A stretch of DNA of 64,000 bases from Pelagomonas calceolata (lineage: Eukaryota > Sar > Pelagophyceae > Pelagomonadales > Pelagomonadaceae). Position numbers and translations under genes: made by a program. Below the pieces are notes generated by a model. That model was given only the letters and a program-made list of their open reading frames with translations. It was not told the origin of the DNA and ran no database searches. The DNA is taken from NCBI GenBank assembly GCA_918797485.1, contig CAKKNE010000001.1, forward strand, positions 2,976,001 to 3,040,000. Direction: 5' to 3'. This document shows, piece after piece, positions 1-64,000 of the stretch. Each line of letters begins with the position of its first letter. Positions within the stretch are counted from its first letter, which is position 1.

Positions 1-2
1 TC

Positions 3-137
3 ACGTCGAACATCACGGGCACGTCGCCCAAGGACGTCGTGGACCTGCTGCTGATCACGCAGTACTTCGACATGCTCCGCGACATCGGGTCGCGGCCCGA
101 GTGCTCCACGGTCTACATCCCCGAGGAGGACGAGTAA
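3..137 (+). CDS. C-terminal end of SPFH/band-7 (HIR or stomatin-like) protein, partial
   Basis: Only the last 44 codons are inside the window; frame 3 runs from base 3 to the TAA at 135-137. The residues SPKDVVDLLLITQYFDML followed by RDIG match the C-terminal helix typical of hypersensitive-induced-response and stomatin-type SPFH proteins, which oligomerise on membranes as scaffolds. After it comes a short acidic tail ending EEDE. The rest of the gene lies left of the window, so its start and targeting signal cannot be judged. The match covers one motif only, so a related band-7 subfamily is possible. Confidence 0.72.
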   Translation, partial: TSNITGTSPKDVVDLLLITQYFDMLRDIGSRPECSTVYIPEEDE

Positions 138-274
138 TTTTCTCAGTTAAGTTAATCATATCCCGTCGACGGGATAGTTATAGTACGGCGCTCTCCCCAA
201 GGAGGTCGTCACGAGAGACTCCTGAAGGCGGCGGCGGTGTACACAACAGCAGGGACAGGCAGGCGGGCGAAAGA

Positions 275-613
275 CTAGCCGTTGCCGGCGGCGGAGATGC
301 GCGGGATGTCGTTGTGCTCCGTCATTGTCGACAATTTTTCGTTGAGGTCGTCGACGCGCTCGCGGTGCGACTTCGCCGCGCCGCTCGCGGCGGCCTCCTT
401 CCGCCGGGCCACGAGGCGCCGCTTGTGTGCGCGCTCGGTCTCCGTCAGGCCGTCGTCCCGCGCGGCGGCCGCGGGCGCGGCGGCCGCGGCGGGCGCCGCG
501 GGCGCGAGCTCGACGAGCGCGGCCGCGTCGAGGCCGCGCTTCTTGTTTTTCTTCTTCTTGCCGCCCTTGAGCTTCAGGCCGCCGCCGCGGACCACGTTCT
601 TGTAGGCGTCCAT
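275..613 (-). CDS. FAM32A: FAM32A family nuclear/spliceosomal protein
   Basis: A 112-residue protein. It starts MDAYKNVVRGGGLKLKGG, then has a Lys-rich stretch (about residues 18-26) and an Ala/Pro-rich spacer, and ends with SHRERVDDLNEKLSTMTEHN then DIPRI. Both ends are the hallmark conserved blocks of FAM32A, a small nuclear protein that human studies place in the catalytic spliceosome near the 3' splice site. Length agrees with the family. The start is fixed by the conserved first block. The gene is divergent from MKS1 across about 350 bp. The Ala-rich middle is a lineage-specific low-complexity expansion. Confidence 0.92.
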   Translation of the reverse strand: MDAYKNVVRGGGLKLKGGKKKKNKKRGLDAAALVELAPAAPAAAAAPAAAARDDGLTETERAHKRRLVARRKEAAASGAAKSHRERVDDLNEKLSTMTEHNDIPRISAAGNG

Positions 614-964
614 GTCGCGCGGCGCTTGTGCTTACCCCAAAAGCTCTTTGTAAAGGGCCAGGCGCTCGCGCTCTGAAGGCAATACGACTAGTGTGGGCGA
701 ATCTGCGGCAGACCGAGCTCAGCTTTCGGCCAAGAATCGCTGGCGGCTATAGCCCAAAAACACTCGGGCGCACCCGATAGCGAGAGACACTCTAGACGAT
801 TTTAGGCGGACTTTCCTTTCGAGACCAGTCCTCCCTGGAGTCGTCGTCATCGCCGCCCAAGGGTGTCGTCGGGGGTCGCGGGCGCCGGGCAGGGTTCCAA
901 TTTTGGGCGGGTACCGGGTGGCTGCCGGCGCGCCGCGCACGGGCAGCCCGGCTAGGCAAAAACC
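614..964. promoter_or_regulatory. Divergent promoter region FAM32A/MKS1
   Basis: This 351-bp gap between two head-to-head start codons has no supportable gene. It holds isolated CTAG words near 686, 793 and 951 but no complete CTAG-bounded module of the kind found in other divergent gaps of the window. No TATA box was recognised. Confidence 0.4.
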
Positions 965-3364
965 ATGTCGGGCAGCTACCGCGTGGTGGACCCGCTGAAC
1001 CGCCTGCGCCTGCGCGTCCGCCTGCGCCTCATCCAGGACGTGCGCCTCGCGGCCAGGGACAAACAAACCCAGGACGACCATGACGCGACGGGCCGCGTCT
1101 ACACCTACGAGCTGCGGTGGCAGGAGCGCGTGCCGGGCCCGCGCCACGCGTTGGGGGAACGAAGCCTCGCGCCCACCAAGAAGAAGAAGAAGGGCAAGGA
1201 CGACGGCGACGACGACGCGAAGGAGCAGGTCCTCGAGCACCTCAAAGAAAGGCAGCACCGCGTCTTCGCCTACGCCGCCGCCGAGGGCTACACCCTGACG
1301 GAGGAGCGGAGTTTGGTGCGGGACGCGACGGGCGCCGCGGCGCCGCTCGTGCCGCACGCGCTCGCGGCGTCGCGCGCGCCGCTACAACACGCGCGCAAGG
1401 CGGGCTTCGGCAAGTCGAAGGAAAGAAAGAAGATGACCGTCGCCGACCGGCGGACGGGCGGCGACCCCGGGACGTGCTACTACATCATGCTGGGCGCGGA
1501 CGTCGACGTCGACGCGTTCGAGGGCTGCGCGAAGCCCGAGGATTCTACGGATGCGGCCCGGGGCTTCGAGGGCGTGCTCTGCAAGCTGGAGCACTTCACG
1601 AACGGGCGGCTCGAGGTGACGCCGGCCTTCGCCGGTCCCGATCCGAGATTCGTGGGCATGGTCTTCGACGGCTCGGACGGCGGCGACGATAAAGATGATT
1701 TTTACGTGGGCAACGGCGCTCCATTACTCACGTCGCGCATCGCCACGCCGGCGGGGCGCGTTTTTGAATACGTCGTCGAGAACGCGTCGGCGCCGACCGA
1801 CGAGGAGCTGGTCCAGCTGCTCGAGGAGGAGCTCAAGGAGGAGGTCCAACGGATGGAGGAGCGCAGGGATAGGGACCCCATCATCCCGCCCCTCGTGCCG
1901 CCTCCTCCCCAATGCAGGGGCTTCGGCGTGTCGATGGAGCTCGTGAGTCTCGTAGGCTTCCCGCCGGGCGTGGAATTATACGCGGAGTACGAGGTCCACC
2001 TGCCGCCGGGCTGGCGCGCCGAGACGCCGCGCGGCGACGACCACGGGCGCACCTGGACGGAGAACGACGAGGGCGGCCTGTGCTGCGCGGGCACGTCCCA
2101 ACTCGCGCGGTCCGTGCTCCGGCCCTGCCGCGCGGCGCACGGGTCGAAGCGGTCCGCCGAGGACCCGAGCGTCGCGCGCCACGCGCGGGGCCCCGACGCG
2201 GCCGAGGCCGTCCTCGCGGCGCTCGGCGCGCTGCTGCTGGTCGCGGCGCTCGCCGCGGGGCCGGGCTACGGCGTCTGGCCCCTCGCGGCCGGCATCCTGG
2301 TCCTCGCGTCCGTCGGCGCGGCGCCGTCGGCCCAGACGTCGCCGCACGAGGCCTGCGAGAGCGTCGCGCACGTCGGCCTGCCCCTCGACTTATACGTGGT
2401 GCCGCCCGAGGACGACTGCGACGCCGGCGACGCGGACGGCGCCGCGGCGCGGCCGTCGCTGCGCGTGCCGCGCTGCTACGTGGCCGTCTTCGCGCGGCGC
2501 CGCTTCGAGCGGCACACCGTCGAGGGCTACGGCCACTTCCGCCTGCCGGCGAAGCCGCAGCCCCTGAGCCGCGAGCGGCTCCAGACCTGGGCGCCCGTCG
2601 GGCGCATCCGCGACCAGCTCCAGGACTTCTTCCTGGGCGGCGCGCACCGGCTCAAGGATCTGAGGTACGCCGCGCACCCGCCCGACGAGTGGGGCGCGCA
2701 CCCCGACCGCCCGCCGAAGGACTCGGGCTTCCTCTGCAAGTTCGGGTTCATGACGCGCGCGGCGGGCTGTATTGATGTGCGCTGCGGCGCCGTCGAGGCG
2801 CGCCGCCGGCCGGCGCCGGTCGAGGTCCTGTCGAACGACGAGCGCCGCGCGCGCTACCTCGGGGGCCGGCCGGCCGCGGCGCGCGACCGCTTCGCCAAGC
2901 TCGACGCCATCCTGGCCGACTACCGGTCGCGGCTCAAGCTCGGCTCGGACTACTCGGCCGACGACTTCGACAAGGACCGCGACCGCTCGGCCGCCGACCG
3001 CGCCGCCGAGCTCATCCGCAAGCTCGAGGCGGAGCGCGCGCGCCAGCGGGCCGACCGCGCGCCGCCGAAGGCGCGCGCCGCCGCGGCCGTCGCCCGGGCC
3101 GGGGCGGCGGCCGCGGCGCCGACGCTGGAACGCGGACAGCTCGCCGCGCCGCGGTCGCCGGCCGACCCCGTCGTCTCCGTCGAGAACCCCGAGGGCGACA
3201 CGATCCTCGACTACTCGAAGCCGGGCGGCGTCGAGGTGACCGCCGGCACCGTCACGCGCCACCGCAGCGGCGAGACCGTCATCGACTTCTCGCGCACCGG
3301 GGCCCGCGCCGCCGCGCCCGACCTCCTCACCGGCGACGGCGCCGAGGAGTCCAAGGCCCCCTGA
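965..3364 (+). CDS. MKS1: MKS1-like B9-domain protein (ciliary transition zone)
   Basis: The open frame encodes 799 residues. The N terminus YRVVDPLNRLRLRVRLRLI and the later WQERV and RVFAYAAAEGYT blocks follow human MKS1 in order. The B9 domain is recognisable from VEGYGHFRLPA, TWAPVGRIRDQL, FFLGGAHRLKDLRYA and the closing FGFMTRAAGCIDVRC. MKS1 works with B9D1, B9D2 and TMEM proteins in the gate at the base of cilia; TMEM138 of the same compartment lies at 45.5-46.1 kb. Residues about 384-457 contain a hydrophobic stretch absent from the family. They could be a retained 222-nt in-frame intron (2114-2335, GT-AG) or a true insertion. The C-terminal 150 residues are low complexity. Confidence 0.88.
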   Translation: MSGSYRVVDPLNRLRLRVRLRLIQDVRLAARDKQTQDDHDATGRVYTYELRWQERVPGPRHALGERSLAPTKKKKKGKDDGDDDAKEQVLEHLKERQHRVFAYAAAEGYTLTEERSLVRDATGAAAPLVPHALAASRAPLQHARKAGFGKSKERKKMTVADRRTGGDPGTCYYIMLGADVDVDAFEGCAKPEDSTDAARGFEGVLCKLEHFTNGRLEVTPAFAGPDPRFVGMVFDGSDGGDDKDDFYVGNGAPLLTSRIATPAGRVFEYVVENASAPTDEELVQLLEEELKEEVQRMEERRDRDPIIPPLVPPPPQCRGFGVSMELVSLVGFPPGVELYAEYEVHLPPGWRAETPRGDDHGRTWTENDEGGLCCAGTSQLARSVLRPCRAAHGSKRSAEDPSVARHARGPDAAEAVLAALGALLLVAALAAGPGYGVWPLAAGILVLASVGAAPSAQTSPHEACESVAHVGLPLDLYVVPPEDDCDAGDADGAAARPSLRVPRCYVAVFARRRFERHTVEGYGHFRLPAKPQPLSRERLQTWAPVGRIRDQLQDFFLGGAHRLKDLRYAAHPPDEWGAHPDRPPKDSGFLCKFGFMTRAAGCIDVRCGAVEARRRPAPVEVLSNDERRARYLGGRPAAARDRFAKLDAILADYRSRLKLGSDYSADDFDKDRDRSAADRAAELIRKLEAERARQRADRAPPKARAAAAVARAGAAAAAPTLERGQLAAPRSPADPVVSVENPEGDTILDYSKPGGVEVTAGTVTRHRSGETVIDFSRTGARAAAPDLLTGDGAEESKAP

Positions 3365-3495
3365 GGCGCGTAGCATAGTTCCTCCTCGAGATCCCGGGCT
3401 AAGTCCTATCTTTAGGATATGCTTTGATTTTTTTGTTTTTTAATAGTGCACCTTGGTATGTGAAGGAAGGGTCGGGAAGGGGATGGGGATGGGGC

Positions 3496-6400
3496 TCACC
3501 CCTCCTTCTGTGCGAATAATTTCTTCAGGTGCGGCGTCGCGTCGACGGTCGTCTCGTCCTCGGCCGCCGTGACCTCCTCCTCGAGCAGCGAGTCGCCGCC
3601 CTCGTCCTCCGCGACCTTGGCCACGACTCGCTTGCCGAGCGCCGTCGCCACGTCGAACATGTGGAGCTTGGACTCGGCGAAGTTTTTCTCGTCCAGGTAG
3701 CCCTTCCGCACCCGAAGCTTGAGCTTGAGGATCTCGGCCTCGAGCTCGGCGTCGGTCGCGGCGTAGGCCTCGCCGAAGCCCATGGGCTCGTCCAGGACCT
3801 GCATGAAGTCCTTGAGGTCCGCGACGGGGAGCAGCCACGTCGCGTGCTCGTCGAAGCGCGCCCAGTCGTCCACGAAGTTCTCGAGGTCCGCGTCCGACAG
3901 GCCCAGGTCCGCCTCCTCGTCCTCCTCCTCGTAGGCCGATAATATAATACCGACGAAGAGGTTCAGGACGACGCCCGTCACGAGGATGTCGAAGAAGCGG
4001 ATGATGAACTCGGCCCAGAGCCGGTCGCCGCAGCCGTTCAGCGGCACGCAGCAGTCCTTGTAGGACTCGAAGGCCTGGCACGTCTCCTTGCTCGCCCAGC
4101 CGACGCCGCCGTTCATCGACCCGCGCTTGTAGCCGAAGGCGTCGTCGTAATTGGAGTTGTCGGCCTCGCCCGCGCAGGGGCATTGGGGCCGGTCACCGCC
4201 GTCTCCCCTTGTACACCACTTCTCCTCCCAGTAGCCGCCGCCGGACTCGAACATGGTGCCCGGCTCGGCCGCGTACATCTTCGTCCGGATCTGCGCGAAC
4301 TTCTTCTTCGACCAGCAGCCCGAGCCCTCGCGCCAGTTCGCGTTCAGGTCGTGCATGTAGCCGTTCCAGTTCTCGCCCGTCGTGAACTTGACGAGCGTGA
4401 GGATCGCCACGGGCACGTGCTGGAAGTTCGAGATCTGGTGCACGTCGCCGGCGTAGCCCACGTGCGCGAACTGCTCGACGAGCAGGATCGCGAAGATGAG
4501 GACGAAGATCATCAGTACCAGTCCGACGTTCATCATCTGGGGGAGCGCGTTGAGCAACGTGTTGACGAGCTTCTTCATCTCCAGCCACGACTTCATGACC
4601 CGGAAGATGCGCGCGATGCGGAAGAGGCGCACGATCGAGACGACGCCGCCCACGTCCGTCGACGACACGTTCGGGTCGCTGACGATGTACCCGGCGAACG
4701 TGCCGATCACGATGATGAAGTCGAAGCGGTTCCAGCCCTCGCACCAGTACTGCGTCCAGCCGATGCCGCCGACCTTGAGCACCGCCTCGACGCCGAAGAT
4801 GATCGCGAAGAGCAGGTTGAGCCACTCAAGCAGCGCGACGTAGCCCGTCGGCGCGCCGTAGTAGTCGATGGCCATGACCACGCCGTTCGAAATGATGCAC
4901 CCCATGATGAAGCCCTCGAAGAGCGCCTTGTTCTCGCTCTCCACGACCCTGAAGAAGGCCGGCAGCGGGCCGACGCGCGTCTTCTTCTTGGGCTTGACCT
5001 GCTGCATGATGAAGGCCTGGGTCTTGACCCACTGCTCCTGGGACGCCGTCATGAGGGCCCCGGACCGGCCCTCCTGCTCGGCCTGCTCCTTGAGGGTCGC
5101 GAACTGTTCTATAATAATCCCGACGAACAGCTGCATCGCGAAGAAGCCCCCGATGAACTGGAACATGACGTGGAAGAAGAAGGAGTAGAAGCGCGGGAAG
5201 CCCCGGTCACTCTCGTCGCCGCCGTGGTCCGAGGCGCCGGGGCCCGATAGTTGGACGCCCGTCGACGACCGCCCGGCGGCCCGGCCTAATTTCGTGCCCG
5301 TGGACATGGGCTGCATCTCGACGCCGTTCTTGTCGGCATTATAATACATGTAGTCCAGCCACCCTTCCGTACTGTAGATCTCGACGAGTAATCTAAACGC
5401 GTCCCACGTGTTGTCGAACGTCATGTAGTAGCCGCCGTCGCCCATCCAGGCGGACTCCTCCTGGAAGAGGCACCGGCACATGTCCTTCGAGGTGGGGACG
5501 AAGTCGTCCAGGTTGCCGTCCTTCGCGAGCGCCGCGTCGAGCGCGGCGACGCCGAGCGGATGCGACTCGAAGTGGTCCCGCACGGCCTTGCTGTAGCCCG
5601 GCTTCGGCGCCGCGACGGTCTCGTCGAAGTCGCCGCCGATCAGCGCCGGCCGGCCCCCGTTCTCCCAGTCCGCGACGACCTTGCTCACGACGCGGGTCTT
5701 CGGGTTGAAGTACGACTTCTTCTCGATCCAGTCCTCGTCCCAGGTCACCCAGCACTGCGTGTTCGGCTCGCCCAGGTCGTTGATCGCGTAGTCGTTCACG
5801 AGGCCGAAGACGTCGTGCTCGACCGCGTCCCTGAGCGAGATCGGGTGCGCCACGAGGCTCGCCTGCCAGGCCTCGGCCTCCTCCAGATCGCAGGCGCCCA
5901 TGGTGCCCTTGAAGAAGCCCTGGCCCAGGATGGCGAAGATGACCATGATGAGCACGCAGACGATCATGACGTTGAACGCGCCGGGGATCGCGCAAATCAA
6001 CGAATTGAGCACGAGCTTCAGGCCCGGGTAGCGCGTCATCATGCGCAGCGGCCGGAACACGCGGGCCACCCTCAGCACCCGGAACACCTTCACGTCGAAG
6101 GGCAGCGCGTCGCCCGCGACGTCGCCGATCAGCATGAGGATGCTCACCACCACAATTACGAAGTCCAGGATGTTCCAGTTGTCCCGCAGGTAACTCCCGG
6201 GGCCGTTGAGCAGGAACCCGAAGGCCACGACCTTGGCGACGCACTCGACCAGGAAGATGAGCGCGAAGACGTAGTCCAGCACCTTGAAGAACGTCACGAT
6301 GCCCATGTTCGGGTCCATGAGCGGCGTCTGGCAGGCCATCGTCAGCGCCCCGACGAGGATGCACGTGATGATGACCTTGTCGAAGGTCGGGTTCGCGGCG

Positions 6401-9372
6401 AGCGTCGCGCACGCTTTTCTGAACGGACTCTCCGGCGCGAAGACGAAGAGGCTCGCGTCCCGCCGGGGCGCGGCCTCCGTCGTCGGCGTCGCGGGCGCCT
6501 CGTCGGCCGTGTCCTTCTTGCCCTTCTTGAACGCGGCCGTCACGCTCAGCATCGTCTTCATGCGCACGAAGGGCGAGGGCCCGTCGCTCGCCGAGAGCTC
6601 CTCGTTGTCCTCGAAGTTCTTCAGCAGGATGGCCAGGAACATGTTCATCACGAAGAACGCCAGGATCATGATCGTCAGGAGCATGTAGAGCACGCCGCCG
6701 ATCGGGTGCGCGCCCCGCATCAGGTCGTACATGACGGCGTTCCACGACTCGCCCGTCAGGATGCCGAAGATCGCGATCATGCTGATGCAGAAGTCGTCGA
6801 AGGACCCCCAGCCCAGGTCCAGGCCGGGCGCCGCGTCGAGCCAGACCGCCGAGACTTTGGTGGAGTCCCGGCCCGTCTCGCCCCAGCCCGCGTTGACCTT
6901 CATGCGGCCCTCGTGGGCCTCCTTGGCCGCCTTCGTCCCGTAGTCGAAGACGCTGAACGCGATCTTCGCGTCCGTGTTGCCGTCGAACCGCAGCTGGTTC
7001 GCGAAGAACATCATGCCCAGCAGCCCGAAGATGAAGACCATCAGCGACAGGAGGACGAGGAACGGCGCGATCTCCCGCGCCGTCTCGCCCACCGTCGACA
7101 GCAGCACCATCAAGTTCGGCAGGCACGTCTTCAGCACCTTGAGCAGCCGAAACACGCGGAAGCACCGGAACGCGGAGATCGCGCCGCCGCCGAAGCCCGC
7201 CTCGGACCAGGCGCAGAGCATCGTGACGACCGAGATCCAGACGATCGCGCAGTCGAAGTTGTTGAACGGGTCCTCGAAGTAGGACAGGCCCATGGCGACC
7301 CACTTCAGGACCATCTCGACGAGGAAGACCAGGGCCAGCAGGAAGTTCATCATCGACATGGCCTGGGAGTACTCGGGCGGCCGCGGGTAGTCGTCCATGA
7401 TGAGGACGACGGTGTTGACGAGGATGGCCACGTAGATGAAGGCCGTGAAGGCGTCTCCATTGACCACGTCGTAGAGCCGCGCCCGCGGGCCGGTCAGCGT
7501 GTCCCGATATTTCTTCGGCGGGGGCCCGTCGCCCGCGGCCTCCTCGACCTCGCCCCTGGCGTGCTCCTCGGCCGCCAGCTTCGCCTCGATCTCGGCCTCG
7601 ACCTCGGCGTCCTCCTCGTCGTCCAAAGCGCCGACGATGGCGCCGAGCACGAGGTTCAGGATGAGCATCGACCCCACCGCGAACAGCGTCACGAAGAGGA
7701 ACACGGAGATGGCCGGCCAGGCCGCGTCCATCATGTGGTACATGATGATCGTCCAGCCCTCCATGGTCACGGCCTGGAAGAGCGTCACGAACGCCGAGAA
7801 CATGTTGTCGAAGTTCGTGTACCCGAAGTTCAGGTCGCCCTCGAACTCGGGGTACAGGGTCTTGAACAGGCCCGTCGAGAAGCGCGACCAGTCGTCCAGC
7901 TGGATGGGCACCGTGTCGCACGTGCTCGACTTGCCGTCGGCGGACGCGGACGTGCCGCTCGCCATCGGGTCGCACTGGGCCAGGTACACGGCCTTGCCCA
8001 CGAGCGGCGCCTTCTCGAAGCGCACCTGGCCGAAGGGGTCGTAGTTCGAGCCGCAGTACGTGCCCTTTCCCCCCATCGCCTCCTGGTCCTCGCGGTTGTA
8101 GCACTTGTGCATGCCGCCCATGCCGAAGATCTCGTTGGACCGCGACGCGCAGGGCCGCACGTCGTCCTGGTTCACGAGCCACAGGCACCTCTTGGGCTTC
8201 GACCAGTACTTGGCCGCCGCCGGGTCCGCGGCGCCGAGGCCCGTGCCGCCGTCGTCGTAGTTCTTGTAGTGGTCCGTGGAGTACGTGTCCTCGACGGGCA
8301 GCCCGGCCGGTCCCGGGAAGTCCACGTCGTCGGTGCAGGCCCACGTGTTCACGTTGAGGAGCGCGGGGTCCGTGTCCGAGGCGGGCCAGCCGAAGGTTGC
8401 CCCCGCCGCGAGGAGGGCGTCGATCTCTGCATTCGTAATAATTTTTGGTGGCGTCGTGGTGGCGTCGTGGTCGGCGACCGCGATGGCCTGCATGAGCGCC
8501 GCGTACGTCTCGAACTCCACGTCCTCGCCGTCGTCGTCCAAATGCGGGTAGTACTCCTTCTTGATGCAGGGGACGGCGGCCCGGCCGCGGTTGTCGTTGT
8601 TCGGGCACCCGGGAAACCCCGTCCGTTCCCAGTTCTTAGGGTTCTCGTACCACGTGGCGGGCACCCGCGTCGGGTACGGCGTGAGGCGGCAGCGGTAGTG
8701 CATCGCGCCCTTGAAGAACTGCATGCACGCGATCGAAATGACGAAGAGCAGGAAGCACAGCATGACCATGGTCACGAAGAGCGGCTCGATACTCGTCGTG
8801 AAGGCCACCACGATCTTCTTGAGCGCCGGGAACTTGTTGACCGATTTTAATGGTCGGAGTAACCGTAGTGCCTTGATGCCCATCAACCCGCCCACGTTCA
8901 GGCCCATCTGGCCCACGACGTAGGCCAGGACGCAGATGAAGTCGAGCCAGCACCACGCGTCCTTAAAATACGTGTTCTCTCCGCTAAAGAGCCCCATCGC
9001 GACCATCTTGATCACCATCTCGATGATGAACACGATCCCGAAGACCCAGCGGTTCGTAAAGTCGCCGAACGTGTTCTGCCAGCACCGCGACGGGTCCGGC
9101 TGGCCGAACGTCGCGCCTTGCTTGTCGTTCCGCCCCAGACACTTCACGCGGTAGTCGCTCATGGCCATCACGATACTGTTGGTGATGATGAAGAACATGA
9201 TGACCGCATCGAAGGTCCTACTCCGCATCACCGCGATGCACCACTTCCGCAACGGATGGCTCCGCTTCATGAAGCCGCACGACGTCCGCGCGAGCGCGGG
9301 GTACTTGGCGTCCTCCTTCTCATACTCCAGGAACTCCTGGATGCCGCCCTCGGGCGCGACCTTCGACGCCAT
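3496..9372 (-). CDS. Four-domain voltage-gated calcium-type cation channel
   Basis: A single uninterrupted frame of 1958 residues with four homologous six-helix domains. Voltage sensors (S4) are near residues 165-178, 733-748, 1093-1110 and 1577-1592, each with Arg/Lys every third position. The pore loops read TMEGWT, TGESWN, STEGWL and TGENWN (near 538, 876, 1336 and 1667). This gives an EEEE ring as in Cav channels rather than the DEKA of animal Nav. The C-terminal cytosolic part (about 1825-1880) resembles the EF-hand-like domain after domain IV of Cav/Nav. Domain I has an unusually long Cys-containing extracellular S5-pore loop of roughly 290 residues. In a flagellated alga it may carry plasma-membrane or flagellar Ca2+ or Na+ currents; ion choice is inferred from the EEEE ring only. 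Confidence 0.93.
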   Translation of the reverse strand: MASKVAPEGGIQEFLEYEKEDAKYPALARTSCGFMKRSHPLRKWCIAVMRSRTFDAVIMFFIITNSIVMAMSDYRVKCLGRNDKQGATFGQPDPSRCWQNTFGDFTNRWVFGIVFIIEMVIKMVAMGLFSGENTYFKDAWCWLDFICVLAYVVGQMGLNVGGLMGIKALRLLRPLKSVNKFPALKKIVVAFTTSIEPLFVTMVMLCFLLFVISIACMQFFKGAMHYRCRLTPYPTRVPATWYENPKNWERTGFPGCPNNDNRGRAAVPCIKKEYYPHLDDDGEDVEFETYAALMQAIAVADHDATTTPPKIITNAEIDALLAAGATFGWPASDTDPALLNVNTWACTDDVDFPGPAGLPVEDTYSTDHYKNYDDGGTGLGAADPAAAKYWSKPKRCLWLVNQDDVRPCASRSNEIFGMGGMHKCYNREDQEAMGGKGTYCGSNYDPFGQVRFEKAPLVGKAVYLAQCDPMASGTSASADGKSSTCDTVPIQLDDWSRFSTGLFKTLYPEFEGDLNFGYTNFDNMFSAFVTLFQAVTMEGWTIIMYHMMDAAWPAISVFLFVTLFAVGSMLILNLVLGAIVGALDDEEDAEVEAEIEAKLAAEEHARGEVEEAAGDGPPPKKYRDTLTGPRARLYDVVNGDAFTAFIYVAILVNTVVLIMDDYPRPPEYSQAMSMMNFLLALVFLVEMVLKWVAMGLSYFEDPFNNFDCAIVWISVVTMLCAWSEAGFGGGAISAFRCFRVFRLLKVLKTCLPNLMVLLSTVGETAREIAPFLVLLSLMVFIFGLLGMMFFANQLRFDGNTDAKIAFSVFDYGTKAAKEAHEGRMKVNAGWGETGRDSTKVSAVWLDAAPGLDLGWGSFDDFCISMIAIFGILTGESWNAVMYDLMRGAHPIGGVLYMLLTIMILAFFVMNMFLAILLKNFEDNEELSASDGPSPFVRMKTMLSVTAAFKKGKKDTADEAPATPTTEAAPRRDASLFVFAPESPFRKACATLAANPTFDKVIITCILVGALTMACQTPLMDPNMGIVTFFKVLDYVFALIFLVECVAKVVAFGFLLNGPGSYLRDNWNILDFVIVVVSILMLIGDVAGDALPFDVKVFRVLRVARVFRPLRMMTRYPGLKLVLNSLICAIPGAFNVMIVCVLIMVIFAILGQGFFKGTMGACDLEEAEAWQASLVAHPISLRDAVEHDVFGLVNDYAINDLGEPNTQCWVTWDEDWIEKKSYFNPKTRVVSKVVADWENGGRPALIGGDFDETVAAPKPGYSKAVRDHFESHPLGVAALDAALAKDGNLDDFVPTSKDMCRCLFQEESAWMGDGGYYMTFDNTWDAFRLLVEIYSTEGWLDYMYYNADKNGVEMQPMSTGTKLGRAAGRSSTGVQLSGPGASDHGGDESDRGFPRFYSFFFHVMFQFIGGFFAMQLFVGIIIEQFATLKEQAEQEGRSGALMTASQEQWVKTQAFIMQQVKPKKKTRVGPLPAFFRVVESENKALFEGFIMGCIISNGVVMAIDYYGAPTGYVALLEWLNLLFAIIFGVEAVLKVGGIGWTQYWCEGWNRFDFIIVIGTFAGYIVSDPNVSSTDVGGVVSIVRLFRIARIFRVMKSWLEMKKLVNTLLNALPQMMNVGLVLMIFVLIFAILLVEQFAHVGYAGDVHQISNFQHVPVAILTLVKFTTGENWNGYMHDLNANWREGSGCWSKKKFAQIRTKMYAAEPGTMFESGGGYWEEKWCTRGDGGDRPQCPCAGEADNSNYDDAFGYKRGSMNGGVGWASKETCQAFESYKDCCVPLNGCGDRLWAEFIIRFFDILVTGVVLNLFVGIILSAYEEEDEEADLGLSDADLENFVDDWARFDEHATWLLPVADLKDFMQVLDEPMGFGEAYAATDAELEAEILKLKLRVRKGYLDEKNFAESKLHMFDVATALGKRVVAKVAEDEGGDSLLEEEVTAAEDETTVDATPHLKKLFAQKEG

Positions 9373-9967
9373 GGTCGCCGCGTCCTAGCGCCGCGCCGCG
9401 GAGCCGCACAACGCTTCCGCTTCCGGGCTTAGGCTTGGTTGCCTGGCGCCAGCGCTGCTGCGCGACGCGTGCTTGCCGGAACGTTGGCCTTCTCTCTCTG
9501 GCGGCAAGCGGGGCAGCCTCCTCGCGCACCGGTGGGCTGTCCCGGCTTTCACGGCTCGAGCCGGTGGTCGATATTGCCGGGGGCGTTACTGTATTTCCCT
9601 AGTGGGCGGCCGTCTTATGCCGCCCCCCGGCAGAGCTCGTGGCGCACGCCTCGGACAGCTCCCGGACGCATGGCGACGGGTGCGAGTCCGCTCCGTCGGC
9701 CGCTCTTGGGCAGCCCTCAGTGAGAGCGCCGCGAAGTGCCATTGGGAGCTCGCGTTCCGACGCGACCAGACCGTGTTGCGAGCGCCCGGGGGCGCCGGCG
9801 GCACTCTTGCGAGCGCCCGGGGCAGCCGGCGAATCTGTTCCGTCGGCCGCGGGGGGCAGACCAAGTGAGAGCGCAGCGAAGTGCCCACTGGGAGCTTACG
9901 TTCGACGCGAACAGACAGCCGGAGGCACTCATATCACCTCTGGTGGCGCGTTCAGGGACAGAGAGCC
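9373..9967. promoter_or_regulatory. Divergent promoter region (channel / IQ protein) with direct repeats
   Basis: A 595-bp gap between head-to-head starts. It contains an imperfect direct duplication of about 75 bp (9690-9765 and 9838-9912), each starting TCCGTCGGCCGC and running through GAGAGCGC-GCGAAGTGCC to TTCGACGCGA. Between the copies are two shorter copies of TTGCGAGCGCCCGGGG. No convincing gene was seen; open frames here lack family features. Confidence 0.45.
9690..9912. repeat. Imperfect direct repeat, 75 bp, spaced 148 bp
   Basis: Copy 1 covers about 9690-9765 and copy 2 about 9838-9912. They share GTCGGCCGC, then GAGAGCG(C)CGCGAAGTGCC, then GGGAGCT and TTCGACGCGA. Between them TTGCGAGCGCCCGGGG is itself repeated at about 9775 and 9808. 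This is visible directly; function is unknown. Confidence 0.6.
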
Positions 9968-10519
9968 ATGCCGTGCGTCGTCGAGAGCGGCCTCGAGGCG
10001 CGCGAGGCGGACAGCTTCGAGTACCGCCGGGCGGCCCTGGACCGGCTGCGCGACCGCGGCCTGCTGAGCGAGCGCGAGCACCGGCGAAAGCTGGCGCGCG
10101 CGCGCTCGCGGCTCGCGGAGCTCGAGCGCGCGCGCGCGGCCGAGGAGGCGGCGCGCGCGCGGGCCGCGGCGGCGGCCGTTGCCGAGCGGCGGCGCGCGGC
10201 GGACGCGGAGCGCGCGCGCGAGCGGCTCCGCGGCGCGTCCTACGGCGTGGACCACCTGCCGTCGCTCTGGTTCGCGGCGGTCGTCATCCAGAAGACGTGG
10301 CGCGGCGTCCTCTGCCGCGTCGTCGCGAAGGCCATCGTCATCCAGAAGTACTGGCGCGGGTGCTTCACGCGGAAAACCGCGCGCCGGCAGCGCGTGGCCG
10401 CCCAGGCCATCGTCATCCAGAAGTACTGGCGCGGCGCGGCGACGCGGCGGCGGCCGCGCCGCGCCCTCCGCGCCGGCGCGCGGTCCGTCGCGGCGGCGCG
10501 GAGCTTCCGGGGCCTCTAG
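9968..10519 (+). CDS. Small protein with three IQ (calmodulin-binding) motifs
   Basis: Taking the ATG at 9968 gives 183 residues; an in-frame ATG at 9881 would add 29 residues of unlikely composition. Residues 20-80 form an Arg/Ala/Glu-rich helix (RLRDRGLLSEREHRRKLARA). Three IQ motifs follow, about residues 102-150: VVIQKTWRGVLCR, IVIQKYWRGCFTR and IVIQKYWRGAATR. IQ motifs bind calmodulin or EF-hand light chains. Because it is divergent from a Ca2+-type channel gene, a shared calcium role is tempting but only inferred. It ends 24 bp from the convergent gene at 10544. No further domain is recognised. Confidence 0.78.
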   Translation: MPCVVESGLEAREADSFEYRRAALDRLRDRGLLSEREHRRKLARARSRLAELERARAAEEAARARAAAAAVAERRRAADAERARERLRGASYGVDHLPSLWFAAVVIQKTWRGVLCRVVAKAIVIQKYWRGCFTRKTARRQRVAAQAIVIQKYWRGAATRRRPRRALRAGARSVAAARSFRGL

Positions 10520-10543
10520 CTCCTAAATACTCCTAGATACGTA

Positions 10544-11032
10544 TCATTTTTTACGGCGCTTGGCGAGGTGGTCCACGCGGAGGACGCCGTCGCGCGGGTC
10601 GGGCGCGAGGGCGTCGCCGCGCCGGCCGCGCTTGCCCTTGCGGCTCCCGCCGCGCGCCGCGTCGCGCTTCTCCTTGGGCGCGACGACGCCGCTCTCGCGG
10701 CGCTCCGCGAGGCGCTTGCGCTCGCGCGCGTCCTCGGCGCGGCGGATGCCCAGCACCATCTTGAACGGCATCTTGGGGTTCCGCGGCGCCTTGCAGCCGA
10801 GCGCCGCGAGGCGCGCGTCGTCGCGGATCTTCCGCTGGCGCTTGTCGAGGCCCGTCGCGCCGAGGTCGAAGACGTCGCGCTTGGCCGCGCGCAGCGACAG
10901 CGGCGCGGGGGCCGCGGCCGCGCGCGGGCCCCGGTCCGGTTTCCGCCGCGCGGGCGCCTTCCTCTTCGTCTTCGCGGGGGCGTTGCCGCTGCGCGAGTAG
11001 GCCATGCCCGGCAGCGCGACGACCTCGGCCAT
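10544..11032 (-). CDS. DUF4602/C1orf131-like basic nucleolar protein
   Basis: A 162-residue, Lys/Arg-rich protein. The central block DVFDLGATGLDKRQRKIRDD and LAALGCKAPRNPKMPFK resembles the DUF4602 core (an F-G-x-x-G-x-x-K start, then A-x-LGAKPPK) of C1orf131/Faf1, small-subunit processome factors. The C terminus carries basic patches fitting nuclear or nucleolar targeting. Family length is normally somewhat larger. The match rests on one short block, so confidence is moderate. It is convergent with the IQ gene and divergent from rbfA. Confidence 0.5.
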   Translation of the reverse strand: MAEVVALPGMAYSRSGNAPAKTKRKAPARRKPDRGPRAAAAPAPLSLRAAKRDVFDLGATGLDKRQRKIRDDARLAALGCKAPRNPKMPFKMVLGIRRAEDARERKRLAERRESGVVAPKEKRDAARGGSRKGKRGRRGDALAPDPRDGVLRVDHLAKRRKK

Positions 11033-11367
11033 GGTTTGCGCTTGCAGCCCGCGATGCGTTCGAGCGTGCTTGCAGCCGCGACGCGTTCAGCGCGCTTGCA
11101 GCTCGCGACGCGTTTGCAGCTACAGCCTGGCGAGGAGTCCAGCACAAGCAATGCGTCCGATCTCGTCGCAGCAACAGCACGGACGCACGCAGGAGGGCAC
11201 GTACAATCACTGCCACTCTACGATAAGCGACAATGCGTCCAGAGGGCGACCAATTAGGCCAGGCTCAGGCTCAGGCCGGGCTAGTGTCTTACAGGCCGCT
11301 AGGTCGCAACTCGGGCTGAAGTGCAGGTCGGAGCGCATGTTAGGAGCGAGAGAGAGAACTGCAAAAG
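11033..11367. promoter_or_regulatory. Divergent promoter region DUF4602-like / rbfA
   Basis: A 335-bp gap between head-to-head genes. It has short GTTGCAG/GCTTGCAG iterations at 11035-11125 and one complete CTAG-bounded module at 11281-11302. No gene seen. Confidence 0.5.
11281..11302 (+). promoter_or_regulatory. CTAG-bounded promoter module, copy A
   Basis: A 22-bp word starting CTAGTGTCTTAC and ending GGCCGCTAG, 66 bp before the rbfA start codon. It is identical to copy B at 14489. See findings for the whole family. Confidence 0.6.
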
Positions 11368-11952
11368 GTGTGCATGATGAGGCGATGTCTGCTAGTAGTA
11401 GCAGCTCTCGCTGTCGCCGCCTTCCAGCACCCGTCCTGCAGCTCCTGCAGCCGCCTGCCGGCGAGGCTGCCGCCGCGGCCGGCGGCGGGCAACCGAAGGG
11501 CAGAAACGGGCGAAGCAACTAGGCGCCAGGCGCGCGTCGCGCAGCAGGTGCGGAGCGAGCTCGCGATATTAATCAGAGACGGCGCGACGCGCGTCAAGTC
11601 GACGGCGCGCGTCGACCCGGCGGTGCTGCGCGCGACGAGCGTCGTGGACGTGACGGTGTCGCCGGATTTGCGGGCCGCCACGGCCACGGTGACGACGCGC
11701 GGCGACGCCGCCCAAAAGCGCGAGGCCTTCAGTTGGCTCGTGGCGAACGCCAAGGGTTTTCGGTACGCCCTCGCGCAGCGGCTGCGCCACTCGAAGCGCG
11801 TGCCCGAGGTCACGTTCCGCAAGGCGGACGTCGGCGGCGCCGTGGCGCTGATGAGGTTGATTGACGAGGCCAATGAAGGCTTGGATGATGATGTCATCGA
11901 GGGCGGCCTCGACTTCGGTTTGGATCTCGACGAGTATGACGACGAAGACTAA
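11368..11952 (+). CDS. rbfA: Plastid-targeted ribosome-binding factor A (RbfA)
   Basis: 194 residues. Residues 50-175 follow the RbfA KH-like domain: RQARVAQQVRSELAILIRD, then VVDVTVSPDLRAATATVTT, FRYALAQRLRHSKRVPEVTF. RbfA helps 16S rRNA maturation in bacterial-type ribosomes. The N terminus MCMMRRCLLVVAALAVAAFQ is a signal peptide with Phe just after a small-residue cleavage context, followed by a Ser/Arg/Pro-rich stretch. That is the bipartite form used to enter red-derived secondary plastids, so plastid ribosome assembly is inferred. ATGs at 11374 and 11377 are alternative starts. The C terminus is acidic. It ends 12 bp from the convergent TPR gene. Confidence 0.88.
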   Translation: MCMMRRCLLVVAALAVAAFQHPSCSSCSRLPARLPPRPAAGNRRAETGEATRRQARVAQQVRSELAILIRDGATRVKSTARVDPAVLRATSVVDVTVSPDLRAATATVTTRGDAAQKREAFSWLVANAKGFRYALAQRLRHSKRVPEVTFRKADVGGAVALMRLIDEANEGLDDDVIEGGLDFGLDLDEYDDED

Positions 11953-11964
11953 GTAAAAATCACA

Positions 11965-12930
11965 TTATTGCTGGGCGCAGTCGCCCGCGTCGCCGCCGTT
12001 CTCGGTAAATTTGCCCTGCGCGGTCTCGACCCACTGCGTCACCTCCTTCGCTAATTTTTTGTTCTCCCGCAAGGCGAGCTTCTTCGCGCGCTCGGCGTCG
12101 CGCTTCAGCGCCAGCGCGCCCGCGTCGCTCGCGTTGAGTTCGAGCGCGACGTCCGCGTCGCGCAGCGCATGTCTCAGTTTCTTCTGCGCGAGGTTCGCGC
12201 GGCCGCGGACGACGCGCGCGCTACACAAAAACCGCGCCTTCAGCTCCTCTGTACTATTTGCGAGGCCGCCCGCCAGCGTCGCCGCCGACGTCGAGTCCCT
12301 CAGGCGATTGACCTTCAGGCCGCACTTCGCCAGGTTCAAGTACAAGGAGCACTGGAGCTCGGCGTCATTCACCACCAAAATAACTCGTCTTCGATCGAGG
12401 TCGTCCTCATCGACGCCGTCGTCGTACATCACGTCGACAGTTTTTGTCGAGACATCACTGAGCGTGCCACACCTCAATTGGGAGTTGGCATTGATCAGGA
12501 CTCGGGCGCCTGTCGTCGGTGGCCGCTTTAGAACTTTGAGGGCCCGTTCGTAATGAGCTGCAGCATTAACCCAGTCCTTCTCGCCGAAGAGCGCGTTGCC
12601 CCTCCTTTTCAATTCTGATGCGTCGCCGCATGCACTCTCATCCATCTCAAAATCTAACAACGAGGACGCCTTCGACGCCTCGACGGTGCCCTCGCCGCCG
12701 TCGTCGTAGACGACATCAACTGAATCGCCGCCATCGTAATCAGACACCAGGCAGGGCTCCCGCCCGACGCCGCGCGGCGCCCGCACTCGTCCGCCCGTGC
12801 GCAGCAGTCTCCTTCTCTTCTCCTTCGTCGTCTGCGCGTCGAGGGCGTCTGCTAATTGGCGCAGGAGGCCGGGGTCGAGGTCGCCGCCGGTTACACGGGC
12901 TTTCAGCGCCTCAACGGCGGCGTCTTCCAT
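11965..12930 (-). CDS. TPR protein with interleaved Tudor-like strands
   Basis: Starting at the ATG at 12930 gives 321 residues; the frame stays open upstream but runs into the TIM44 gene, so the longer form is unlikely. TPR helices are visible: ELKRRGNALFGEKDWVNAAA, then LQCSLYLNLAKCGLKVN, then LAQKKLRHALRDADVALELN. Two short segments, CLVSDYDGGDSVDVVYDDG and TLSDVSTKTVDVMYDDG, look like strands of a Tudor/SH3-like barrel. One lies before the TPRs and one is inserted between TPR helices. TPR arrays of this type often dock Hsp90/Hsp70 tails, but no such partner can be shown. It is convergent with rbfA, 12 bp apart. Confidence 0.65.
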   Translation of the reverse strand: MEDAAVEALKARVTGGDLDPGLLRQLADALDAQTTKEKRRRLLRTGGRVRAPRGVGREPCLVSDYDGGDSVDVVYDDGGEGTVEASKASSLLDFEMDESACGDASELKRRGNALFGEKDWVNAAAHYERALKVLKRPPTTGARVLINANSQLRCGTLSDVSTKTVDVMYDDGVDEDDLDRRRVILVVNDAELQCSLYLNLAKCGLKVNRLRDSTSAATLAGGLANSTEELKARFLCSARVVRGRANLAQKKLRHALRDADVALELNASDAGALALKRDAERAKKLALRENKKLAKEVTQWVETAQGKFTENGGDAGDCAQQ

Positions 12931-13227
12931 CTGTGCGTGAAGCCTGGCCTCGCTATCTAGCCTTAGCGGCACGCACCAGGGTGCCAAAGACACTCGATGT
13001 CGATGGCCAGAGAGCCTCTGCAGCAGTGCCACACGCCACGAGCGCGAGACGCAGCGTTGCTCCGAGGGTTGCAAACCGCTCGCACAGCTGTAATCAATCA
13101 GCACAAGACCGCAGCGGACGGCCTCGACGCGGAGCAGCAAGTAGCAGTGACCTCGCCCAGCGCAGTCACCAGTCACAGCTCGTCCTAGCCGTAGCTTTGA
13201 TAGCACAACAAGAAGAGCTTCAAGAGC

Positions 13228-14442
13228 ATGCGCGCGGCACGATTCGCCCTCGTGCGCGCGCCGGCCGCGGCGCGGCTGCGGCGGCCACCGCTCGCGCGCG
13301 GCGCTGCGGCGCGCTGGTCCGACAAGGCCAAGGCGGACAGCGATGCCGCGGCGGCCGACGCGGCGCGCGACGCGAAGTTCGACGCGGCCGACGCGGCGCG
13401 CGACGCGAAGTTCGACCAGCGCGACGCGAAGGCGGACGCCAAAACCGCCAAGGAGGACGCCAAAGCACAACAAGCCGCGAAGGACGAAGCGATGGGCCGC
13501 GAGCACGCCGAAAAACTCGCGAACGCCTGGGACAGCGTGCAGCAACGCGCCAAGAACTTCGACTGGCGCGCGGCGCTGCAGGGCGCCTCCAGCGAATTGC
13601 GGCGGGCCGTCGACGAATTGAGAGGAGAGAACCAACCCTCGGTCCTAAAAAGGAAGGTCGGCTTCCAGGACCAGGACCAGGCGCCCACAGAAACAAAAGA
13701 ATTTGATCCCCGGGAAGCGCAGCTCATGGTCATCGAGCAGGAGGACACGTGGGCCGAGCTCCGGGAGCGGCTGCGCAAGGCCCCGATCATTTCTGATATT
13801 CTCGACGGGACGCAGCGCGCGAGGAAGCGCATCAACGAAACCTCTGCCGCGAAGCGCGTCAAGGATCTGGGGGAAGATGCGAGAGAGTTCTGGGAGACGT
13901 CCCAGAACCCTTTGGTGTATCAAGCCTCGTCCATTGTGGACGCTGTTACTGCCGAAACCGACACGGCGGCGGCGACGCGAGAACTACGACGGCTCGACCC
14001 GAACTTTTCGCTGGAGGTCTGGCGCGACGGCGTGAGCGAAGAGCTGTGCCCGCAATTTGTGGACGCGTTTATCCAAGGAGATACGATGAAATTGAAACCT
14101 TGGTTGAGCGAAGGCCTGTTCTCTCGACTATCGCATGAAATCAGATTAAGGAAGGAGGAGGGATTAGTTTATGACGACGCGCAAATAACCGACTGCGAAA
14201 AAGTGGAAATTATAGCTGTCCAGGTCGACGAGCAGCGGTCGCCCATCCTCGTCGTGCAGTTCATGACGCAGCAGGTCAATTGTGTAAGGAACAGGGAGGG
14301 GGACGTCGTCGAGGGCTACCCGTCGGACATCCGCGCGTACTTCTACGTCATGGCGTTTCAAAGGGAATATGATGATCAGAGTCATGAGCTCGCTTGGAGG
14401 GTGGTCGACTTCCAGCTGGGCGGCGGGGAGCCGTACTACTAA
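13228..14442 (+). CDS. TIM44: TIM44-like mitochondrial inner-membrane import motor subunit
   Basis: 404 residues. The N terminus MRAARFALVRAPAAARLRRP is an Arg-rich mitochondrial presequence. A charged helix of DAARDAKFD-type repeats follows at about 38-75. The C-terminal Tim44 domain (about 250-404) contains the typical NFSLEVWRDGVSEELCPQFV, the DAFIQGDTMKLKPWLSE block and the closing AWRVVDFQLG. TIM44 anchors mtHsp70 to TIM23 on the matrix side. Length is close to that of yeast and human proteins. It shares a 297-bp divergent promoter with the TPR gene. Confidence 0.92.
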   Translation: MRAARFALVRAPAAARLRRPPLARGAAARWSDKAKADSDAAAADAARDAKFDAADAARDAKFDQRDAKADAKTAKEDAKAQQAAKDEAMGREHAEKLANAWDSVQQRAKNFDWRAALQGASSELRRAVDELRGENQPSVLKRKVGFQDQDQAPTETKEFDPREAQLMVIEQEDTWAELRERLRKAPIISDILDGTQRARKRINETSAAKRVKDLGEDAREFWETSQNPLVYQASSIVDAVTAETDTAAATRELRRLDPNFSLEVWRDGVSEELCPQFVDAFIQGDTMKLKPWLSEGLFSRLSHEIRLRKEEGLVYDDAQITDCEKVEIIAVQVDEQRSPILVVQFMTQQVNCVRNREGDVVEGYPSDIRAYFYVMAFQREYDDQSHELAWRVVDFQLGGGEPYY

Positions 14443-14488
14443 CTTGCTCGAGTGTTATCTTTCTGGGTCGCAGAGACGTTTCCGCAGG

Positions 14489-14510
14489 CTAGTGTCTTAC
14501 AGGCCGCTAG
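14489..14510 (+). promoter_or_regulatory. CTAG-bounded promoter module, copy B
   Basis: Identical in all 22 bases to copy A at 11281. It lies 47 bp after the TIM44 stop and 177 bp before the next start codon. Confidence 0.6.
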
Positions 14511-14686
14511 CTCATTATATTTTTTGTAGTCAAAATACCTAACACGAGGGTATAGCCTGCTCAGCGCCCGCCGCAAACACATCAGAGACCTCAGACAGGC
14601 CTCCTGCGCAGCGCGCGCCCATACTTTTGGTCCCAGGGCTTCCCAGGCGCTCTATCAAAAGACCCTCTCCCGAGGCCCAAACCACC

Positions 14687-15589
14687 ATGTCGCGCCCAGA
14701 GAAGGAACAGGCCCCCGTGCCGGGCATGATCACCTGCCTCGTGACCCCCAAACTCACGTTCAGTGTACCGCGCGACGCGCGCTGGCGCACCGCGGCCGAC
14801 GTGCCCCAACAGGCCCTCCAGCGCGGCTTCGCGCACCGCTTCCCGCTGCCGCCCGTGAATCTGGACAAGCTGCGCTTCGAGAGCGTCGGCTCGACCAAAG
14901 TATTAAATGATACGGCCGTCTACCGGCTGACGTCATGTGAAGAGGCCGACGAGAGAATATTAGCTTCATTGTTGAAGGGCTTGGAGGCCGCGGTGGACAC
15001 GAAGCACCGCGCGTCGCTGGAGAAGGCCCGCACCGACTTATTGGCTTCCTCCGCAACCTTCCAGGTCATGGCCGGCGAGGTCAAGGAAAGGCAGGACGAA
15101 GCGCGGAGCGCATTGGACAGGGAGGTCCTGAAGCTCAACGCGAGTCTAGCAACGACGTCGAAACGGCTGTTTCTTCTTGAAAGAGAGAACGCCTCACTGA
15201 AGACGCAGACGTCGGCGACGCGCGCTTTGCAAGGCGCGACGGACTCGAGGCTCGATGCGCTCGAGGCCGAAAATAGCAACCTCAAGGCGCGCAACGCGTC
15301 GCTCGAGGAGGCGCTCGCGGCTTTACTAGAAAGGTGCGACGCGCACGCGGCGCGGCTCGACGCCTGCGAGGCGCGCGCGGTCGCGCCGCCGCCGCCGCCT
15401 GCTGACGTCTCCGCTGGAGAAACGCAGACGGAGCTCTTCATAACGGATGAAAGCGCGCGCGTCCTGGCCGTGTCCAAACGGCCGGCGCTGTCGCCGCGCG
15501 CAGCGCCGTTCGAACCATCTGAAGGCGTCGCCGAGTACAAGGCCGACGACGTTCCCGCCGAGGGCGTGCGGGAGAGTAAGACAAATTAG
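14687..15589 (+). CDS. Unrecognised coiled-coil protein
   Basis: The ATG at 14687 sits in a good context (ACCACCATG) and gives 300 residues. Residues 10-90 form a globular part (MITCLVTPKLTFSVPRD, then LPPVNLDKLRFESVGSTKVL). Residues 90-240 are a long heptad-rich coiled coil (SLATTSKRLFLLERENASLK, then LDALEAENSNLKARNASLEE). The tail is acidic and Pro-rich. I do not recognise the family. The stop codon overlaps the 3' end of the convergent SHIPPO-repeat gene by 4 bp, so the two transcripts must overlap antisense. Confidence 0.7.
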   Translation: MSRPEKEQAPVPGMITCLVTPKLTFSVPRDARWRTAADVPQQALQRGFAHRFPLPPVNLDKLRFESVGSTKVLNDTAVYRLTSCEEADERILASLLKGLEAAVDTKHRASLEKARTDLLASSATFQVMAGEVKERQDEARSALDREVLKLNASLATTSKRLFLLERENASLKTQTSATRALQGATDSRLDALEAENSNLKARNASLEEALAALLERCDAHAARLDACEARAVAPPPPPADVSAGETQTELFITDESARVLAVSKRPALSPRAAPFEPSEGVAEYKADDVPAEGVRESKTN

Positions 15590-16776
15590 ACCCAGCGCCC
15601 CGTGTCGTTGAGGACGAAAGACGAATCGCGATTCCTCCTCGGCGCGTAGTACGCGGGCCCCGGCGCGTCCGAGCCCTTGGGCAGGAACTTGCGCTCGGTT
15701 TTCGACACGAAGGATGACGACAGGGCCGTCCGCCGCCGGGACCGCGCCGCGGTGCCTCCAACGTCGTACCAGCCCGGGCCCGGCGTCGGCGTGTGCGTTA
15801 TTCTACCTTGCGAGCGGCCCCAGCGGTCCGCGCCGAGCGTGTGCTTCCAGGCCGCGCGCGTCGCCTTCGCCTGGTCGAGGCGCGACGCGTTGAAACCCGC
15901 GATCGCGTCGTACTCGGGACCGGGCTGCTTGCGCTGCGCCTGTCGCATGTTTTCGTATTTTAACGCGACGTGCGTCGGCGGGACCACGATTTCGTTGCCC
16001 GGGATCGCCAGCGCTTTCAGGTACGCGCGGTCGACGCTCGACTCGTAGGACGGCGCCGGAGCATTCCCGCGCTTCGTGTGGCTCCGCGACCATTTTGGCG
16101 CCAGATCGCGGCCGTGCGCGTCGTAGGCCCTCCACGAGGGGTCGTAGGCGCCCGGCGCCGGCCCGAAGGACTGGTACTTGTGGCGGCTACTTGTACTGGA
16201 GAAGGCCGCGCGGTAGTTCGTGATATTTCTGGCCGCGGTCGTGACGTATTGACCTGGACCAGGCACTTTTTCGTCCCGCCCGAAGGCCGCATCAACACGA
16301 CCCCGCTCGACCGTCGGCTTGATGAAGTTGCCGGTTTCCCTCTCAACCTTCTCGGGCGGTGGAGCCGCCTCCGCGACGCCACAGAAGCCCGGCGCCGGCG
16401 TCTCGCGCAGGTGCCGCGGCGCGAAGGTCGGCCTCACCGTCCCGCTGCAGAAGCCGCCCGAGCCCTTGCACGACACCGAGCCGCCCCGGTGGATCAGCGT
16501 CGTGACCGGCTGGTAGGGGCCCGGCGTCGGATCAGAAGTGGACGCGACCCAGCCTCGAATAGCCGTGGACCCAAACCCCAAATCGGGGCCGACGGCCGCG
16601 ACGGGGACGGCCGTCGGGAACTTCGACGGGATCGAGGCCACGGACCGGCCGCTCCGCGTCGTGCCCTGGCTGCGCCGCGACGCCGGCGACGGCGCCTCGT
16701 CCCGTACTAACTCGCCGCGGCCGACGCTCAGCTCGTCGATTGCGGTGGCCGTGGGCACGGCGATGGCCATGGTCAT
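15586..16776 (-). CDS. SHIPPO/STPGR-repeat protein (axonemal type)
   Basis: Starting at the ATG at 16776 gives 396 residues; a second ATG lies two codons in. At least five Pro-Gly-Pro repeats are visible: DPTPGPYQPVTT, VPGPGQYVTT, FGPAPGAYDPS, PTPGPGWYDVGG, DAPGPAYYAPR. The spaced KxxPGPxxY pattern defines SHIPPO/STPGR proteins such as ODF3 and STPG1. Several of these bind the inside or outside of axonemal microtubules. The motif SSFVSKTERKFLP between repeats recalls the STPG family spacer. This fits the other cilium genes in the window. The exact orthologue cannot be named by eye. Confidence 0.75.
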   Translation of the reverse strand: MTMAIAVPTATAIDELSVGRGELVRDEAPSPASRRSQGTTRSGRSVASIPSKFPTAVPVAAVGPDLGFGSTAIRGWVASTSDPTPGPYQPVTTLIHRGGSVSCKGSGGFCSGTVRPTFAPRHLRETPAPGFCGVAEAAPPPEKVERETGNFIKPTVERGRVDAAFGRDEKVPGPGQYVTTAARNITNYRAAFSSTSSRHKYQSFGPAPGAYDPSWRAYDAHGRDLAPKWSRSHTKRGNAPAPSYESSVDRAYLKALAIPGNEIVVPPTHVALKYENMRQAQRKQPGPEYDAIAGFNASRLDQAKATRAAWKHTLGADRWGRSQGRITHTPTPGPGWYDVGGTAARSRRRTALSSSFVSKTERKFLPKGSDAPGPAYYAPRRNRDSSFVLNDTGRWV

Positions 16777-17315
16777 CCTGGGCAGCCTCTTTGCGGCTTG
16801 GGGGTGCGCGTGGGCCTTGAATGGACCGCGCGCGCAGCCCGATTGGTCTCGGTTGCGAGTTCTTGGCACTGCAAAGGCGCGCTGTTGCGAGGCTCTCCCA
16901 GCGCCCAAAAAGTGGCAAGGTCCGGCGGACCCAGGCTTTTGGAGGGATCTATATACGTGTCCATCCCAGCCCTTTGGAACGATATATAGAGATATTTAGG
17001 CCAATCACTTCTGGCCAGCAAAACCCGGCACCTCAAATTCGATTTTAGCCGCTGCATCCTAAAATTGCCGTGTACGGCCGCTCATTTCGCCTGTGGCGGC
17101 GTGGTAGCCGCTCAGGTCAACCTCCGAGCGCCCCGTGCTGGCAGGCCAGGCTTTTTTTCGACGTACCGCCGCGATTGACGCTGCGCGGGCGCGATAAACC
17201 AAAGCCGTCGTTTGGGGCCAGCGCGGGCGACCGACGCCGCGCAGCGCCGCGAACGCACGCACAGCGGCGCCGCGCGCCCCGAGGAGCCGCGGACGACCGC
17301 GGACACCCGTAACGG
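16777..17315. promoter_or_regulatory. Divergent promoter region SHIPPO-repeat / ORC2
   Basis: A 539-bp gap between head-to-head genes. A locally AT-rich patch at 16945-17000 contains CTATATAC and GATATATAGAGATAT, unusual in this GC-rich DNA and a candidate TATA-like core. No CTAG-bounded module and no gene seen. Confidence 0.4.
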
Positions 17316-20300
17316 ATGGCCCACGCGCGGCCGCCGCGGCGGAGCAGCGTCGGCGTGCCGCTCGACCAGCTCACGGAGTTCTGGCAGGTCTGGGACTGTT
17401 TGAGGGACTGCGGCTGGACGCAGGTGCGCGTGGGCGGCGACCCGCGCTTCGTGCGGCCGGGCTGCGCGTCGGGCTACGGGCAGGAGGGCTTCGAGTGGTT
17501 TGGGGATGATGAGGCCGTCCAGGACCATGTCAGGGACCACTGCATCGACGGGCGGGAGCGGACGGGCGCGCTCGAGTGGTGGGAGCTCTGGGACGCGCTG
17601 CGGGACCAGGGCTGGAAGAGGCATCGGAGTGGCAAGTTACTGGCGCCGGGCGGGAGCATAGAAGGTAGGGAAGGCGCACAATGGTTCGCGGCGCCGGACG
17701 ATGTCGTGGCCTTTCGTAAAAGACCACCAACAAAAACGAAGGACATCTCAGAGGCGTGGCGAGCATTGGAAGCGTTAGGATGGAAGGAGGACGCGCGCGG
17801 CCCGCACGGCCGCAAGGAAGCGAGGTACTTGCGGCCCGGCGGCGTGTCGGCGCGACGAGGCGGAATAGAAGGCCAGGACTTCTTCCGGAGCCGCGAGGAC
17901 GCTGTTGAGTATGCCGCCAAACATGTGCAAGAGGACGACGACGAGCTGAGGGTCGCGCCGGCATCCCCGCAAATTCCGCTGACCCAGGAGTCGCCCGACG
18001 ACCCGGCATCACCTAGACGCATGTCCTGCCCCATCGAAGCTCTTGGTTTAGGAGATACGCCGCGATGGCCCGTCTTCCGGAACTCGCCGATCCCGTTCGA
18101 CGAAAATTACGGCGAGGACGGTCCTCAACAACGGCGCCTGCCACGACGGGAGCCGCCTGTCACCGAGGAGGACGACGACTGGGCGTCGCTCTGGAAGGAT
18201 CTGAAGAGGGTCGGGTGGAGTCGCGCGGCGCCGTCTGGACTGGAGACGGAACGCTTTTTACGGCCCGGCGCGGAGCACTGCAGAGCGCTAGAACACAAAA
18301 GGCACTTCTTCACGTCTAGGACAGAGGTGCGGGACTTTGTTCGGTCGAGACGAGTGGACTGCGACGAACTCACGGGTCATGTGGACGAGGACGGTCCCAG
18401 TTCTTCAGACGACGACGTTCCCCAAGCCGTCGAGTCGCCGGAGAGCAGCGACTCCCCCGTACCACAAAGGGACACGCCGCTCTGGAGGAGGGCCCCGTCC
18501 GAGATCTGGAAAACCCTCAGAGACCACGGCTGGACCTATAAAACGGGGGATCTCGAGTATCCCTGGCACTACCTCCGACCGGGCGCGCGAAGGAAGGGCG
18601 GCATCCTAGGCATCGACTACTTCGGGAGCGAAGAGCAGGTCCGCGAGTTCGTCGAGCGGAAGAAAATAGACTTGGTGACGACCTTCGGCCACGTCGACGA
18701 GGACGCCCAAGCGGCGCCGGCAGAGAAGGGTACGAGAAGGCAGCAGGCCCTGAAGGCGCCGTCGCCGGACCAGGCCGGCTACGCGCCGTCGTGGCGGGGC
18801 CCGTGGGCGCAGAGCTGGGCGCAGCTGCGGGAGCTGGGCTGGGAGTGGCGCTACGGTCCCGCCGGCGCGACGCGCTGGGTGCGGCCCGGCGGCATCGACG
18901 ACGAGTCCAAGAACGTCCGGAGGGACGCGCGGAGCGGCGCCGAGTTTTTTGAGGGCGAAGACGCTGTGTTACGGTTCTGCCGCGAGTGGCAGGTCGGCTG
19001 GCAGGGTCGGACGGGCCACGTCTCCGAGCAGATGCTGATGGGACGGGCGCGCGCGCCGCGGAAGTCCCAGGGCAGTGCGCAGAAAGGTCGCCGGCGGAAG
19101 GCGCCCGAGCGGTTGGCGGACAAAGCGCAAGAGAAGAAGAAACCCAAAAAGATCGAGAAGGCGAAGGCGCGCGCCGCGGCGAAACGCGGCGCGGTCACGG
19201 CCGTCGTGAAGAGGAGGGCGTCGGACGACGGCGTGTCGCCTTCATTAAAACCCTTGTACAAATTGCCGCTGCAGGCCATGTGGCAGCGGCTGCGGGCGGA
19301 CCACGGCTGGCGCGACGCGCGCGGTGATAACCTGAGGCCCTGGTTTTATGTAAGACCAGGTGTTTCTGAGAAGCGGTCCGAGTGGCGCGAGGGCCGCGAC
19401 TACTTCGCGACGCAAGAAGACTTGAGGGCCTGGTGCGTCGACCATCGGATCGACGGGGTCGAGCGGAGCGGGTCGTTGAACGAAGTGTTGGAGTCGTCCA
19501 AGCCCAAATTAGTTGATCTGCGGGGCGCGGACCTGTGGCAAAGACTGAGAGAAGTAGGCTGGATCAAGCGCGCGTCGACGGACGCGTCGAAGCCGCCGTG
19601 GCGCTTCTTCCGGCCCGGCGCGGACGTCTTGGAGGTGCCTCCCACTAGAGACCACTTCTTCTGTAGTCTGGAAGACGTCGCGGACTTCGTCGTCTCACGG
19701 GCCATCGACGGCGTCGAGCGGAAGGGCCACGTCGACGAAGTCTACGAGGCGGCGAAGCCGAGGAAGCGGGGGCGGAAGAAGAGCCCGCCGCCGCCGCCGC
19801 CTCCTCCTGAGGATGATGATGACGACGACGGTGGCGACGCGCCGTCCGCGGGCGGGCCGCGCGGCCGCGGCGGCGGGCCCCGCGGCGGCGGCGGCGGCTC
19901 GCGGCCCCGGCGCGGCGGCGGCGGCGGCGGCAAGCCGCCGCCGCGGAAGCGCGGCCGCGGCGGCGGCGGGCCGCGCGCCGGTTCTAATGAAGACGGCGAC
20001 GCGCCGGACCGCGGCGGCTGCGCCGTCGCGGCGGCCGCGCCGCGGCGCTTCGGCCGCGAGCTCACGAACGGCTCCGCCGGCGGCGCGCCGCCGTCCACGC
20101 CCATGAGCGACGACGACGACGACGACGCGCTGCGCGTCGAGCCGCCGTCGCCGTCGGCGCCGCTGCTGACGCAGGCGGCCGCGGCCGTCCCCATGAGCGA
20201 CGACGACGACGACGACGACGACGCGCTGCGCGTCGCGCCGCCGTCGCCGTCGGCGCCGCTCCTGACGCAGGAGGCCGCCGCCGAGCCGCTCTCGCGCTCG

Positions 20301-22448
20301 AGCAGCGACGCGTCGATGGGCCGCCGCCGCCGGAGCGGGCCGGTGTCCTACGCCGAGCCGTCGCTCAAGGCCCGGCTGCGCCGGTCGTCCGCGGGCTCCG
20401 TCTGCGAGATGGCGCCGAGGCCCACGCGGCGATCCGCGCCCACGTCGGACGCCGGCGCCGCGCCGGCCTCCTGGAGCGACGACGACGACGACGACGACGA
20501 CGCGCCGGCGCCGGCCGCGAGCGACGACGACGCCGCGCCGGCGTCTACGAGCGACCAAGACGCGGCTGCGCCGGCGGCCATGAGCGACGACGACGTCGCG
20601 AGTGACGACGCGCCGCCGCCGCCGGCGAGTCCCGACGCCGCCGACGACGAGGAGGAAGCCGAGGAGGCGCCGGCGCCGAAAAAGAAGCGCGGACGGCCGC
20701 GAAAATCGCCCGCTGCCGCCGAGGACGACGACGCGCCCGCGCCGGTTGTATTGAAGGCGCCGCCGATGCCGCCCGCGGCCTTACCGCCGTCGCCCCAGAC
20801 GCCGCGCCGGCCCTGCCCCGCCTGGGACGAGCGCGGCTGGGACGCGTTACTAGCCACGCCCCCACCGGACCGCTGGCGCGGCGACGCGGCCCTCGCGCCC
20901 TTCGTCGAGGCGCCCGCCGCCCCGGGCGTGCCGGAGAAGAAGGCCACGTCAAGCCCGTCGAAGCGCCGCGGCGCCGCCGACGCGGAGGAGGCCGACAGTT
21001 CTATTGCGGCGCGCGTCTTCGATGCCGCGTACCACAACATGGGCAACAACTTCGGGGCCCTGTACTCGCGTTTACTCAAGCCGCGGGGCTGGACCTACGC
21101 TACGACTGCGAATCGCACGGGCGGTCTATATACGGCTCCGGGTGCCAAAGGTCTATCCGAGAAGATTGCGGGCACGCACACGTTCGAGTCCGCGGACGAG
21201 GTCCTGAAGTTTGTGAGAGAGGACCCGTCGATGGCGAAGGAGCTGCGCAGATTGGCCGGAGACGATGCTTCTGGTGGCGGTTCGGTTTTCAAACCGTCTA
21301 CCGTTTCTCTGTGGCGCAGCGCTACCACTCCCCAGACCACCAAGGGCTTCGTGTCTACGTTCTTTACGACGAAATCAAAAGAAAAACGCGGCGGCAAGCG
21401 CAAGGGCTACGATGGCCACGGGCGAAGGCCGGGGAAACGAAGTCGGAGGCTCGACGCGAGGGACGCGCGCCTGCGCGGCGAGGAAGAGCGCCGAAGGGCC
21501 GAGCGGCAGGCCGCGTCGGAACTCGTTCTTCCTTCAGTGGCGGAGGCCCTCAAGTACAAGGATCCGACGACGCTCAAGCTCAGTCAACACTTCGTGAAGG
21601 ACCAGCGGCGCCAGTTCGGGTCCTGGCTCTGTAAGTTATTAGGGGGCGGCGTGTCGCTGATGCTGCAGGGGTTCGGGTCGAAATTTGAGTTGCTCGAGGC
21701 GTTCACCGATGAGGTGTTGAGGGAGGAGGGCGAGGTCGTGGTCATTAAGGGATTTGACGACGCCGACCTAAGGTTGGAGCTCATCAGGGCGGCGTCGTCG
21801 CTGAAGTTAAGATTAGCGCCGTTACCGAACGAAGAGCGGGGCTCGACCGTAGCCATAGCGAAGCGCTTCGCGGCGGCCTGTGCCAAGGCTCAAAGAGATG
21901 TATTTGTAGTGGTCCACTCCGTCGATGCCAAAAGACTGCGGTCCCAGGACTGCCAGGCGGCGTTGGCCGCCTTGAATGCGTCGCACAGTTACCTCGTGGC
22001 GTCGGCGGACCACGTGAACGCGCCTTTATTATGGAACGCTACTACGTGGCGCGCGGCCAATTTCTGTTCGGAAGATGCTACCACTTTCTCACCTTACGAC
22101 CGCGAGGCGGGCCGGTGGGACCCCTTCGACCGGACGAGTAACGCGAAGAGCCAACAAAAATTGCTCGATACTTCTGGATTGGTCTATGTTTTGCAATCGC
22201 TCACGCCGCGCCACGTCGAGTTACTTCGATTACTAGCGACCGCCCAGCAGGAGTCGAACGAGGGCATGCTCTTCAAGACCTTACAGTCGCAGTGCCGCTA
22301 CAAGATGATCGCGCACACCGAGGACCAGGTCCATTCCTATCTGGTGGAGCTCACGGACCACGGCCTCTGCCGCAAGGAGGTGCGGTCGGGCTCGACGTAC
22401 GTCGCCGTCGAGCCAGGCTACGTCGAGGCGATCCTCGCGGCGACCTAG
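17316..22448 (+). CDS. ORC2: Giant ORC2 with nine N-terminal GW-PG-F repeats
   Basis: One frame of 1710 residues. The C-terminal part (about 1400-1710) is ORC2: LMLQGFGSKFELLEAF, VVVIKGFDDADLRLELI, YLVASADHVNAPLLWN, TFSPYDREAG, VLQSLTPRHVELLRLLATAQ and a winged-helix end. Usual ORC2 proteins have 350-600 residues. Residues 22-805 hold eight copies of a 50-65-residue module of pattern W-x-x-L-R-x-x-GW, then an aromatic-x-x-PG, then G-x-D/x-FF and a helix. A ninth copy (1239-1303) sits just before the ORC2 fold. Between copies eight and nine lies a disordered linker with RGG-like Gly/Arg tracts, poly-Asp runs, an AT-hook (KKRGRPRKS, near 1124) and repeated SPSAPLLTQ units. Role: origin recognition; the repeats probably add DNA or chromatin contacts (inference). 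Confidence 0.9.
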   Translation: MAHARPPRRSSVGVPLDQLTEFWQVWDCLRDCGWTQVRVGGDPRFVRPGCASGYGQEGFEWFGDDEAVQDHVRDHCIDGRERTGALEWWELWDALRDQGWKRHRSGKLLAPGGSIEGREGAQWFAAPDDVVAFRKRPPTKTKDISEAWRALEALGWKEDARGPHGRKEARYLRPGGVSARRGGIEGQDFFRSREDAVEYAAKHVQEDDDELRVAPASPQIPLTQESPDDPASPRRMSCPIEALGLGDTPRWPVFRNSPIPFDENYGEDGPQQRRLPRREPPVTEEDDDWASLWKDLKRVGWSRAAPSGLETERFLRPGAEHCRALEHKRHFFTSRTEVRDFVRSRRVDCDELTGHVDEDGPSSSDDDVPQAVESPESSDSPVPQRDTPLWRRAPSEIWKTLRDHGWTYKTGDLEYPWHYLRPGARRKGGILGIDYFGSEEQVREFVERKKIDLVTTFGHVDEDAQAAPAEKGTRRQQALKAPSPDQAGYAPSWRGPWAQSWAQLRELGWEWRYGPAGATRWVRPGGIDDESKNVRRDARSGAEFFEGEDAVLRFCREWQVGWQGRTGHVSEQMLMGRARAPRKSQGSAQKGRRRKAPERLADKAQEKKKPKKIEKAKARAAAKRGAVTAVVKRRASDDGVSPSLKPLYKLPLQAMWQRLRADHGWRDARGDNLRPWFYVRPGVSEKRSEWREGRDYFATQEDLRAWCVDHRIDGVERSGSLNEVLESSKPKLVDLRGADLWQRLREVGWIKRASTDASKPPWRFFRPGADVLEVPPTRDHFFCSLEDVADFVVSRAIDGVERKGHVDEVYEAAKPRKRGRKKSPPPPPPPPEDDDDDDGGDAPSAGGPRGRGGGPRGGGGGSRPRRGGGGGGKPPPRKRGRGGGGPRAGSNEDGDAPDRGGCAVAAAAPRRFGRELTNGSAGGAPPSTPMSDDDDDDALRVEPPSPSAPLLTQAAAAVPMSDDDDDDDDALRVAPPSPSAPLLTQEAAAEPLSRSSSDASMGRRRRSGPVSYAEPSLKARLRRSSAGSVCEMAPRPTRRSAPTSDAGAAPASWSDDDDDDDDAPAPAASDDDAAPASTSDQDAAAPAAMSDDDVASDDAPPPPASPDAADDEEEAEEAPAPKKKRGRPRKSPAAAEDDDAPAPVVLKAPPMPPAALPPSPQTPRRPCPAWDERGWDALLATPPPDRWRGDAALAPFVEAPAAPGVPEKKATSSPSKRRGAADAEEADSSIAARVFDAAYHNMGNNFGALYSRLLKPRGWTYATTANRTGGLYTAPGAKGLSEKIAGTHTFESADEVLKFVREDPSMAKELRRLAGDDASGGGSVFKPSTVSLWRSATTPQTTKGFVSTFFTTKSKEKRGGKRKGYDGHGRRPGKRSRRLDARDARLRGEEERRRAERQAASELVLPSVAEALKYKDPTTLKLSQHFVKDQRRQFGSWLCKLLGGGVSLMLQGFGSKFELLEAFTDEVLREEGEVVVIKGFDDADLRLELIRAASSLKLRLAPLPNEERGSTVAIAKRFAAACAKAQRDVFVVVHSVDAKRLRSQDCQAALAALNASHSYLVASADHVNAPLLWNATTWRAANFCSEDATTFSPYDREAGRWDPFDRTSNAKSQQKLLDTSGLVYVLQSLTPRHVELLRLLATAQQESNEGMLFKTLQSQCRYKMIAHTEDQVHSYLVELTDHGLCRKEVRSGSTYVAVEPGYVEAILAAT

Positions 22449-22972
22449 GTTTCCTCTCCCCCTTTAAGTAAGTTACCACTATCTTATAGTTGTGGGGACA
22501 TCTGGCTCAGCGCCCGTGATCATTTCGTTCGCGCTTCTTCGCGACGCTCGCATCCGTGTGTTGTGGCACACCCTCATAGCGCGCCGAGTCCCTCGGGTCG
22601 GGGCCGCGGCGGCCAGGGTTGCGTCTCACGAGAGGCGACGCGGTCGCGGCGCGGGGACGGGGACCGCCGAGGCCGCTCGCGTCGCTCCCTGCTGGACGCC
22701 CGCCGTCGACGGAGTCCCGGCGTCCCCCGGTCCCCGGATTCGCCCGGTCTCTGGCTTTGCCACGGGCGCGGCGCCCCCGCGGCTGAAATCGCCGTTTTTG
22801 CAATTCCGCCCGTCAGGAAACGTAGAAGACCACTACAGGAGTCGTGGCATACGCCACACGGCTCGCTATTTGCGTGCGGGGGGCCCTCTGGCTCACATTG
22901 AGTGTTTGATCGAGGCTGATTTGCGGCGCGCGAGGCGGCCCTGACAGCCGAGCAGCCACTTTTTCCGTCGAT
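22449..22972. other. Intergenic stretch ORC2 to psaE
   Basis: A 524-bp gap between two same-strand genes, GC-rich with several overlapping short open frames. None shows a recognisable motif. It should contain the ORC2 3' UTR and the psaE promoter. Confidence 0.35.
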
Positions 22973-23576
22973 ATGTTGAGGGTTGCTTGCTTCGCGGCGC
23001 TGGCCGCGAGCGCGAGCGCGCTCGTCGCGCCCCAAGCGCGAGGCGCCGCTGCTTTGTCCAGCCGGCTTGCGCCGCTGGAGGTCCAAAAAGGATCCATCGT
23101 GCGCGTCATGCGGCCCGAGTCGTGCGCCGCCGCGTCCGAAACGTTACGCTGCGTGCTGCGTCGCCGTGGGTCTACTCGGCTGGCCTCCTTCCGGCGGCGG
23201 GACCGCCGACGCCCGGCCGGCCGCCACGCCGTCTGCGCGGACGGAGCGACGCCGGCGCGCTGGCGCGGGGGCCGATCGGAGGCCGCCGCCGCCTCGTCGT
23301 CCGCGAGAGCTCGCCGGAGGCCCGTCGACCGCGAGAGCGCGCCGCGCGCCGCGCGCGACCCGCCCCCCCCCCCGCAGGTACTGGGCGAACGAGCTGGGCA
23401 CCGTCGCGTCGGTGGACCAGTCGAACGTGCGATACGGCGTGACCGTGCGCTTCGAGAAGGTGAACTACCAGGGCGTCAACTCGAACAACTACGCCGTCGA
23501 CGAGCTCATCGAGGTAGAGGCGCCGAAGGCCAAGGCCAAGGCCAAGGCCAAGGCCAAAGCGAAGGCGAAGGCCTAG
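22973..23576 (+). CDS. psaE: Photosystem I subunit PsaE, nuclear-encoded, spliced
   Basis: Two exons, 22973-23121 and 23378-23576, joined over a 256-nt GT-AG intron, give 115 residues. The split serine codon (TC|G) restores [20 protein letters not shown] then [31 protein letters not shown], the continuous PsaE SH3-like fold that docks ferredoxin on the stromal side of photosystem I. The first 35 residues ([20 protein letters not shown]) are a signal peptide plus short transit peptide for a complex plastid. The C terminus is a KAKA-type tail made from an AAGGCC microsatellite. Intron ends GTGCGCC and CCCGCAG are read directly; the splice is predicted from family continuity. Confidence 0.92.
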
Positions 23577-23689
23577 GGTGGCGCCACAAAAATTTGGCGG
23601 CGGCGGTCGCCGGACGTGTAAAACTTGGTTAGAAAACTCGGTATTAGTCTTAACACACACATTTAGATTAGGAGCTCGCCGCGACCGCG

Positions 23690-24010
23690 TCAGTCCTCGG
23701 CCGCAGCAGCTGCTCTTTCCGCCTGCCGCCGCGCTCGCGCCGCGTCGAACGCGCGCGCCTTTCTCAAATTCTCGCGCCGCTTCTCGTCCTTCTCGGCCTT
23801 GAAGCAGGCGTCCATCGCGGCCTTCTGGTCGTTGCAGGCGCCCCAGAACTTGCCGTAGACGTTCGCGTCGTGGCACTCGACGAGCGCGTCGACGAGCGCC
23901 GCGCACTTCGGGTGCGGCCGGTAGAGCGGCGGGTGCATGGGTTCGGCGGTGCTGTCGGTCTTCTTTTCGTGGCTGGCGTTCGAATCCCACGCGCCGGCGA
24001 TGGCGTTCAC
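23690..24010 (-). CDS. CMC2: CMC2-like twin CX9C mitochondrial assembly factor
   Basis: 106 residues with the twin CX9C pattern: C-AALVDALVE-C then C-NDQKAAMDA-C, preceded by MHPPLYRPHP. That MHP start and the following ECH..GKFWGACN block are characteristic of CMC2, an intermembrane-space protein that helps cytochrome c oxidase assembly. An in-frame ATG at 23938 gives the canonical MHP start; the ATG at 24010 adds 24 residues, so either may be used. The C terminus is an Ala/Arg/Glu helix. Confidence 0.85.
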   Translation of the reverse strand: MNAIAGAWDSNASHEKKTDSTAEPMHPPLYRPHPKCAALVDALVECHDANVYGKFWGACNDQKAAMDACFKAEKDEKRRENLRKARAFDAARARRQAERAAAAAED

Positions 24011-24388
24011 AGAGGTGGCACTCTGTGAGCTGGTGTGTCTGCTCTCCTATGAGTGCTCTGCCAGGGCACACACTTGCAGTTTCCCTTAGTTAGGAGTGCA
24101 GTGCTGCTGCAGGAGCCAATGTGTAGAGTTTGGAGCCACACCGTGAGCGCCCACGTAGATTTTTAGCCTCGAGAACTAGCGTAATGACGCACTAGCGAGG
24201 CCGTCGACCGCGGCCGCGGCGCGGGCGGGCTTGCAAGCTTTTGTTGCAATCGCGAGTTCGAATTGGAACTGCTGCGGCTGTGATCGGTTTACTGCCGAGC
24301 GATGCGGGGCAGCTGAACGAAGGGCTGCCCAAAAGCCGATCCCCACCCTATTCGTCTGCACACGTCCCGTCGGCGTACAACTGGTCAC
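24011..24388. promoter_or_regulatory. Divergent promoter region CMC2 / DUF3431 gene
   Basis: A 378-bp gap. It includes a 20-bp CTAG-bounded element at 24176-24195 and, from about 24241 to the start codon, DNA that is duplicated in inverted orientation upstream of the DUF5672 gene near 29735-29815. Confidence 0.5.
24176..24195 (-). promoter_or_regulatory. CTAG-bounded promoter module, divergent member
   Basis: A 20-bp word with both CTAG ends and, on the minus strand, starting CTAGTGCG and ending ACGCTAG. The core differs from the common form. It lies midway between the CMC2 and DUF3431-gene start codons. Confidence 0.4.
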
Positions 24389-24520
24389 ATGGCTGCCCTC
24401 GGCGAACTGCGACGGCGGGGCAGCCATCAAAAGCGTAAACCGTCCGCGAGGCGCCTCCGGGCGCCGCTCGCGGCGCTCGCGGCCATTGCCGCGATAGTAT
24501 ACGTCGCGAAGCGCCCGGCG
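24241..24520 (+). repeat. Segmental duplication, copy 1 (promoter plus signal anchor)
   Basis: About 280 bp. The second, inverted copy is at about 29590-29815. Shared DNA covers GATCGGT, GCGATGCGG-GCAGCTGA and GGCTGCCCAAAA upstream, then the first 45 codons. Within the coding part I see roughly nine of ten bases identical; upstream identity is lower. Confidence 0.8.
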
Positions 24521-25348
24521 CCTTCGAGCCCGTTCCACCGCCCGCGCACGGACGAGGAGAAGGCCCAGGAGAGGAAGAAGCTCGCGCGCCACCCCCTCTT
24601 CGCGTTCAAGAGGCGCACGGAGCTCTGGGAGCGGTGGCCCGACGGGACGCTGGGGATGGTCGTCTCGGCCTACCGCGACGACCTCGCTTGGCTGAGGAAC
24701 GTCGAGGCGATCGGGATCAGAACCCACGTCTACGGGCGGCCCGGGGCCGAGGCACCGAACGCCAACGACCAGCTCCCGGTCAACCGCGGCGACGAGGCCG
24801 CCGCGTACTTTAGGTACTTGGTGGACCACTACGACGATTTACCGGAGTACGTCATGTTCGTGCACGGCCACGAGTACGCCTACCACGCGCCGACGAGCAT
24901 GGCCACGACGTGCCGCCTGGACGTCCCGGCGGCCGTCGAGGCGATGGGCGGCTTCGCGTCGCTCAACCACGACAAGCGGGGGCGGACGGTGCGGAAGTAC
25001 GCCGACCGCCTCATGCCGGCGCCGTGGAGCCCCGCCTTCCTGGCGCGGGCCCTCGCCGAGTTGTATGGAACCGCCGAACAACCACCAGTATCGACGCCCA
25101 CCAAGCTCGCGTTCCCGGCGTCGGCGCAGTTCGCCGCATCACGAAATGCTATTCGCACGCGGCCGCGCGCCTTCTACGCGCGCGCCTACAACCTCTCCAC
25201 GGCGGCGACGCCCGAGACCTGCCGCGGCCGCACGTGCGGCGGCTACTTCTTCGAGCAGCAGTACCACTACATCTTCGGGCGCGCGTGGGATTTTGATGAC
25301 GGCGTCCGCGTGGACTACGCGCGCTGGAAGGTCCGTATCGAGTCCTAG
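24389..25348 (+). CDS. DUF3431 family type II membrane protein
   Basis: 319 residues. Residues 1-50 are a basic tail and one membrane segment (about 25-45), a Golgi/ER type II anchor. The body (about 85-315) matches DUF3431: MVVSAYRDDLAWLRNVEA, VNRGDEAAAYFRYLVDHYDD then LPEYVMFVHGHEYAYH, a block ending FYARAYNLS, and FEQQYHYIFG. DUF3431 occurs in fungi and algae and is thought to be glycosyltransferase-like; no reaction is established. The anchor segment and promoter are almost the same as those of the unrelated DUF5672 gene 4.4 kb away. Confidence 0.82.
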   Translation: MAALGELRRRGSHQKRKPSARRLRAPLAALAAIAAIVYVAKRPAPSSPFHRPRTDEEKAQERKKLARHPLFAFKRRTELWERWPDGTLGMVVSAYRDDLAWLRNVEAIGIRTHVYGRPGAEAPNANDQLPVNRGDEAAAYFRYLVDHYDDLPEYVMFVHGHEYAYHAPTSMATTCRLDVPAAVEAMGGFASLNHDKRGRTVRKYADRLMPAPWSPAFLARALAELYGTAEQPPVSTPTKLAFPASAQFAASRNAIRTRPRAFYARAYNLSTAATPETCRGRTCGGYFFEQQYHYIFGRAWDFDDGVRVDYARWKVRIES

Positions 25349-25694
25349 CGAGGAAGCCGTCCTTAGACTGTTTGTGTTTTGAGGCCTGCCCCAGGGTGGG
25401 TAATAGCTATAGTCAATTCGCGACGAGGCCGCCTCGGCAACCCCCCCCGAACAATGTGCAACGTTCGCCCGTTCCATCAACTTGTCCCGCGACTTCCCGC
25501 AGGCGACCTTGGACCGCGGCGACGCGTTCGGCACCGTACACTCCAACACAACAACGTCGGATTGTCCGAGAGCTAGCGATGATAGATACTAGCAAGCTCT
25601 GCCTGTGGACAACAACGGACCCCCCGGCAAGCTGGGCAAGCGCCCCAATACCCGAGTAGCTAGGTAAAAGGAGGCTGCCCCCGCCGGCGGATTG
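25349..25694. other. Intergenic stretch with 51-bp inverted-repeat element
   Basis: A 346-bp gap between same-strand genes. It contains the first copy of the 51-bp element (25562-25612). Short open frames here have no recognisable features. Confidence 0.45.
25562..25612 (+). repeat. 51-bp hairpin-forming repeat, copy 1
   Basis: Starts TTGTCCGAGAGCTAGC and ends GCTCTGCCTGTGGACAA. The outer 6 bp (TTGTCC/GGACAA) and inner AGAGCT-type arms are inverted repeats. It includes the CTAG-bounded word CTAGCGATGATAGATACTAG at 25573-25592. All 51 bases are identical to copy 2 at 26980. Confidence 0.75.
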
Positions 25695-26738
25695 ATGGGC
25701 CGCTGGCTCGCCCTCGCGGCGGCGGCGGCCGCCTGGCCGCTGCGCGGCGACACCCGCCGGCGGCGCCTCGAGGACGAGTACGACGCCTACGTCAGGGAGC
25801 ACGGCGACGACCTGGCGCCGAAGGCGGGCTACTACGGCCTGCGGCGCGTCGCGGACATGGGCTACCTCGAGGTCGCGCGGCGCCTCTTCGACGGGGCGGG
25901 CGCGACCTGCATGCTGAGCGGCGGCGGCCCGGTGCCGTACTTCCAGTCGTGCACGGGCTGCGCGCTCGCGGACGCGCTCCAGTGCGTGGCCGACATGCGC
26001 GCGAACGTGAGCCTGAACGTGCCCGTGGGCTGCGACCTCGGCGCCGTCGCAAGCCAGCCGGACCGGGGCACGGCGTACTCCGAGCCGTGGATCGAGGACT
26101 CCTTCCAGCAGACGTGGCCCCACGCGCGCCGCGACCCGGAGACGCTCCTGGACGGCGAGGACCCCGTCATCCGGCGGTACCCGCGCGAGGACGTCGACGG
26201 CACCGAATACAGGTACCGCGCGGCCACGTCGCCCCAGGCGGGCGTGTTCCAGGGGGCCGCGCACGTCGCACTGCCCGGCGCGCAGCCGTACCAGGACGCC
26301 ACGCAGCAGGAGGAGGCCAACCTCCTGCTCGCCGCGGAGTACGAACGCCAGCGGGACAACCGGCGGTGCTGCGCGCGGAAACGCCAGTACAACACGTACG
26401 CGTACCCGGACGCGTTCGCGTGCCTCGAGGCCACGGGCTGCCGGAACACCAAGGTCTACGTGGAGCTCAAGGACGAGTGCGAGATGGCCTGCAAATGCCC
26501 CAAGGACCTGAAAACGAACAAGGCGTTCCGCAACCCGACCCTCGCCTCCCAGCCCGGGCGAACCCAGGACGAGATCGACCGCGAGGAGGGAATGGAGTAC
26601 GATTCGTGCGGCGGCGCCTTTTCGGTCTGGACAAAGGCCTGCCAACCCCCAGAAGAGAAAGGGGCCGGGGCGGGCCTCGCGCCGGGCCTCGCGGCGGGCC
26701 TCGCTGCGGCGGTCGCGTCCGTAAGCGTCTACTACTGA
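25695..26738 (+). CDS. Secreted Cys-rich protein with GPI-anchor-like C terminus
   Basis: 347 residues from the ATG at 25695. MGRWLALAAAAAAWPLRG is a signal peptide. The body is Cys-rich, with clusters CTGCALADALQC and RRCCARKRQY, then CLEATGCRN and CEMACKCPKDL. The C terminus has a small-residue site followed by a hydrophobic end (GLAPGLAAGLAAAVASVSVY), as expected for GPI attachment. I do not recognise the family. The gene is bracketed by two identical 51-bp repeats, one about 83 bp upstream of the start and one 241 bp past the stop. It lies within a run of secretory-pathway genes. Confidence 0.7.
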   Translation: MGRWLALAAAAAAWPLRGDTRRRRLEDEYDAYVREHGDDLAPKAGYYGLRRVADMGYLEVARRLFDGAGATCMLSGGGPVPYFQSCTGCALADALQCVADMRANVSLNVPVGCDLGAVASQPDRGTAYSEPWIEDSFQQTWPHARRDPETLLDGEDPVIRRYPREDVDGTEYRYRAATSPQAGVFQGAAHVALPGAQPYQDATQQEEANLLLAAEYERQRDNRRCCARKRQYNTYAYPDAFACLEATGCRNTKVYVELKDECEMACKCPKDLKTNKAFRNPTLASQPGRTQDEIDREEGMEYDSCGGAFSVWTKACQPPEEKGAGAGLAPGLAAGLAAAVASVSVYY

Positions 26739-26880
26739 CTCGTTTTCCACGGAACCCCCGCCCGTGTGGTTCAGGCTCAGGCTAGTTACGTCGCAGGGTC
26801 CCCCGTACCCCTCCCGCTCCCCCCGGGCCCACCCGTAATGATATTGTTACGGTCGGGCCCACCACGATATTGTTACGGTG

Positions 26881-26974
26881 CTAGGACTAGTGGGCGGAGC
26901 CCCTGCCCAGGGCTGGGGGGGGAGACACCGCGCGTCGCCGATTCATCGGCGGCGGGCGCGAGCCGCTTCTTTCA
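26881..26974 (+). repeat. Dispersed about 90-bp repeat, copy 1
   Basis: Runs from CTAGGACTAGT through GGGGAGACACCG, CGTCGCCGATTCAT and GGCGGCGGGCGC to TCTTTCAT. An inverted second copy is at 45336-45419; copy 1 has an extra 12 bp or so in the middle. The block GTTACGGTGCTAGGACTAG at its left edge recurs near 39018. Confidence 0.75.
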
Positions 26975-26979
26975 TAACC

Positions 26980-27030
26980 TTGTCCGAGAGCTAGCGATGA
27001 TAGATACTAGCAAGCTCTGCCTGTGGACAA
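26980..27030 (+). repeat. 51-bp hairpin-forming repeat, copy 2
   Basis: Identical over all 51 bases to 25562-25612 and in the same orientation, 93 bp upstream of the next start codon. It directly follows the dispersed about 90-bp repeat. Confidence 0.75.
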
Positions 27031-27122
27031 CGGGTGTATTAATTTTGCGCTAGAAACTAACCACGGGTGTATTTGCGCTAGCTCCGTCGCTTCCCTAAAA
27101 AGAACAAACCTCACAAGTCGGC

Positions 27123-28393
27123 ATGGCCGGAGCAATGGGGCTGCCCGCCCGTCGCCTCGCGTGCGCGGGCGTGCTCGCGGCTCTGGTGGCGGCCGTGGCA
27201 TGGTGGCACCCGGCGCGGCGCGGCGGCGCGCGCCCGCGGCCCCGGGACGGCGGCCCCGCGTCGGCCGCGCTGGCGCCCGAGAACCTCCGGCGGTGGGTGT
27301 CGCCGCAGCGCGGCGCGCGCGCGTGGACCGCCGTGGCGACGCACGGGCGCACCACGGGCTACCGCGCGGCGGCCAGCGAGCTCGTCTGGCTCGACGGCCA
27401 ACGGCGCGGCAAGATCTGCGCGACGGCCGAACTGCCCGACGTCGAGGCCGCGGCGCGGGCCTGGACGGGCTACGCGCGGCGCGCGTGGCGGCCCGGCGGC
27501 GCGCCGGCGCCCGAGCCGACGCCCGACGAGCGGCGCGCGCTGTCGCACTTCCACGTCGCCAATCGCACGGAGGCGATCGAGCCGCTCCACGGCGTCGCGC
27601 GGCACCCGTTCGCCCGCGTCGGCTGCGCGCACTCCGCCGCGCACGCGCACGACGCCGGCCTCTTCGACATCACGTACCTGGTGATCCACAACGCGTGCGG
27701 GCGGCCGGGCCCGAAGCCGCGCACGCTCCTCTTCGACATGGGCGCGTCGGTGGGCTTCGCGGGCGTCCCGGGGGGCGTTTACGCGACGCTGCCGACCGAC
27801 GGCGGCGGGCTCGCGCCGTCGCTGCCGCTCTTCTACCGCATCTACGCGGACCGCTGCCTCGAGCCGGACGAGGTCTACGCGTGGGAGCCGAACCCGCGCG
27901 TCCGGGGCGCGGACTGGTGGGGCGAGCTCCCGGCCCGCCTCCGCGCGAAGGTCCGCTTCTACAACGATATTGTTGATGAGGGCGAGATCGAGCAGGCGGA
28001 GGGCAGCGCATAAATCATGCGTCGCGGCGCTTTCCGCCCACAGCAGACTCATGGTCGATTCGCGCGCAGGCGGAGGGCCCAAAGGGCGCGCACCCCGCCC
28101 AGTCGTTCCTCGAGATCCTCGAGAGCGTGGCCAGGGCGTCGCCGGAGGACTTCGTCGTCGTCAAGGTAGACATCGACACGCCGGCCGCCGAGCTCACCAT
28201 CATGGAGGCCATCGCCGACCGCCCCGAGATCGCCGCGCTCGTCGACGAGATCTTCTTCGAGTACCACTTCTACTTCGACGGGATGGACTTCGGCTGGGGG
28301 AGCCGGGCGGCGTACGAGGCCGACGTCGACACGGCGGTTGGCCTCATGCACCGCCTCCGGACCCTCGGCGTGAGGGCACACTTCTGGATCTGA
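27123..28393 (+). CDS. Type II membrane protein, FkbM/methyltransferase-like, spliced
   Basis: Exons 27123-27971 and 28070-28393 (98-nt GT-AG intron 27972-28069) give 390 residues. Without splicing the frame stops at 28013 and a second, well-conserved block remains stranded in another frame. The N terminus has a single membrane anchor (about 12-28). The body contains TLLFDMGASVGFAG, LPLFYRIYADRCLEPDEVYA then WEPNPR, KVRFYNDI, EDFVVVKVDIDTPAAELTIM and EIFFEYHFYFDGMDFGW. The D-x-GAS and VVKVDID-TP blocks recall FkbM-type methyltransferases, but I cannot fix the family. The intron is inferred from frame and splice words. Confidence 0.62.
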
Positions 28394-28800
28394 GTTCCTC
28401 CTCGCCCGCCGCCGATGGAAAAAGTCAGAATCGGAATGACTGACTCGGCTTTTTTTTTTTTCTGTCGCGAGGTTGAGGTTAGGACTCGGTCCGAGTAAGG
28501 GTTAGGATTATGATTAGACTAGGGTTAGGGTTAGGGTTGGGCGAGAGTCGGGTTAGAGCGGGTCCGAAACTTGAATGGTCCTAGTGTCGGCGGCAGTTTC
28601 GCGGCAACGTGCCAGTGGGCTCGGATGGCTTTGAAAAGGTGCTCATCGTCGCGGGGAGTGAGAGAAACGATCTTAGACGTGGCGAAACTGCGAGCGGCGA
28701 AGAAAAGTACGAAGAACAGCGTTCTGACGAGCGGCGCAAAACAGCTTAAATGCTAGTGGCGCAAAACTCACTAGGAGTGGTGTGACCCGTACCTTTAACG
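28394..28800. other. Convergent gap with poly-T and telomere-like tract
   Basis: A 407-bp gap between two convergent genes. It holds a run of T at 28450-28461, G-rich TTAGG-type DNA at 28473-28557 with two perfect TTAGGG units (28525-28536), and a CTAG-bounded 22-bp word at 28753-28774 whose core does not match the promoter family. The 61-codon open frame at 28571 has no supporting feature. Confidence 0.5.
28495..28557 (+). repeat. Short interstitial telomere-like tract
   Basis: Degenerate and perfect TTAGGG units in the G-rich orientation, with the clean core AGGGTTAGGGTTAGGGTT at 28521-28538. It sits inside the window, far from any end. Confidence 0.6.
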
Positions 28801-29733
28801 TTACGGGGGTTTCCCTAGGCCACAGACATCGATAGCCTGTTCCCCGAACCGCGACCGGCCCTTGGCGCGCATGCCGAGGGGCTTGTGCAAGGCGAGCGGC
28901 GCGGTCGGCCCGGGCCGGCGGTTGCCGTTGTCCAGCGCGAAAGCATCCGCGACGGCCGGCGGCGCCAGCCTGATCTCGGGACAGGTCACGAAAACGTAGT
29001 CCTCCGGCCAGTTCCGGGACGCGTTGTAGAGCCGGGCGCAGCGCCGCATCGCCGCGACGCGCCTCAGACTGAACCCCCCGTTCAGGTGGTAGGGCGCCAC
29101 GTGCTTCCACCGCCGCCGCAGGCGGTCCGTGACGCCGCCCACGTAGTCGAACGGCCCCACGAAATCAGATAGTATACCCGCCGCGCGGGGGCACGCCGCA
29201 ACGTCGAGCTGCGTCACCAGCGTGTAGGCGCAGGGCCGCCGCTCCCAGAACGAAGGGGACGTCAGGACCCGCGAGTACGCGTCGATCGAGGCGACCGCGT
29301 CGGCCCGGACGTCGACGCGCGCGCGCAGCCGCGCGGCCTCCTGCGACCGCTTCGCGCAGGCCAGCGAAGCCCGGGACACGACCAGCGTGTATATCAGATG
29401 GACGGCGCCGGCCTTGAGGTGCGCGGCGTGGTTCGCCAGGAGGGCCTCGAGGCCCTCGGCGTCGCAGGCAAAGTACGCGACGGCCACCTCGACGCACGTC
29501 GCGTTGTGGTTTTCGGCGTAGGGCGGGCCGTACTCGCGCGCCGCCCAGGCCTCCGCCCGTCGCTGGCGCCTCCGGTAGTTCGCCGCGCGGCGGTCGCCGG
29601 GCGCCAGGCGCGTCGCGACGTAGATCGCGGCTGTTATCAACGCGAGCGCTGCGAGCGGCGCCCGGAGGCGCCTCGCGGGCGGCTTACGCGTTTGATGGCT
29701 GCCCCGCCGGCGCAGTTCGCCTAGGGCAGCCAT
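28801..29733 (-). CDS. DUF5672 family putative Golgi glycosyltransferase
   Basis: 310 residues, starting at the ATG at 29733 by homology to the duplicated N terminus of the gene at 24389. A basic tail and one membrane anchor (about 25-42) are followed by a DUF5672-like body: GPFDYVGGVTDRL, HLNGGFSLRRVAAMRRC, WPEDYVFVTCPEIRLAPP then AVADAFALD, PLALHKPLG. The NGGFSLR and ED motifs are the family's most conserved points; GT-A-like activity is predicted from family membership, not proven. The catalytic part is unrelated to the DUF3431 gene with which it shares its anchor and promoter. Confidence 0.82.
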   Translation of the reverse strand: MAALGELRRRGSHQTRKPPARRLRAPLAALALITAAIYVATRLAPGDRRAANYRRRQRRAEAWAAREYGPPYAENHNATCVEVAVAYFACDAEGLEALLANHAAHLKAGAVHLIYTLVVSRASLACAKRSQEAARLRARVDVRADAVASIDAYSRVLTSPSFWERRPCAYTLVTQLDVAACPRAAGILSDFVGPFDYVGGVTDRLRRRWKHVAPYHLNGGFSLRRVAAMRRCARLYNASRNWPEDYVFVTCPEIRLAPPAVADAFALDNGNRRPGPTAPLALHKPLGMRAKGRSRFGEQAIDVCGLGKPP

Positions 29734-29815
29734 ATTTTGGGCAGCCTTTCGGTCAGCTGCTCCGCATCGCGCGGCAGCCACCGATCACGAGCGCGGCAGT
29801 TGCAATCAAACGCGT
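29590..29815 (-). repeat. Segmental duplication, copy 2 (promoter plus signal anchor)
   Basis: Inverted counterpart of 24241-24520. It includes the start codon at 29733, about 45 codons of anchor sequence and about 80 bp upstream (GATCGGT..GCGATGCGGAGCAGCTGA, GGCTGCCCAAAA). Confidence 0.8.
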
Positions 29816-30017
29816 TGCAGCCGTTTGCGCGCACCATCAAACGCTGGCTCCAAAAGTTGGCCGATCTCGAGGCAGGGATGGCAGGGCTCTAAATTGCAAA
29901 ATATAGTACCTAAATTGCTCGAGACAGGTAGCCGAGCACCCATGCAACTCGTCTCCCCCAAATGCTGCCAAAAATGCGGGGCGGGCAGCCGACGAGAGGG
30001 CGTCGCCTAGGACAATC

Positions 30018-31259
30018 ATGAAGCGCCGCTGCTGCTGGACGCTCACCTGGACGGCCCTCGCCGCGCTGACCGTAGCCTGGCTTTTTGTCGTGGCGCACCA
30101 TGTCCAGAATGCGCCAGTACAGGAGACACCAATGGTCGAGGGCCCCGCGGCGTGCGCGTGCGGCCTCTGCGTCGCGCCGCGGCTGCGCCTCGCAACGAAA
30201 TTGCGGGTCCACATCTTCACGAACGGCCGCGAGAAGGCGGAGACGAGCTGGCGCTTCCGCCATTTGTTAGATCAGGGCCTCGCGGCGCACCCGCGCGTAG
30301 AAATCGTCGGCCGCGAGGCGGACGCCGACGTCGTCCTCTGGCTGCCGCAGTGGACGAACCGCATACCCATGATACAGGAGCCCCGCCGGCGCCTCATTAT
30401 CTTGGACGAGCACGACGACCGGGCGCGCCGCGACGGCGGCTACGGAAGCGACGCGTACCTCGCGTACTACAAGCGCAGCTTCGTGCGCAAGACCGACGGC
30501 GCCTTCGAGGGCCTCTTCGAGGCGCCGCTCGGCGCGCGGACCTACGCCCTCCCCTATTCAATATCGGACGCGTACCTCTCGTCGGATGCTTCCGGCGGGC
30601 GGCCGCTGGATATTGTTTGTACGCTGCGCGTGGGCCAGGGCGTCTACCCCGCGCGCGCGCGGGTCCTGGCCTGGGCGCGGGCCTACGCCGCGGCGCGGAA
30701 TTTGAGCGGGTATTTTGGGGAAGTGACGACGTCGACACGGACGGCGCTGAGCCCCCACTATCTGAGGCTCATGCGCGCCGCGCGGATTGTGGTGACGTGC
30801 AACCCCGGCGACTGGGAGGGCGACTTCCGGACGTGGGAAGCCCTCGCGAGCGGCGCGGCCGTCGTCCGGGACCGGCTCTACGCGCCGACGCCGCACGGCG
30901 GCTTTGGACTGGTCTACGACGCGCGGTCGCGGTCCTCCTTCGACGCCGCGATGGACCGGGCGCACGCGAACGCCGGCGCCCTCGGGCGGCGCGCCCTGGC
31001 GGACGCGCTCGCGCACCACCGCGCGGTGTCGCGCGTCGACTGGCTCCTCGCGTCGGCGACGTCCGCCGCGGCCGGCGCGACGGACGACGCGCGGGCCCTG
31101 GCGCCGCCGCCGCGGCCCGCGGGCCTCCCGCGACCGCCGCCCGTCTCGCCGGAAGTCCTTGCGGACCTCCGGCAGCCATTATTCGTCCGGCCCGACGGCC
31201 GCGCGTTCCGCGGGGCGGCGGCGCGGAGGGAGGCGGGGGCGTTTGTTGGTGAGTTGTAA
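30018..31259 (+). CDS. Type II membrane GT-B glycosyltransferase
   Basis: 413 residues. MKRRCCWTLTWTALAALTVA begins a type II anchor (about 8-27). The C-terminal half has a GT1/GT4-like nucleotide-sugar motif: RLMRAARIVVTCNPGDWEGD then FRTWEALASGAAVVRD, with Glu in the E-x-x-x-G-x position. That is the pattern of Glyco_trans_1_2-type enzymes. The donor and acceptor are unknown. The last 90 residues are Pro/Ala-rich. It is divergent from the DUF5672 gene across 284 bp. A Golgi role in surface-glycan synthesis is inferred. Confidence 0.75.
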   Translation: MKRRCCWTLTWTALAALTVAWLFVVAHHVQNAPVQETPMVEGPAACACGLCVAPRLRLATKLRVHIFTNGREKAETSWRFRHLLDQGLAAHPRVEIVGREADADVVLWLPQWTNRIPMIQEPRRRLIILDEHDDRARRDGGYGSDAYLAYYKRSFVRKTDGAFEGLFEAPLGARTYALPYSISDAYLSSDASGGRPLDIVCTLRVGQGVYPARARVLAWARAYAAARNLSGYFGEVTTSTRTALSPHYLRLMRAARIVVTCNPGDWEGDFRTWEALASGAAVVRDRLYAPTPHGGFGLVYDARSRSSFDAAMDRAHANAGALGRRALADALAHHRAVSRVDWLLASATSAAAGATDDARALAPPPRPAGLPRPPPVSPEVLADLRQPLFVRPDGRAFRGAAARREAGAFVGEL

Positions 31260-31358
31260 TGTTTGCTTTTGAAATTGTCTCTTGCGAGTCCTCGAAATAC
31301 GCCCCTTCAATCCTCCTACCATTTCAATCTTTCCGAAATTTCAATGTGGGTCGACATA

Positions 31359-31373
31359 CTAGCAAAAGGCTAG
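31359..31373 (+). promoter_or_regulatory. Short CTAG-bounded word upstream of DOMON gene
   Basis: CTAGCAAAAGGCTAG, 15 bp, 86 bp before the start codon. It shares only the ends with the longer module, so membership is doubtful. Confidence 0.25.
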
Positions 31374-31458
31374 TACCTGGCAAAAACAAGACCCCCGGCG
31401 GCAACTTTGCCAAGCACACAACGCCAAAACGAATCGAGTGCATTAAAAAACACTCGCA

Positions 31459-33664
31459 ATGGTGCGCAAGAGCTGTCATCTCGTCCTCCTTGCAACGGCG
31501 TTGCAAGCGGCGGCGATTAGCAGCCGTGGGAGGCCTGCAACCGCGCCCAACTTTTATCCAGCAAAAATCTCGCGGTCGGAGCTGCATCAAAACTCCAACC
31601 GCGCGGTGGTGCGCGACGTCGGGCAAGCGCTGAAAGAGGACGGAATCATCGCCGTTGAAGTGCCGGGCTTCGACGAACTCAACCGCGCGGTGCTTCGAGC
31701 GGCGCACGAGTGCATCGATTCCACCAGTACACCGCAAGCCACCCTCGTGGACGGCACCGTGCGCCGATCGCTGGCCGCGAGCCGCTCCGACAGCGAAGCC
31801 GCCCCGCTCGACGTCCCGGAGACGTGCGCGCCGCTCGCGGCGGCCGAGGCCGAGTTCCGCGCGGCCGTCTGGTCGGTGGCCGAGGCGGTCGCGGCGTGGC
31901 TCGGCGCGATCGACGAGGTCGAGGCGGCGGCGCCGCTGTTAAGAACGCGCGACGGCGCGCCCTACGCGACGGTGTCCGATATAGTTCGCGCGGGCGACCA
32001 CCTCGAGCACTTCCACTCGTGCCGCGCAGTGCACTATTAAATCCACGCCTTCGGCGCGACGTCTACTACACAGGTACCGCAAGGAAAGCGCGTCCCCGGA
32101 AGCCACGATAGACCTGCACACGGACCAGGGACTCTTCATCGCCTTCACGCCGGCGCTCACGGTCGGCGCCGAGGACGTCTCGGCGGCGACGTTCACGCTC
32201 GAGCGCCGCGACGGGAGCCGCGCGGAGGTGGCCCTCGACGCGCCCCGCTACGCGTCGTGCGTCTTCGTGATGTTAGGGGATGGCGTCGCGCAGTACGCCG
32301 CCGGTCGCGAGGCCGGCCTCCGGGCGGCGCCGCATGCCCTGGAGATGCACTCGAACGTCGACCGCGCCTGGTACGGGCTCATGGTGCTCCCGCCCGACGC
32401 CGCCGTGTCGCCGCTCCACGGCGACAAGACCTTCGGCGAGCTCAAGAAATTAACGCGCGCGGGCGACGCCGACGCGGCCCACGTCGGCTGCTCGCGGAAC
32501 CTCGCGGCGCGGGAGCTGGCCGAGGAGGCCTGCGCCGCGGACCAACTGTACTGCTGGTACCGCTGCATGGACCTTGTGAACCACGACGGCGACGCCGTGT
32601 CCGAGGAGATCTGCGCGGACCAGGGCTACGCGCACCTGAACTGCACGGACGTCTTCCGCCAGCCGAGCGACGGCTTCAGCCACGGCGACTACTACCCCCA
32701 GTGCACGAACTACGTCCACGACGCGACGCCGTTCCCGTCGATCGCGCCGGCCGACGAGGAGCTCTGCGGCGACGCCTACGAGGCCGAGGCCGCGGCCGAC
32801 GCGGCGGCGCACGCGGGGTCCGTCGACCTCATTTACGAGGGCCGGTCCTGGCAGGCGGCCTACTTCGTGCCCTACACAGTGGGTCAGCTCGCTTGGTCTG
32901 TGTCTTCCGATAGCAAGCGCGTGACGATCTCGCACCTGACGTCCGGGCGTGTCGGATGGATGGCCATTGGTTTACGTCATCCCGATGGCAAGAAGAACGG
33001 CATGAACGGCGCTCCTGTGATCATGGCGATTCCCGGGGGAGGCGCAGTCGATGGCTTCGCGGACGTCGACCAGTACCGCATCGACGACGAGCAGTCGTCC
33101 TTCCGGCACTGGTACGCCACGGACCCCGGCGCGGACCTGACGGACGCGTCGCTGGAGGTGGGCGAGGGCAACTGCTTCGCGCGGGCCACGTACACGCTCG
33201 GCTCGTTCAGTAGCGAGGACCCCTTCGACGCCTCGACGTGCACGGACCTCATCTGGGCGGTGTCCACGGACTCGGACTTAGCCTCGGACCCGCTCTTTCT
33301 CGCGCGCGGCATGCACGAGACTAGAGGGCACCTACGCGTCAACTTTCTCGCGGCCGACGGCGTCTGCGCCGAGGAAGACGACGGTGCCACTGACGACGCT
33401 GGCGCGACCGACGACGCTCCGGCCCCGACCGACGACGGCGCACTCGAACCGCAGAGCAAGAAGAAGAGCTCGAGCTCGTCGGGCCCCGACACCGCACTAG
33501 TCGCGGGCGTCGTCGTCGCGGCCTCTGTGGCACTCATCGCGCTTGGCGTGGCCGGCGCGTACCTCTTCCGCCGCCGTGGCGCGGCGGGGCCCGACGATCT
33601 GGCCGTCAAGGGCGAGTCCATCGAGACCGAGGAGGAGTCGAAGGAGCAGCCCGCGACGGACTGA
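31459..33664 (+). CDS. Membrane-anchored DOMON protein with H-x-D N-terminal domain, spliced
   Basis: Exons 31459-32018 and 32074-33664 (55-nt GT-AG intron 32019-32073) give 716 residues. The split Ser codon joins HLEHFHS to YRKESASPEATIDLHTDQGL. A signal peptide (residues 1-20) comes first. The N-terminal 300 residues include LHTDQGLFIAFTPALTV, an H-x-D word like that of 2-oxoglutarate/Fe(II) oxygenases, but the rest of that fold is not certain. A Cys-rich link follows, then a DOMON domain (AWSVSSDSKRVTISHLTSGR, VGWMAIGLRHPDG), a family that binds heme or sugar. Near the end are a Ser/acidic stalk and one membrane helix (ALVAGVVVAASVALIALGVA) with a short cytosolic tail. Confidence 0.75.
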
Positions 33665-33747
33665 GGCGTTTGCGCGGGACATTCCTTTCCCCCCGCGCCC
33701 TCATGTAAGTGCACGAACGTGAACACAGTTACACAGAGCGAACACAA

Positions 33748-34377
33748 CTATCCGGCCGCCTTTCGCCTCCGTTCCGCGGCCGCCTCGACGACGTCGAGGA
33801 TCACGTCGCGCGCCGCCGCCACGTCCGCGTCCGCGGCGCCGAAGCGCCGCGCCCAGCCCGTGGTTACGGCCCCGGTGCCCGGGTCGCTCGCGGCCTCGCG
33901 CGCGACGTCGACGGCCGCGGCCGCGACGGCGACCGGCCGCGCCGCGCGGCACGCGGCCGAGAACAGCGCGTCGTTCGCCAGGCACAGGGCGAGCTGCGCC
34001 GTCGCCGGCCGCAGCGTCAGCGCGTGCGCCAGCGCGAGCGCGAGCGCGAGCGGCGTCTCCATCGAAGCGTCAAAGCACAGCTCCCGCAGCGCGGCCTGCT
34101 CGGCGTCCACGAGGTCGGCCTTGGCGTCATGGTACGCCTCATCCAAATCTTTGACGCCGCCGGCGGGCGCGACGGCGTTGAGCACGTCGCGCACGCGCCG
34201 CGGCTGCTCGTCGGCCTTGCCCGCGAGGAACAGCGACGCGGCCGCGACGGCCGATTTCGGCTCGACGCCCTGGAGCCGGTGGTGCAATAATACACATTTT
34301 TGCGCCGTCTCCGGCGCGTAGCGCAGCCGGGCTGCTGCCACGAGCAGGTCTTTGGTCGTGTCGAGGTGCTCTGCCAT
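33748..34377 (-). CDS. Cyclin-fold protein, cyclin Q/L-like
   Basis: 209 residues. The cyclin box shows AVAAASLFLAGKADEQPRRV followed by RDVLN, then a Tyr..AEQAALRELCFD helix. The AGK-x-EEQ and R-x-RD motifs are typical of transcription-type cyclins (cyclin Q/FAM58, cyclin L, cyclin K). The Lys and Glu that contact a CDK are present in AGKADEQ and AEQ. Length (209) is closer to cyclin Q than to cyclin L, which has an RS tail. The CDK partner cannot be told. It is convergent with the DOMON gene (83 bp). Confidence 0.72.
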   Translation of the reverse strand: MAEHLDTTKDLLVAAARLRYAPETAQKCVLLHHRLQGVEPKSAVAAASLFLAGKADEQPRRVRDVLNAVAPAGGVKDLDEAYHDAKADLVDAEQAALRELCFDASMETPLALALALAHALTLRPATAQLALCLANDALFSAACRAARPVAVAAAAVDVAREAASDPGTGAVTTGWARRFGAADADVAAARDVILDVVEAAAERRRKAAG

Positions 34378-34688
34378 GTTGGCTTTTTGACCTCCCAGCC
34401 TGGCCTGCTTACCACCTACTCAAAATAGTGGTGCAGATGCTACGAGCAGCTGCGTGCGAACTGCTCCATGCCTACTTTTATCGCTCTACGCGGTCAGACC
34501 GCCTCGTTTTCCCAATTGCTGGCTAGCGGCATGAAGATACTAGCCTAAGGCTAGTGTCTTACATGCCGCTAGCAGCATTTTTGGGTGAAAAAGCTAAGAA
34601 GAGCACAGAGCTCAAGGGCAGGAGTGAGCTGTGGTGCTGCGCTGGCCATTAGCCAAGCCTCGGAGCTGCCATAGCCAGAGCATCAACA
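34378..34688. promoter_or_regulatory. Divergent promoter region cyclin / F-box-like gene
   Basis: A 311-bp gap whose centre holds two CTAG-bounded modules in opposite orientation (34523-34543 and 34551-34572), making a 50-bp near-perfect hairpin. No gene seen. Confidence 0.6.
34523..34572. promoter_or_regulatory. Paired inverted CTAG-bounded modules (50-bp hairpin)
   Basis: Left unit CTAGCGGCATG-AAGATACTAG, right unit CTAGTGTCTTAC-ATGCCGCTAG, separated by CCTAAGG. The right unit is identical to the one at 55552 on the other strand. The pair lies 146 bp from one start codon and 117 bp from the other. Confidence 0.7.
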
Positions 34689-35489
34689 ATGAATCCGCAA
34701 GTACATTTTGGCTCCACACCATATAACATCGGTACTGGGCTCATCGTAGACGCGCGACGCCTAGGACGCCTTGGCAATGGCATCTTCGTGTACGACGACC
34801 GCGGCGAGCCCGAGATGCTGGGTCGCACCGTGTGGCTGGAGGTCGCGTTCGGCTCGGGCTGGGCCTTGCACGCGCTCACTGCCAAAACTCTAGCCAACGA
34901 TACACCGCAAGGCGTGGTCTTGGCAAACAGCGGTCGTTCGAAGGATTTGAAGCGCGAGTACTGCCGGCACCGCGTGGACGACTTCTACGAGATTCCGCCC
35001 GGCGACCGCGTCGTCCGCGTCACCGGCCATCACATGGCCGGGTTGCCGGGGGACTACCTCTGCTTCGACATCGACCTGCACCTCGCCTCCGGCCGCGTCA
35101 TCAGCGCGGCCGGTGACAACGGCGACTGGTGCGGCGAGGCGTTTGAGTACGTCTGTCCGCCGGGCCACGCGGTCTTATATCCCGTCTTCCGCGCCGGGAA
35201 GTGCGACGGCCTCCTAGTCATGGAGACGTCGCTCTACGAGCCCTGGACGCCGCGAACGCATCGCCTGCTGAAGGCGCCACCGGCGGCGCGCGCTATTGTC
35301 GAGAGTTGCCAAGTCGCGAGAACGAAGGGGCTTCCCGCCGACGCCTGGTGCCACATCCTCGGGTTCCTCCGCGGGTATGATCTTCTCGAGCCGGCCCTGT
35401 CGCGCACCTTCGGCGCGAGCCACTGGCACGAAGTCTCTTTGGATATCCACCTGCGGGTTACACCGACCGCTTCCAATACTAATGTGTAA
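34689..35489 (+). CDS. Unassigned protein with F-box-like C terminus
   Basis: 266 residues. Residues 105-180 (DRVVRVTGHHMAGLPGDYLC, FDIDLHLASGRVI, CPPGHAVLYPVFRAGKCDG) have a strand-rich look with spacing like a jacalin/beta-prism fold, but I cannot confirm it. The C-terminal LPADAWCHILGFLRGYDLLE followed by a Trp resembles an F-box, which would link it to SCF ubiquitin ligases. Neither call is secure. There is no signal peptide or membrane helix. It ends 43 bp from the convergent phosphatase gene. Confidence 0.5.
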   Translation: MNPQVHFGSTPYNIGTGLIVDARRLGRLGNGIFVYDDRGEPEMLGRTVWLEVAFGSGWALHALTAKTLANDTPQGVVLANSGRSKDLKREYCRHRVDDFYEIPPGDRVVRVTGHHMAGLPGDYLCFDIDLHLASGRVISAAGDNGDWCGEAFEYVCPPGHAVLYPVFRAGKCDGLLVMETSLYEPWTPRTHRLLKAPPAARAIVESCQVARTKGLPADAWCHILGFLRGYDLLEPALSRTFGASHWHEVSLDIHLRVTPTASNTNV

Positions 35490-35532
35490 CTAAGAAACAT
35501 ACCAAGATATTATTTACAACAACAGGACATCA

Positions 35533-36828
35533 TCACCGCGGCCCGGACGCATGCCGCATCCACGCGTTCGCGAGGAGCGCGGCCGCGGCGCCCGCGGCGA
35601 ACGCAACGACCACGGACCCATTCGCCGGAGCCTCATTCGCGTCGACCCGGAGGGACCCCACGCGCGGGGCGACGGCGCAGTCGCGGTCCCGCACCCAGGC
35701 CGTCGCCGCCAGGAAAGCATCCACGGGGCACAGCTCTTGACCCGGGCAGCCGGCGAGCGTCCGATACGCGCCGTCGTAGGCGACGCGGACGGCGTCCGAA
35801 CCGCCCGGGCGCGTCCACGTCTCGACGACGACGGCCGCTGCGTAGGGCGCCCACGCCCCGTCGTAGTCGGTCGTGAGCGCGACGAGGAGCGGCATGAGCG
35901 TCGTGTCGTGCGCGAGGAAGACCGACAGGCCCGTGCTGTTGACGAGGCGCGCGCGCAGCGCGGCGACGAGCGGGCTCGTTACGGTGCGGGCGTAGCGCGG
36001 CGTGAGCTTGGAGGCCTCGCGGCGCTCCATCGCCGCGATCAGCGCGTCGACGTCGTCGCGCGGCGGTGCGAACGCCCGCCGCGCGCACGCCGCCGCCGCG
36101 ACGCAGTCCATCAGGTGGCCGCCGGCCATGCCGTCGTCCAGCCCAAAGTCCACGGGTCCTCCGATCGCCGGCGCCAGTTTTGTAGCGAGCGCGCCGAGGT
36201 CGCTCGCGTTGCGCGCGACGAACGCCGGGGCGGCGAAGGCTGCGCGTTCGAGGGCGGCCAGCGCCGGGCACTCGTTACTGTTCGGGTAGATCCAGTCCGT
36301 CGCGAAGGCGGGCGCGCGGAGGTCGCGCGGGTCGGCCGACGGCGCGAACGCGTCGGCGAGCGCCTCGGCGGACCGGCGCGTCCGCGGCAGGTCCGACGAG
36401 CGCAATGTTATATGATCGGTCGGGAGCTTGCCAACGGCCCCCGGCGCCCAGTAGGCCTCGCGCAGCGCGCGGCCGAGCGCGCGGTGCTGCGCGAAGCCTT
36501 CTTCCAGGAGTTCGCCGGGCCCGCACTCGTCCTTCACTCCGCTGCGGAGCCGGTACGTGCTTCCGCTCGACACGCCCTCGACGGCCTCGCCGGGACAGGT
36601 CCACGCCGCGCCGGCGGCGGCGGGCAGCCAGCGGCCGCAGTCGGCGACGGGCGCGCGGGCGCCGTGGCGCGCGACGACTTGCACACTTTTCAAGCTGGCT
36701 TCTGTCTGCGGCGCTCGCAGCCCGTCTACGCCCGAGCCAGCGCGGCCGCAGTACTTAGGCGTTCCTGCACTGGCCAGTGCTGCTGTCAGCAGGGCCGTGA
36801 GCAATGGCAGGGCTGTGAGCAATAGCAT
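35533..36828 (-). CDS. Histidine acid phosphatase, membrane-anchored
   Basis: 431 residues. A signal peptide (about 1-20) is followed by the branch-2 histidine phosphatase signature VVARHGARAP (R54, H55, R58). The second catalytic block LAHDTTL, with His near 306, gives the HD pair. Cys pairs and a C-terminal hydrophobic helix (VVVAFAAGAAAALLANAWM) suggest an ectoenzyme tethered to the membrane. The family includes lysosomal/prostatic acid phosphatase and phytase-type enzymes that release phosphate from organic esters. In an alga, phosphate scavenging at the surface is a reasonable inference. Confidence 0.92.
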   Translation of the reverse strand: MLLLTALPLLTALLTAALASAGTPKYCGRAGSGVDGLRAPQTEASLKSVQVVARHGARAPVADCGRWLPAAAGAAWTCPGEAVEGVSSGSTYRLRSGVKDECGPGELLEEGFAQHRALGRALREAYWAPGAVGKLPTDHITLRSSDLPRTRRSAEALADAFAPSADPRDLRAPAFATDWIYPNSNECPALAALERAAFAAPAFVARNASDLGALATKLAPAIGGPVDFGLDDGMAGGHLMDCVAAAACARRAFAPPRDDVDALIAAMERREASKLTPRYARTVTSPLVAALRARLVNSTGLSVFLAHDTTLMPLLVALTTDYDGAWAPYAAAVVVETWTRPGGSDAVRVAYDGAYRTLAGCPGQELCPVDAFLAATAWVRDRDCAVAPRVGSLRVDANEAPANGSVVVAFAAGAAAALLANAWMRHASGPR

Positions 36829-37081
36829 GTTTGCGAGCGCTGCTTCGTCCGGTTGCGTTGGCTGGCGGACAGAGCGATGCCAGATAGTGCTTTTAGCGCA
36901 GCGGAGCGTCCTTGCGCTTGCTTGGCGCTTAACATCGAGCTAGCGACATGTAAGACACACTAGCGGTCCTGAGAGCCTGCAATAATAAAAAGGGGTCGCA
37001 CAGCTGCCACACATAACCAATCGGTTTTAAACACATCGGGAAGCCTTTGGCATTTTGTGCTGCCAGCGCCAACAGCTGGGC
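36829..37081. promoter_or_regulatory. Divergent promoter region phosphatase / METTL4
   Basis: A 253-bp gap with one CTAG-bounded module (36940-36963) almost at its midpoint and a TAATAATAAAAA patch at about 36980. Confidence 0.5.
36940..36963 (-). promoter_or_regulatory. CTAG-bounded promoter module, 24-bp form
   Basis: On the minus strand it begins CTAGTGTGTCTTACATG and ends TCGCTAG, a 2-bp longer version of the common word. It lies 112 bp from the phosphatase start and 119 bp from the METTL4 start. Confidence 0.6.
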
Positions 37082-38101
37082 ATGGCCGACAGCGATGGCC
37101 ACGACAATGAGCTAGTGGTCGTACCAGGCGGCAGCCTCGCCGCGCCCTACGTCGCGCAGTCCAAAAAGCGCAAGCGCACGGCGATATACGAGAACGAGCC
37201 CGGGCTGCACGCCTTCGCGCGCGCGTGCTTCGGCCGGTTGCCCGCCTCCCTGCCGCGGATTGCGCTCCCAGCGCCTCTCGACGCGCGCACGGCCGCCGGC
37301 GAAGCCGTCGCGGTGGCGGTCGCGCGCGGAGGCGATTCCCGAGACCCGCTCCGGCCGGTCCACGAGACGTACACGTTGGATGAGGTCGTCGACCGGGTGC
37401 TTCAGGGGCCGTCGGCGCGCTTCGACGTCGAGGCGGTCGGCGCGTGCGCGCTCCCGCCCGGCGGTGCGACGCTGCTCGCCGACGTCTCGCGCTGGGCGGC
37501 GCTGCTCCCGCGAACACGCGAGTACACGTGCATCGTCGCGGACCCGCCCTGGCCGTCGCGGTCGGCGGCGCGGCGCGGGGCCTACGACACGGCGCGCGAC
37601 GCGTGGCGCGCACCCCTTCGGAAGTTGCCAGTTGGACGGCTCGCCGCATCGTCCGGCGCGGTCGTCGCGGTCTGGGTCACGAACGACCGCAAGGTCGCCG
37701 ACTGGGTCGCGAAGACGCTCTTCCGCGCCTGGGGCGTGCGGCACGTCGGCACGTGGTACTGGCTCAAGTGCGCGTCGGACGGGTCCCCCGTGCTGCCGCT
37801 GGACGAGCACGCGGAACGCAAGCCCTGGGAGCCCCTCGTCGTCGGCGTCGTCAACGCCGCCGGCGCCGTCGACGGCGACGCCTGGGCCCCGCTCGGCGCC
37901 TCGTGGCTCCGCCGCGTGCCGGTCCGGCGCGCCGTCGCGAGTGTCCCCGGACCGCATTCGGCGAAGCCTCGCCTCGACGCGGCGCTCGCGCCGTGCTTCC
38001 GCGCGGGCGCGCCGCCGTTCCGGGGCCTCGAGCTCTTCGGGCGAGGCGCGTTCGAGTCCTGGACGGTCGCGGGGGACCAGGCGCTGCCGCTCGCCGCGTA
38101 A
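37082..38101 (+). CDS. METTL4: METTL4-like MT-A70 N6-adenine methyltransferase
   Basis: 339 residues from the ATG at 37082. The catalytic DPPW is at residues 154-157 within CIVADPPWPSRSAARRGAYD. After it come AVWVTNDRKVADWVAKTLF, VGTWYWLKCASDGSPVLPLD, KPWEPLVVG, ASVPGPHSAKPRL and LELFGRGAFESWTVAGDQAL, all METTL4-type blocks in order. METTL4 homologues methylate N6 of adenine in DNA and/or snRNA cap-adjacent Am. A basic KKRKR patch near residue 30 is a likely nuclear signal. All visible active-site residues are intact. Confidence 0.88.
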   Translation: MADSDGHDNELVVVPGGSLAAPYVAQSKKRKRTAIYENEPGLHAFARACFGRLPASLPRIALPAPLDARTAAGEAVAVAVARGGDSRDPLRPVHETYTLDEVVDRVLQGPSARFDVEAVGACALPPGGATLLADVSRWAALLPRTREYTCIVADPPWPSRSAARRGAYDTARDAWRAPLRKLPVGRLAASSGAVVAVWVTNDRKVADWVAKTLFRAWGVRHVGTWYWLKCASDGSPVLPLDEHAERKPWEPLVVGVVNAAGAVDGDAWAPLGASWLRRVPVRRAVASVPGPHSAKPRLDAALAPCFRAGAPPFRGLELFGRGAFESWTVAGDQALPLAA

Positions 38102-38341
38102 GTTTTGTCGTGTGTGTGCCTCGAGGCCTCTTAATAATCGCGCACGCCTCTCTCGATGGCGTGAGGCACAAAACCCGCGAGTTGCGGAATCGGCGGCTGA
38201 TTCTGGTCTGGCGCGCCTCGCAAGGCACCTCGGGCGCCCCACTCGTCTTCAAAAGGGAATTGCAGCTCCACCGAGGCTGCCCCGCTCGCACCATGGCCCT
38301 CGGGCGGCCCGGACGATGACCGGGCCCCCAGAGTAGCTGCC

Positions 38342-38989
38342 ATGGCGGAGGAGGCCAAGGACGCGACGGCCGTCGTCGTCGCGCGCGCGCCGCCGGGCGA
38401 CCCAAAAATCGCGAGCGTCGGCCTGCGGCGCTCGAACCGCGACGACGACTCGCCCTTCGCCGCCGTCGCGTCGGCGCTCGAGTTCCAGGACCGATCGATG
38501 TGCTGCGTCCGGCGCGCGCGGCCGTCGGATTGTTTAAGAAGGCGCTGCGCGGACTTCGTGGCCCACTTCCCGGACCACTTCCGCGAGGAGGTCCTCGGCC
38601 AGGCGCCCCAAGCGTACGCGGCGTGGCTGTCGAAGGCGGATTTAAATAGGCACCGCTGCGGCGAGCCCGAGCTGGTCGCGCTCGCCGAGACGCTGGGCCT
38701 CGAGATCGCCGTCTGGTCGACGCTGTTCGAGGGCGACGCGCCGCTCGTCTACAAGCCCGTGAACCCGATTCGGCGCGCGCACCTCCTGTTCAGCGGGGCC
38801 CACTACGACCTGATCGTGGCGCGCGCGACGTCGGGCGCCGTCGCGGCGACGTTCGACGTGGAGGACGTCGCGAGCGCGCGCGCGATCCGAAGGAGGGTGG
38901 GCGACGCCGTGCGCCGCTGGCGCGCGGCGAACGGCGACTGCTACTGGGCGCACGCGAACGACGCGCGGCACCCGCCGCTGCTGTCCTAA
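38342..38989 (+). CDS. OTU1/YOD1-like protein with Cys-to-Ser nucleophile change
   Basis: 215 residues. The OTU fold follows YOD1: LRRRCADFVAHFPDHFREEV, LGQAPQAYAAWLSKADLNRH, GEPELVALAETLGLEIAVW and FSGAHYDLIVA with the catalytic His at 154. In active OTU1 enzymes the start of the domain reads DNSCLF; here it is DDDSPF, putting Ser37 where the nucleophile Cys should be. The codon is TCG, two changes from a Cys codon, so a single read error is unlikely. The N-terminal UBX-like domain of YOD1 is missing. Probably an inactive ubiquitin-binding relative; a serine-based enzyme is unlikely. Confidence 0.78.
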   Translation: MAEEAKDATAVVVARAPPGDPKIASVGLRRSNRDDDSPFAAVASALEFQDRSMCCVRRARPSDCLRRRCADFVAHFPDHFREEVLGQAPQAYAAWLSKADLNRHRCGEPELVALAETLGLEIAVWSTLFEGDAPLVYKPVNPIRRAHLLFSGAHYDLIVARATSGAVAATFDVEDVASARAIRRRVGDAVRRWRAANGDCYWAHANDARHPPLLS

Positions 38990-39499
38990 CTCTGAATTCT
39001 TGCTTTCATTCCTGTCCTCCGTTACGGTGCTGGGACTAGCCGGCGGCAGCGCGGGCCAAGAGCGCCTCAGGCAAATCTTCAAATATCTCTCGCTCGCGGC
39101 GCTCCGGGGCCGGCGCGGCGCGCCCAGGGGCTATAGTGCGTCGAGGCGGCGAGGTCCTGGCCGTCGGGCTTTTGGCTCCGGCGCCGCGCGGAGGCCAGGA
39201 GAGTTGGCCTTAGCTTTTGCCTCGTGCTTAGGTCAAATGATCTTGACGCTTTTTATTGTAACCCTCCGGGACAAGTGAGGACCCTTCCAAGCCGGGCGGC
39301 GACGCCTCCGACGAGAGCGCGCGATTTTATTTCCGAGCGGCCGCGCGCGACATAAGCCCGCAACGGTGGTTCCAAGCTGCCGGCCGCGAGGGACGACCCG
39401 GCACCCCACCGCGCGCCGTCGAGGAGACGCGCCACGCAGGCGATCAAGCCACACAGCGCGCAATTAAAGCCAGATAAGTTTACACAGGTAGCGCCCGAC
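38990..39499. other. Convergent gap with partial dispersed repeat
   Basis: 510 bp between convergent genes, the longest 3'-3' gap here. A 26-bp fragment GTTACGGTGCTGGGACTAG..CGGCGG at 39022-39047 matches the left edge of the dispersed repeat at 26874. The rest has no gene or structure that I recognise. Confidence 0.45.
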
Positions 39500-40168
39500 C
39501 TACCACTGCGCCTGGCGCGCGCTCTCCGGCAGCGTCCACTTGTACGCCGCGCCCGGCGTCGGCGGCAGGCCCTTGGCCTTCAGGTCCGCGAGGATCTCGT
39601 CCGCGTCCGGTTCCCACGCGTACGTGATGAGCTGGTCCGCGTCCTGCTCCTTGATCGCCGCCTCCAAGGCGGGATGCGTCGCGGACATGGCACTCCTCAA
39701 ACCGTCGGGCGAGTAGCGGCTCACGGCGATCTCGAAATTCAACTTTCCGAAGTTGCCCGAGGACCCAATGGACATCGGCTGCGGCGCCTCCTCGCCCTCC
39801 TTGAGTTCCGGCGGCGGCGCTTTGGCCGCTTCTATAGCTTTCAGTTCGGTCGGCGCGAGGTACTTCCGCGCGAGTATCACGGCGCGGTCGCGCCTCGCGC
39901 GTCTCGTATCTCGAGAGTAGTACTTCGTGTCAAACACTTCGTCCGTGTTCTCGACGCGCGGCACGCGCGCCGCCTCCCGGCTCCCGGGCGCTGGATATCT
40001 ATAACCCTTGATCCTCTCGACCTTCTGGGGCCCCTCGGGCACCCAGTTCGCCGCCTGGCCGGGCTCCATGCGGTGCGGGTGCTTCGGTCTGAATTGCAGA
40101 GAGTGCACGAAGTCGCGCGCGAACTTGGGCAGGTACTTCACGAGGGCGCCGCGGCCGAAGTAGGACAT
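39500..40168 (-). CDS. Unrecognised basic protein, possibly mitochondrial
   Basis: 222 residues from the ATG at 40168 (MSYFGRGALVKYLPKFARDF). Longer in-frame starts run into a Pro/Arg-rich stretch without support. The sequence is hydrophilic with no membrane helix; it includes RPKHPHRMEPGQAANWVPEG, VFDTKYYSRDTRRARRDRA and a C-terminal AYKWTLPESARQAQW. The N-terminal 20 residues could act as an amphipathic mitochondrial presequence. I do not recognise the family. Codon use matches neighbours and the frame is clean, so it is probably real. Confidence 0.6.
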   Translation of the reverse strand: MSYFGRGALVKYLPKFARDFVHSLQFRPKHPHRMEPGQAANWVPEGPQKVERIKGYRYPAPGSREAARVPRVENTDEVFDTKYYSRDTRRARRDRAVILARKYLAPTELKAIEAAKAPPPELKEGEEAPQPMSIGSSGNFGKLNFEIAVSRYSPDGLRSAMSATHPALEAAIKEQDADQLITYAWEPDADEILADLKAKGLPPTPGAAYKWTLPESARQAQW

Positions 40169-40592
40169 GGTTGCGGCTACGTCGCCGCTGCGGCTTGTTG
40201 GGGCTTGGGGGCTCGGTGGCGCCGGTCCCCGCCGGCCGCCGGCGCGCTGCGGCTGGCGAAGGGCTCGGACAAGGCTGACTTTCACGCGCGCGGCCTCGCG
40301 CGGCGGCTCAGGAGCAATGTCAAGCCGCCGGCTTGCTTGCTAGTGCCTTACATGCCGCTAGCGCGATGGCAAAAGAGCGGGCTTTTCCAAGCGCGAGCGA
40401 TTAGCTAACGCTAACGTAGTCTCTCCATAACGCCGTCATAGACTTTACCGGTCATACCACGTTTCTTTGCTCGAGCGGTTGCGTTTGAAAGACCAAGAGC
40501 ATAGAGAGCGGGTCAGCCAGCGGGTCAGACAGCGGGTCACGCACTGCGAAGACGCAGCGCCCGTAGATATATCGGCGTAGAACGTAGAGACC
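40169..40592. promoter_or_regulatory. Divergent promoter region with CTAG module
   Basis: A 424-bp gap. CTAG-bounded module at 40340-40361. A tandem AGCGGGTCA(G) triplet lies at about 40507-40541. No gene seen. Confidence 0.45.
40340..40361 (+). promoter_or_regulatory. CTAG-bounded promoter module
   Basis: Starts CTAGTGCCTTAC, ends ATGCCGCTAG; one base different from the form at 34551. It lies 172 bp from one start codon and 232 bp from the other. Confidence 0.65.
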
Positions 40593-41120
40593 ATGAACGT
40601 CGCATGCTGCGAGGACGGCTGCCGCGGGATCCCGAACGACAACGTGCCGCTCTTCGTGTCCCACCTCATCCTCGTGACGCTCTCGACGGCGTCGTGGATC
40701 CTCTGCGCGGCCGTGCTGAAGGACGACTGGCCGACGCACGTCGAGTCCTGGCTCGTGTTTGACCTCGCGCTCGCCGCCGCGGAGACGCTCTACGGGGCGT
40801 GGGCCTGCGTCGTCGACGCGCGCGACACGACGTTCTTCGAGCGCGCGACGCGGAGCTTCCTCGTCGCGGACGGCGTCTTCGCGACGATGCAGCTGGCCGT
40901 CGCCGTCACGGGCGCGGCGCCGTGCGGAAATCAAGCGGTGAGTTAGGTTTGCAGCTAAGGGGGGCGCCTGAAGTTTTATTTCCACGCAGGCGCGGCCTAC
41001 TGGCGCGGCGGCGGGTCGAGCGCGGACGAGGTCTTCGACTGCGCGGTCGTGCTCGCGTGGTTCGCCCTAGCGGCGCTCGCGGTGATGGCGTGGCAGGACA
41101 AGGTCAAGGGGGGCGACTGA
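40593..41120 (+). CDS. Tetraspan membrane protein, spliced, unrecognised
   Basis: Exons 40593-40941 and 40990-41120 give 159 residues with four membrane helices (PLFVSHLILVTLSTASWILC, VESWLVFDLALAAAETLYGA, FLVADGVFATMQLAVAVTG, FDCAVVLAWFALAALAVMAW). The fourth helix lies only in exon 2, so without splicing the protein is truncated at 117 residues. The donor is best placed at GTTAGG (40942) to keep frame; the stronger-looking GTGAGT at 40938 would break it. The intron is only 48 nt and ends ACGCAG. Family unknown; four-helix topology resembles MARVEL-type proteins. It stops 9 bp from the convergent gene. Confidence 0.58.
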
Positions 41121-41129
41121 TAAATTGTG

Positions 41130-41687
41130 TTACCTAGAGGCGTTCAGGGCCCCGTCGAGTTTTGGTGACTGGATCTGGTGGCCCTCCTTCACCCACATCT
41201 TGTTGCCCTCGGCCGCCGCCGGCGCGCGGCCCCGGCCCCGGCCCTTGCCCCGGCCCTTGCCGCGGCCGCGCCCTCGGCCCTTGCCGCGGCCCCGTCCCCG
41301 GCCCCGGCCTCTCCCTCGAAACCCGCGGCCTGGAAAGACGCTCGGCCCCGAGAGGATCGGGCCCTTCCGCGCCGGCGCGGCGTCGTCCTCGGCGTCGTCC
41401 TCATCCCTCTTCCGCTTCGCCGTCTCGAGCGCCGGCAGCTCCGCGGCGAGCCAATTTACAAATTTCGCCGCGCGCTCCTCCTCGATCATCTCCGCGAGGG
41501 CCACCCTTATTTCGGCCATGCTCTTCTTCTCCGTCGCGACGAGTACCGTCGCGTACTCGGCAAGCACAGCATCGCAGGGCGTCCCGAGGATGCTTTCGAG
41601 CTCATCAGCTATTCGTTGTTGCAAATCCGCGCGCGCGGCGTCGTCGAGGTCCCTTTCCAGGCTGAGGTCGTCCGTCTCCTCCGCCAT
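41130..41687 (-). CDS. RG-rich protein with Nab2/PWI-like N-terminal domain
   Basis: 185 residues. Residues 15-85 (LQQRIADELESILGTPCDAV, then LAEYATVLVATEKKS, ending FVNWLAAEL) match the PWI-like helical domain at the N terminus of Nab2/ZC3H14-type poly(A) RNA-binding proteins. A Lys/Asp-rich linker and a dense Arg-Gly run (about 120-155) follow, suitable for arginine methylation and RNA contact. No CCCH fingers are visible. A nuclear mRNA-export or processing role is inferred from the domain. Confidence 0.68.
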   Translation of the reverse strand: MAEETDDLSLERDLDDAARADLQQRIADELESILGTPCDAVLAEYATVLVATEKKSMAEIRVALAEMIEEERAAKFVNWLAAELPALETAKRKRDEDDAEDDAAPARKGPILSGPSVFPGRGFRGRGRGRGRGRGKGRGRGRGKGRGKGRGRGRAPAAAEGNKMWVKEGHQIQSPKLDGALNASR

Positions 41688-42072
41688 TATCGCGCAGCGA
41701 GATGATCAGCGGTTTTTGTCGGAACGGTGCTGCGCGAGATGCAGGGGTGGTTTCAGCTGTCCTGAGAGTGCTCTCTCTGCGAAGCTGTGCAACGAGCAGT
41801 TGCGGCGCCTTGCAGCTTTTTTTCACTGCTAAAAACGAGCCCAGGAGCCCACGCGCTTGCACTTACGCTGCGGCTAAGGCGCGCTTTGGCGTCGCGGTAT
41901 TGTGTATGCGGTACGGTATACCGGTACCTGTAGACCGTATCGTACCAGTAGCCGAAATCCGAGGCCCTTCCAACGAATTAGACGAACGAATCATCACAAG
42001 AGTTAACGACGACGACGAAAACCCTCCATAACAACCAGATAGTTAGGTCCGCGTGTCTCTCGCGCGTAAAGT
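41688..42072. other. Intergenic stretch with hairpin
   Basis: 385 bp between two minus-strand genes. A palindrome-rich patch at about 41909-41954 contains GGTACGGTATACCGG and later CCGTATCGTACC, able to fold into a hairpin. It lies in the promoter of the RG protein. No gene seen. Confidence 0.4.
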
Positions 42073-43596
42073 TCACGTCTCCGCCACCGTTTGCAGAACC
42101 CCGTCCAAGTTCTCGCAGCACCGCACGAGGCGCAGCGGCCCGGAATTTCCCGAAGGCACGCTCACGGCCAGGTGCAGCGTGCCCTCCGTGACGTAGAGAG
42201 CCGTCCCCGGCACTAATGTATAACGGTGCTTCCGCGGCGGCGACCGGGCGCCATGCGCGAGGACGCCCGTCTCGCCGCTCCCCGCCACCACCAGCAAGAT
42301 CGACGGCACGGGGAAGGACTCCAGCTCGAAGCAGCCGCCCGGTTCCACCGTCGTCACTCTAGCTTCGAAATCCGCGACATCAGGGGCATATCGTAACGTA
42401 TGCGTGCCCGGGCCCTGGTGCGCCAGCCGCCCGAACTCGACGTCCGGGCCGCCGGTCTCGTAGCTCAGCAAGGTGATGGCGGCCTCGACGTCGATACGCT
42501 GGGAGAGTCCGATGCGCACGAAATTATTTGAAGAAGCACACACTTCGACGCACTCACCCGCGACATACGCGTGCGGCTCGCAGGGCGCCACGTAGAAGGC
42601 CTCGCCCGGCGCCACCAACAAATAGTTGAGCAACAAGGGCAGCATCGCGCCCATTTGTTGGGGGTGGCTCTCGGCCAATTGAAGCACCGCCCTCTGCGAC
42701 TTCTTGAGCCAGGCCGGGCCCGACGCTTTTGACGCTTGGTGTTCTCCCCGTAACCGTTCCACCAACTTTCGAGTTTGCACGACCACGTCGGCACTACGCA
42801 TCCACGACTCAAAAACAGAACGAACAGCCTCGCGTTCGTTCGCGTCGGTGCACGTATGCAACAACAACTGGGCCTCGGGCCGCACGCACGCCGCGAGCTC
42901 CGGCGTCCGCGCTAGTAATTCAGCGAGCTCCGCCCTTCGCCTAAACCCGACCAGGGCTTCGAAAGGAGTTAATGCGATCATGAGCTTCGGCTTGTGGTTC
43001 GTGTCCGGGTATATCTTTGAATCCTTCAAATGAAGGGATTCCGCACTCTGCAAGTCGGGATGCGCACCGCACGGCGTGCAGTTTCTTATGGATAGCACTT
43101 TAAGAAGCCACGGGAGCTCGCCCTCGACCCTCGATAACAAAGTGCCATCATCTAAGGTGCACGGCGCACTGCTATGCGTGCCTAATTCAAATTCCGCGTA
43201 CGGCGCGGACGCCTCGAGGACGTCCAAGCACCCGTTGCCTCGCGCCAATCGCGCCGCCCGCGCGTCGCCGCCCCGAATGCCGTAATCCTTCGTCCGGATG
43301 CATCCTAGCAACCGATAGCAGTGGCCGGCGCCGCTCCGCGACTTGGCGGGCGCCGGCCGGCGTGCTGATCTCGCCCGTCGATATCTTTGCGGAGGCGGCG
43401 GGTGCGTCGGCGGCGGCGGCGGCGGCAGCGCCTCCGCCCGCGCCAGTTCCGCCGCCGGGATGGGCTCGTACTTGAACAGGCCCTGTTCCTTCGGCGAGTT
43501 GAGCGCGAACGCGCCTACCACATTTTGGTCGACGGGTTTCTTCTTGTTCGAGACGCCCGGCAGCAGGCCCGGCGCGTCGCTGTGGTCGCCGCCCAT
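42073..43596 (-). CDS. Type I mannose-6-phosphate isomerase homologue with altered zinc site
   Basis: 507 residues from the ATG at 43596. Residues about 115-500 are PMI-like: RLLGCIRTKDYGIRGGDAR, PYAEFELGTHSSAP, LPWLLKVLSIRN, AHPDLQSAESLHLKDSKIYP, NHKPKLMIALTPFEALVGFR, CEPHAYVAGECVEVCASSNN then FVRIGLSQ. In characterised PMIs zinc is held by Gln and His of Q-A-H-P, Glu of HKPE and His of PHAY. Here the Gln is Gly177 and the Glu is Lys204; His179 and His342 remain. Activity is therefore doubtful. The first 110 residues are a Pro-rich extension not seen in the family. PMI normally links fructose-6-P to GDP-mannose supply. Confidence 0.85.
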   Translation of the reverse strand: MGGDHSDAPGLLPGVSNKKKPVDQNVVGAFALNSPKEQGLFKYEPIPAAELARAEALPPPPPPTHPPPPQRYRRARSARRPAPAKSRSGAGHCYRLLGCIRTKDYGIRGGDARAARLARGNGCLDVLEASAPYAEFELGTHSSAPCTLDDGTLLSRVEGELPWLLKVLSIRNCTPCGAHPDLQSAESLHLKDSKIYPDTNHKPKLMIALTPFEALVGFRRRAELAELLARTPELAACVRPEAQLLLHTCTDANEREAVRSVFESWMRSADVVVQTRKLVERLRGEHQASKASGPAWLKKSQRAVLQLAESHPQQMGAMLPLLLNYLLVAPGEAFYVAPCEPHAYVAGECVEVCASSNNFVRIGLSQRIDVEAAITLLSYETGGPDVEFGRLAHQGPGTHTLRYAPDVADFEARVTTVEPGGCFELESFPVPSILLVVAGSGETGVLAHGARSPPRKHRYTLVPGTALYVTEGTLHLAVSVPSGNSGPLRLVRCCENLDGVLQTVAET

Positions 43597-44000
43597 GCTT
43601 TTTATGCTGTTGCGAGTGTGCGACGCGTGCTCGGCTCCAGGTGGCAGCTTTTGCAAGCTTGTGGTGCCTCGTTTTTCACACGGCTGGCGCGTGAATAAAT
43701 AGTTGAAATTTTCGACAGCCCACGAGGTCCTTCCAGCCCTTGAAACGATACCTCGGCTCCAGCTTGGACCTCGAGACTTTTTTCACAAGCCAGCGCTAGT
43801 AGCGATGTACGCTAGCTCGCGGCCCCCTTGCCAAAAGCGCTTTTGCTGCTCTCGAGACTACCCTCGGCCTGCTTTGCACCTCTCGGGGCTGCTCGCGACC
43901 GACAAGGATTTTGCAACCCGCGCGGGGAGGCTCCCAGCATCAGTGCACAGCACTGCAGCGTGCAGTAGGCATGCAGCTCTGGGGAAGCGCCGGCGCCGCC
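43597..44000. promoter_or_regulatory. Divergent promoter region PMI-like / GGCT-like
   Basis: A 404-bp gap with a 20-bp CTAG-bounded word at 43796-43815, 200 bp and 186 bp from the two start codons. No gene seen. Confidence 0.45.
43796..43815 (+). promoter_or_regulatory. CTAG-bounded promoter module, 20-bp form
   Basis: Starts CTAGTAGCG and ends GTACGCTAG. It shares the GTACGCTAG end with the copy at 51124. Confidence 0.45.
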
Positions 44001-44660
44001 ATGGCCAAGACGACGATCCTCGGCTTCGGCAGCCTCCTCTCGGAGCAGTCGAGCCGCCTGACCTTCCCGGACCTCGAGAACTTCCGGCTCGTGCGCGTGC
44101 CGAACTACCGGCGGCTCATGCAGCATCCCGCCTCGATCTTCTTCCAGCGCGGCATCGCCGACCCGCAAAAAAAGAACTGGTGCTCGCTCTCGGCGGAGCC
44201 GTGCCCGGGAAGTTCCTTCGTGGCGTGCGCCTTCGAGGTCGCGTTCGAGGGGGAACAAAGGGCGGCCTACGAGCTGCGGGAGGAGGAGTTCCATGTCGTG
44301 TCAGCGCCGTATACCACACTGGAGGGCGCGCCCGCGGGCGAGGGCCTCCTCTGCGCGCAGTGGACGGACGAGGGCTACCGCGCGAAATACGGCGACGCCG
44401 TCTTCGAGGAGCGGTACGGCCGCTACGGCGTACAACAAATATGGGGCTGGCCGCGCGACTGCGGCGCGACGCCGTGCCCGGTCTACCTGCGCCACTGCGT
44501 CCTCGCGGCCGAGAAGGCCGGGCGTGTCGCGTCCGACTCGTTCCTCGACGAGACGTGGCTGGTGGATCGCGAGACGACGGTGCGCGCATTCTTAGCAACG
44601 CATCCCGAGGTCATGGCCACGCGGCCGCCGCCCGAGCTCGTGGGGAGATATAGTGGATAA
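44001..44660 (+). CDS. Gamma-glutamylcyclotransferase-fold protein
   Basis: 219 residues from the ATG at 44001. ILGFGSLLSEQSSRLTFPD then NFRLVRVPNYRR is the substrate-binding GSL loop region of GGCT/AIG2-like folds. YELREEEFHVVSAPYTT supplies the Glu-containing barrel strand expected for the catalytic acid. Homologues without assigned substrate are widespread in stramenopiles; glutathione-derived or gamma-glutamyl-amine cleavage is only a family-level guess. It stops 6 bp from the convergent HSBP1 gene. Confidence 0.68.
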   Translation: MAKTTILGFGSLLSEQSSRLTFPDLENFRLVRVPNYRRLMQHPASIFFQRGIADPQKKNWCSLSAEPCPGSSFVACAFEVAFEGEQRAAYELREEEFHVVSAPYTTLEGAPAGEGLLCAQWTDEGYRAKYGDAVFEERYGRYGVQQIWGWPRDCGATPCPVYLRHCVLAAEKAGRVASDSFLDETWLVDRETTVRAFLATHPEVMATRPPPELVGRYSG

Positions 44661-44666
44661 CAAAAA

Positions 44667-45025
44667 TTAGGCCTTCTCCTCGCCGACGTCGGGGTCGATG
44701 CCGGCCGCGTCCGTGAGCTCGCCGATGCTCTTTTCGAGGTCGTCGATGCGCTGACCCATCTCGTCGATGCGCGCGACGATCTGGTTCGACATGCTCTCGA
44801 AGCGCGTCTGCCTGCGGTGGTTTCGCGGGTCGGAGTCTGCCGGCGCCGCGGCGACGGCGTGTTGGCGAGTCAATTCTCTTCCGGATAAGCGTCGCGCCGA
44901 CGGCCCTAAGCGTCGTGGCGACGACGGCGCGCTGGCTCACGGACGCGGGCGGCGCGCATCTGCTCGAGGAGGTCCGTGACGAAGGCCGTCAGGTCCTGGG
45001 GGTTCGACGGCGGCTCAGTCTCCAT
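44667..45025 (-). CDS. HSBP1: HSBP1-like heat-shock-factor-binding protein, spliced
   Basis: Exon 1 at 45025-44958 encodes METEPPSNPQDLTAFVTDLL then EQ; exon 2 at 44811-44667 continues QTRFESMSNQIVARIDEMGQ then RIDDLEKSIGEL. Together they give 70 residues, the normal HSBP1 length, with its trimeric coiled coil. HSBP1 binds HSF1 trimers and, in animals, WASH components. The only junction that keeps the family spacing (LLEQM-QTRFESM) uses a GC donor (AT|GCGCGCC) with a normal CCGCAG acceptor. A GT donor a few bases on would insert three residues. The intron is 146 nt. Confidence 0.82.
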
Positions 45026-45248
45026 GATGATAGCTGTAACGCGTTACGCCGTCACCGCCGCGCGCCGATTAGTGTGCGCTGTGATCGGCAGCTTAATTTG
45101 TGCTGTGTCCAACACCCGCGACCGCAAGCTCTGTCGCGTGATCTGGCCAAACACTGCGTAGAAAGCCGAGTGATGGCAGTCGTGTAGATGCGTATCTATG
45201 CTAGAGACACACAGAGACGGCGTTTGGAGTTGCCCGCCTATAAACCAG

Positions 45249-45270
45249 CTAGCGCGCTTAAAGATACTAG
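45249..45270 (-). promoter_or_regulatory. CTAG-bounded module upstream of HSBP1
   Basis: On the minus strand it starts CTAGTATCTTTAAG and ends CGCGCTAG, 224 bp before the HSBP1 start codon. Confidence 0.45.
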
Positions 45271-45335
45271 CAAATCTAGAGCATGGATATTGGGGGTTTT
45301 CCGAGGCCGTTCTGCTTACAAGGCAGGTATGCTTC

Positions 45336-45419
45336 ATGAAAGACGCGGCCTGCGCCCGCCGCCAATGAATCGGCGACGCACGGTGTCTCCCCGCAGGGGC
45401 GCCGCCGACTAGTCCTAGG
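45336..45419 (-). repeat. Dispersed about 90-bp repeat, copy 2 (inverted)
   Basis: Minus-strand reading runs CCTAGGACTAGT, GGGGAGACACCG, CGTCGCCGATTCAT, GGCGGCGGGCGC, TCTTTCAT, matching 26881-26974 in order. About nine of ten aligned bases agree, with one gap. Confidence 0.75.
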
Positions 45420-45465
45420 CGACCACCGTCTACGACGCCGCCGCGATATTTCCCACGGACCTTAC

Positions 45466-46122
45466 TCACCGCTCCCGCTCGACCCCCACGTCGTCCTCGA
45501 ACTCGTCGTGGCGTTTTGTAAGAAGCTTGCGCAGCTCGTGCCGCGAGCCGCCCGTCCGGTGGTACAACTTCACCCACTGCTCCCGCGCGTAGTAGACGCC
45601 GTCGCCCAGTCTGACAGCGGCCCGGATGTTGATGAAGTAGTAGATCGCCGCCAACAGTTTGTGCGTATGCGACAGATAGGTATACGTCTCGCCCGCGGGG
45701 TCCGACGTGTCCCACATGTTCGGTAATCGCCTAAAACCGGCACCGGAGTACTTCGACACCTGCCGGCCCAAGAAGATGCGATAAATCCCGACGAGCAGCG
45801 ACCAGCACACGTATAACGGGTGCACCCAGAAGATCGACCGAAACTCAGCCAACAAAGCATCTAATAACCCGACCCGAAACGGATAGGTCTCACACAACAT
45901 GAGAAACACCACCGCAAACGTACAAATCTCGATGAACACCTGGATGCCGAACATCGTCGGGTACGAGTCCCACTCATCGTATTCGAGCGTCGAGTTGAAG
46001 ACGAGGTCCGTGAGCAGGAGACCGAAGAGGATGATGGTCTTGCCCTCGTTCGTCCGGTGATGGTCATCATCTCGCTTCTTGCGCGGCGGCGCTTGGTCCT
46101 CGGTACTGCTGAGGGTGTCCAT
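45466..46122 (-). CDS. TMEM138: TMEM138-like ciliary membrane protein
   Basis: 218 residues with four predicted membrane helices (TIILFGLLLTDLVFNS; FIEICTFAVVFLMLCE; HPLYVCWSLLVGIYRIFLG; LAAIYYFINIRAAV). The segment LAAIYYFINIRAAVRLGDGV then YYAREQWVKLY aligns with the strongly conserved end of TMEM138, where the human protein has AVRLGD followed by FY. TMEM138 is needed at the ciliary transition zone, the compartment of MKS1. N- and C-terminal charged tails are longer than in human (162 residues). Confidence 0.82.
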   Translation of the reverse strand: MDTLSSTEDQAPPRKKRDDDHHRTNEGKTIILFGLLLTDLVFNSTLEYDEWDSYPTMFGIQVFIEICTFAVVFLMLCETYPFRVGLLDALLAEFRSIFWVHPLYVCWSLLVGIYRIFLGRQVSKYSGAGFRRLPNMWDTSDPAGETYTYLSHTHKLLAAIYYFINIRAAVRLGDGVYYAREQWVKLYHRTGGSRHELRKLLTKRHDEFEDDVGVERER

Positions 46123-46489
46123 ACCGTGTGGATGGGGCGCGCTCGTTGCTTGCGTCTTTGGTGGTGGTTATATGTCTTGCTGTGTGTGCCGGGGCTGCGT
46201 TTTGTACCGTTTTGTAGGCTACGGGCAGCAGTTTTAGCTGTTTGCTCGAGCGCGGTGCGGGGCGCGCCGGCGCCTCCGTTTTGCCTGAGGCGTGCCTCGA
46301 GGAGTCCTCCCGGCACGGCTGGACGGCTGGACGATTCAAACGCGGTTAGAATCTCGCGGGCCTCAGTCATCGGCGGCGCGCGCAAAGTGGCCACTCCATT
46401 ACGCGGCGAGCCTTGCATTACGCTATCCGAGGCGTTTCTAGTGATCACCCCAGCACGGTGATCATTGCCTGAACAGAAGACGACCAGCA
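46123..46489. promoter_or_regulatory. Divergent promoter region TMEM138 / HELLS-like
   Basis: A 367-bp gap. No CTAG-bounded pair (one CTAG near 46438), no gene; several TTTTGT-type short runs at 46199-46235. Confidence 0.35.
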
Positions 46490-48922
46490 ATGAGCGCCAT
46501 GAGCAGCAATGGCGAGCAGGCGAACAAGCCCTCTCAAAACGGCGCGCCGGTCTGCCCCACCTCCCCTAGCAAGCGCGTTCCGCAGCGTCGTGACCTACGC
46601 ATCGATGGCGCCGGGCGGCGCGCGCCTCGTAGCGCAGCAGCAACTTTGGCGTCTCGACGCGTCACGAGCGGCCACACACGTTCATACCACACAGGCGCCA
46701 CGCCGCCGGCTCGATCGACGAGGAGCCCGACGAGCAGGCCGAGGAGGAAGCTAGAGTTACTGCTCTCTTGGATCAGTCCCAGGCGACCGAGACGACACCC
46801 ACGTCAGCACCGGTCCTACTCCAGGCCGCGGCGGCCACCGATAAATCAATAAATCTCGACGCGAAGGACAAGCCCGAGGCGAAGAAGGCCCAGCTCGACA
46901 CGCTCCTCGCCAAGGCCGAGCAGTACTCCCAGTTCATCGTGAACTCCCAACAAGCGGAAGCGGAGCCGTCCAAAAAAAAACAGAAGACGGGGTTGGAAGA
47001 CGCCGCGGAAAAAATGAAAAAAGAAAAAGCGTTGGTCGTCCAGCCCAAGGCCATGACCGGGGGGACCTTGAAGCCCTATCAAGTGGAAGGTCTTAGGTGG
47101 CTCGCGACGTTGTTCGAGAATGGGCTGTCTGGAATATTGGCGGACGAGATGGGCCTCGGGAAGACGATCCAAGTGATAGCGCTCGTGGCCCATGTGCGCG
47201 AGAAGAACGTCAAGGGACCGATCTGCATCGCGGCGCCGCTCGCGACGCTGCCCAACTGGATGAACGGTCCGCCGCCGGCGTCCCTTCTTCGACATGTGAC
47301 GCGTGCTCGCCCCTACGCCGTCGACGCGCGGCGATGGCGTACCCGCCGTAGAGTTCGGAACCGCCCCGACGCCGTCGCCGCGTCACTCGCCTCCCCGCGC
47401 AGAGTTCCGCAAGTGGACGCCCGGCATCTCGGCGTTACTGTACCACGGGAGTAAACAACACCGCGCGGACCTGCGGAAGACGGCCATGCGCAAGGCGCAC
47501 CAGAACGACGACGACTTTCCGGTCATCGTTACGTCGTACGAGATCTGTATCCTGGATCGGGCGGCGCTCTCGCACTTCAAGTTCAAGTATCTCGTGATTG
47601 ACGAGGGCCAGCGCGTCAAAAATAGGGACTGCCGACTCGTGAGGGAGCTCAAAAAGCTCGACACGGAGAATCGGTTACTACTGTCAGGAACACCGATCCA
47701 GAACACGTTGGAAGAACTCTGGAGTCTCCTGAACTTCGTGAACCCGCAAATCTTCGACGACTTGGCCGTCTTCCAGTCGTGGTTCGGGTTCAGAAATATC
47801 GGGCAAGAGACGCAGGTCGACGACATCGTCGACGACGAGAGCAAGGACCGCATCGTCTCGAAGCTCCACGAGATCCTGAGGCCCTTTCTGTTGCGACGGG
47901 TCAAGGCCGACGTCCTCAAGGGCGTCCTGCCGCCCAAAAAAGAGATCGTCGTCTACGCGGCGATGACGCCGCTCCAGAAGACGTACGAAGCTTTGATCTT
48001 ACAACACCAGTTGAAGGACACGCTCCAGTCCTCGGGCATCCCCTGCACGGGCAAGGAGGTCTCGGAGAACAACATGCTCATGAATCAAAGAAAAAATGCG
48101 AACCACCCGTTTTTGTTTGGGGAACCTACCACACCTACCGGAGAATTCGTCGGAGAGGCGAATCCCAAGACGTTAATTAACGCGTCCGGCAAGTTCCGGC
48201 TGCTCGATCGACTGTTAGTACGGCTGAAGGAGGGCGGCCACAAGGTCCTGCTCTTCTCGCAGATGACGGAGCTGCTGAACATCATCGAGGATTATGTTAG
48301 ATCTAAAAAGTGGGGCGTGTTTCGGATCGACGGGGGCGTCGAGTTGTCGGAGCGGCAGCGGCAGATTGATGCTTTTAATGCGGAGGGTCAGTCGAGCAAC
48401 AACCACTTTATCTTTCTTTTGTCTACTCGTGCCGGTGGGTTGGGCATTAACTTGGCTTCGGCCGATACGGTGGTGTTGTTCGATAGCGACTGGAACCCGC
48501 ACCAGGATTCGCAGGCCATGGATCGAGCGCATCGCATCGGGCAAACGAAACCGGTAGTTGTGTATCGGCTATTGACCACGGGTAGCGTGGAGATAAGTAT
48601 GATGGAGAAGCAGATCTCCAAGAAGAAGCTCGAGAGGATGGCCGTGACGGGCGGCGACTACAACAAGGCCGGTCGAAGGTCGAGGGGCGACTTGACGACG
48701 GATGGCTTACGAGCTTTATTGGACTCGGACGTGAACATCGCGCAGCGAGTCGCGGGCATGACGGGCGACGACAAGGAGGCTCTATCGGATGAGGAGCTGG
48801 CGCTCGTGTTAGATAGGAAGAAGATCTTCTCGGCGAAGGGCATTCCTACGGAGGGCAAGATGTACGACGTCGTCGCGGCGAGCGGCGGCGGCGGCATCCT
48901 GGGCAACCTCGGCGACGACTAA
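46490..48922 (+). CDS. SNF2-family chromatin remodeller, HELLS/DDM1 type, spliced
   Basis: Exon 3 (47403-48922) and most of exon 2 (46695-47266) are secure; the 136-nt intron 47267-47402 is GT-AG and restores [16 protein letters not shown]. The ATPase has [28 protein letters not shown] (Walker A), [12 protein letters not shown] in place of the usual [43 protein letters not shown] and DRAHRIGQ. Overall similarity is to LSH/HELLS and plant DDM1, which move nucleosomes to support DNA methylation and heterochromatin. Exon 1 should start at the ATG at 46490, but its 3' end is ambiguous: a 44-nt GT-AG intron from 46651, or GC donors at 46573 or 46546. Confidence 0.85.
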
Positions 48923-49110
48923 CTAGGCGCCTTTCCTCTATCTCCGTATCTAAGTAGCGAGTGTTATATATACTTGGGCGCGGCGGCGGCGTCTATGTGG
49001 TCAGCTCGGAGAGGTAAAAACGGGTTTTCCACGCCACTTTTTGCTTGTACGCGAGTTACAAGCGAGACGGGCCGAGCCGAGCAGGCAAGTGCTCACACAT
49101 TGCAGTGACA

Positions 49111-49776
49111 ATGGTAGACGCCGTTGAGTTCTCTCCCGTGGAGGTCTTGAAGGAGCTGGGTGATTTTGCCTCAAGTTTTAATGGCCGGCGCCCGCCGGCC
49201 GTCAGACCCCAGACCGTCGCTCTGCGCCGCGTCGTCAGCAAGGCCATCGAGATGCGCCGCATCGGCGACGCGTCGTGGCGGCGCTTTGGCACTCAGACAG
49301 ACGCGGCGAAGGCGTTCGGCCTCTACCAGTCAGAAGTCTCGCAGATCGTCAAAGACCGATCGAAGGCGTCCGGGCGCGCGCTCCTGTACGAGGCGCGCCG
49401 CGTCGCGGCATTCTCCGAGCCCCCGGTCGCGACCGTAGAGCCCGCGCCGGCCGCGCGCCGGTGGGCGCCGATACCGCCCAATGCCAGAGTCTCAGCCTCA
49501 GCCAGAGTCTCAGCCTCAGCCAGAGCCATAGCCTCAGCATTTAGTGGCCAGAAATTGTGCCTGAAGGTTCGTCCCGGTGATACTGTCCTATCGTTAAAGC
49601 AGAAGATTCGCGACAGCACGAATATCCCACTCGAGCGACAGCGCTTGATAATCAGAGGACGGCAGTTAGTGGACGGGAAGCGCCTCTACGAGTCGAATGT
49701 CTTCGACGGCACAACTGTGCACTTGGTATTGCGCCCGCCCCCGGGGGGTTGGTGTTCCAGATGGTGGGGGGAGTAA
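49111..49776 (+). CDS. HTH-like plus ubiquitin-like domain fusion protein
   Basis: 221 residues from the ATG at 49111. Residues 45-95 (IEMRRIGDASWRRFGTQTDA, AKAFGLYQSEVSQIVKD) look like a helix-turn-helix with a DAAKAFGLYQSEVSQIV recognition pair. A spacer of RVSASA repeats comes from a short DNA tandem repeat (49480-49530). Residues 145-213 are a clear ubiquitin-like fold: LCLKVRPGDTVLSLKQKIRD, PLERQRLIIRGRQLVDGKRL, TVHLVLRPPPGG. The Gly-Gly is followed by eight residues rich in Trp, so processing to a free diglycine end is conceivable but unproven. I know no named family with this order. Confidence 0.68.
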   Translation: MVDAVEFSPVEVLKELGDFASSFNGRRPPAVRPQTVALRRVVSKAIEMRRIGDASWRRFGTQTDAAKAFGLYQSEVSQIVKDRSKASGRALLYEARRVAAFSEPPVATVEPAPAARRWAPIPPNARVSASARVSASARAIASAFSGQKLCLKVRPGDTVLSLKQKIRDSTNIPLERQRLIIRGRQLVDGKRLYESNVFDGTTVHLVLRPPPGGWCSRWWGE

Positions 49777-49795
49777 TCACACACACATCCTAGAA

Positions 49796-50953
49796 TTAGG
49801 CCACGTCGAACCGCGCCCCGCCCGTCGCCGACCCCTCGATATCTCTCCCTTCCAGCGCCGCCTGGAGCACGTCGCCGATGGGCGTCCCCGCGAGGTGCGT
49901 GTTCGTCAGCTTCGCGAACTTCGGGTTGACCCTTCGTCTTTTTTTTTTGGCCTCTTCCTCCTCCTTGCGTTTCTTGCCGCGCGGGCGCCTTTGGAGAGAG
50001 CCGTGCTGCAGGTCGGCCTCGGCCAACTTGCGTTGCAATAATGATCTATCGGTCGGCGTCTGCTCGGCGGTTTCCAGCCAGAGCGCTCTTACATCATTGG
50101 TACACCCATGCTTCGCGAGGGACACGTGCACGGGGTACTCGTCGTCACTATCATCTTCATCCTCTTCATCGACGCCGAGGGGCACGGTCTGCTCGTTGTA
50201 CTCTGAGACATAAACGTTCGAGGAGTGCATTTCGCGCAAGGACGACGCGGAGAGCGGTCGCTGCGCCCGTTTCGGCTGGGCCCCGCTATGGTGCACCTTG
50301 GAGTCGATGCGGAACCATTTCACGGACGACCGGTCCATGATGAGCTCGTGGGCGCCGCGCGAGACCTTGGCGATCTTGACGGCATCGCCTCGTCTCACAT
50401 CTCCCCTTAGGTCTCTTCTCGTCTGTAGCGTAGCGCGAGAATCTCTAACAGCGTTCGACAACCCGACGACATAGGGCTGGCCCCGCGGGAACAGGCACAC
50501 TTTCCTGATAGATGCATCAAAACAAGCCAACACATCCCCAGCAACAATCGCTTTTTCGACGTCGTCAGCAGCTCCAATGTACGTATCATATAAATCCACG
50601 GCCCTGACACCGTCCTTGGCCTGCTCGACGAACTGCACCAACGACTCAAAGTCGTGCACGTCGTCATGAGCCGCTTTATAGACATAAGTAGCTTCACCTT
50701 CATCATCGAGAGCTACTCGCACTCTCGGATTCCGTCGCAGCATGGCATCCACGCCAGAATCAATTCTCAAATCGACAGCATCGGCGCCCATTTCTTCTAT
50801 CAACTTTTGCGCATTTAGCGGTTTTTGCCCGACGCGTCGCCTCAGGCACGCGACGACGGCGGCCTGCTTCTCTAGGTCCGGCCGCGGGTCATCTTCTCTA
50901 CTATTCGTGTTCCTCGTCAGGGAGGTCTGCCAGGAGTACTGGGGGGCGGCCAT
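49796..50953 (-). CDS. TFIIE beta-subunit-like transcription factor
   Basis: 385 residues. A winged-helix region spans about 95-165 (YVYKAAHDDVHDFESLVQFV, GVRAVDLYDTYIGAADDVEK then AIVAGDVLACFD). The C-terminal block DVRALWLETAEQTPTDRSLL and the basic KKKRRRVNPKFAKLTNTHLA then G closely follow the TFIIE-beta end, where human has KKRRFKTHNEHLAG. TFIIE recruits TFIIH to RNA polymerase II. The protein is about 90 residues longer than human because of an acidic insertion (DEEDEDDSDDEYP) and a middle linker. The final diagnosis depends mainly on the two winged helices and the C-terminal motif. Confidence 0.7.
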   Translation of the reverse strand: MAAPQYSWQTSLTRNTNSREDDPRPDLEKQAAVVACLRRRVGQKPLNAQKLIEEMGADAVDLRIDSGVDAMLRRNPRVRVALDDEGEATYVYKAAHDDVHDFESLVQFVEQAKDGVRAVDLYDTYIGAADDVEKAIVAGDVLACFDASIRKVCLFPRGQPYVVGLSNAVRDSRATLQTRRDLRGDVRRGDAVKIAKVSRGAHELIMDRSSVKWFRIDSKVHHSGAQPKRAQRPLSASSLREMHSSNVYVSEYNEQTVPLGVDEEDEDDSDDEYPVHVSLAKHGCTNDVRALWLETAEQTPTDRSLLQRKLAEADLQHGSLQRRPRGKKRKEEEEAKKKRRRVNPKFAKLTNTHLAGTPIGDVLQAALEGRDIEGSATGGARFDVA

Positions 50954-51123
50954 CTTGCTTTGTGCGGCTGGCGGAGTGTGGGTTTAGTTGCGCGGCGCGG
51001 CGGCGGCGTTCCGGTCCGGCAGCGACTTGCAGTGGCTTTATATGTTCAAAACGTCTCCCTGCTGGCTCGTGGGTGCGCTCGCGCGGCAAGCAGGGCCGCG
51101 TTTTGCCAGGGAGCTGCGACATG

Positions 51124-51143
51124 CTAGTGCCCTTGTACGCTAG
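51124..51143 (+). promoter_or_regulatory. CTAG-bounded promoter module, 20-bp form
   Basis: CTAGTGCCCTTGTACGCTAG, 171 bp from the TFIIE-beta start codon. Ends match the family and the GTACGCTAG end matches 43796. Confidence 0.5.
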
Positions 51144-51476
51144 CTCTGGCCACGCAGGCAGCCTTACCCGTGTTCATTCGAGCCTTCGTACCGCGCGTCC
51201 GTACCCCTCTCTGGCCGGTTCCGAAAGTACTGGGCTGCCTTAGCATCATATCACAGTCCAGGTCACAGCCTCTCGTCTGTGAGATTACAGAGCGGGTCGA
51301 CAGCGATAATTAACGACTGCATTCACGCAGCGTCCGAACCACCCATCCGTGCAACGATTCACGATGCCTTCGACAACGTGCGCGCCGCGTGGGCGAAGGG
51401 TAAGCTCCTCATATCAAAGGGAAACAAAGCGATGAAACGCCGCAACGCCTCTCGACCGGCCCGCGCGAGCGCGCGG

Positions 51477-51630
51477 CACCGCGGCAGCGACCCACGGGCT
51501 GCTGCTGCGGCGCGGCTGCGCCACCAAGGACGCGTCGCTCCAAATATTCCCACCGCGGCAGCGACCCACGTGCTGCTGCGGCAGCGCGGCTGCGCATCTG
51601 ACGACGCGTCGTTCCACATATTTCCCACGC
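51477..51630 (+). repeat. Imperfect tandem duplication, about 74-bp units
   Basis: Each unit runs CGCGGCAGCGACCCACG, a GCTGCTG stretch, CGCGGCTGCGC, GACGCGTCG and ATATT(T)CCCAC. The second ends 15 bp before the predicted ATG at 51646. Confidence 0.65.
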
Positions 51631-51645
51631 AGGCACGCCACGAAG

Positions 51646-52776
51646 ATGGGCGAGATGATCTCATCGTTGACGGGCGGCGAGGCGAACTACGCCATCATCG
51701 GCTGCGGCGTCGAGGGCCGCGGCATGGGCTGGTACCACGCCCTGCAGCTGCTGAACGGCGAGATCCCGCGCGCGCGGCTGTCGGACGTCGTCGAGCCCTT
51801 CTTTTTAGGAGCCGGCAAGGACCTGCCGCCCGGGAAGGCCTTCGCCGAGATGGCGGCCAAGTGGAAGGCGAAGGGCGTCCAGTTCCACGCCTCCGTCGAC
51901 AGCGGTTCGCTGTTCTCGGGGGCCACGTCCGGCACGAAGATCGCGTTGATCGCCGGGCGGACCTGCGACAACCCGGGCTTCTTCCGCCAGGCCATTAAAG
52001 CGGGCGCGACGCACATCCTCCTCGAGAAGCCCGGCGCGCCGACCGTCGGCGAGCTCGAGGCCATGGCCCGCGAGGCCAGGGCGGCCAAGGTGCCCGTCTA
52101 CATGGGCTTCATCAAGAACATCTCGGGCTACGTCGAGGGCGCGCTCGCGGCCGCGAACGGCGCCGCCGGCGCCGAGGCCGTCGAAACCAAACTCGTGTCG
52201 CGCAACGACTACACGGAGGCCACTTTAGAAGAGTGCTTCGAGCGCAACGCCGAGGGCATGCTCAAGAACATGGCCATCCACGAGATCGCGCTCGCGTGCC
52301 AGTTCTGGGGCATGCGCGCCGACAACATTACCGACGTCATCTGCAACGCGAAGGGCGGCAAGGATTCCCCGGGCTGCGACATGCGGACGCTGGGCGGCAA
52401 GACGGACTTCGCCTCCGTCGACGTCACGCTCGTCAACAGCTCGGGCACGAAGGTGCGCATCTCGGCCGACCGGTGCTCGGGCGACGGCTGCTGCGCGACG
52501 GTCACGGACACGTCGAACGGCGTCGTGCTCTACTCGCAGGAGATGGTCGGCGGCGAGCGGGCCAAGAAGGTCGCCGCCGAGGCCGCCGCGCACCCCAACT
52601 GGTTCTCCTACTTATATACCCAGGCCGAGGAGTACGCCAAGCTCAAGGGCGTCTGCGCGGCGCACGCGCTCGCGGGCACGACGCCGCCGGGCGTGGCGAC
52701 CATCGAGATCGCCTGCGAGGCGCTCAAGCTCGCCGAGTGGCTGACGCCCGAGCTCCAGAAGAAGCTGAAGAAGTGA
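51646..52776 (+). CDS. Gfo/Idh/MocA-family NAD(P)-dependent oxidoreductase
   Basis: 376 residues. Residues 14-30 (NYAIIGCGVEGRGMGW) are the Rossmann dinucleotide-binding turn. The family signature EKPG occurs at about 126-129 (ILLEKPGAPTVGELEAM), with Lys as the catalytic residue. A His at MAIHEIALACQFWGM fits the second conserved site of the alpha/beta C-terminal domain. Substrates in this family are mostly sugars, inositols and related polyols; the specific one cannot be read. There is no targeting signal. An alternative ATG lies three codons in. Confidence 0.85.
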   Translation: MGEMISSLTGGEANYAIIGCGVEGRGMGWYHALQLLNGEIPRARLSDVVEPFFLGAGKDLPPGKAFAEMAAKWKAKGVQFHASVDSGSLFSGATSGTKIALIAGRTCDNPGFFRQAIKAGATHILLEKPGAPTVGELEAMAREARAAKVPVYMGFIKNISGYVEGALAAANGAAGAEAVETKLVSRNDYTEATLEECFERNAEGMLKNMAIHEIALACQFWGMRADNITDVICNAKGGKDSPGCDMRTLGGKTDFASVDVTLVNSSGTKVRISADRCSGDGCCATVTDTSNGVVLYSQEMVGGERAKKVAAEAAAHPNWFSYLYTQAEEYAKLKGVCAAHALAGTTPPGVATIEIACEALKLAEWLTPELQKKLKK

Positions 52777-52852
52777 GGCGCGTTCCTGCTGTAGTAGTTC
52801 TCCCATGATGATTTAAATCGCTCGTTTCTCTGAACTACAGAACACTTGGGTC

Positions 52853-55366
52853 TTAGTCCGAGTCCCGCATCGCGTCGTCGTCGTCCCCCGAGTCGTCGTC
52901 GAAGCCCCGATCCGAGTTGTCGTCGGCGAGGTCCCCCGCGTCCGCGACGCCCGTACTCGTGATCGCCAGCGGCGCCCGCATCTCCTCGGACGGCGACGAC
53001 CCCATGAGCGCCACGGACCGCCGGCCCTGGACGTGCTGCGCCACGCGGAAGGTCCGCCCGCAGAACGCGTACAATTGTTCCATTGCCGGGCGGTACGCGC
53101 CCTGCCGCGCGCCATCACTAAAGTCGTGGGAAATTTCGTTCACCAGGACCACGGCCACGTTCAGGGCGCGCGCGAGCTCCTTCGCTGCCGCCAGGATGCG
53201 CCGCAGGGCCGCGTTGCGGTCGTGCCGCGGCAAATCCTTGCACACGGCCGCCGCGCTGTCGACGACGACCAGGCTCACGCCCCGCTTCCGCGCGAGCCAC
53301 TGGGCGTCGTTGTCCAATGCCAGGGCCATCTGCTCCGAGTTGAGGAAGCTGGCGACGACAGTTCGTCCCGCGGCGTCGTCCTTGTCGACGCCGAGCGTCA
53401 CGGCGATGTTACAAATATGGGTGGCCGTGTGCCGGGATCGCGCCGCCGTGGCGCAGAGGTAGACCACGGCCTCCCGCTTTCGTCGTAACAAGGCGCGCGC
53501 CGCTAAGGTAGCGCACAACCAAGACTTCCCAGAACCAGCGGGGCCGTAGACGTGCGAGAGGCACGCGGCGCCGAGCGCGGCACCTAAAGCCGCGTCGACG
53601 ACCTTGGCCTCCTCCGACGACCTAAATATACCGAGCGGCGCTTCCTCCGTGGCCGGAGGCGGCGCCTCCTGGCGCCGCCGCTTCGCGTCGCGAATCGCCA
53701 GCGCGGCGGCCCTATTGGCCTCGACGCGCGCCTTCACCTCGTCCTCGGGTTGAACAGTACGTTCCGGCGGCGGCACGGCCACGAACTTGGACGGGTCCTC
53801 GACACTTTGCAACACGTAGTCGAACTGTAAGACAATAATAACTTTTGTGCCATTGATATCATTGACCAACCACTGCACGAGCCGTAATAAAGCATTGGGC
53901 CGGCAGCACCGCAACTTCTCCGTCAAATCGCCCTTGCAGTGCGCGGCCATGGCGTCATTACCACCGTCGCCGAGCTCCAAGCGCACGCGCGGCCCGAGCG
54001 GCGTGCTCCGCACCTCCTTCTTCCTCACTTTAAGCACGGGCGCGACCACGCCGCCGGGGTCCTTGCGGATCCGCGCTATCAACCCCGCCTCGGGCTGGGC
54101 CGAGCAGGGCCGCGTCCACGTCGGGATTTTATGTTGGTCGGGCGCGTCGTCGCGGGCCCACAAGGCGGCGTGCCTCTCCAGTTCGCGGGCCAGTTTGGCC
54201 TCGTCGACGGGCTTGCCCCCGACGCGCTCGCAGATCTTCGCGAGCGCGGGCACGTTTTGGGTGGAGAGGTCGAAGGGGACGGGCGGCGGTTTTGGCTGAG
54301 GTTCGTTGTCCGGCAGGATGGGCCTATGGATAATCTCCGGCGGCTCGTCGTCGTCGTCGTCGTCGTCGCCGATGCCGTCGAAGCGGCTGTAGTCGATGCC
54401 CGTCGACGCCGCGGGCGCTGGCGCGGCAGGCGTCGGAGCGGCGGCGGCCTCGGCCTCCATCGGCGCCGGTGGCGGCCGCGCGGGCGCTTGCGCCGTCGAC
54501 GCCGGCGCGGGCGCGGGCACCGGCGGCGGCGGCCGCGCGGGCGGCGCCGGTGGCGCCGCCGCCGCCGCCGCCTTGAGCCGCGCGTTCTCGGCCTCGAGGC
54601 GGGCGATCTTGGCGGCCGCGGCCGCGGCCGCCGCGTCGGCGGCCGGCGCCGGCGCCGGCGCGCGCGGCGCCGGCGGCCGCGCTGCCGCGGGCGCCGGCGC
54701 CGCCGGCGTCACGCGGCCGGGCCGGGGCCGCGTCGCCGCCTCGATGTCAAAGTCAGCCAGCGCCGCGTCGAGCGAGCTCGGCCGCGGCGCCGGCCGCGGC
54801 GGCCCGCGCGGCGCCGGCCGCGCGGGCGGCGGTGGTCGTGCCGGCTGCGTCGCCGGTGCGTCCTCGAGGAAGACGTGCGGCCGGAGGATCGGCGCGGCGA
54901 CGGCCTTGGGCGTCGTCCGCGGGATCTGGAATTTTTTCTTCGGCTTCTGGATGGTCGTCGGCCGCGGCGCGGCCGGCCGCGCCGTGGCCGTGGCGGGCGG
55001 CCCGTCGTCGCCGGCGAAGGGGTCGAAGGACCGGGGCGTCGGCACGCCGCGCGTCGACGCCGTCGCGGGCGTCCGGTACGCGGGCCGCCGCCCGGGCCTC
55101 GGCGTTTTTGTCGAGGGGGCCGCCGGCGCGTCGTCGTCGGCGAAGGGGTCGAACGCCGCTTTCGGGGCCTTCCGAGCGGTCGCCGCGGGCGCCGCTTTGG
55201 GCCGCACGGGCCGCCGCGCGCCGGCCGTCTGGAACAATGCGCCGCCTGTTGGCTTCGGTGCCGGCGCGGCGTCGTCCGCGAAGGGGTCGAACGGCGCGGC
55301 GGACGGCCTCACGGCCTTCTTGCTGCCGGCTGTAACGAAGCCCGTGAATGCCGCTTCATCGGCCAT
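52853..55366 (-). CDS. RAD51-like ATPase fused to RPA70N-like OB fold, with FxTA motifs
   Basis: 837 residues from the ATG at 55366. N terminus: GFVTAGSKKAV (F10-A13) and LFQTAGARRPV (F45-A48) look like the FxTA core of BRCA2 BRC repeats; each is followed by FDPFADD (26-32, 72-78), with a third FDPFAGDD at 114-121. Then come a Pro/Ala-rich linker and a short coiled coil (about 243-266). Residues about 425-520 (LKVRKKEVRSTPLGPRVRLE, LGDGGNDAMAAH, LRLVQWLVNDINGTKVIIVL) resemble the N-terminal OB fold of RPA70. Residues about 590-800 are a RecA/RAD51-paralogue ATPase: VYGPAGSGKSWL (Walker A), VSLVVVDSAAAV (Walker B), AVVLVNEISHDF. An acidic tail ends it. Homologous-recombination role inferred. 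Confidence 0.75.
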   Translation of the reverse strand: MADEAAFTGFVTAGSKKAVRPSAAPFDPFADDAAPAPKPTGGALFQTAGARRPVRPKAAPAATARKAPKAAFDPFADDDAPAAPSTKTPRPGRRPAYRTPATASTRGVPTPRSFDPFAGDDGPPATATARPAAPRPTTIQKPKKKFQIPRTTPKAVAAPILRPHVFLEDAPATQPARPPPPARPAPRGPPRPAPRPSSLDAALADFDIEAATRPRPGRVTPAAPAPAAARPPAPRAPAPAPAADAAAAAAAAKIARLEAENARLKAAAAAAPPAPPARPPPPVPAPAPASTAQAPARPPPAPMEAEAAAAPTPAAPAPAASTGIDYSRFDGIGDDDDDDDEPPEIIHRPILPDNEPQPKPPPVPFDLSTQNVPALAKICERVGGKPVDEAKLARELERHAALWARDDAPDQHKIPTWTRPCSAQPEAGLIARIRKDPGGVVAPVLKVRKKEVRSTPLGPRVRLELGDGGNDAMAAHCKGDLTEKLRCCRPNALLRLVQWLVNDINGTKVIIVLQFDYVLQSVEDPSKFVAVPPPERTVQPEDEVKARVEANRAAALAIRDAKRRRQEAPPPATEEAPLGIFRSSEEAKVVDAALGAALGAACLSHVYGPAGSGKSWLCATLAARALLRRKREAVVYLCATAARSRHTATHICNIAVTLGVDKDDAAGRTVVASFLNSEQMALALDNDAQWLARKRGVSLVVVDSAAAVCKDLPRHDRNAALRRILAAAKELARALNVAVVLVNEISHDFSDGARQGAYRPAMEQLYAFCGRTFRVAQHVQGRRSVALMGSSPSEEMRAPLAITSTGVADAGDLADDNSDRGFDDDSGDDDDAMRDSD

Positions 55367-55711
55367 GGCGCCGCGTCTGACAGCCGCTTGCCGCTGTGGC
55401 CGCTGCGGAGCAACGTCGGGCCTCTGGAAGCGCTGGGCCGGCGCAGATTCAAAAGTGCTGCTGTACGGCGCCTCTTCGTGCCTGCAGCCTGCGTATATGG
55501 CGCGTATTGGCGCAAATGGACCGTGCCCGCGTCGCGGTCTAGCATAAACAGCTAGCGGCATGTAAGACACTAGCAAGCCAGCCAAGCTGTGCAAGCGCTT
55601 TTGGAGGGGTTACGGCGTGCTACGGTTGGCGCAAAGCTCTGTGGGTACTCCTCCTAGCATATCACGAAGCGTTGCCCATTTTCAGAAGCGTCGCGCGACC
55701 ACGGGACGAGA
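55367..55711. promoter_or_regulatory. Divergent promoter region RAD51-like / RNF10
   Basis: 345 bp between head-to-head start codons with a CTAG-bounded module at 55552-55573. No gene seen. Confidence 0.5.
55552..55573 (-). promoter_or_regulatory. CTAG-bounded promoter module
   Basis: Minus-strand reading is identical in all 22 bases to 34551-34572. It lies 186 bp from the RAD51-like start and 139 bp from the RNF10 start. Confidence 0.7.
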
Positions 55712-57622
55712 ATGGCTGACCAGCAAGGCAGCACACTGAGCGGCAATGCGGCGGCATTCGTGCCAACCGCAGCCGTCCCGCCCGTGCTGACGCCTCTACC
55801 GCCACCGCCAGCGCCGGCAACAACGAAAGGGCGCGGGCGCGGTCGTGAACGGGGCCGCGGTCGAGGTCGAGGTCGTGGACGAGGCCGCAGCCGGAGCGCT
55901 GGCAAGGGCCGCGGCCACAGGAGCGCAGCCGAAGCGACCCTCGTGGAGATGGGCTACGCGCCGGCCGCCGCGCGGCGCGCGCTGGAGGCCACGGGTTCCG
56001 TGGAGGCGGCCATTTCGGCGCTGGACCCGGGCTACTGCGCCGCCGTGGACACGCAACAAGCTCGCGGCAACGCGAACCACCTGCTGCGCTTCACGACGGA
56101 ACGGCCCCAGCAACAACCACCGCCGCGGCGGCGCGCGCCCGCGAAGCCGCGGAGCGCGCACCGGCCGCGGGGCATCGCCTTCGAGGCGCCCGCGATACGG
56201 TTATTAGTAGCCGCGGGCGTCGCGTCACCGTTCGCCTGCGACGCCGACGAGGCGCCGCCCTGGGAGAGCGTCGTCGCGGCGGATGTTGTTGGAGACGCGA
56301 TCCGCTGCCCCATCTGCCTCGAGGACGAAGCTAGAGCGCCGGTCGTCACGCGCTGCGGCCACGGTTTTTGCGCGGCCTGCGTCGTGCGCCACTGTACGTC
56401 TGATTACGTCCGCAGCCGGAAGTGCCCGTGCTGCGCCGCGCCGCTTTCAGTAAAGGACCTGCGGCCCGCGTTTTTGAGAAAGCCGGCGGCGGACCTCGTT
56501 TTACTAGAACGGCCGAAGAGTGGTAGAAGGGCGTGCCTCGCGGATCGCGTCACGGGCCGCCTGCCGGCGTCGGACGACCGCTGCGACCTCCTCGCAAAAA
56601 TCACGGAGGCGACGCCCGCCGCTGTCCAAGCCGCGCAACAAAGCTTCCGCGCGGCCCTGGCGGACGCATCCCTGAAAGCCGACGACGAGGCCGAGCGCCG
56701 CGCCGTCGCGGCGGCCGCGGCGTACTTAGATGTCGAACCGGTGTCTAGTAACGAGCCATCAATGGAAGAGCCAACGGAGGCCAAGACGTACCGCTTCTAC
56801 GGGCGGAAGGATGGAAGTCTAGTCTTCCTGCACCCGCTCCACCTCAAATTACTAATAGCGGCGGTCGGCGGCATCGAACACTTGCCCGAGGCGCTGCCGG
56901 AATTGCGCGTGGCGCACGCCGAGCGCTTCGAGCAGTCGCCGGCGACGCGCAAGCGCTTCCCCTGGCTCGCGCACGTGCCTATTGGTAGTGACGTGACTTT
57001 GTTAGATGCGCGCGGCGACGGCGGCTTCGGTTCTGAGTTCACGGAGCGGTGCCGCGCAGCGCGAGAACAAGACCCCTCTCTTAGGGACGCCCTCGCCGCG
57101 CGGGCCAAAACTATCAAACGGGACCAGGAGCAATCGAGACGCGCCGAGCGCCGCCACGCCCATAACGTCGAGAAGCGCCTCGCCGAGAAGGCCCCGCCAA
57201 AAGCAGCGCCCTACATCCAGCAAGAGGGCGACTTCGCGCCCGTCGAGCCGGAAATAACCGAGGAACTTCAGGCGCGGGCCGAGGCGGCGCTCGGCGCGGC
57301 GCCGGCGGCCATGTCCTTCGCGAACACCGTGGCGCGGAACTTCGCGGCGCCGGAGGGCGCCTTCCCGGAGCTCTCGGCGAGTCCCCCGGCCGCGCCGGTC
57401 GCGGCAGCCCCGGCGCCGTCGTGGGGCGGTCGCGCCGTGACAAGAGGCGACCAGCTAGATCGCGCGCGCTTCGCGGCGCCACCGCGGGCGCCCGTCGCGC
57501 CGCCGGCGACGACATGGGGCGACCGCAGCGGTGCGGCTGTCGCCGCGGCGCCGCCGCCAAAACCAAAGGGCAAGCCGGTGAAGAAGACGCTCTCGCTGAC
57601 GGGCGGCGGCCGGCGCTACTAG
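55712..57622 (+). CDS. RNF10: RNF10-like RING E3 ubiquitin ligase with UBA domain
   Basis: 636 residues. An RG-rich N terminus (about 40-70) is followed by a UBA domain (about 74-107, ATLVEMGYAPAAARRALEAT). The RING finger is at about 198-241 (CPICLEDEARAPVVTRCGHG, FCAACVVRHC, CPCC). After it, YRFYGRKDGSLVFLHPLHLK and FPWLAHVPIGSDVTLLD are the RNF10/Mag2-specific block, so this is not a generic RING protein. RNF10 ubiquitinates ribosomal proteins uS3 and uS5 on stalled 40S subunits in animals and yeast. The UBA could add ubiquitin-chain reading. The C terminus is Ala/Pro-rich and ends in KKTLSLTGGGRRY. All zinc ligands are present. Confidence 0.88.
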   Translation: MADQQGSTLSGNAAAFVPTAAVPPVLTPLPPPPAPATTKGRGRGRERGRGRGRGRGRGRSRSAGKGRGHRSAAEATLVEMGYAPAAARRALEATGSVEAAISALDPGYCAAVDTQQARGNANHLLRFTTERPQQQPPPRRRAPAKPRSAHRPRGIAFEAPAIRLLVAAGVASPFACDADEAPPWESVVAADVVGDAIRCPICLEDEARAPVVTRCGHGFCAACVVRHCTSDYVRSRKCPCCAAPLSVKDLRPAFLRKPAADLVLLERPKSGRRACLADRVTGRLPASDDRCDLLAKITEATPAAVQAAQQSFRAALADASLKADDEAERRAVAAAAAYLDVEPVSSNEPSMEEPTEAKTYRFYGRKDGSLVFLHPLHLKLLIAAVGGIEHLPEALPELRVAHAERFEQSPATRKRFPWLAHVPIGSDVTLLDARGDGGFGSEFTERCRAAREQDPSLRDALAARAKTIKRDQEQSRRAERRHAHNVEKRLAEKAPPKAAPYIQQEGDFAPVEPEITEELQARAEAALGAAPAAMSFANTVARNFAAPEGAFPELSASPPAAPVAAAPAPSWGGRAVTRGDQLDRARFAAPPRAPVAPPATTWGDRSGAAVAAAPPPKPKGKPVKKTLSLTGGGRRY

Positions 57623-57719
57623 TATATGTATATTTTGTGTTACGTACTTGTAAAAAAGACTTCTGGGGTACAGGGATAGCCGCGGCGGACGTATCGTCCC
57701 GGGCACATGTGTTCAAATT

Positions 57720-58733
57720 TCAGACGGTGTCCGTCGACGCCGTCGTCTCGGATGTAGCGGAAGCGCTGTCGTCCGTCGCCGGCGGCGACACGACGGGAAC
57801 CCTTGGACAATCGATCAGCAGCCGGCAGCACTCGCGCGGCGCGCACGGGTAGAGCCGGAGCGCGCCGACCGCTCTAGCTTGCCGCAACCTCTTGAGGAAC
57901 GCGTCGCGCGGCAGCAGTTGCGCCCCGAGCTTCGTCTTGTAGGGCAGCTCCATGCCCAGGTCCCACAAAGCATATCCGCTCCGCGCCAGTAGTTTGGCCG
58001 TGGCAGCGCACTGGACCGCCCCCGCCGACGCCATCCTCGAAAAACCGCTCAACGACGTATACACGTCGCCGCAGGCGTATCCTAATTCGCCCGCCACCAA
58101 CGAGCCGGTCGCCTTGTCCCAAACTTCAAAAGTTCGCATTTTCACGTGTGTGCTCCCTTGTGCATGTAACATGCGAAAGGCCTCGACGAGGGGCGGGTAG
58201 AACCAGCACTCGCCGCCGTGCTGCTGCTGGATGCCCTCGATGACGTCCTCGAAGGCCCTGTCGACAGATAACTCAAATTTTGCCGCCTTCCGCCGAGTCG
58301 AGCGCGCGACGTGCGTGTCGCGAAAATCCAAGGCGCAGCGGTGCCGGTGCATCTTCGGCAGCAAAGCGTACCCGTCTTTCCCGACCTTCTGCGCCATGGT
58401 CAGGAAGCCGTGGGCCATGAGCCGCGCGACGAAGTCGCCGTCGAACGAGGACGACCAGCAAAATTCTCCTCGGTAATGTCTCGAGACGACGTCGGCCACT
58501 CGCTCGAGGTCGCAGGACGGTCCTATATAAGGTACGTTGGCCAGCCAGGGGCACGCCGTGCTCAAATGCCTTGCATCTCTCTCCGGAAGTTTCAGCGGCG
58601 CCCTTACCGACCGCCACCTATCGCCCTTCGTCCTCGAACGTCTAGACGTCCTAAAAGGTCGCGGTTCGAGGCGCCCGGGGCTGTCGGACCGCCTCCGTCC
58701 CACGCGCGGCGTGCATGGTAGAGGGATCATCAT
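57720..58733 (-). CDS. aat: Leucyl/phenylalanyl-tRNA-protein transferase (Aat) homologue
   Basis: 337 residues from the ATG at 58733 (a second ATG is the next codon). Diagnostic Aat blocks are present: CWSSSFDGDFVARLMAHGFL, CALDFRDTHVARSTRRKAAK, WFYPPLVEAFRMLHAQG, VAGELGYACGDVYTSLSGFS, and AVQCAATAKLLARSGYALWD then LGMELPYKTKLGA, PRDAFLKRL. Aat transfers Leu or Phe from tRNA to basic N termini in the bacterial N-degron pathway. The N-terminal about 60 residues are Pro/Arg-rich and could target an organelle, but no clear signal peptide is seen. Length exceeds the bacterial 230-240 residues through both ends. Confidence 0.88.
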   Translation of the reverse strand: MMIPLPCTPRVGRRRSDSPGRLEPRPFRTSRRSRTKGDRWRSVRAPLKLPERDARHLSTACPWLANVPYIGPSCDLERVADVVSRHYRGEFCWSSSFDGDFVARLMAHGFLTMAQKVGKDGYALLPKMHRHRCALDFRDTHVARSTRRKAAKFELSVDRAFEDVIEGIQQQHGGECWFYPPLVEAFRMLHAQGSTHVKMRTFEVWDKATGSLVAGELGYACGDVYTSLSGFSRMASAGAVQCAATAKLLARSGYALWDLGMELPYKTKLGAQLLPRDAFLKRLRQARAVGALRLYPCAPRECCRLLIDCPRVPVVSPPATDDSASATSETTASTDTV

Positions 58734-59430
58734 CTTTGAATTCGGGCGCCGCGGGGCTCCGGGGGGCTCCGGTGCGTCCGGAAACCGCGCCCTCGTGGTT
58801 CCGCGCGCCTTTGAAAGCGCGCTTCGTGGTGGCGGGCGGATGGATTCCTCGGCCGGCGGAGCGTGCGGCGCGCGTCGATCACGGGCGCAAGGGCTCCCAG
58901 CGCCGGATCGGGGCTGGAGGCGAGTCCCTCCAGGCCTAACTTTATAAATTTCGCAGGACAGAAGGCCTCTCCAGGGCGTTCTAAAAGACCGTCTGCTTTT
59001 GGGTCGGGACCGCTGCTTAAACACACTAGCCGCACGCGCCGATCGGTGTTAGGCTGCCCGAACGTGGTCCCGGGCCGCGCGCGACGGCTCGCGGCGCCCG
59101 CGCGGCGTCGTCGGATGCGTTGGGGGTGTTTCTTCGGACTTGTGAAGGAGGCAAAATGATCCATAAAAACGAAGCGCCCGCCCGCCCCGGCGGTGACCGG
59201 CCGTCGTAGGAGACCTGGCCCAGGGCTGCGCGGGAGCGAATACACCGGGGATACTAGCCAATACTAGTGGCGGAGGCAGCCGGCTTAGCGCTTTGGCAAT
59301 AGGGCCAAAAAAAGGCCCGGCGCGCGAAGGGCTGCCCGGTGCCACCCGCAACCGCTGTTAGCGAGCCGTCGCGCAGCACACAGTGACACGGGCTCCTAGC
59401 GCAGGCTAGCGCCAGGAGCCAGGAGCCACC
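58734..59430. promoter_or_regulatory. Divergent promoter region Aat / dynein heavy chain
   Basis: 697 bp. Two short CTAG-bounded 14-bp words occur: CTAGCCAATACTAG at 59254-59267, which includes a CCAAT box, and CTAGCGCAGGCTAG at 59396-59409, just before the dynein ATG. No gene seen; short open frames lack features. Confidence 0.4.
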
Positions 59431-62400
59431 ATGGCCCTCCAGGCGCGGCACCGCTACGTCGTGGCGCGATTGAACGAGGCCTTCGAGGTGAACGACGAGG
59501 AGGCCGTCGAAGCGCTCGTCAGAAGAGATTCGTTCCTGCAGAAGCTCAACAACTTCTTCGGGAGCCGCGGGCCGGAGCGCGTCTTCTTCTTCTTCGAGCG
59601 GGGCGACTTTGATAAGCCCGGCAACGCGCCTTTACATAATAAAAACATGGTCCACGACGACCGCATCGCGTTGTACTATTCTGATGGAAGTGATTTGACG
59701 GAGCTGCCCGAGAGTTGTCTGCAAGGGACGTGTGCGTATTTCATGAAAAAAGCGACGGGCAAGGAGGGCCGTACTTTGGCCTTGGACCCCTTGAAGGCTC
59801 GCGACGGGTCCATGGTCTTCGGTACGGTCCGAGACCCCATGCGTTCCCTCGAAGCGTACTTGTCTTCGCTCTATCAACCGATGCTAAAAACCTCAAATAA
59901 AATAGTGTGGGGCGCCGCGTCGGATGCGCACCGGACGGAGTTTACGGTGTCCGTCGATTCGTTCTCGAAGAACGTTCGCGAGAACGTGAGATCTCTCGGA
60001 GGTGGATTAGAATTGCGGCAGCCGTCCGGCGCTCTCTATGAGTTAGATGATCCGCAACAACAAGCAAGTGATCCGCGCATCGCCCAAGCTCATTTAGAGT
60101 TGCTAGAGGAGTGGTGCACGTCCATCGAAGGCTATTTGGGGGATACGGACAGAAGTAAATGGGAGACCCCCGACAGCGGCCCCGACAGTGAGTTAGAGTA
60201 TTGGAGAAGACGCATGCAACGTTTAACCTCAATCACGGACCAGCTCAAGACGAAGCGCTGCAAGCAAGTCATCGTATTACTCACAGCGGTCACGAAACAA
60301 CCTGAGGACGAGATGGCCGCGCCGCGGAATAAGGTCCTGGCGCTCATGAGACGGTGGCGCCAGATCGACGTCTGCATCACGAAAGCCGCGAACGAAGCGA
60401 AAGACAACTCCAAGTTTTTGTCGACGTTGGAACGGTTCCTGGAGCCCCTGAGGAGCGGCACGCCGACGCAAATTATCGATTCCATACCGGCCCTCATGAA
60501 CGCCCTCAAGATGGTCCACACCATTAGTAGGTTCTTCAACACTTCCGAGCGCATGACGAAGCTCTTCATGAAGATCACGAACGCCATGATCAGGAGCTGT
60601 CGCCTCGCGATCAACGGCACGGACACGTCCGCGAAGATGTGGGAGAAGCCCGTCGGACCTTTGTTGGACATGCTCGAGACGTGTCTGCGGATGAACGAGT
60701 TCTACCAGGAGCAGTACAAACTGACCAAGGACAAGCTCGCGCAGATGCCGACCGGGAGGCAGTTCGACTTTGCGGAAGCGCAGCTGTTCGGGAAGTTCGA
60801 CCTGTTCTGTCGGCGGCTGATCAAGCTCATTGACGTGTTTTCTACTATACAACAGTTCCGAGCGTTGGTGGAGCACAAATTGGAAGGGATGGAGCCTTTA
60901 TTACTAGTGTTCGATCAAATTATCGACCAATTTAAGGAGAAGAAGCACGACCTGCTGGACTACAACACGAACAAGTTCGATCGCGACTTCGTGGAGTTTA
61001 ATGTGAGAGTCGGGGAGCTGGAGACGTCGCTGCAGCACTTCATCAACCGGTCCTTTGAAAGTATATCTTCTATTGAGGCGTCGCTGCAGTTGCTGAAGAA
61101 GTACCAGCAGATCTTGCACCGAGAGACTCTCAGAGCTGATTTGGATGCCAAGTTCATGATCATCTTCCACAATTATGGGCTCGAGTTGGCGTCGGTGCAA
61201 GAGACGTACGAGAAGTGCAAGCACGCGCCGCCCGCCGCTAGAAACTTGCCACCGGTGGCCGGAAACATCACCTGGGCCCGCCATTTGTTGAGGAGGATCG
61301 AGGAGCCCATGAAGCGCTTCCAGTCGAACAAGGCCGTGCTCGGTAGCTCGAGGGAGGCGAAGAGAATAGTCAAGGCGTACAACAAGGTCGCGCGCACGCT
61401 CGTCGCTTTTGAATACTTGTGGTACGAGGCCTGGTGCAAGTCCGTCGACGCGGCGAAGGCTGGCCTACGAGCGACGCTGATCATACGACACCCGCAACAT
61501 AATACGTTACATGTCAATTTCGACGCGCAAGTGCTGCAGCTCATACGGGAGGCGAAATGCTTGCAGAGGATGTCTGTCGAGATCCCGGAAGGCGCGCGCA
61601 CCGTCCAGTCCCAAGAGCAGCGCTTCAAGGGCTATTACGACGAGCTACGGTCGTGTCTGTCGGATTTTGACAGAATAACATCAACGATCTCGCCGACCAC
61701 GTTGAAAGCTTTGGGCCCCCACGTCGCGACCGTCGAAGCGGCGTTACGACCAGGCATGGTCGCATTGACGTGGACGTCGATGAACCTCGGGTCGTACGCC
61801 TCAAAAGTACGAGCAGCATTAAACCAGCTCGAACATTTAGTGGGCACGATTAATGATCTGGTCGAAAACCGCATCGAGAAGAACCTCAAAGTTATTTCCC
61901 GCATCTTGTTAGTTGATCTACCCACAGATAGGTCAGTGACGCTCGACGAGTTCGTCTCGATGCAAGAATTAAAAGTGAGAACCGAATCTGAGATCTTAAT
62001 AGCCAAAAACTTAGAAGTAGAGACGGCCGTGGAAGATCTCATCTCGGAACTCGCGAGATACCCCCTATGTGACGACGATACCTTGGATACCGAAGCCATA
62101 AATTTGTTAAGAGTCCATTACAACAAGATGCTCTACACGGCGCTCTTGAACTGCGTCAAGAACTCGCTCAATAAGATGAAGGCGAGAGTCTGTGTAAGAG
62201 GTGGCGGCACGGGTTTTCTCTTCGTCCAGCGGCCGTTTTTTACGGTCGACGTCCAGCTCTCCGTGCCTTCGGTCAGGCTAGCGCCGTCGTTAGATGACGT
62301 CCAGCGGGCCATCAATAGGTCTGCGGTCGCCGTGTTGGGGTGTGCGAAGCGCGTCTTCAACTGGGGGCAGCTCGGCCTGCCGGACGAGCGGAAGTCAGCT

Positions 62401-64000
62401 TTTTTTGATCGTTTAGGTAGAGATACGGAGATCGTGAAGATCGCCCTCTTGTTGACGGGCGCTCTCCATGCGACAAAAAATCAAGTGCAAGATTGCCTAT
62501 CAGCGTTCAAGCAGTACGACTGGTTGTGGAAAGATGATAGAGATAAGCACTACTCGCGTTTTACGGCTCGGAACCCGAAGCTCGAGGACTTCGATAAGCA
62601 GTTGCAGTACTTCATGTCCGTCGAGGAAGCCATCACAAGGATCACGCCCATGACGAACATCGGCGCACTCACCTTGAACACGGCAAATTACAAGCTACAG
62701 TTGCGGAACGAGTCGCGCCAGTGGAAACAAATATATTCTACTAAAATACATCATATGGCTAGAGATGCGTTACGCGGCTTGTTAGACTACATAAGAACAA
62801 CATCAACAAAGCTCCACACGGAGGTCACGGATTTGGACACTTTGAGATATGTGATGACCGTGCTCAAAGACGTGAGGGAGAAGGAGTCGTCGATAGAGAT
62901 GGAAATAGCACCCATCTTCGACATGTACGCCATGCTGGACCACTACCTGCCCGGTGGGCTCGTGGATCAGGACGAGATGGACCAAAAGAGTGTGCTGCGG
63001 CCGTCGTGGCACAAGCTCGCCGACTTAGCTGAAGATGTGGCCGACGAGCTCGGCAAGATCCAAGGGCATTATAAAAAGAAATTAGTTTTGGATGTGCGCG
63101 AGTTCAAGCAGGACTGTAGTGATTTTAGAAGTGATTTCGAGCGTAATGGCCCTGGGGCGCCCGGGTGCTCGCCCGAGGAGGCCGTGGAGCGGTTGAAGCG
63201 TTATAAAAATGAATTGGACGTGCGCGAACGGAAGATGGACATGTACATTGCGGGCGAGGAGCTCTTCGCGCTACGCACGTCGAAGTACCCGGAGATGGCG
63301 CGCACGCGGAAGGAGGTCGGTTTGTTGGACCAGCTCTACGGTTTGTACCTCGACGTCCTCCAGTCCGTCGAAGTCAACCAGTCGACGTTGTGGATTGATG
63401 TTCCGGGAAGATTACAGGAAATGACCGACGAGGCCAATCAATTTGACCTGCGATGCAAAAAAATGCCGAAACGGCTGCGCGAGTGGCGGGCCTACGAGGA
63501 TTTACGGGCGAAGCTCACGGACTTCCAGGACCTGCTACCTCTCATATCAGAGCTGGCCAAACCTTCGGTCAAACCTAGACACTGGAAGGAATTGTTTTCG
63601 CAGGGCGGTTTTACGCTCCCATATGACAAGGAGGCCTTCCAGCTCCAGGACATCTTCGAGTCGCCCATTCTTACATGGAGAGAGCAGGTCGAGGAGATCT
63701 GCGAGGGCGCCGACAAGCAGCTGGGCATCGAGACCAAACTCAATGAATCCCGAGAAACGTGGTCTCATACGACATTTACGTTCGGCCGGTGGAAGGGTCG
63801 GGACTGTCCCATCCTCCAGGCGTTTGGCCAGATCATCGATGATTTGGAAGAGGCCCAGATGAACATGCAGACCCTGCTGAGTATGCGCCACGTCGGGCCG
63901 TTTCGGGAGCCCGTGCAGGAGCAGCTCACGGCTCTCAGTGACACGGCGGACACGCTGGAGCTGTGGATCAAGGTCCAGCTGCTCTGGACGGCTTTGGAGA
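59431..64000 (+). CDS. Axonemal outer-arm dynein heavy chain, DNAH5/8 (ODA gamma) type, 5' part
   Basis: The frame opens at the ATG at 59431 (GCCACCATGG context) and stays open for 1523 codons to the window edge, so the gene is 3'-truncated here. It covers the N-terminal tail and the start of the linker. Blocks matching the DNAH5/DNAH8 class include MRRWRQIDVCITKAANEAKD, NALKMVHTISRFFNTSERMT, AARNLPPVAGNITWARHLLR then RIEEPM, and KIALLLTGAL further on; the last codons (LWIKVQLLWTALE) begin the linker. The AAA motor would follow outside the window. The first 4.6 kb contain no intron. Its presence with MKS1 and TMEM138 argues for a motile flagellum. Confidence 0.93.
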   Translation, partial: MALQARHRYVVARLNEAFEVNDEEAVEALVRRDSFLQKLNNFFGSRGPERVFFFFERGDFDKPGNAPLHNKNMVHDDRIALYYSDGSDLTELPESCLQGTCAYFMKKATGKEGRTLALDPLKARDGSMVFGTVRDPMRSLEAYLSSLYQPMLKTSNKIVWGAASDAHRTEFTVSVDSFSKNVRENVRSLGGGLELRQPSGALYELDDPQQQASDPRIAQAHLELLEEWCTSIEGYLGDTDRSKWETPDSGPDSELEYWRRRMQRLTSITDQLKTKRCKQVIVLLTAVTKQPEDEMAAPRNKVLALMRRWRQIDVCITKAANEAKDNSKFLSTLERFLEPLRSGTPTQIIDSIPALMNALKMVHTISRFFNTSERMTKLFMKITNAMIRSCRLAINGTDTSAKMWEKPVGPLLDMLETCLRMNEFYQEQYKLTKDKLAQMPTGRQFDFAEAQLFGKFDLFCRRLIKLIDVFSTIQQFRALVEHKLEGMEPLLLVFDQIIDQFKEKKHDLLDYNTNKFDRDFVEFNVRVGELETSLQHFINRSFESISSIEASLQLLKKYQQILHRETLRADLDAKFMIIFHNYGLELASVQETYEKCKHAPPAARNLPPVAGNITWARHLLRRIEEPMKRFQSNKAVLGSSREAKRIVKAYNKVARTLVAFEYLWYEAWCKSVDAAKAGLRATLIIRHPQHNTLHVNFDAQVLQLIREAKCLQRMSVEIPEGARTVQSQEQRFKGYYDELRSCLSDFDRITSTISPTTLKALGPHVATVEAALRPGMVALTWTSMNLGSYASKVRAALNQLEHLVGTINDLVENRIEKNLKVISRILLVDLPTDRSVTLDEFVSMQELKVRTESEILIAKNLEVETAVEDLISELARYPLCDDDTLDTEAINLLRVHYNKMLYTALLNCVKNSLNKMKARVCVRGGGTGFLFVQRPFFTVDVQLSVPSVRLAPSLDDVQRAINRSAVAVLGCAKRVFNWGQLGLPDERKSAFFDRLGRDTEIVKIALLLTGALHATKNQVQDCLSAFKQYDWLWKDDRDKHYSRFTARNPKLEDFDKQLQYFMSVEEAITRITPMTNIGALTLNTANYKLQLRNESRQWKQIYSTKIHHMARDALRGLLDYIRTTSTKLHTEVTDLDTLRYVMTVLKDVREKESSIEMEIAPIFDMYAMLDHYLPGGLVDQDEMDQKSVLRPSWHKLADLAEDVADELGKIQGHYKKKLVLDVREFKQDCSDFRSDFERNGPGAPGCSPEEAVERLKRYKNELDVRERKMDMYIAGEELFALRTSKYPEMARTRKEVGLLDQLYGLYLDVLQSVEVNQSTLWIDVPGRLQEMTDEANQFDLRCKKMPKRLREWRAYEDLRAKLTDFQDLLPLISELAKPSVKPRHWKELFSQGGFTLPYDKEAFQLQDIFESPILTWREQVEEICEGADKQLGIETKLNESRETWSHTTFTFGRWKGRDCPILQAFGQIIDDLEEAQMNMQTLLSMRHVGPFREPVQEQLTALSDTADTLELWIKVQLLWTALE

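Follow-up and report, generated by a model that had tools for sequence, protein, structure and literature searches.

Human SWSAP1, a protein of 229 amino acids, contains one FxxA motif and is not known to have an RPA70N domain. The RPA70N domain is normally part of RPA, the protector of single-stranded DNA, and is chiefly a protein-binding domain rather than RPA's main domain for binding single-stranded DNA. SWSAP1 is a RAD51 paralogue that has SWS1 as its partner and carries its own FxxA motif, a variant of the BRC motif (PMC6440994). Engineered fusions of BRC to RPA70 are active in HR (PMC3240595). Therefore the statement of a preliminary description of the DNA studied here, that the FxTA motifs of BRCA2, the OB fold of RPA and the core of the RAD51 paralogues reside on separate proteins in known systems, is partly wrong. 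A limited literature search found no description of a RAD51 paralogue with an FxxA motif combined with RPA70N.

The locus lies in a stretch of 64,000 nucleotides from the marine picoalga Pelagomonas calceolata, referred to as the window, and encodes a protein of 837 amino acids on the minus strand. At the level of sequence the order of its parts was borne out: a disordered N terminus bearing FxTA motifs is followed by an RPA70N-like OB domain and this by a RAD51-like core. The protein is best explained as a divergent RAD51 paralogue whose chain also carries an RPA70N-type OB domain and, in a disordered N terminus, two FxTA motifs that would bind RAD51, a reading to which we give a probability of about 0.5. 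Like SWSAP1, it has a RAD51-paralogue fold and an N-terminal FxxA motif on one chain, and an action on RAD51 filaments, as exerted by SWSAP1, is proposed for it. It departs from SWSAP1 in the number of FxTA motifs, two, which sit in an extended disordered N terminus, and in the RPA70N-like OB domain that precedes the core. Since human SWSAP1 already unites the paralogue core with FxxA, what is new is confined to the RPA70N fusion and the repetition of FxTA.

A RAD51-family core of the paralogue type

The family of the core is established by Pfam Rad51 (PF08423), which scores 50.3 bits over residues 587-810 (52937-53608, minus strand) with a cut-off of 22, the remaining Pfam matches of the core being generic ATPases. 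In a search of PDB sequences the best match was yeast Rad51 (E about 1e-9); among the human paralogues RAD51D was the best (E 5e-7), RAD51B was weaker and XRCC3 marginal. Walker A (GPAGSGKS, residues 608-615, 53522-53545) and Walker B (SLVVVD, residues 698-703, 53258-53275) are both intact, as had been described, and the core can probably bind ATP. The name ATPase, also given to it, stands less firmly. The segment VYLCATAARS (residues 635-644, 53435-53464) occupies the position of the RAD51 DTEGTF segment, which aligns to CATAARS, and the position of the catalytic Glu163 of human RAD51 is taken by Thr, so that ATPase activity is doubtful. In the same alignment human RAD51D is also devoid of the catalytic Glu; hence the Thr speaks against recombinase activity and not against paralogue status. 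Neither the L1 nor the L2 region of RAD51 is recognisable in the core, and no RAD51-type N-terminal domain and no DNA-binding domain were recognised in the protein. The core reads as one of the paralogue type, not as a recombinase. With the classical paralogues (RAD51B, RAD51C, RAD51D, XRCC2 and XRCC3) it shares a RecA core with Walker A and B and similarity at the paralogue level, but it differs from them in the OB domain placed before the core, in the missing RAD51-type N-terminal domain, in the Thr at the catalytic Glu, and in a long branch that groups with none of them.

A divergent RPA70N-like OB domain

The putative OB domain spans residues 427-519 approximately (53810-54088, minus strand). 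For Pfam Rep-A_N the score is 18.7 bits with the full-length protein (E=0.0017) and 22.4 bits with the excised region (E=1.3e-4), still below the curated cut-off of 26.7. When the genome (32,445,274 bases in 8 contigs) was searched with the OB stretch, the sole non-self match was the N-terminal part of this alga's RPA1, with 33% identity (E=0.0017). The comparison of the stretch by hhalign with three RPA70N sequences gave a probability of 95.5%, and an HMM built from three RPA70N sequences gave E=6e-6 for the frame of the 837-residue protein, whereas the other 716 frames of the window and 5000 shuffles all stayed at or below 8.5 bits. These tests agree, but they share one and the same sequence. 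Searched by itself, the OB region matched no PDB sequence, and AlphaFold run without an alignment yielded pLDDT values of 37.5 (residues 396-837) and 44.4 (residues 427-542), too low to interpret. The resemblance to RPA70N proposed earlier is supported at the level of sequence, with a score that remains under the Pfam cut-off.

In human RPA70N the arginines R31, R41, R43 and R91 are important in ligand binding, and the motifs bound span about 20 residues and have a mixed acidic and hydrophobic character (PMC10479964). Two of these four groove arginines, R41 and R43, are kept in the OB domain, while R31 is replaced by Glu and R91 by Thr, as read by eye from the alignments. The domain hence resembles RPA70N of RPA in the similarity across its length and in the R41/R43 pair of the basic groove, and differs from it in being located outside RPA1, in the loss of R31 and R91, and in its score. 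That a divergent RPA70N domain is joined to a RAD51-like core appears well supported on sequence grounds.

A second frame outside RPA1, from C2:4545589 onward, has a clear RPA70N domain (62 bits) followed by at least 480 in-frame residues that are A/L-rich, probably helical and without a Pfam match. It may be that this alga has used RPA70N repeatedly as a module for fusions; alternatively, the frame may read through an intron.

FxTA and FDPFA motifs of the N terminus

All the N-terminal motifs lie on the minus strand. The first FxTA unit, FVTAGSKKAVRP (residues 10-21, 55304-55339), preceded immediately by FTG, was found by pattern search and by a BRC HMM, and an FDPFADD motif follows it (residues 26-35, 55262-55291). 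The second unit, FQTAGARRPVRP (residues 45-56, 55199-55234), was found by pattern search and by comparison with BRC, and is followed by FDPFADDD (residues 72-81, 55124-55153). The FxxA modules themselves are FVTA (10-13) and FQTA (45-48). A third motif, FDPFAGDD, placed by residue position at 114-121 (55004-55027), has no FxTA before it. The repeat described previously holds for two FxTAG units, each with FDPFADD after it; FDPFA itself begins at residues 26, 72 and 114, once more often than FxTAG. The pattern FxTAGx[KR][KR]xV has 2 matches in the 32-Mb genome, both in this protein; the backwards control pattern has 3. FDPFA[DE][DE] has 2 matches in the protein and 1 elsewhere (C4:211195-211214), the latter probably due to chance; it sits in a UvrD/FBH1-like helicase frame. 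The canonical BRC pattern FxTAxGK matches 9 times elsewhere in the genome versus 6 times for its backwards control, and the matches inspected in context were chance occurrences or other proteins, such as a disulfide-isomerase-like protein.

The likeness to BRC repeats extends to one half of the repeat. The Pfam BRCA2 repeat (PF00634) has no match to the protein at E<=10. An HMM made from the eight human repeats matches residues 4-17 only, with 4.0 bits, a score reached by 0 of 2000 shuffles, and the alignment stops at residue 17 without a match to the C-terminal half of BRC, comprising the helix and LFDE. No LFDE module is present at BRC spacing: FDPF lies 16 and 27 residues past the Phe of FxTA versus about 21-22 in human BRC4, the human and BRC reference sequences having served as yardsticks only. 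The claim that FxTA and FDPFADD are spaced like FxTA and LFDE of BRC is not borne out. Because just the FxTA half was found, "BRC repeats" would be too strong a name, and "BRC-like FxTA motifs" seems a fair one; FxTA, being a short motif, could also be accidental. In the organism's RAD51 the FxxA pocket is nearly human, with A190V and M210L among its positions, and the LFDE pocket is altered (Y205K, S208C and M251A). A kept FxxA pocket together with a changed LFDE pocket would fit docking by FxTA alone. With the BRC repeats of BRCA2, with C. elegans BRC-2 and with the engineered BRC-RPA70 fusions the protein has in common FxTA and an RPA-type OB fold on one chain; it differs from them in having the FxTA half only, in that its OB is of the RPA70N type, chiefly a protein-binding domain and not RPA's main ssDNA-binding one, and in a RAD51-like core in addition.

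Alternatively, the protein would still be a divergent RAD51 paralogue and have the RPA70N-like domain, but FxTA and FDPFA would not bind RAD51. They would then belong to a fast-evolving disordered tail, with FDPFAxDD serving another use, for example as an acidic-aromatic ligand of RPA70N, its own or that of RPA, or as a DPF-type adaptor-binding motif. The missing half of BRC, the silence of the Pfam BRC model, and the unequal number and spacing of FDPFA and FxTA are in line with it, as are the size and mixed character of the known RPA70N ligands (PMC10479964) and the best 15-residue self-match in the A/P-rich tail, which was equalled by 1 of 200 shuffles. However, the pattern common to both FxTA units occurs nowhere else in the genome, and the first unit stands in a BRC-like context, FTGFVTAGSKK. 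We regard this alternative as possible, though rather unlikely.

Placement among the recombination proteins of the alga

The genome search located RAD51 itself at C6:794924, and best-match assignment placed RAD51B at C6:514331, RAD51C at C1:756505, XRCC2 at C1:4523893 and RAD51D at C6:2386970 (34% identity across residues 27-277 of human RAD51D). The human XRCC3 query matched RAD51 and these paralogues in the genome but not the 837-residue protein, and no XRCC3 was found in the genome search, which intron-split genes can escape. In the tree the branch leading to the protein is 1.8 substitutions per site long. The protein lacks a firm placement: it falls weakly near RAD51D (77.8/53) and groups with no named paralogue. 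Its identification as a missing RAD51D was dropped in view of the better RAD51D at C6:2386970. As RAD51B, RAD51C, XRCC2 and RAD51D have genes of their own, the protein is an additional, unplaced RAD51 paralogue. The match at C6:794924 is the only one of RAD51/DMC1 grade in the genome, in a search that intron-split genes can escape; the genome paper of P. calceolata names both RAD51 and DMC1 (PMC9481584). The whole protein, the core, the organism's RPA1 and the RPA70N alignment gave no matches against viral contigs, nor did the whole protein against prokaryote genomes; both sets contain no eukaryotes and are therefore silent on conservation.

A BRCA2-like gene is located at C4:1655676-1657727 (OB1, 62 bits; helical domain, 38 bits). 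No plausible FxTA/BRC motif was seen in it or in the 4.2 kb upstream; exons that escaped notice are possible. A candidate for SWS1/ZSWIM7 lies at C4:2364893-2365156, in a 178-aa frame with CTC...CKHMLA (E=1.6e-5), and suggests a Shu-type complex. The 837-residue protein could then hold the position of SWSAP1 as partner of SWS1, the RPA70N domain being a lineage addition. SWSAP1 is indeed a RAD51 paralogue that requires its N-terminal FxxA motif for RAD51 binding (PMC6440994), the genome has the SWS1 candidate, and it yielded no further unassigned paralogue. The core, nevertheless, resembles a full RAD51-type core, with yeast Rad51 and human RAD51D as best matches, and SWIM domains exist in other proteins as well; we hold this assignment to be distinctly unlikely.

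Integrity of the open frame

The open frame at 52853-55366 is real, and its strand, left unnamed in the preliminary description, is the minus strand: it runs unbroken from the ATG at 55366 to 52853 with 837 codons plus the stop, inside a stop-free stretch of 918 codons, whereas the plus strand of the same interval has stops. A coding-type pattern of GC by codon position extends over most of its length, both ends included. The A/P-rich linker (residues 131-380, 54227-54976, minus strand), probably disordered by its composition, has weak codon periodicity; it holds a short stretch, charged and heptad-like, KIARLEAENARLK (253-265), and an internal Met at residue 303. As the OB domain and the core are about 65 residues apart in the same frame with no stop between them, and some 250 A/P-rich residues with weak periodicity and Met 303 separate the N terminus from the OB domain, the former join is the firmer of the two. 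An artefact of the gene model, in which the N-terminal motif region, the OB domain and the RecA core would not be one translated protein owing to different splicing or to separate genes bridged by an open frame, is very improbable: GC-rich DNA is rich in long open frames (a 538-aa frame lies on the opposite strand) and the linker has the features just named, but 918 codons without a stop, the proximity of OB and core and the coding-type pattern at both ends argue against it. A gene for a UBA and RING-finger protein (window 55712-57622, plus strand) is head-to-head with this one across a gap of 345 bp, and the two possibly share a promoter region.

Proposed mechanism and significance

Taken as a divergent RAD51 paralogue fused to an RPA70N-type OB domain, the protein would most likely act as an accessory factor or mediator. 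The binding events and the mediator function, all of which we infer, could proceed as follows. On RAD51 the FxTA motifs would occupy the pocket that accepts the BRC repeats and also the polymerisation motif of RAD51 itself. Through its OB domain the protein would bind acidic-hydrophobic peptides of the kind of the RPA70N ligands, creating a tether to RPA-associated repair partners; alternatively, and this is a guess, this domain would fold back onto the FDPFAxDD motifs, which are acidic, in the same polypeptide. The RecA core, which would bind ATP but probably hardly hydrolyse it, might pack with RAD51 or another paralogue and in this way start or stabilise filaments. In a bolder version the protein is a mediator of RAD51 that occurs naturally as a single chain: BRC-type capture of RAD51 would have passed from BRCA2, which in this alga apparently lacks FxTA, to an RPA70N-fused RAD51 paralogue, and the FDPFAxDD motifs of that paralogue might regulate it; this we consider speculative and of low probability. 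A self-contained mediator in the strict sense, as envisaged initially, is unlikely because no DNA-binding domain was recognised, the catalytic Glu is missing, and this genome contains further HR genes, among them the BRCA2-like one.

If the reading is true, one natural protein of an abundant marine alga would unite RAD51 capture, a tether to the RPA pathway and a core of the RecA type. The RAD51-loading role of BRCA2 would become testable as a portable module, and the protein would be a natural counterpart of the engineered BRC-RPA fusions.
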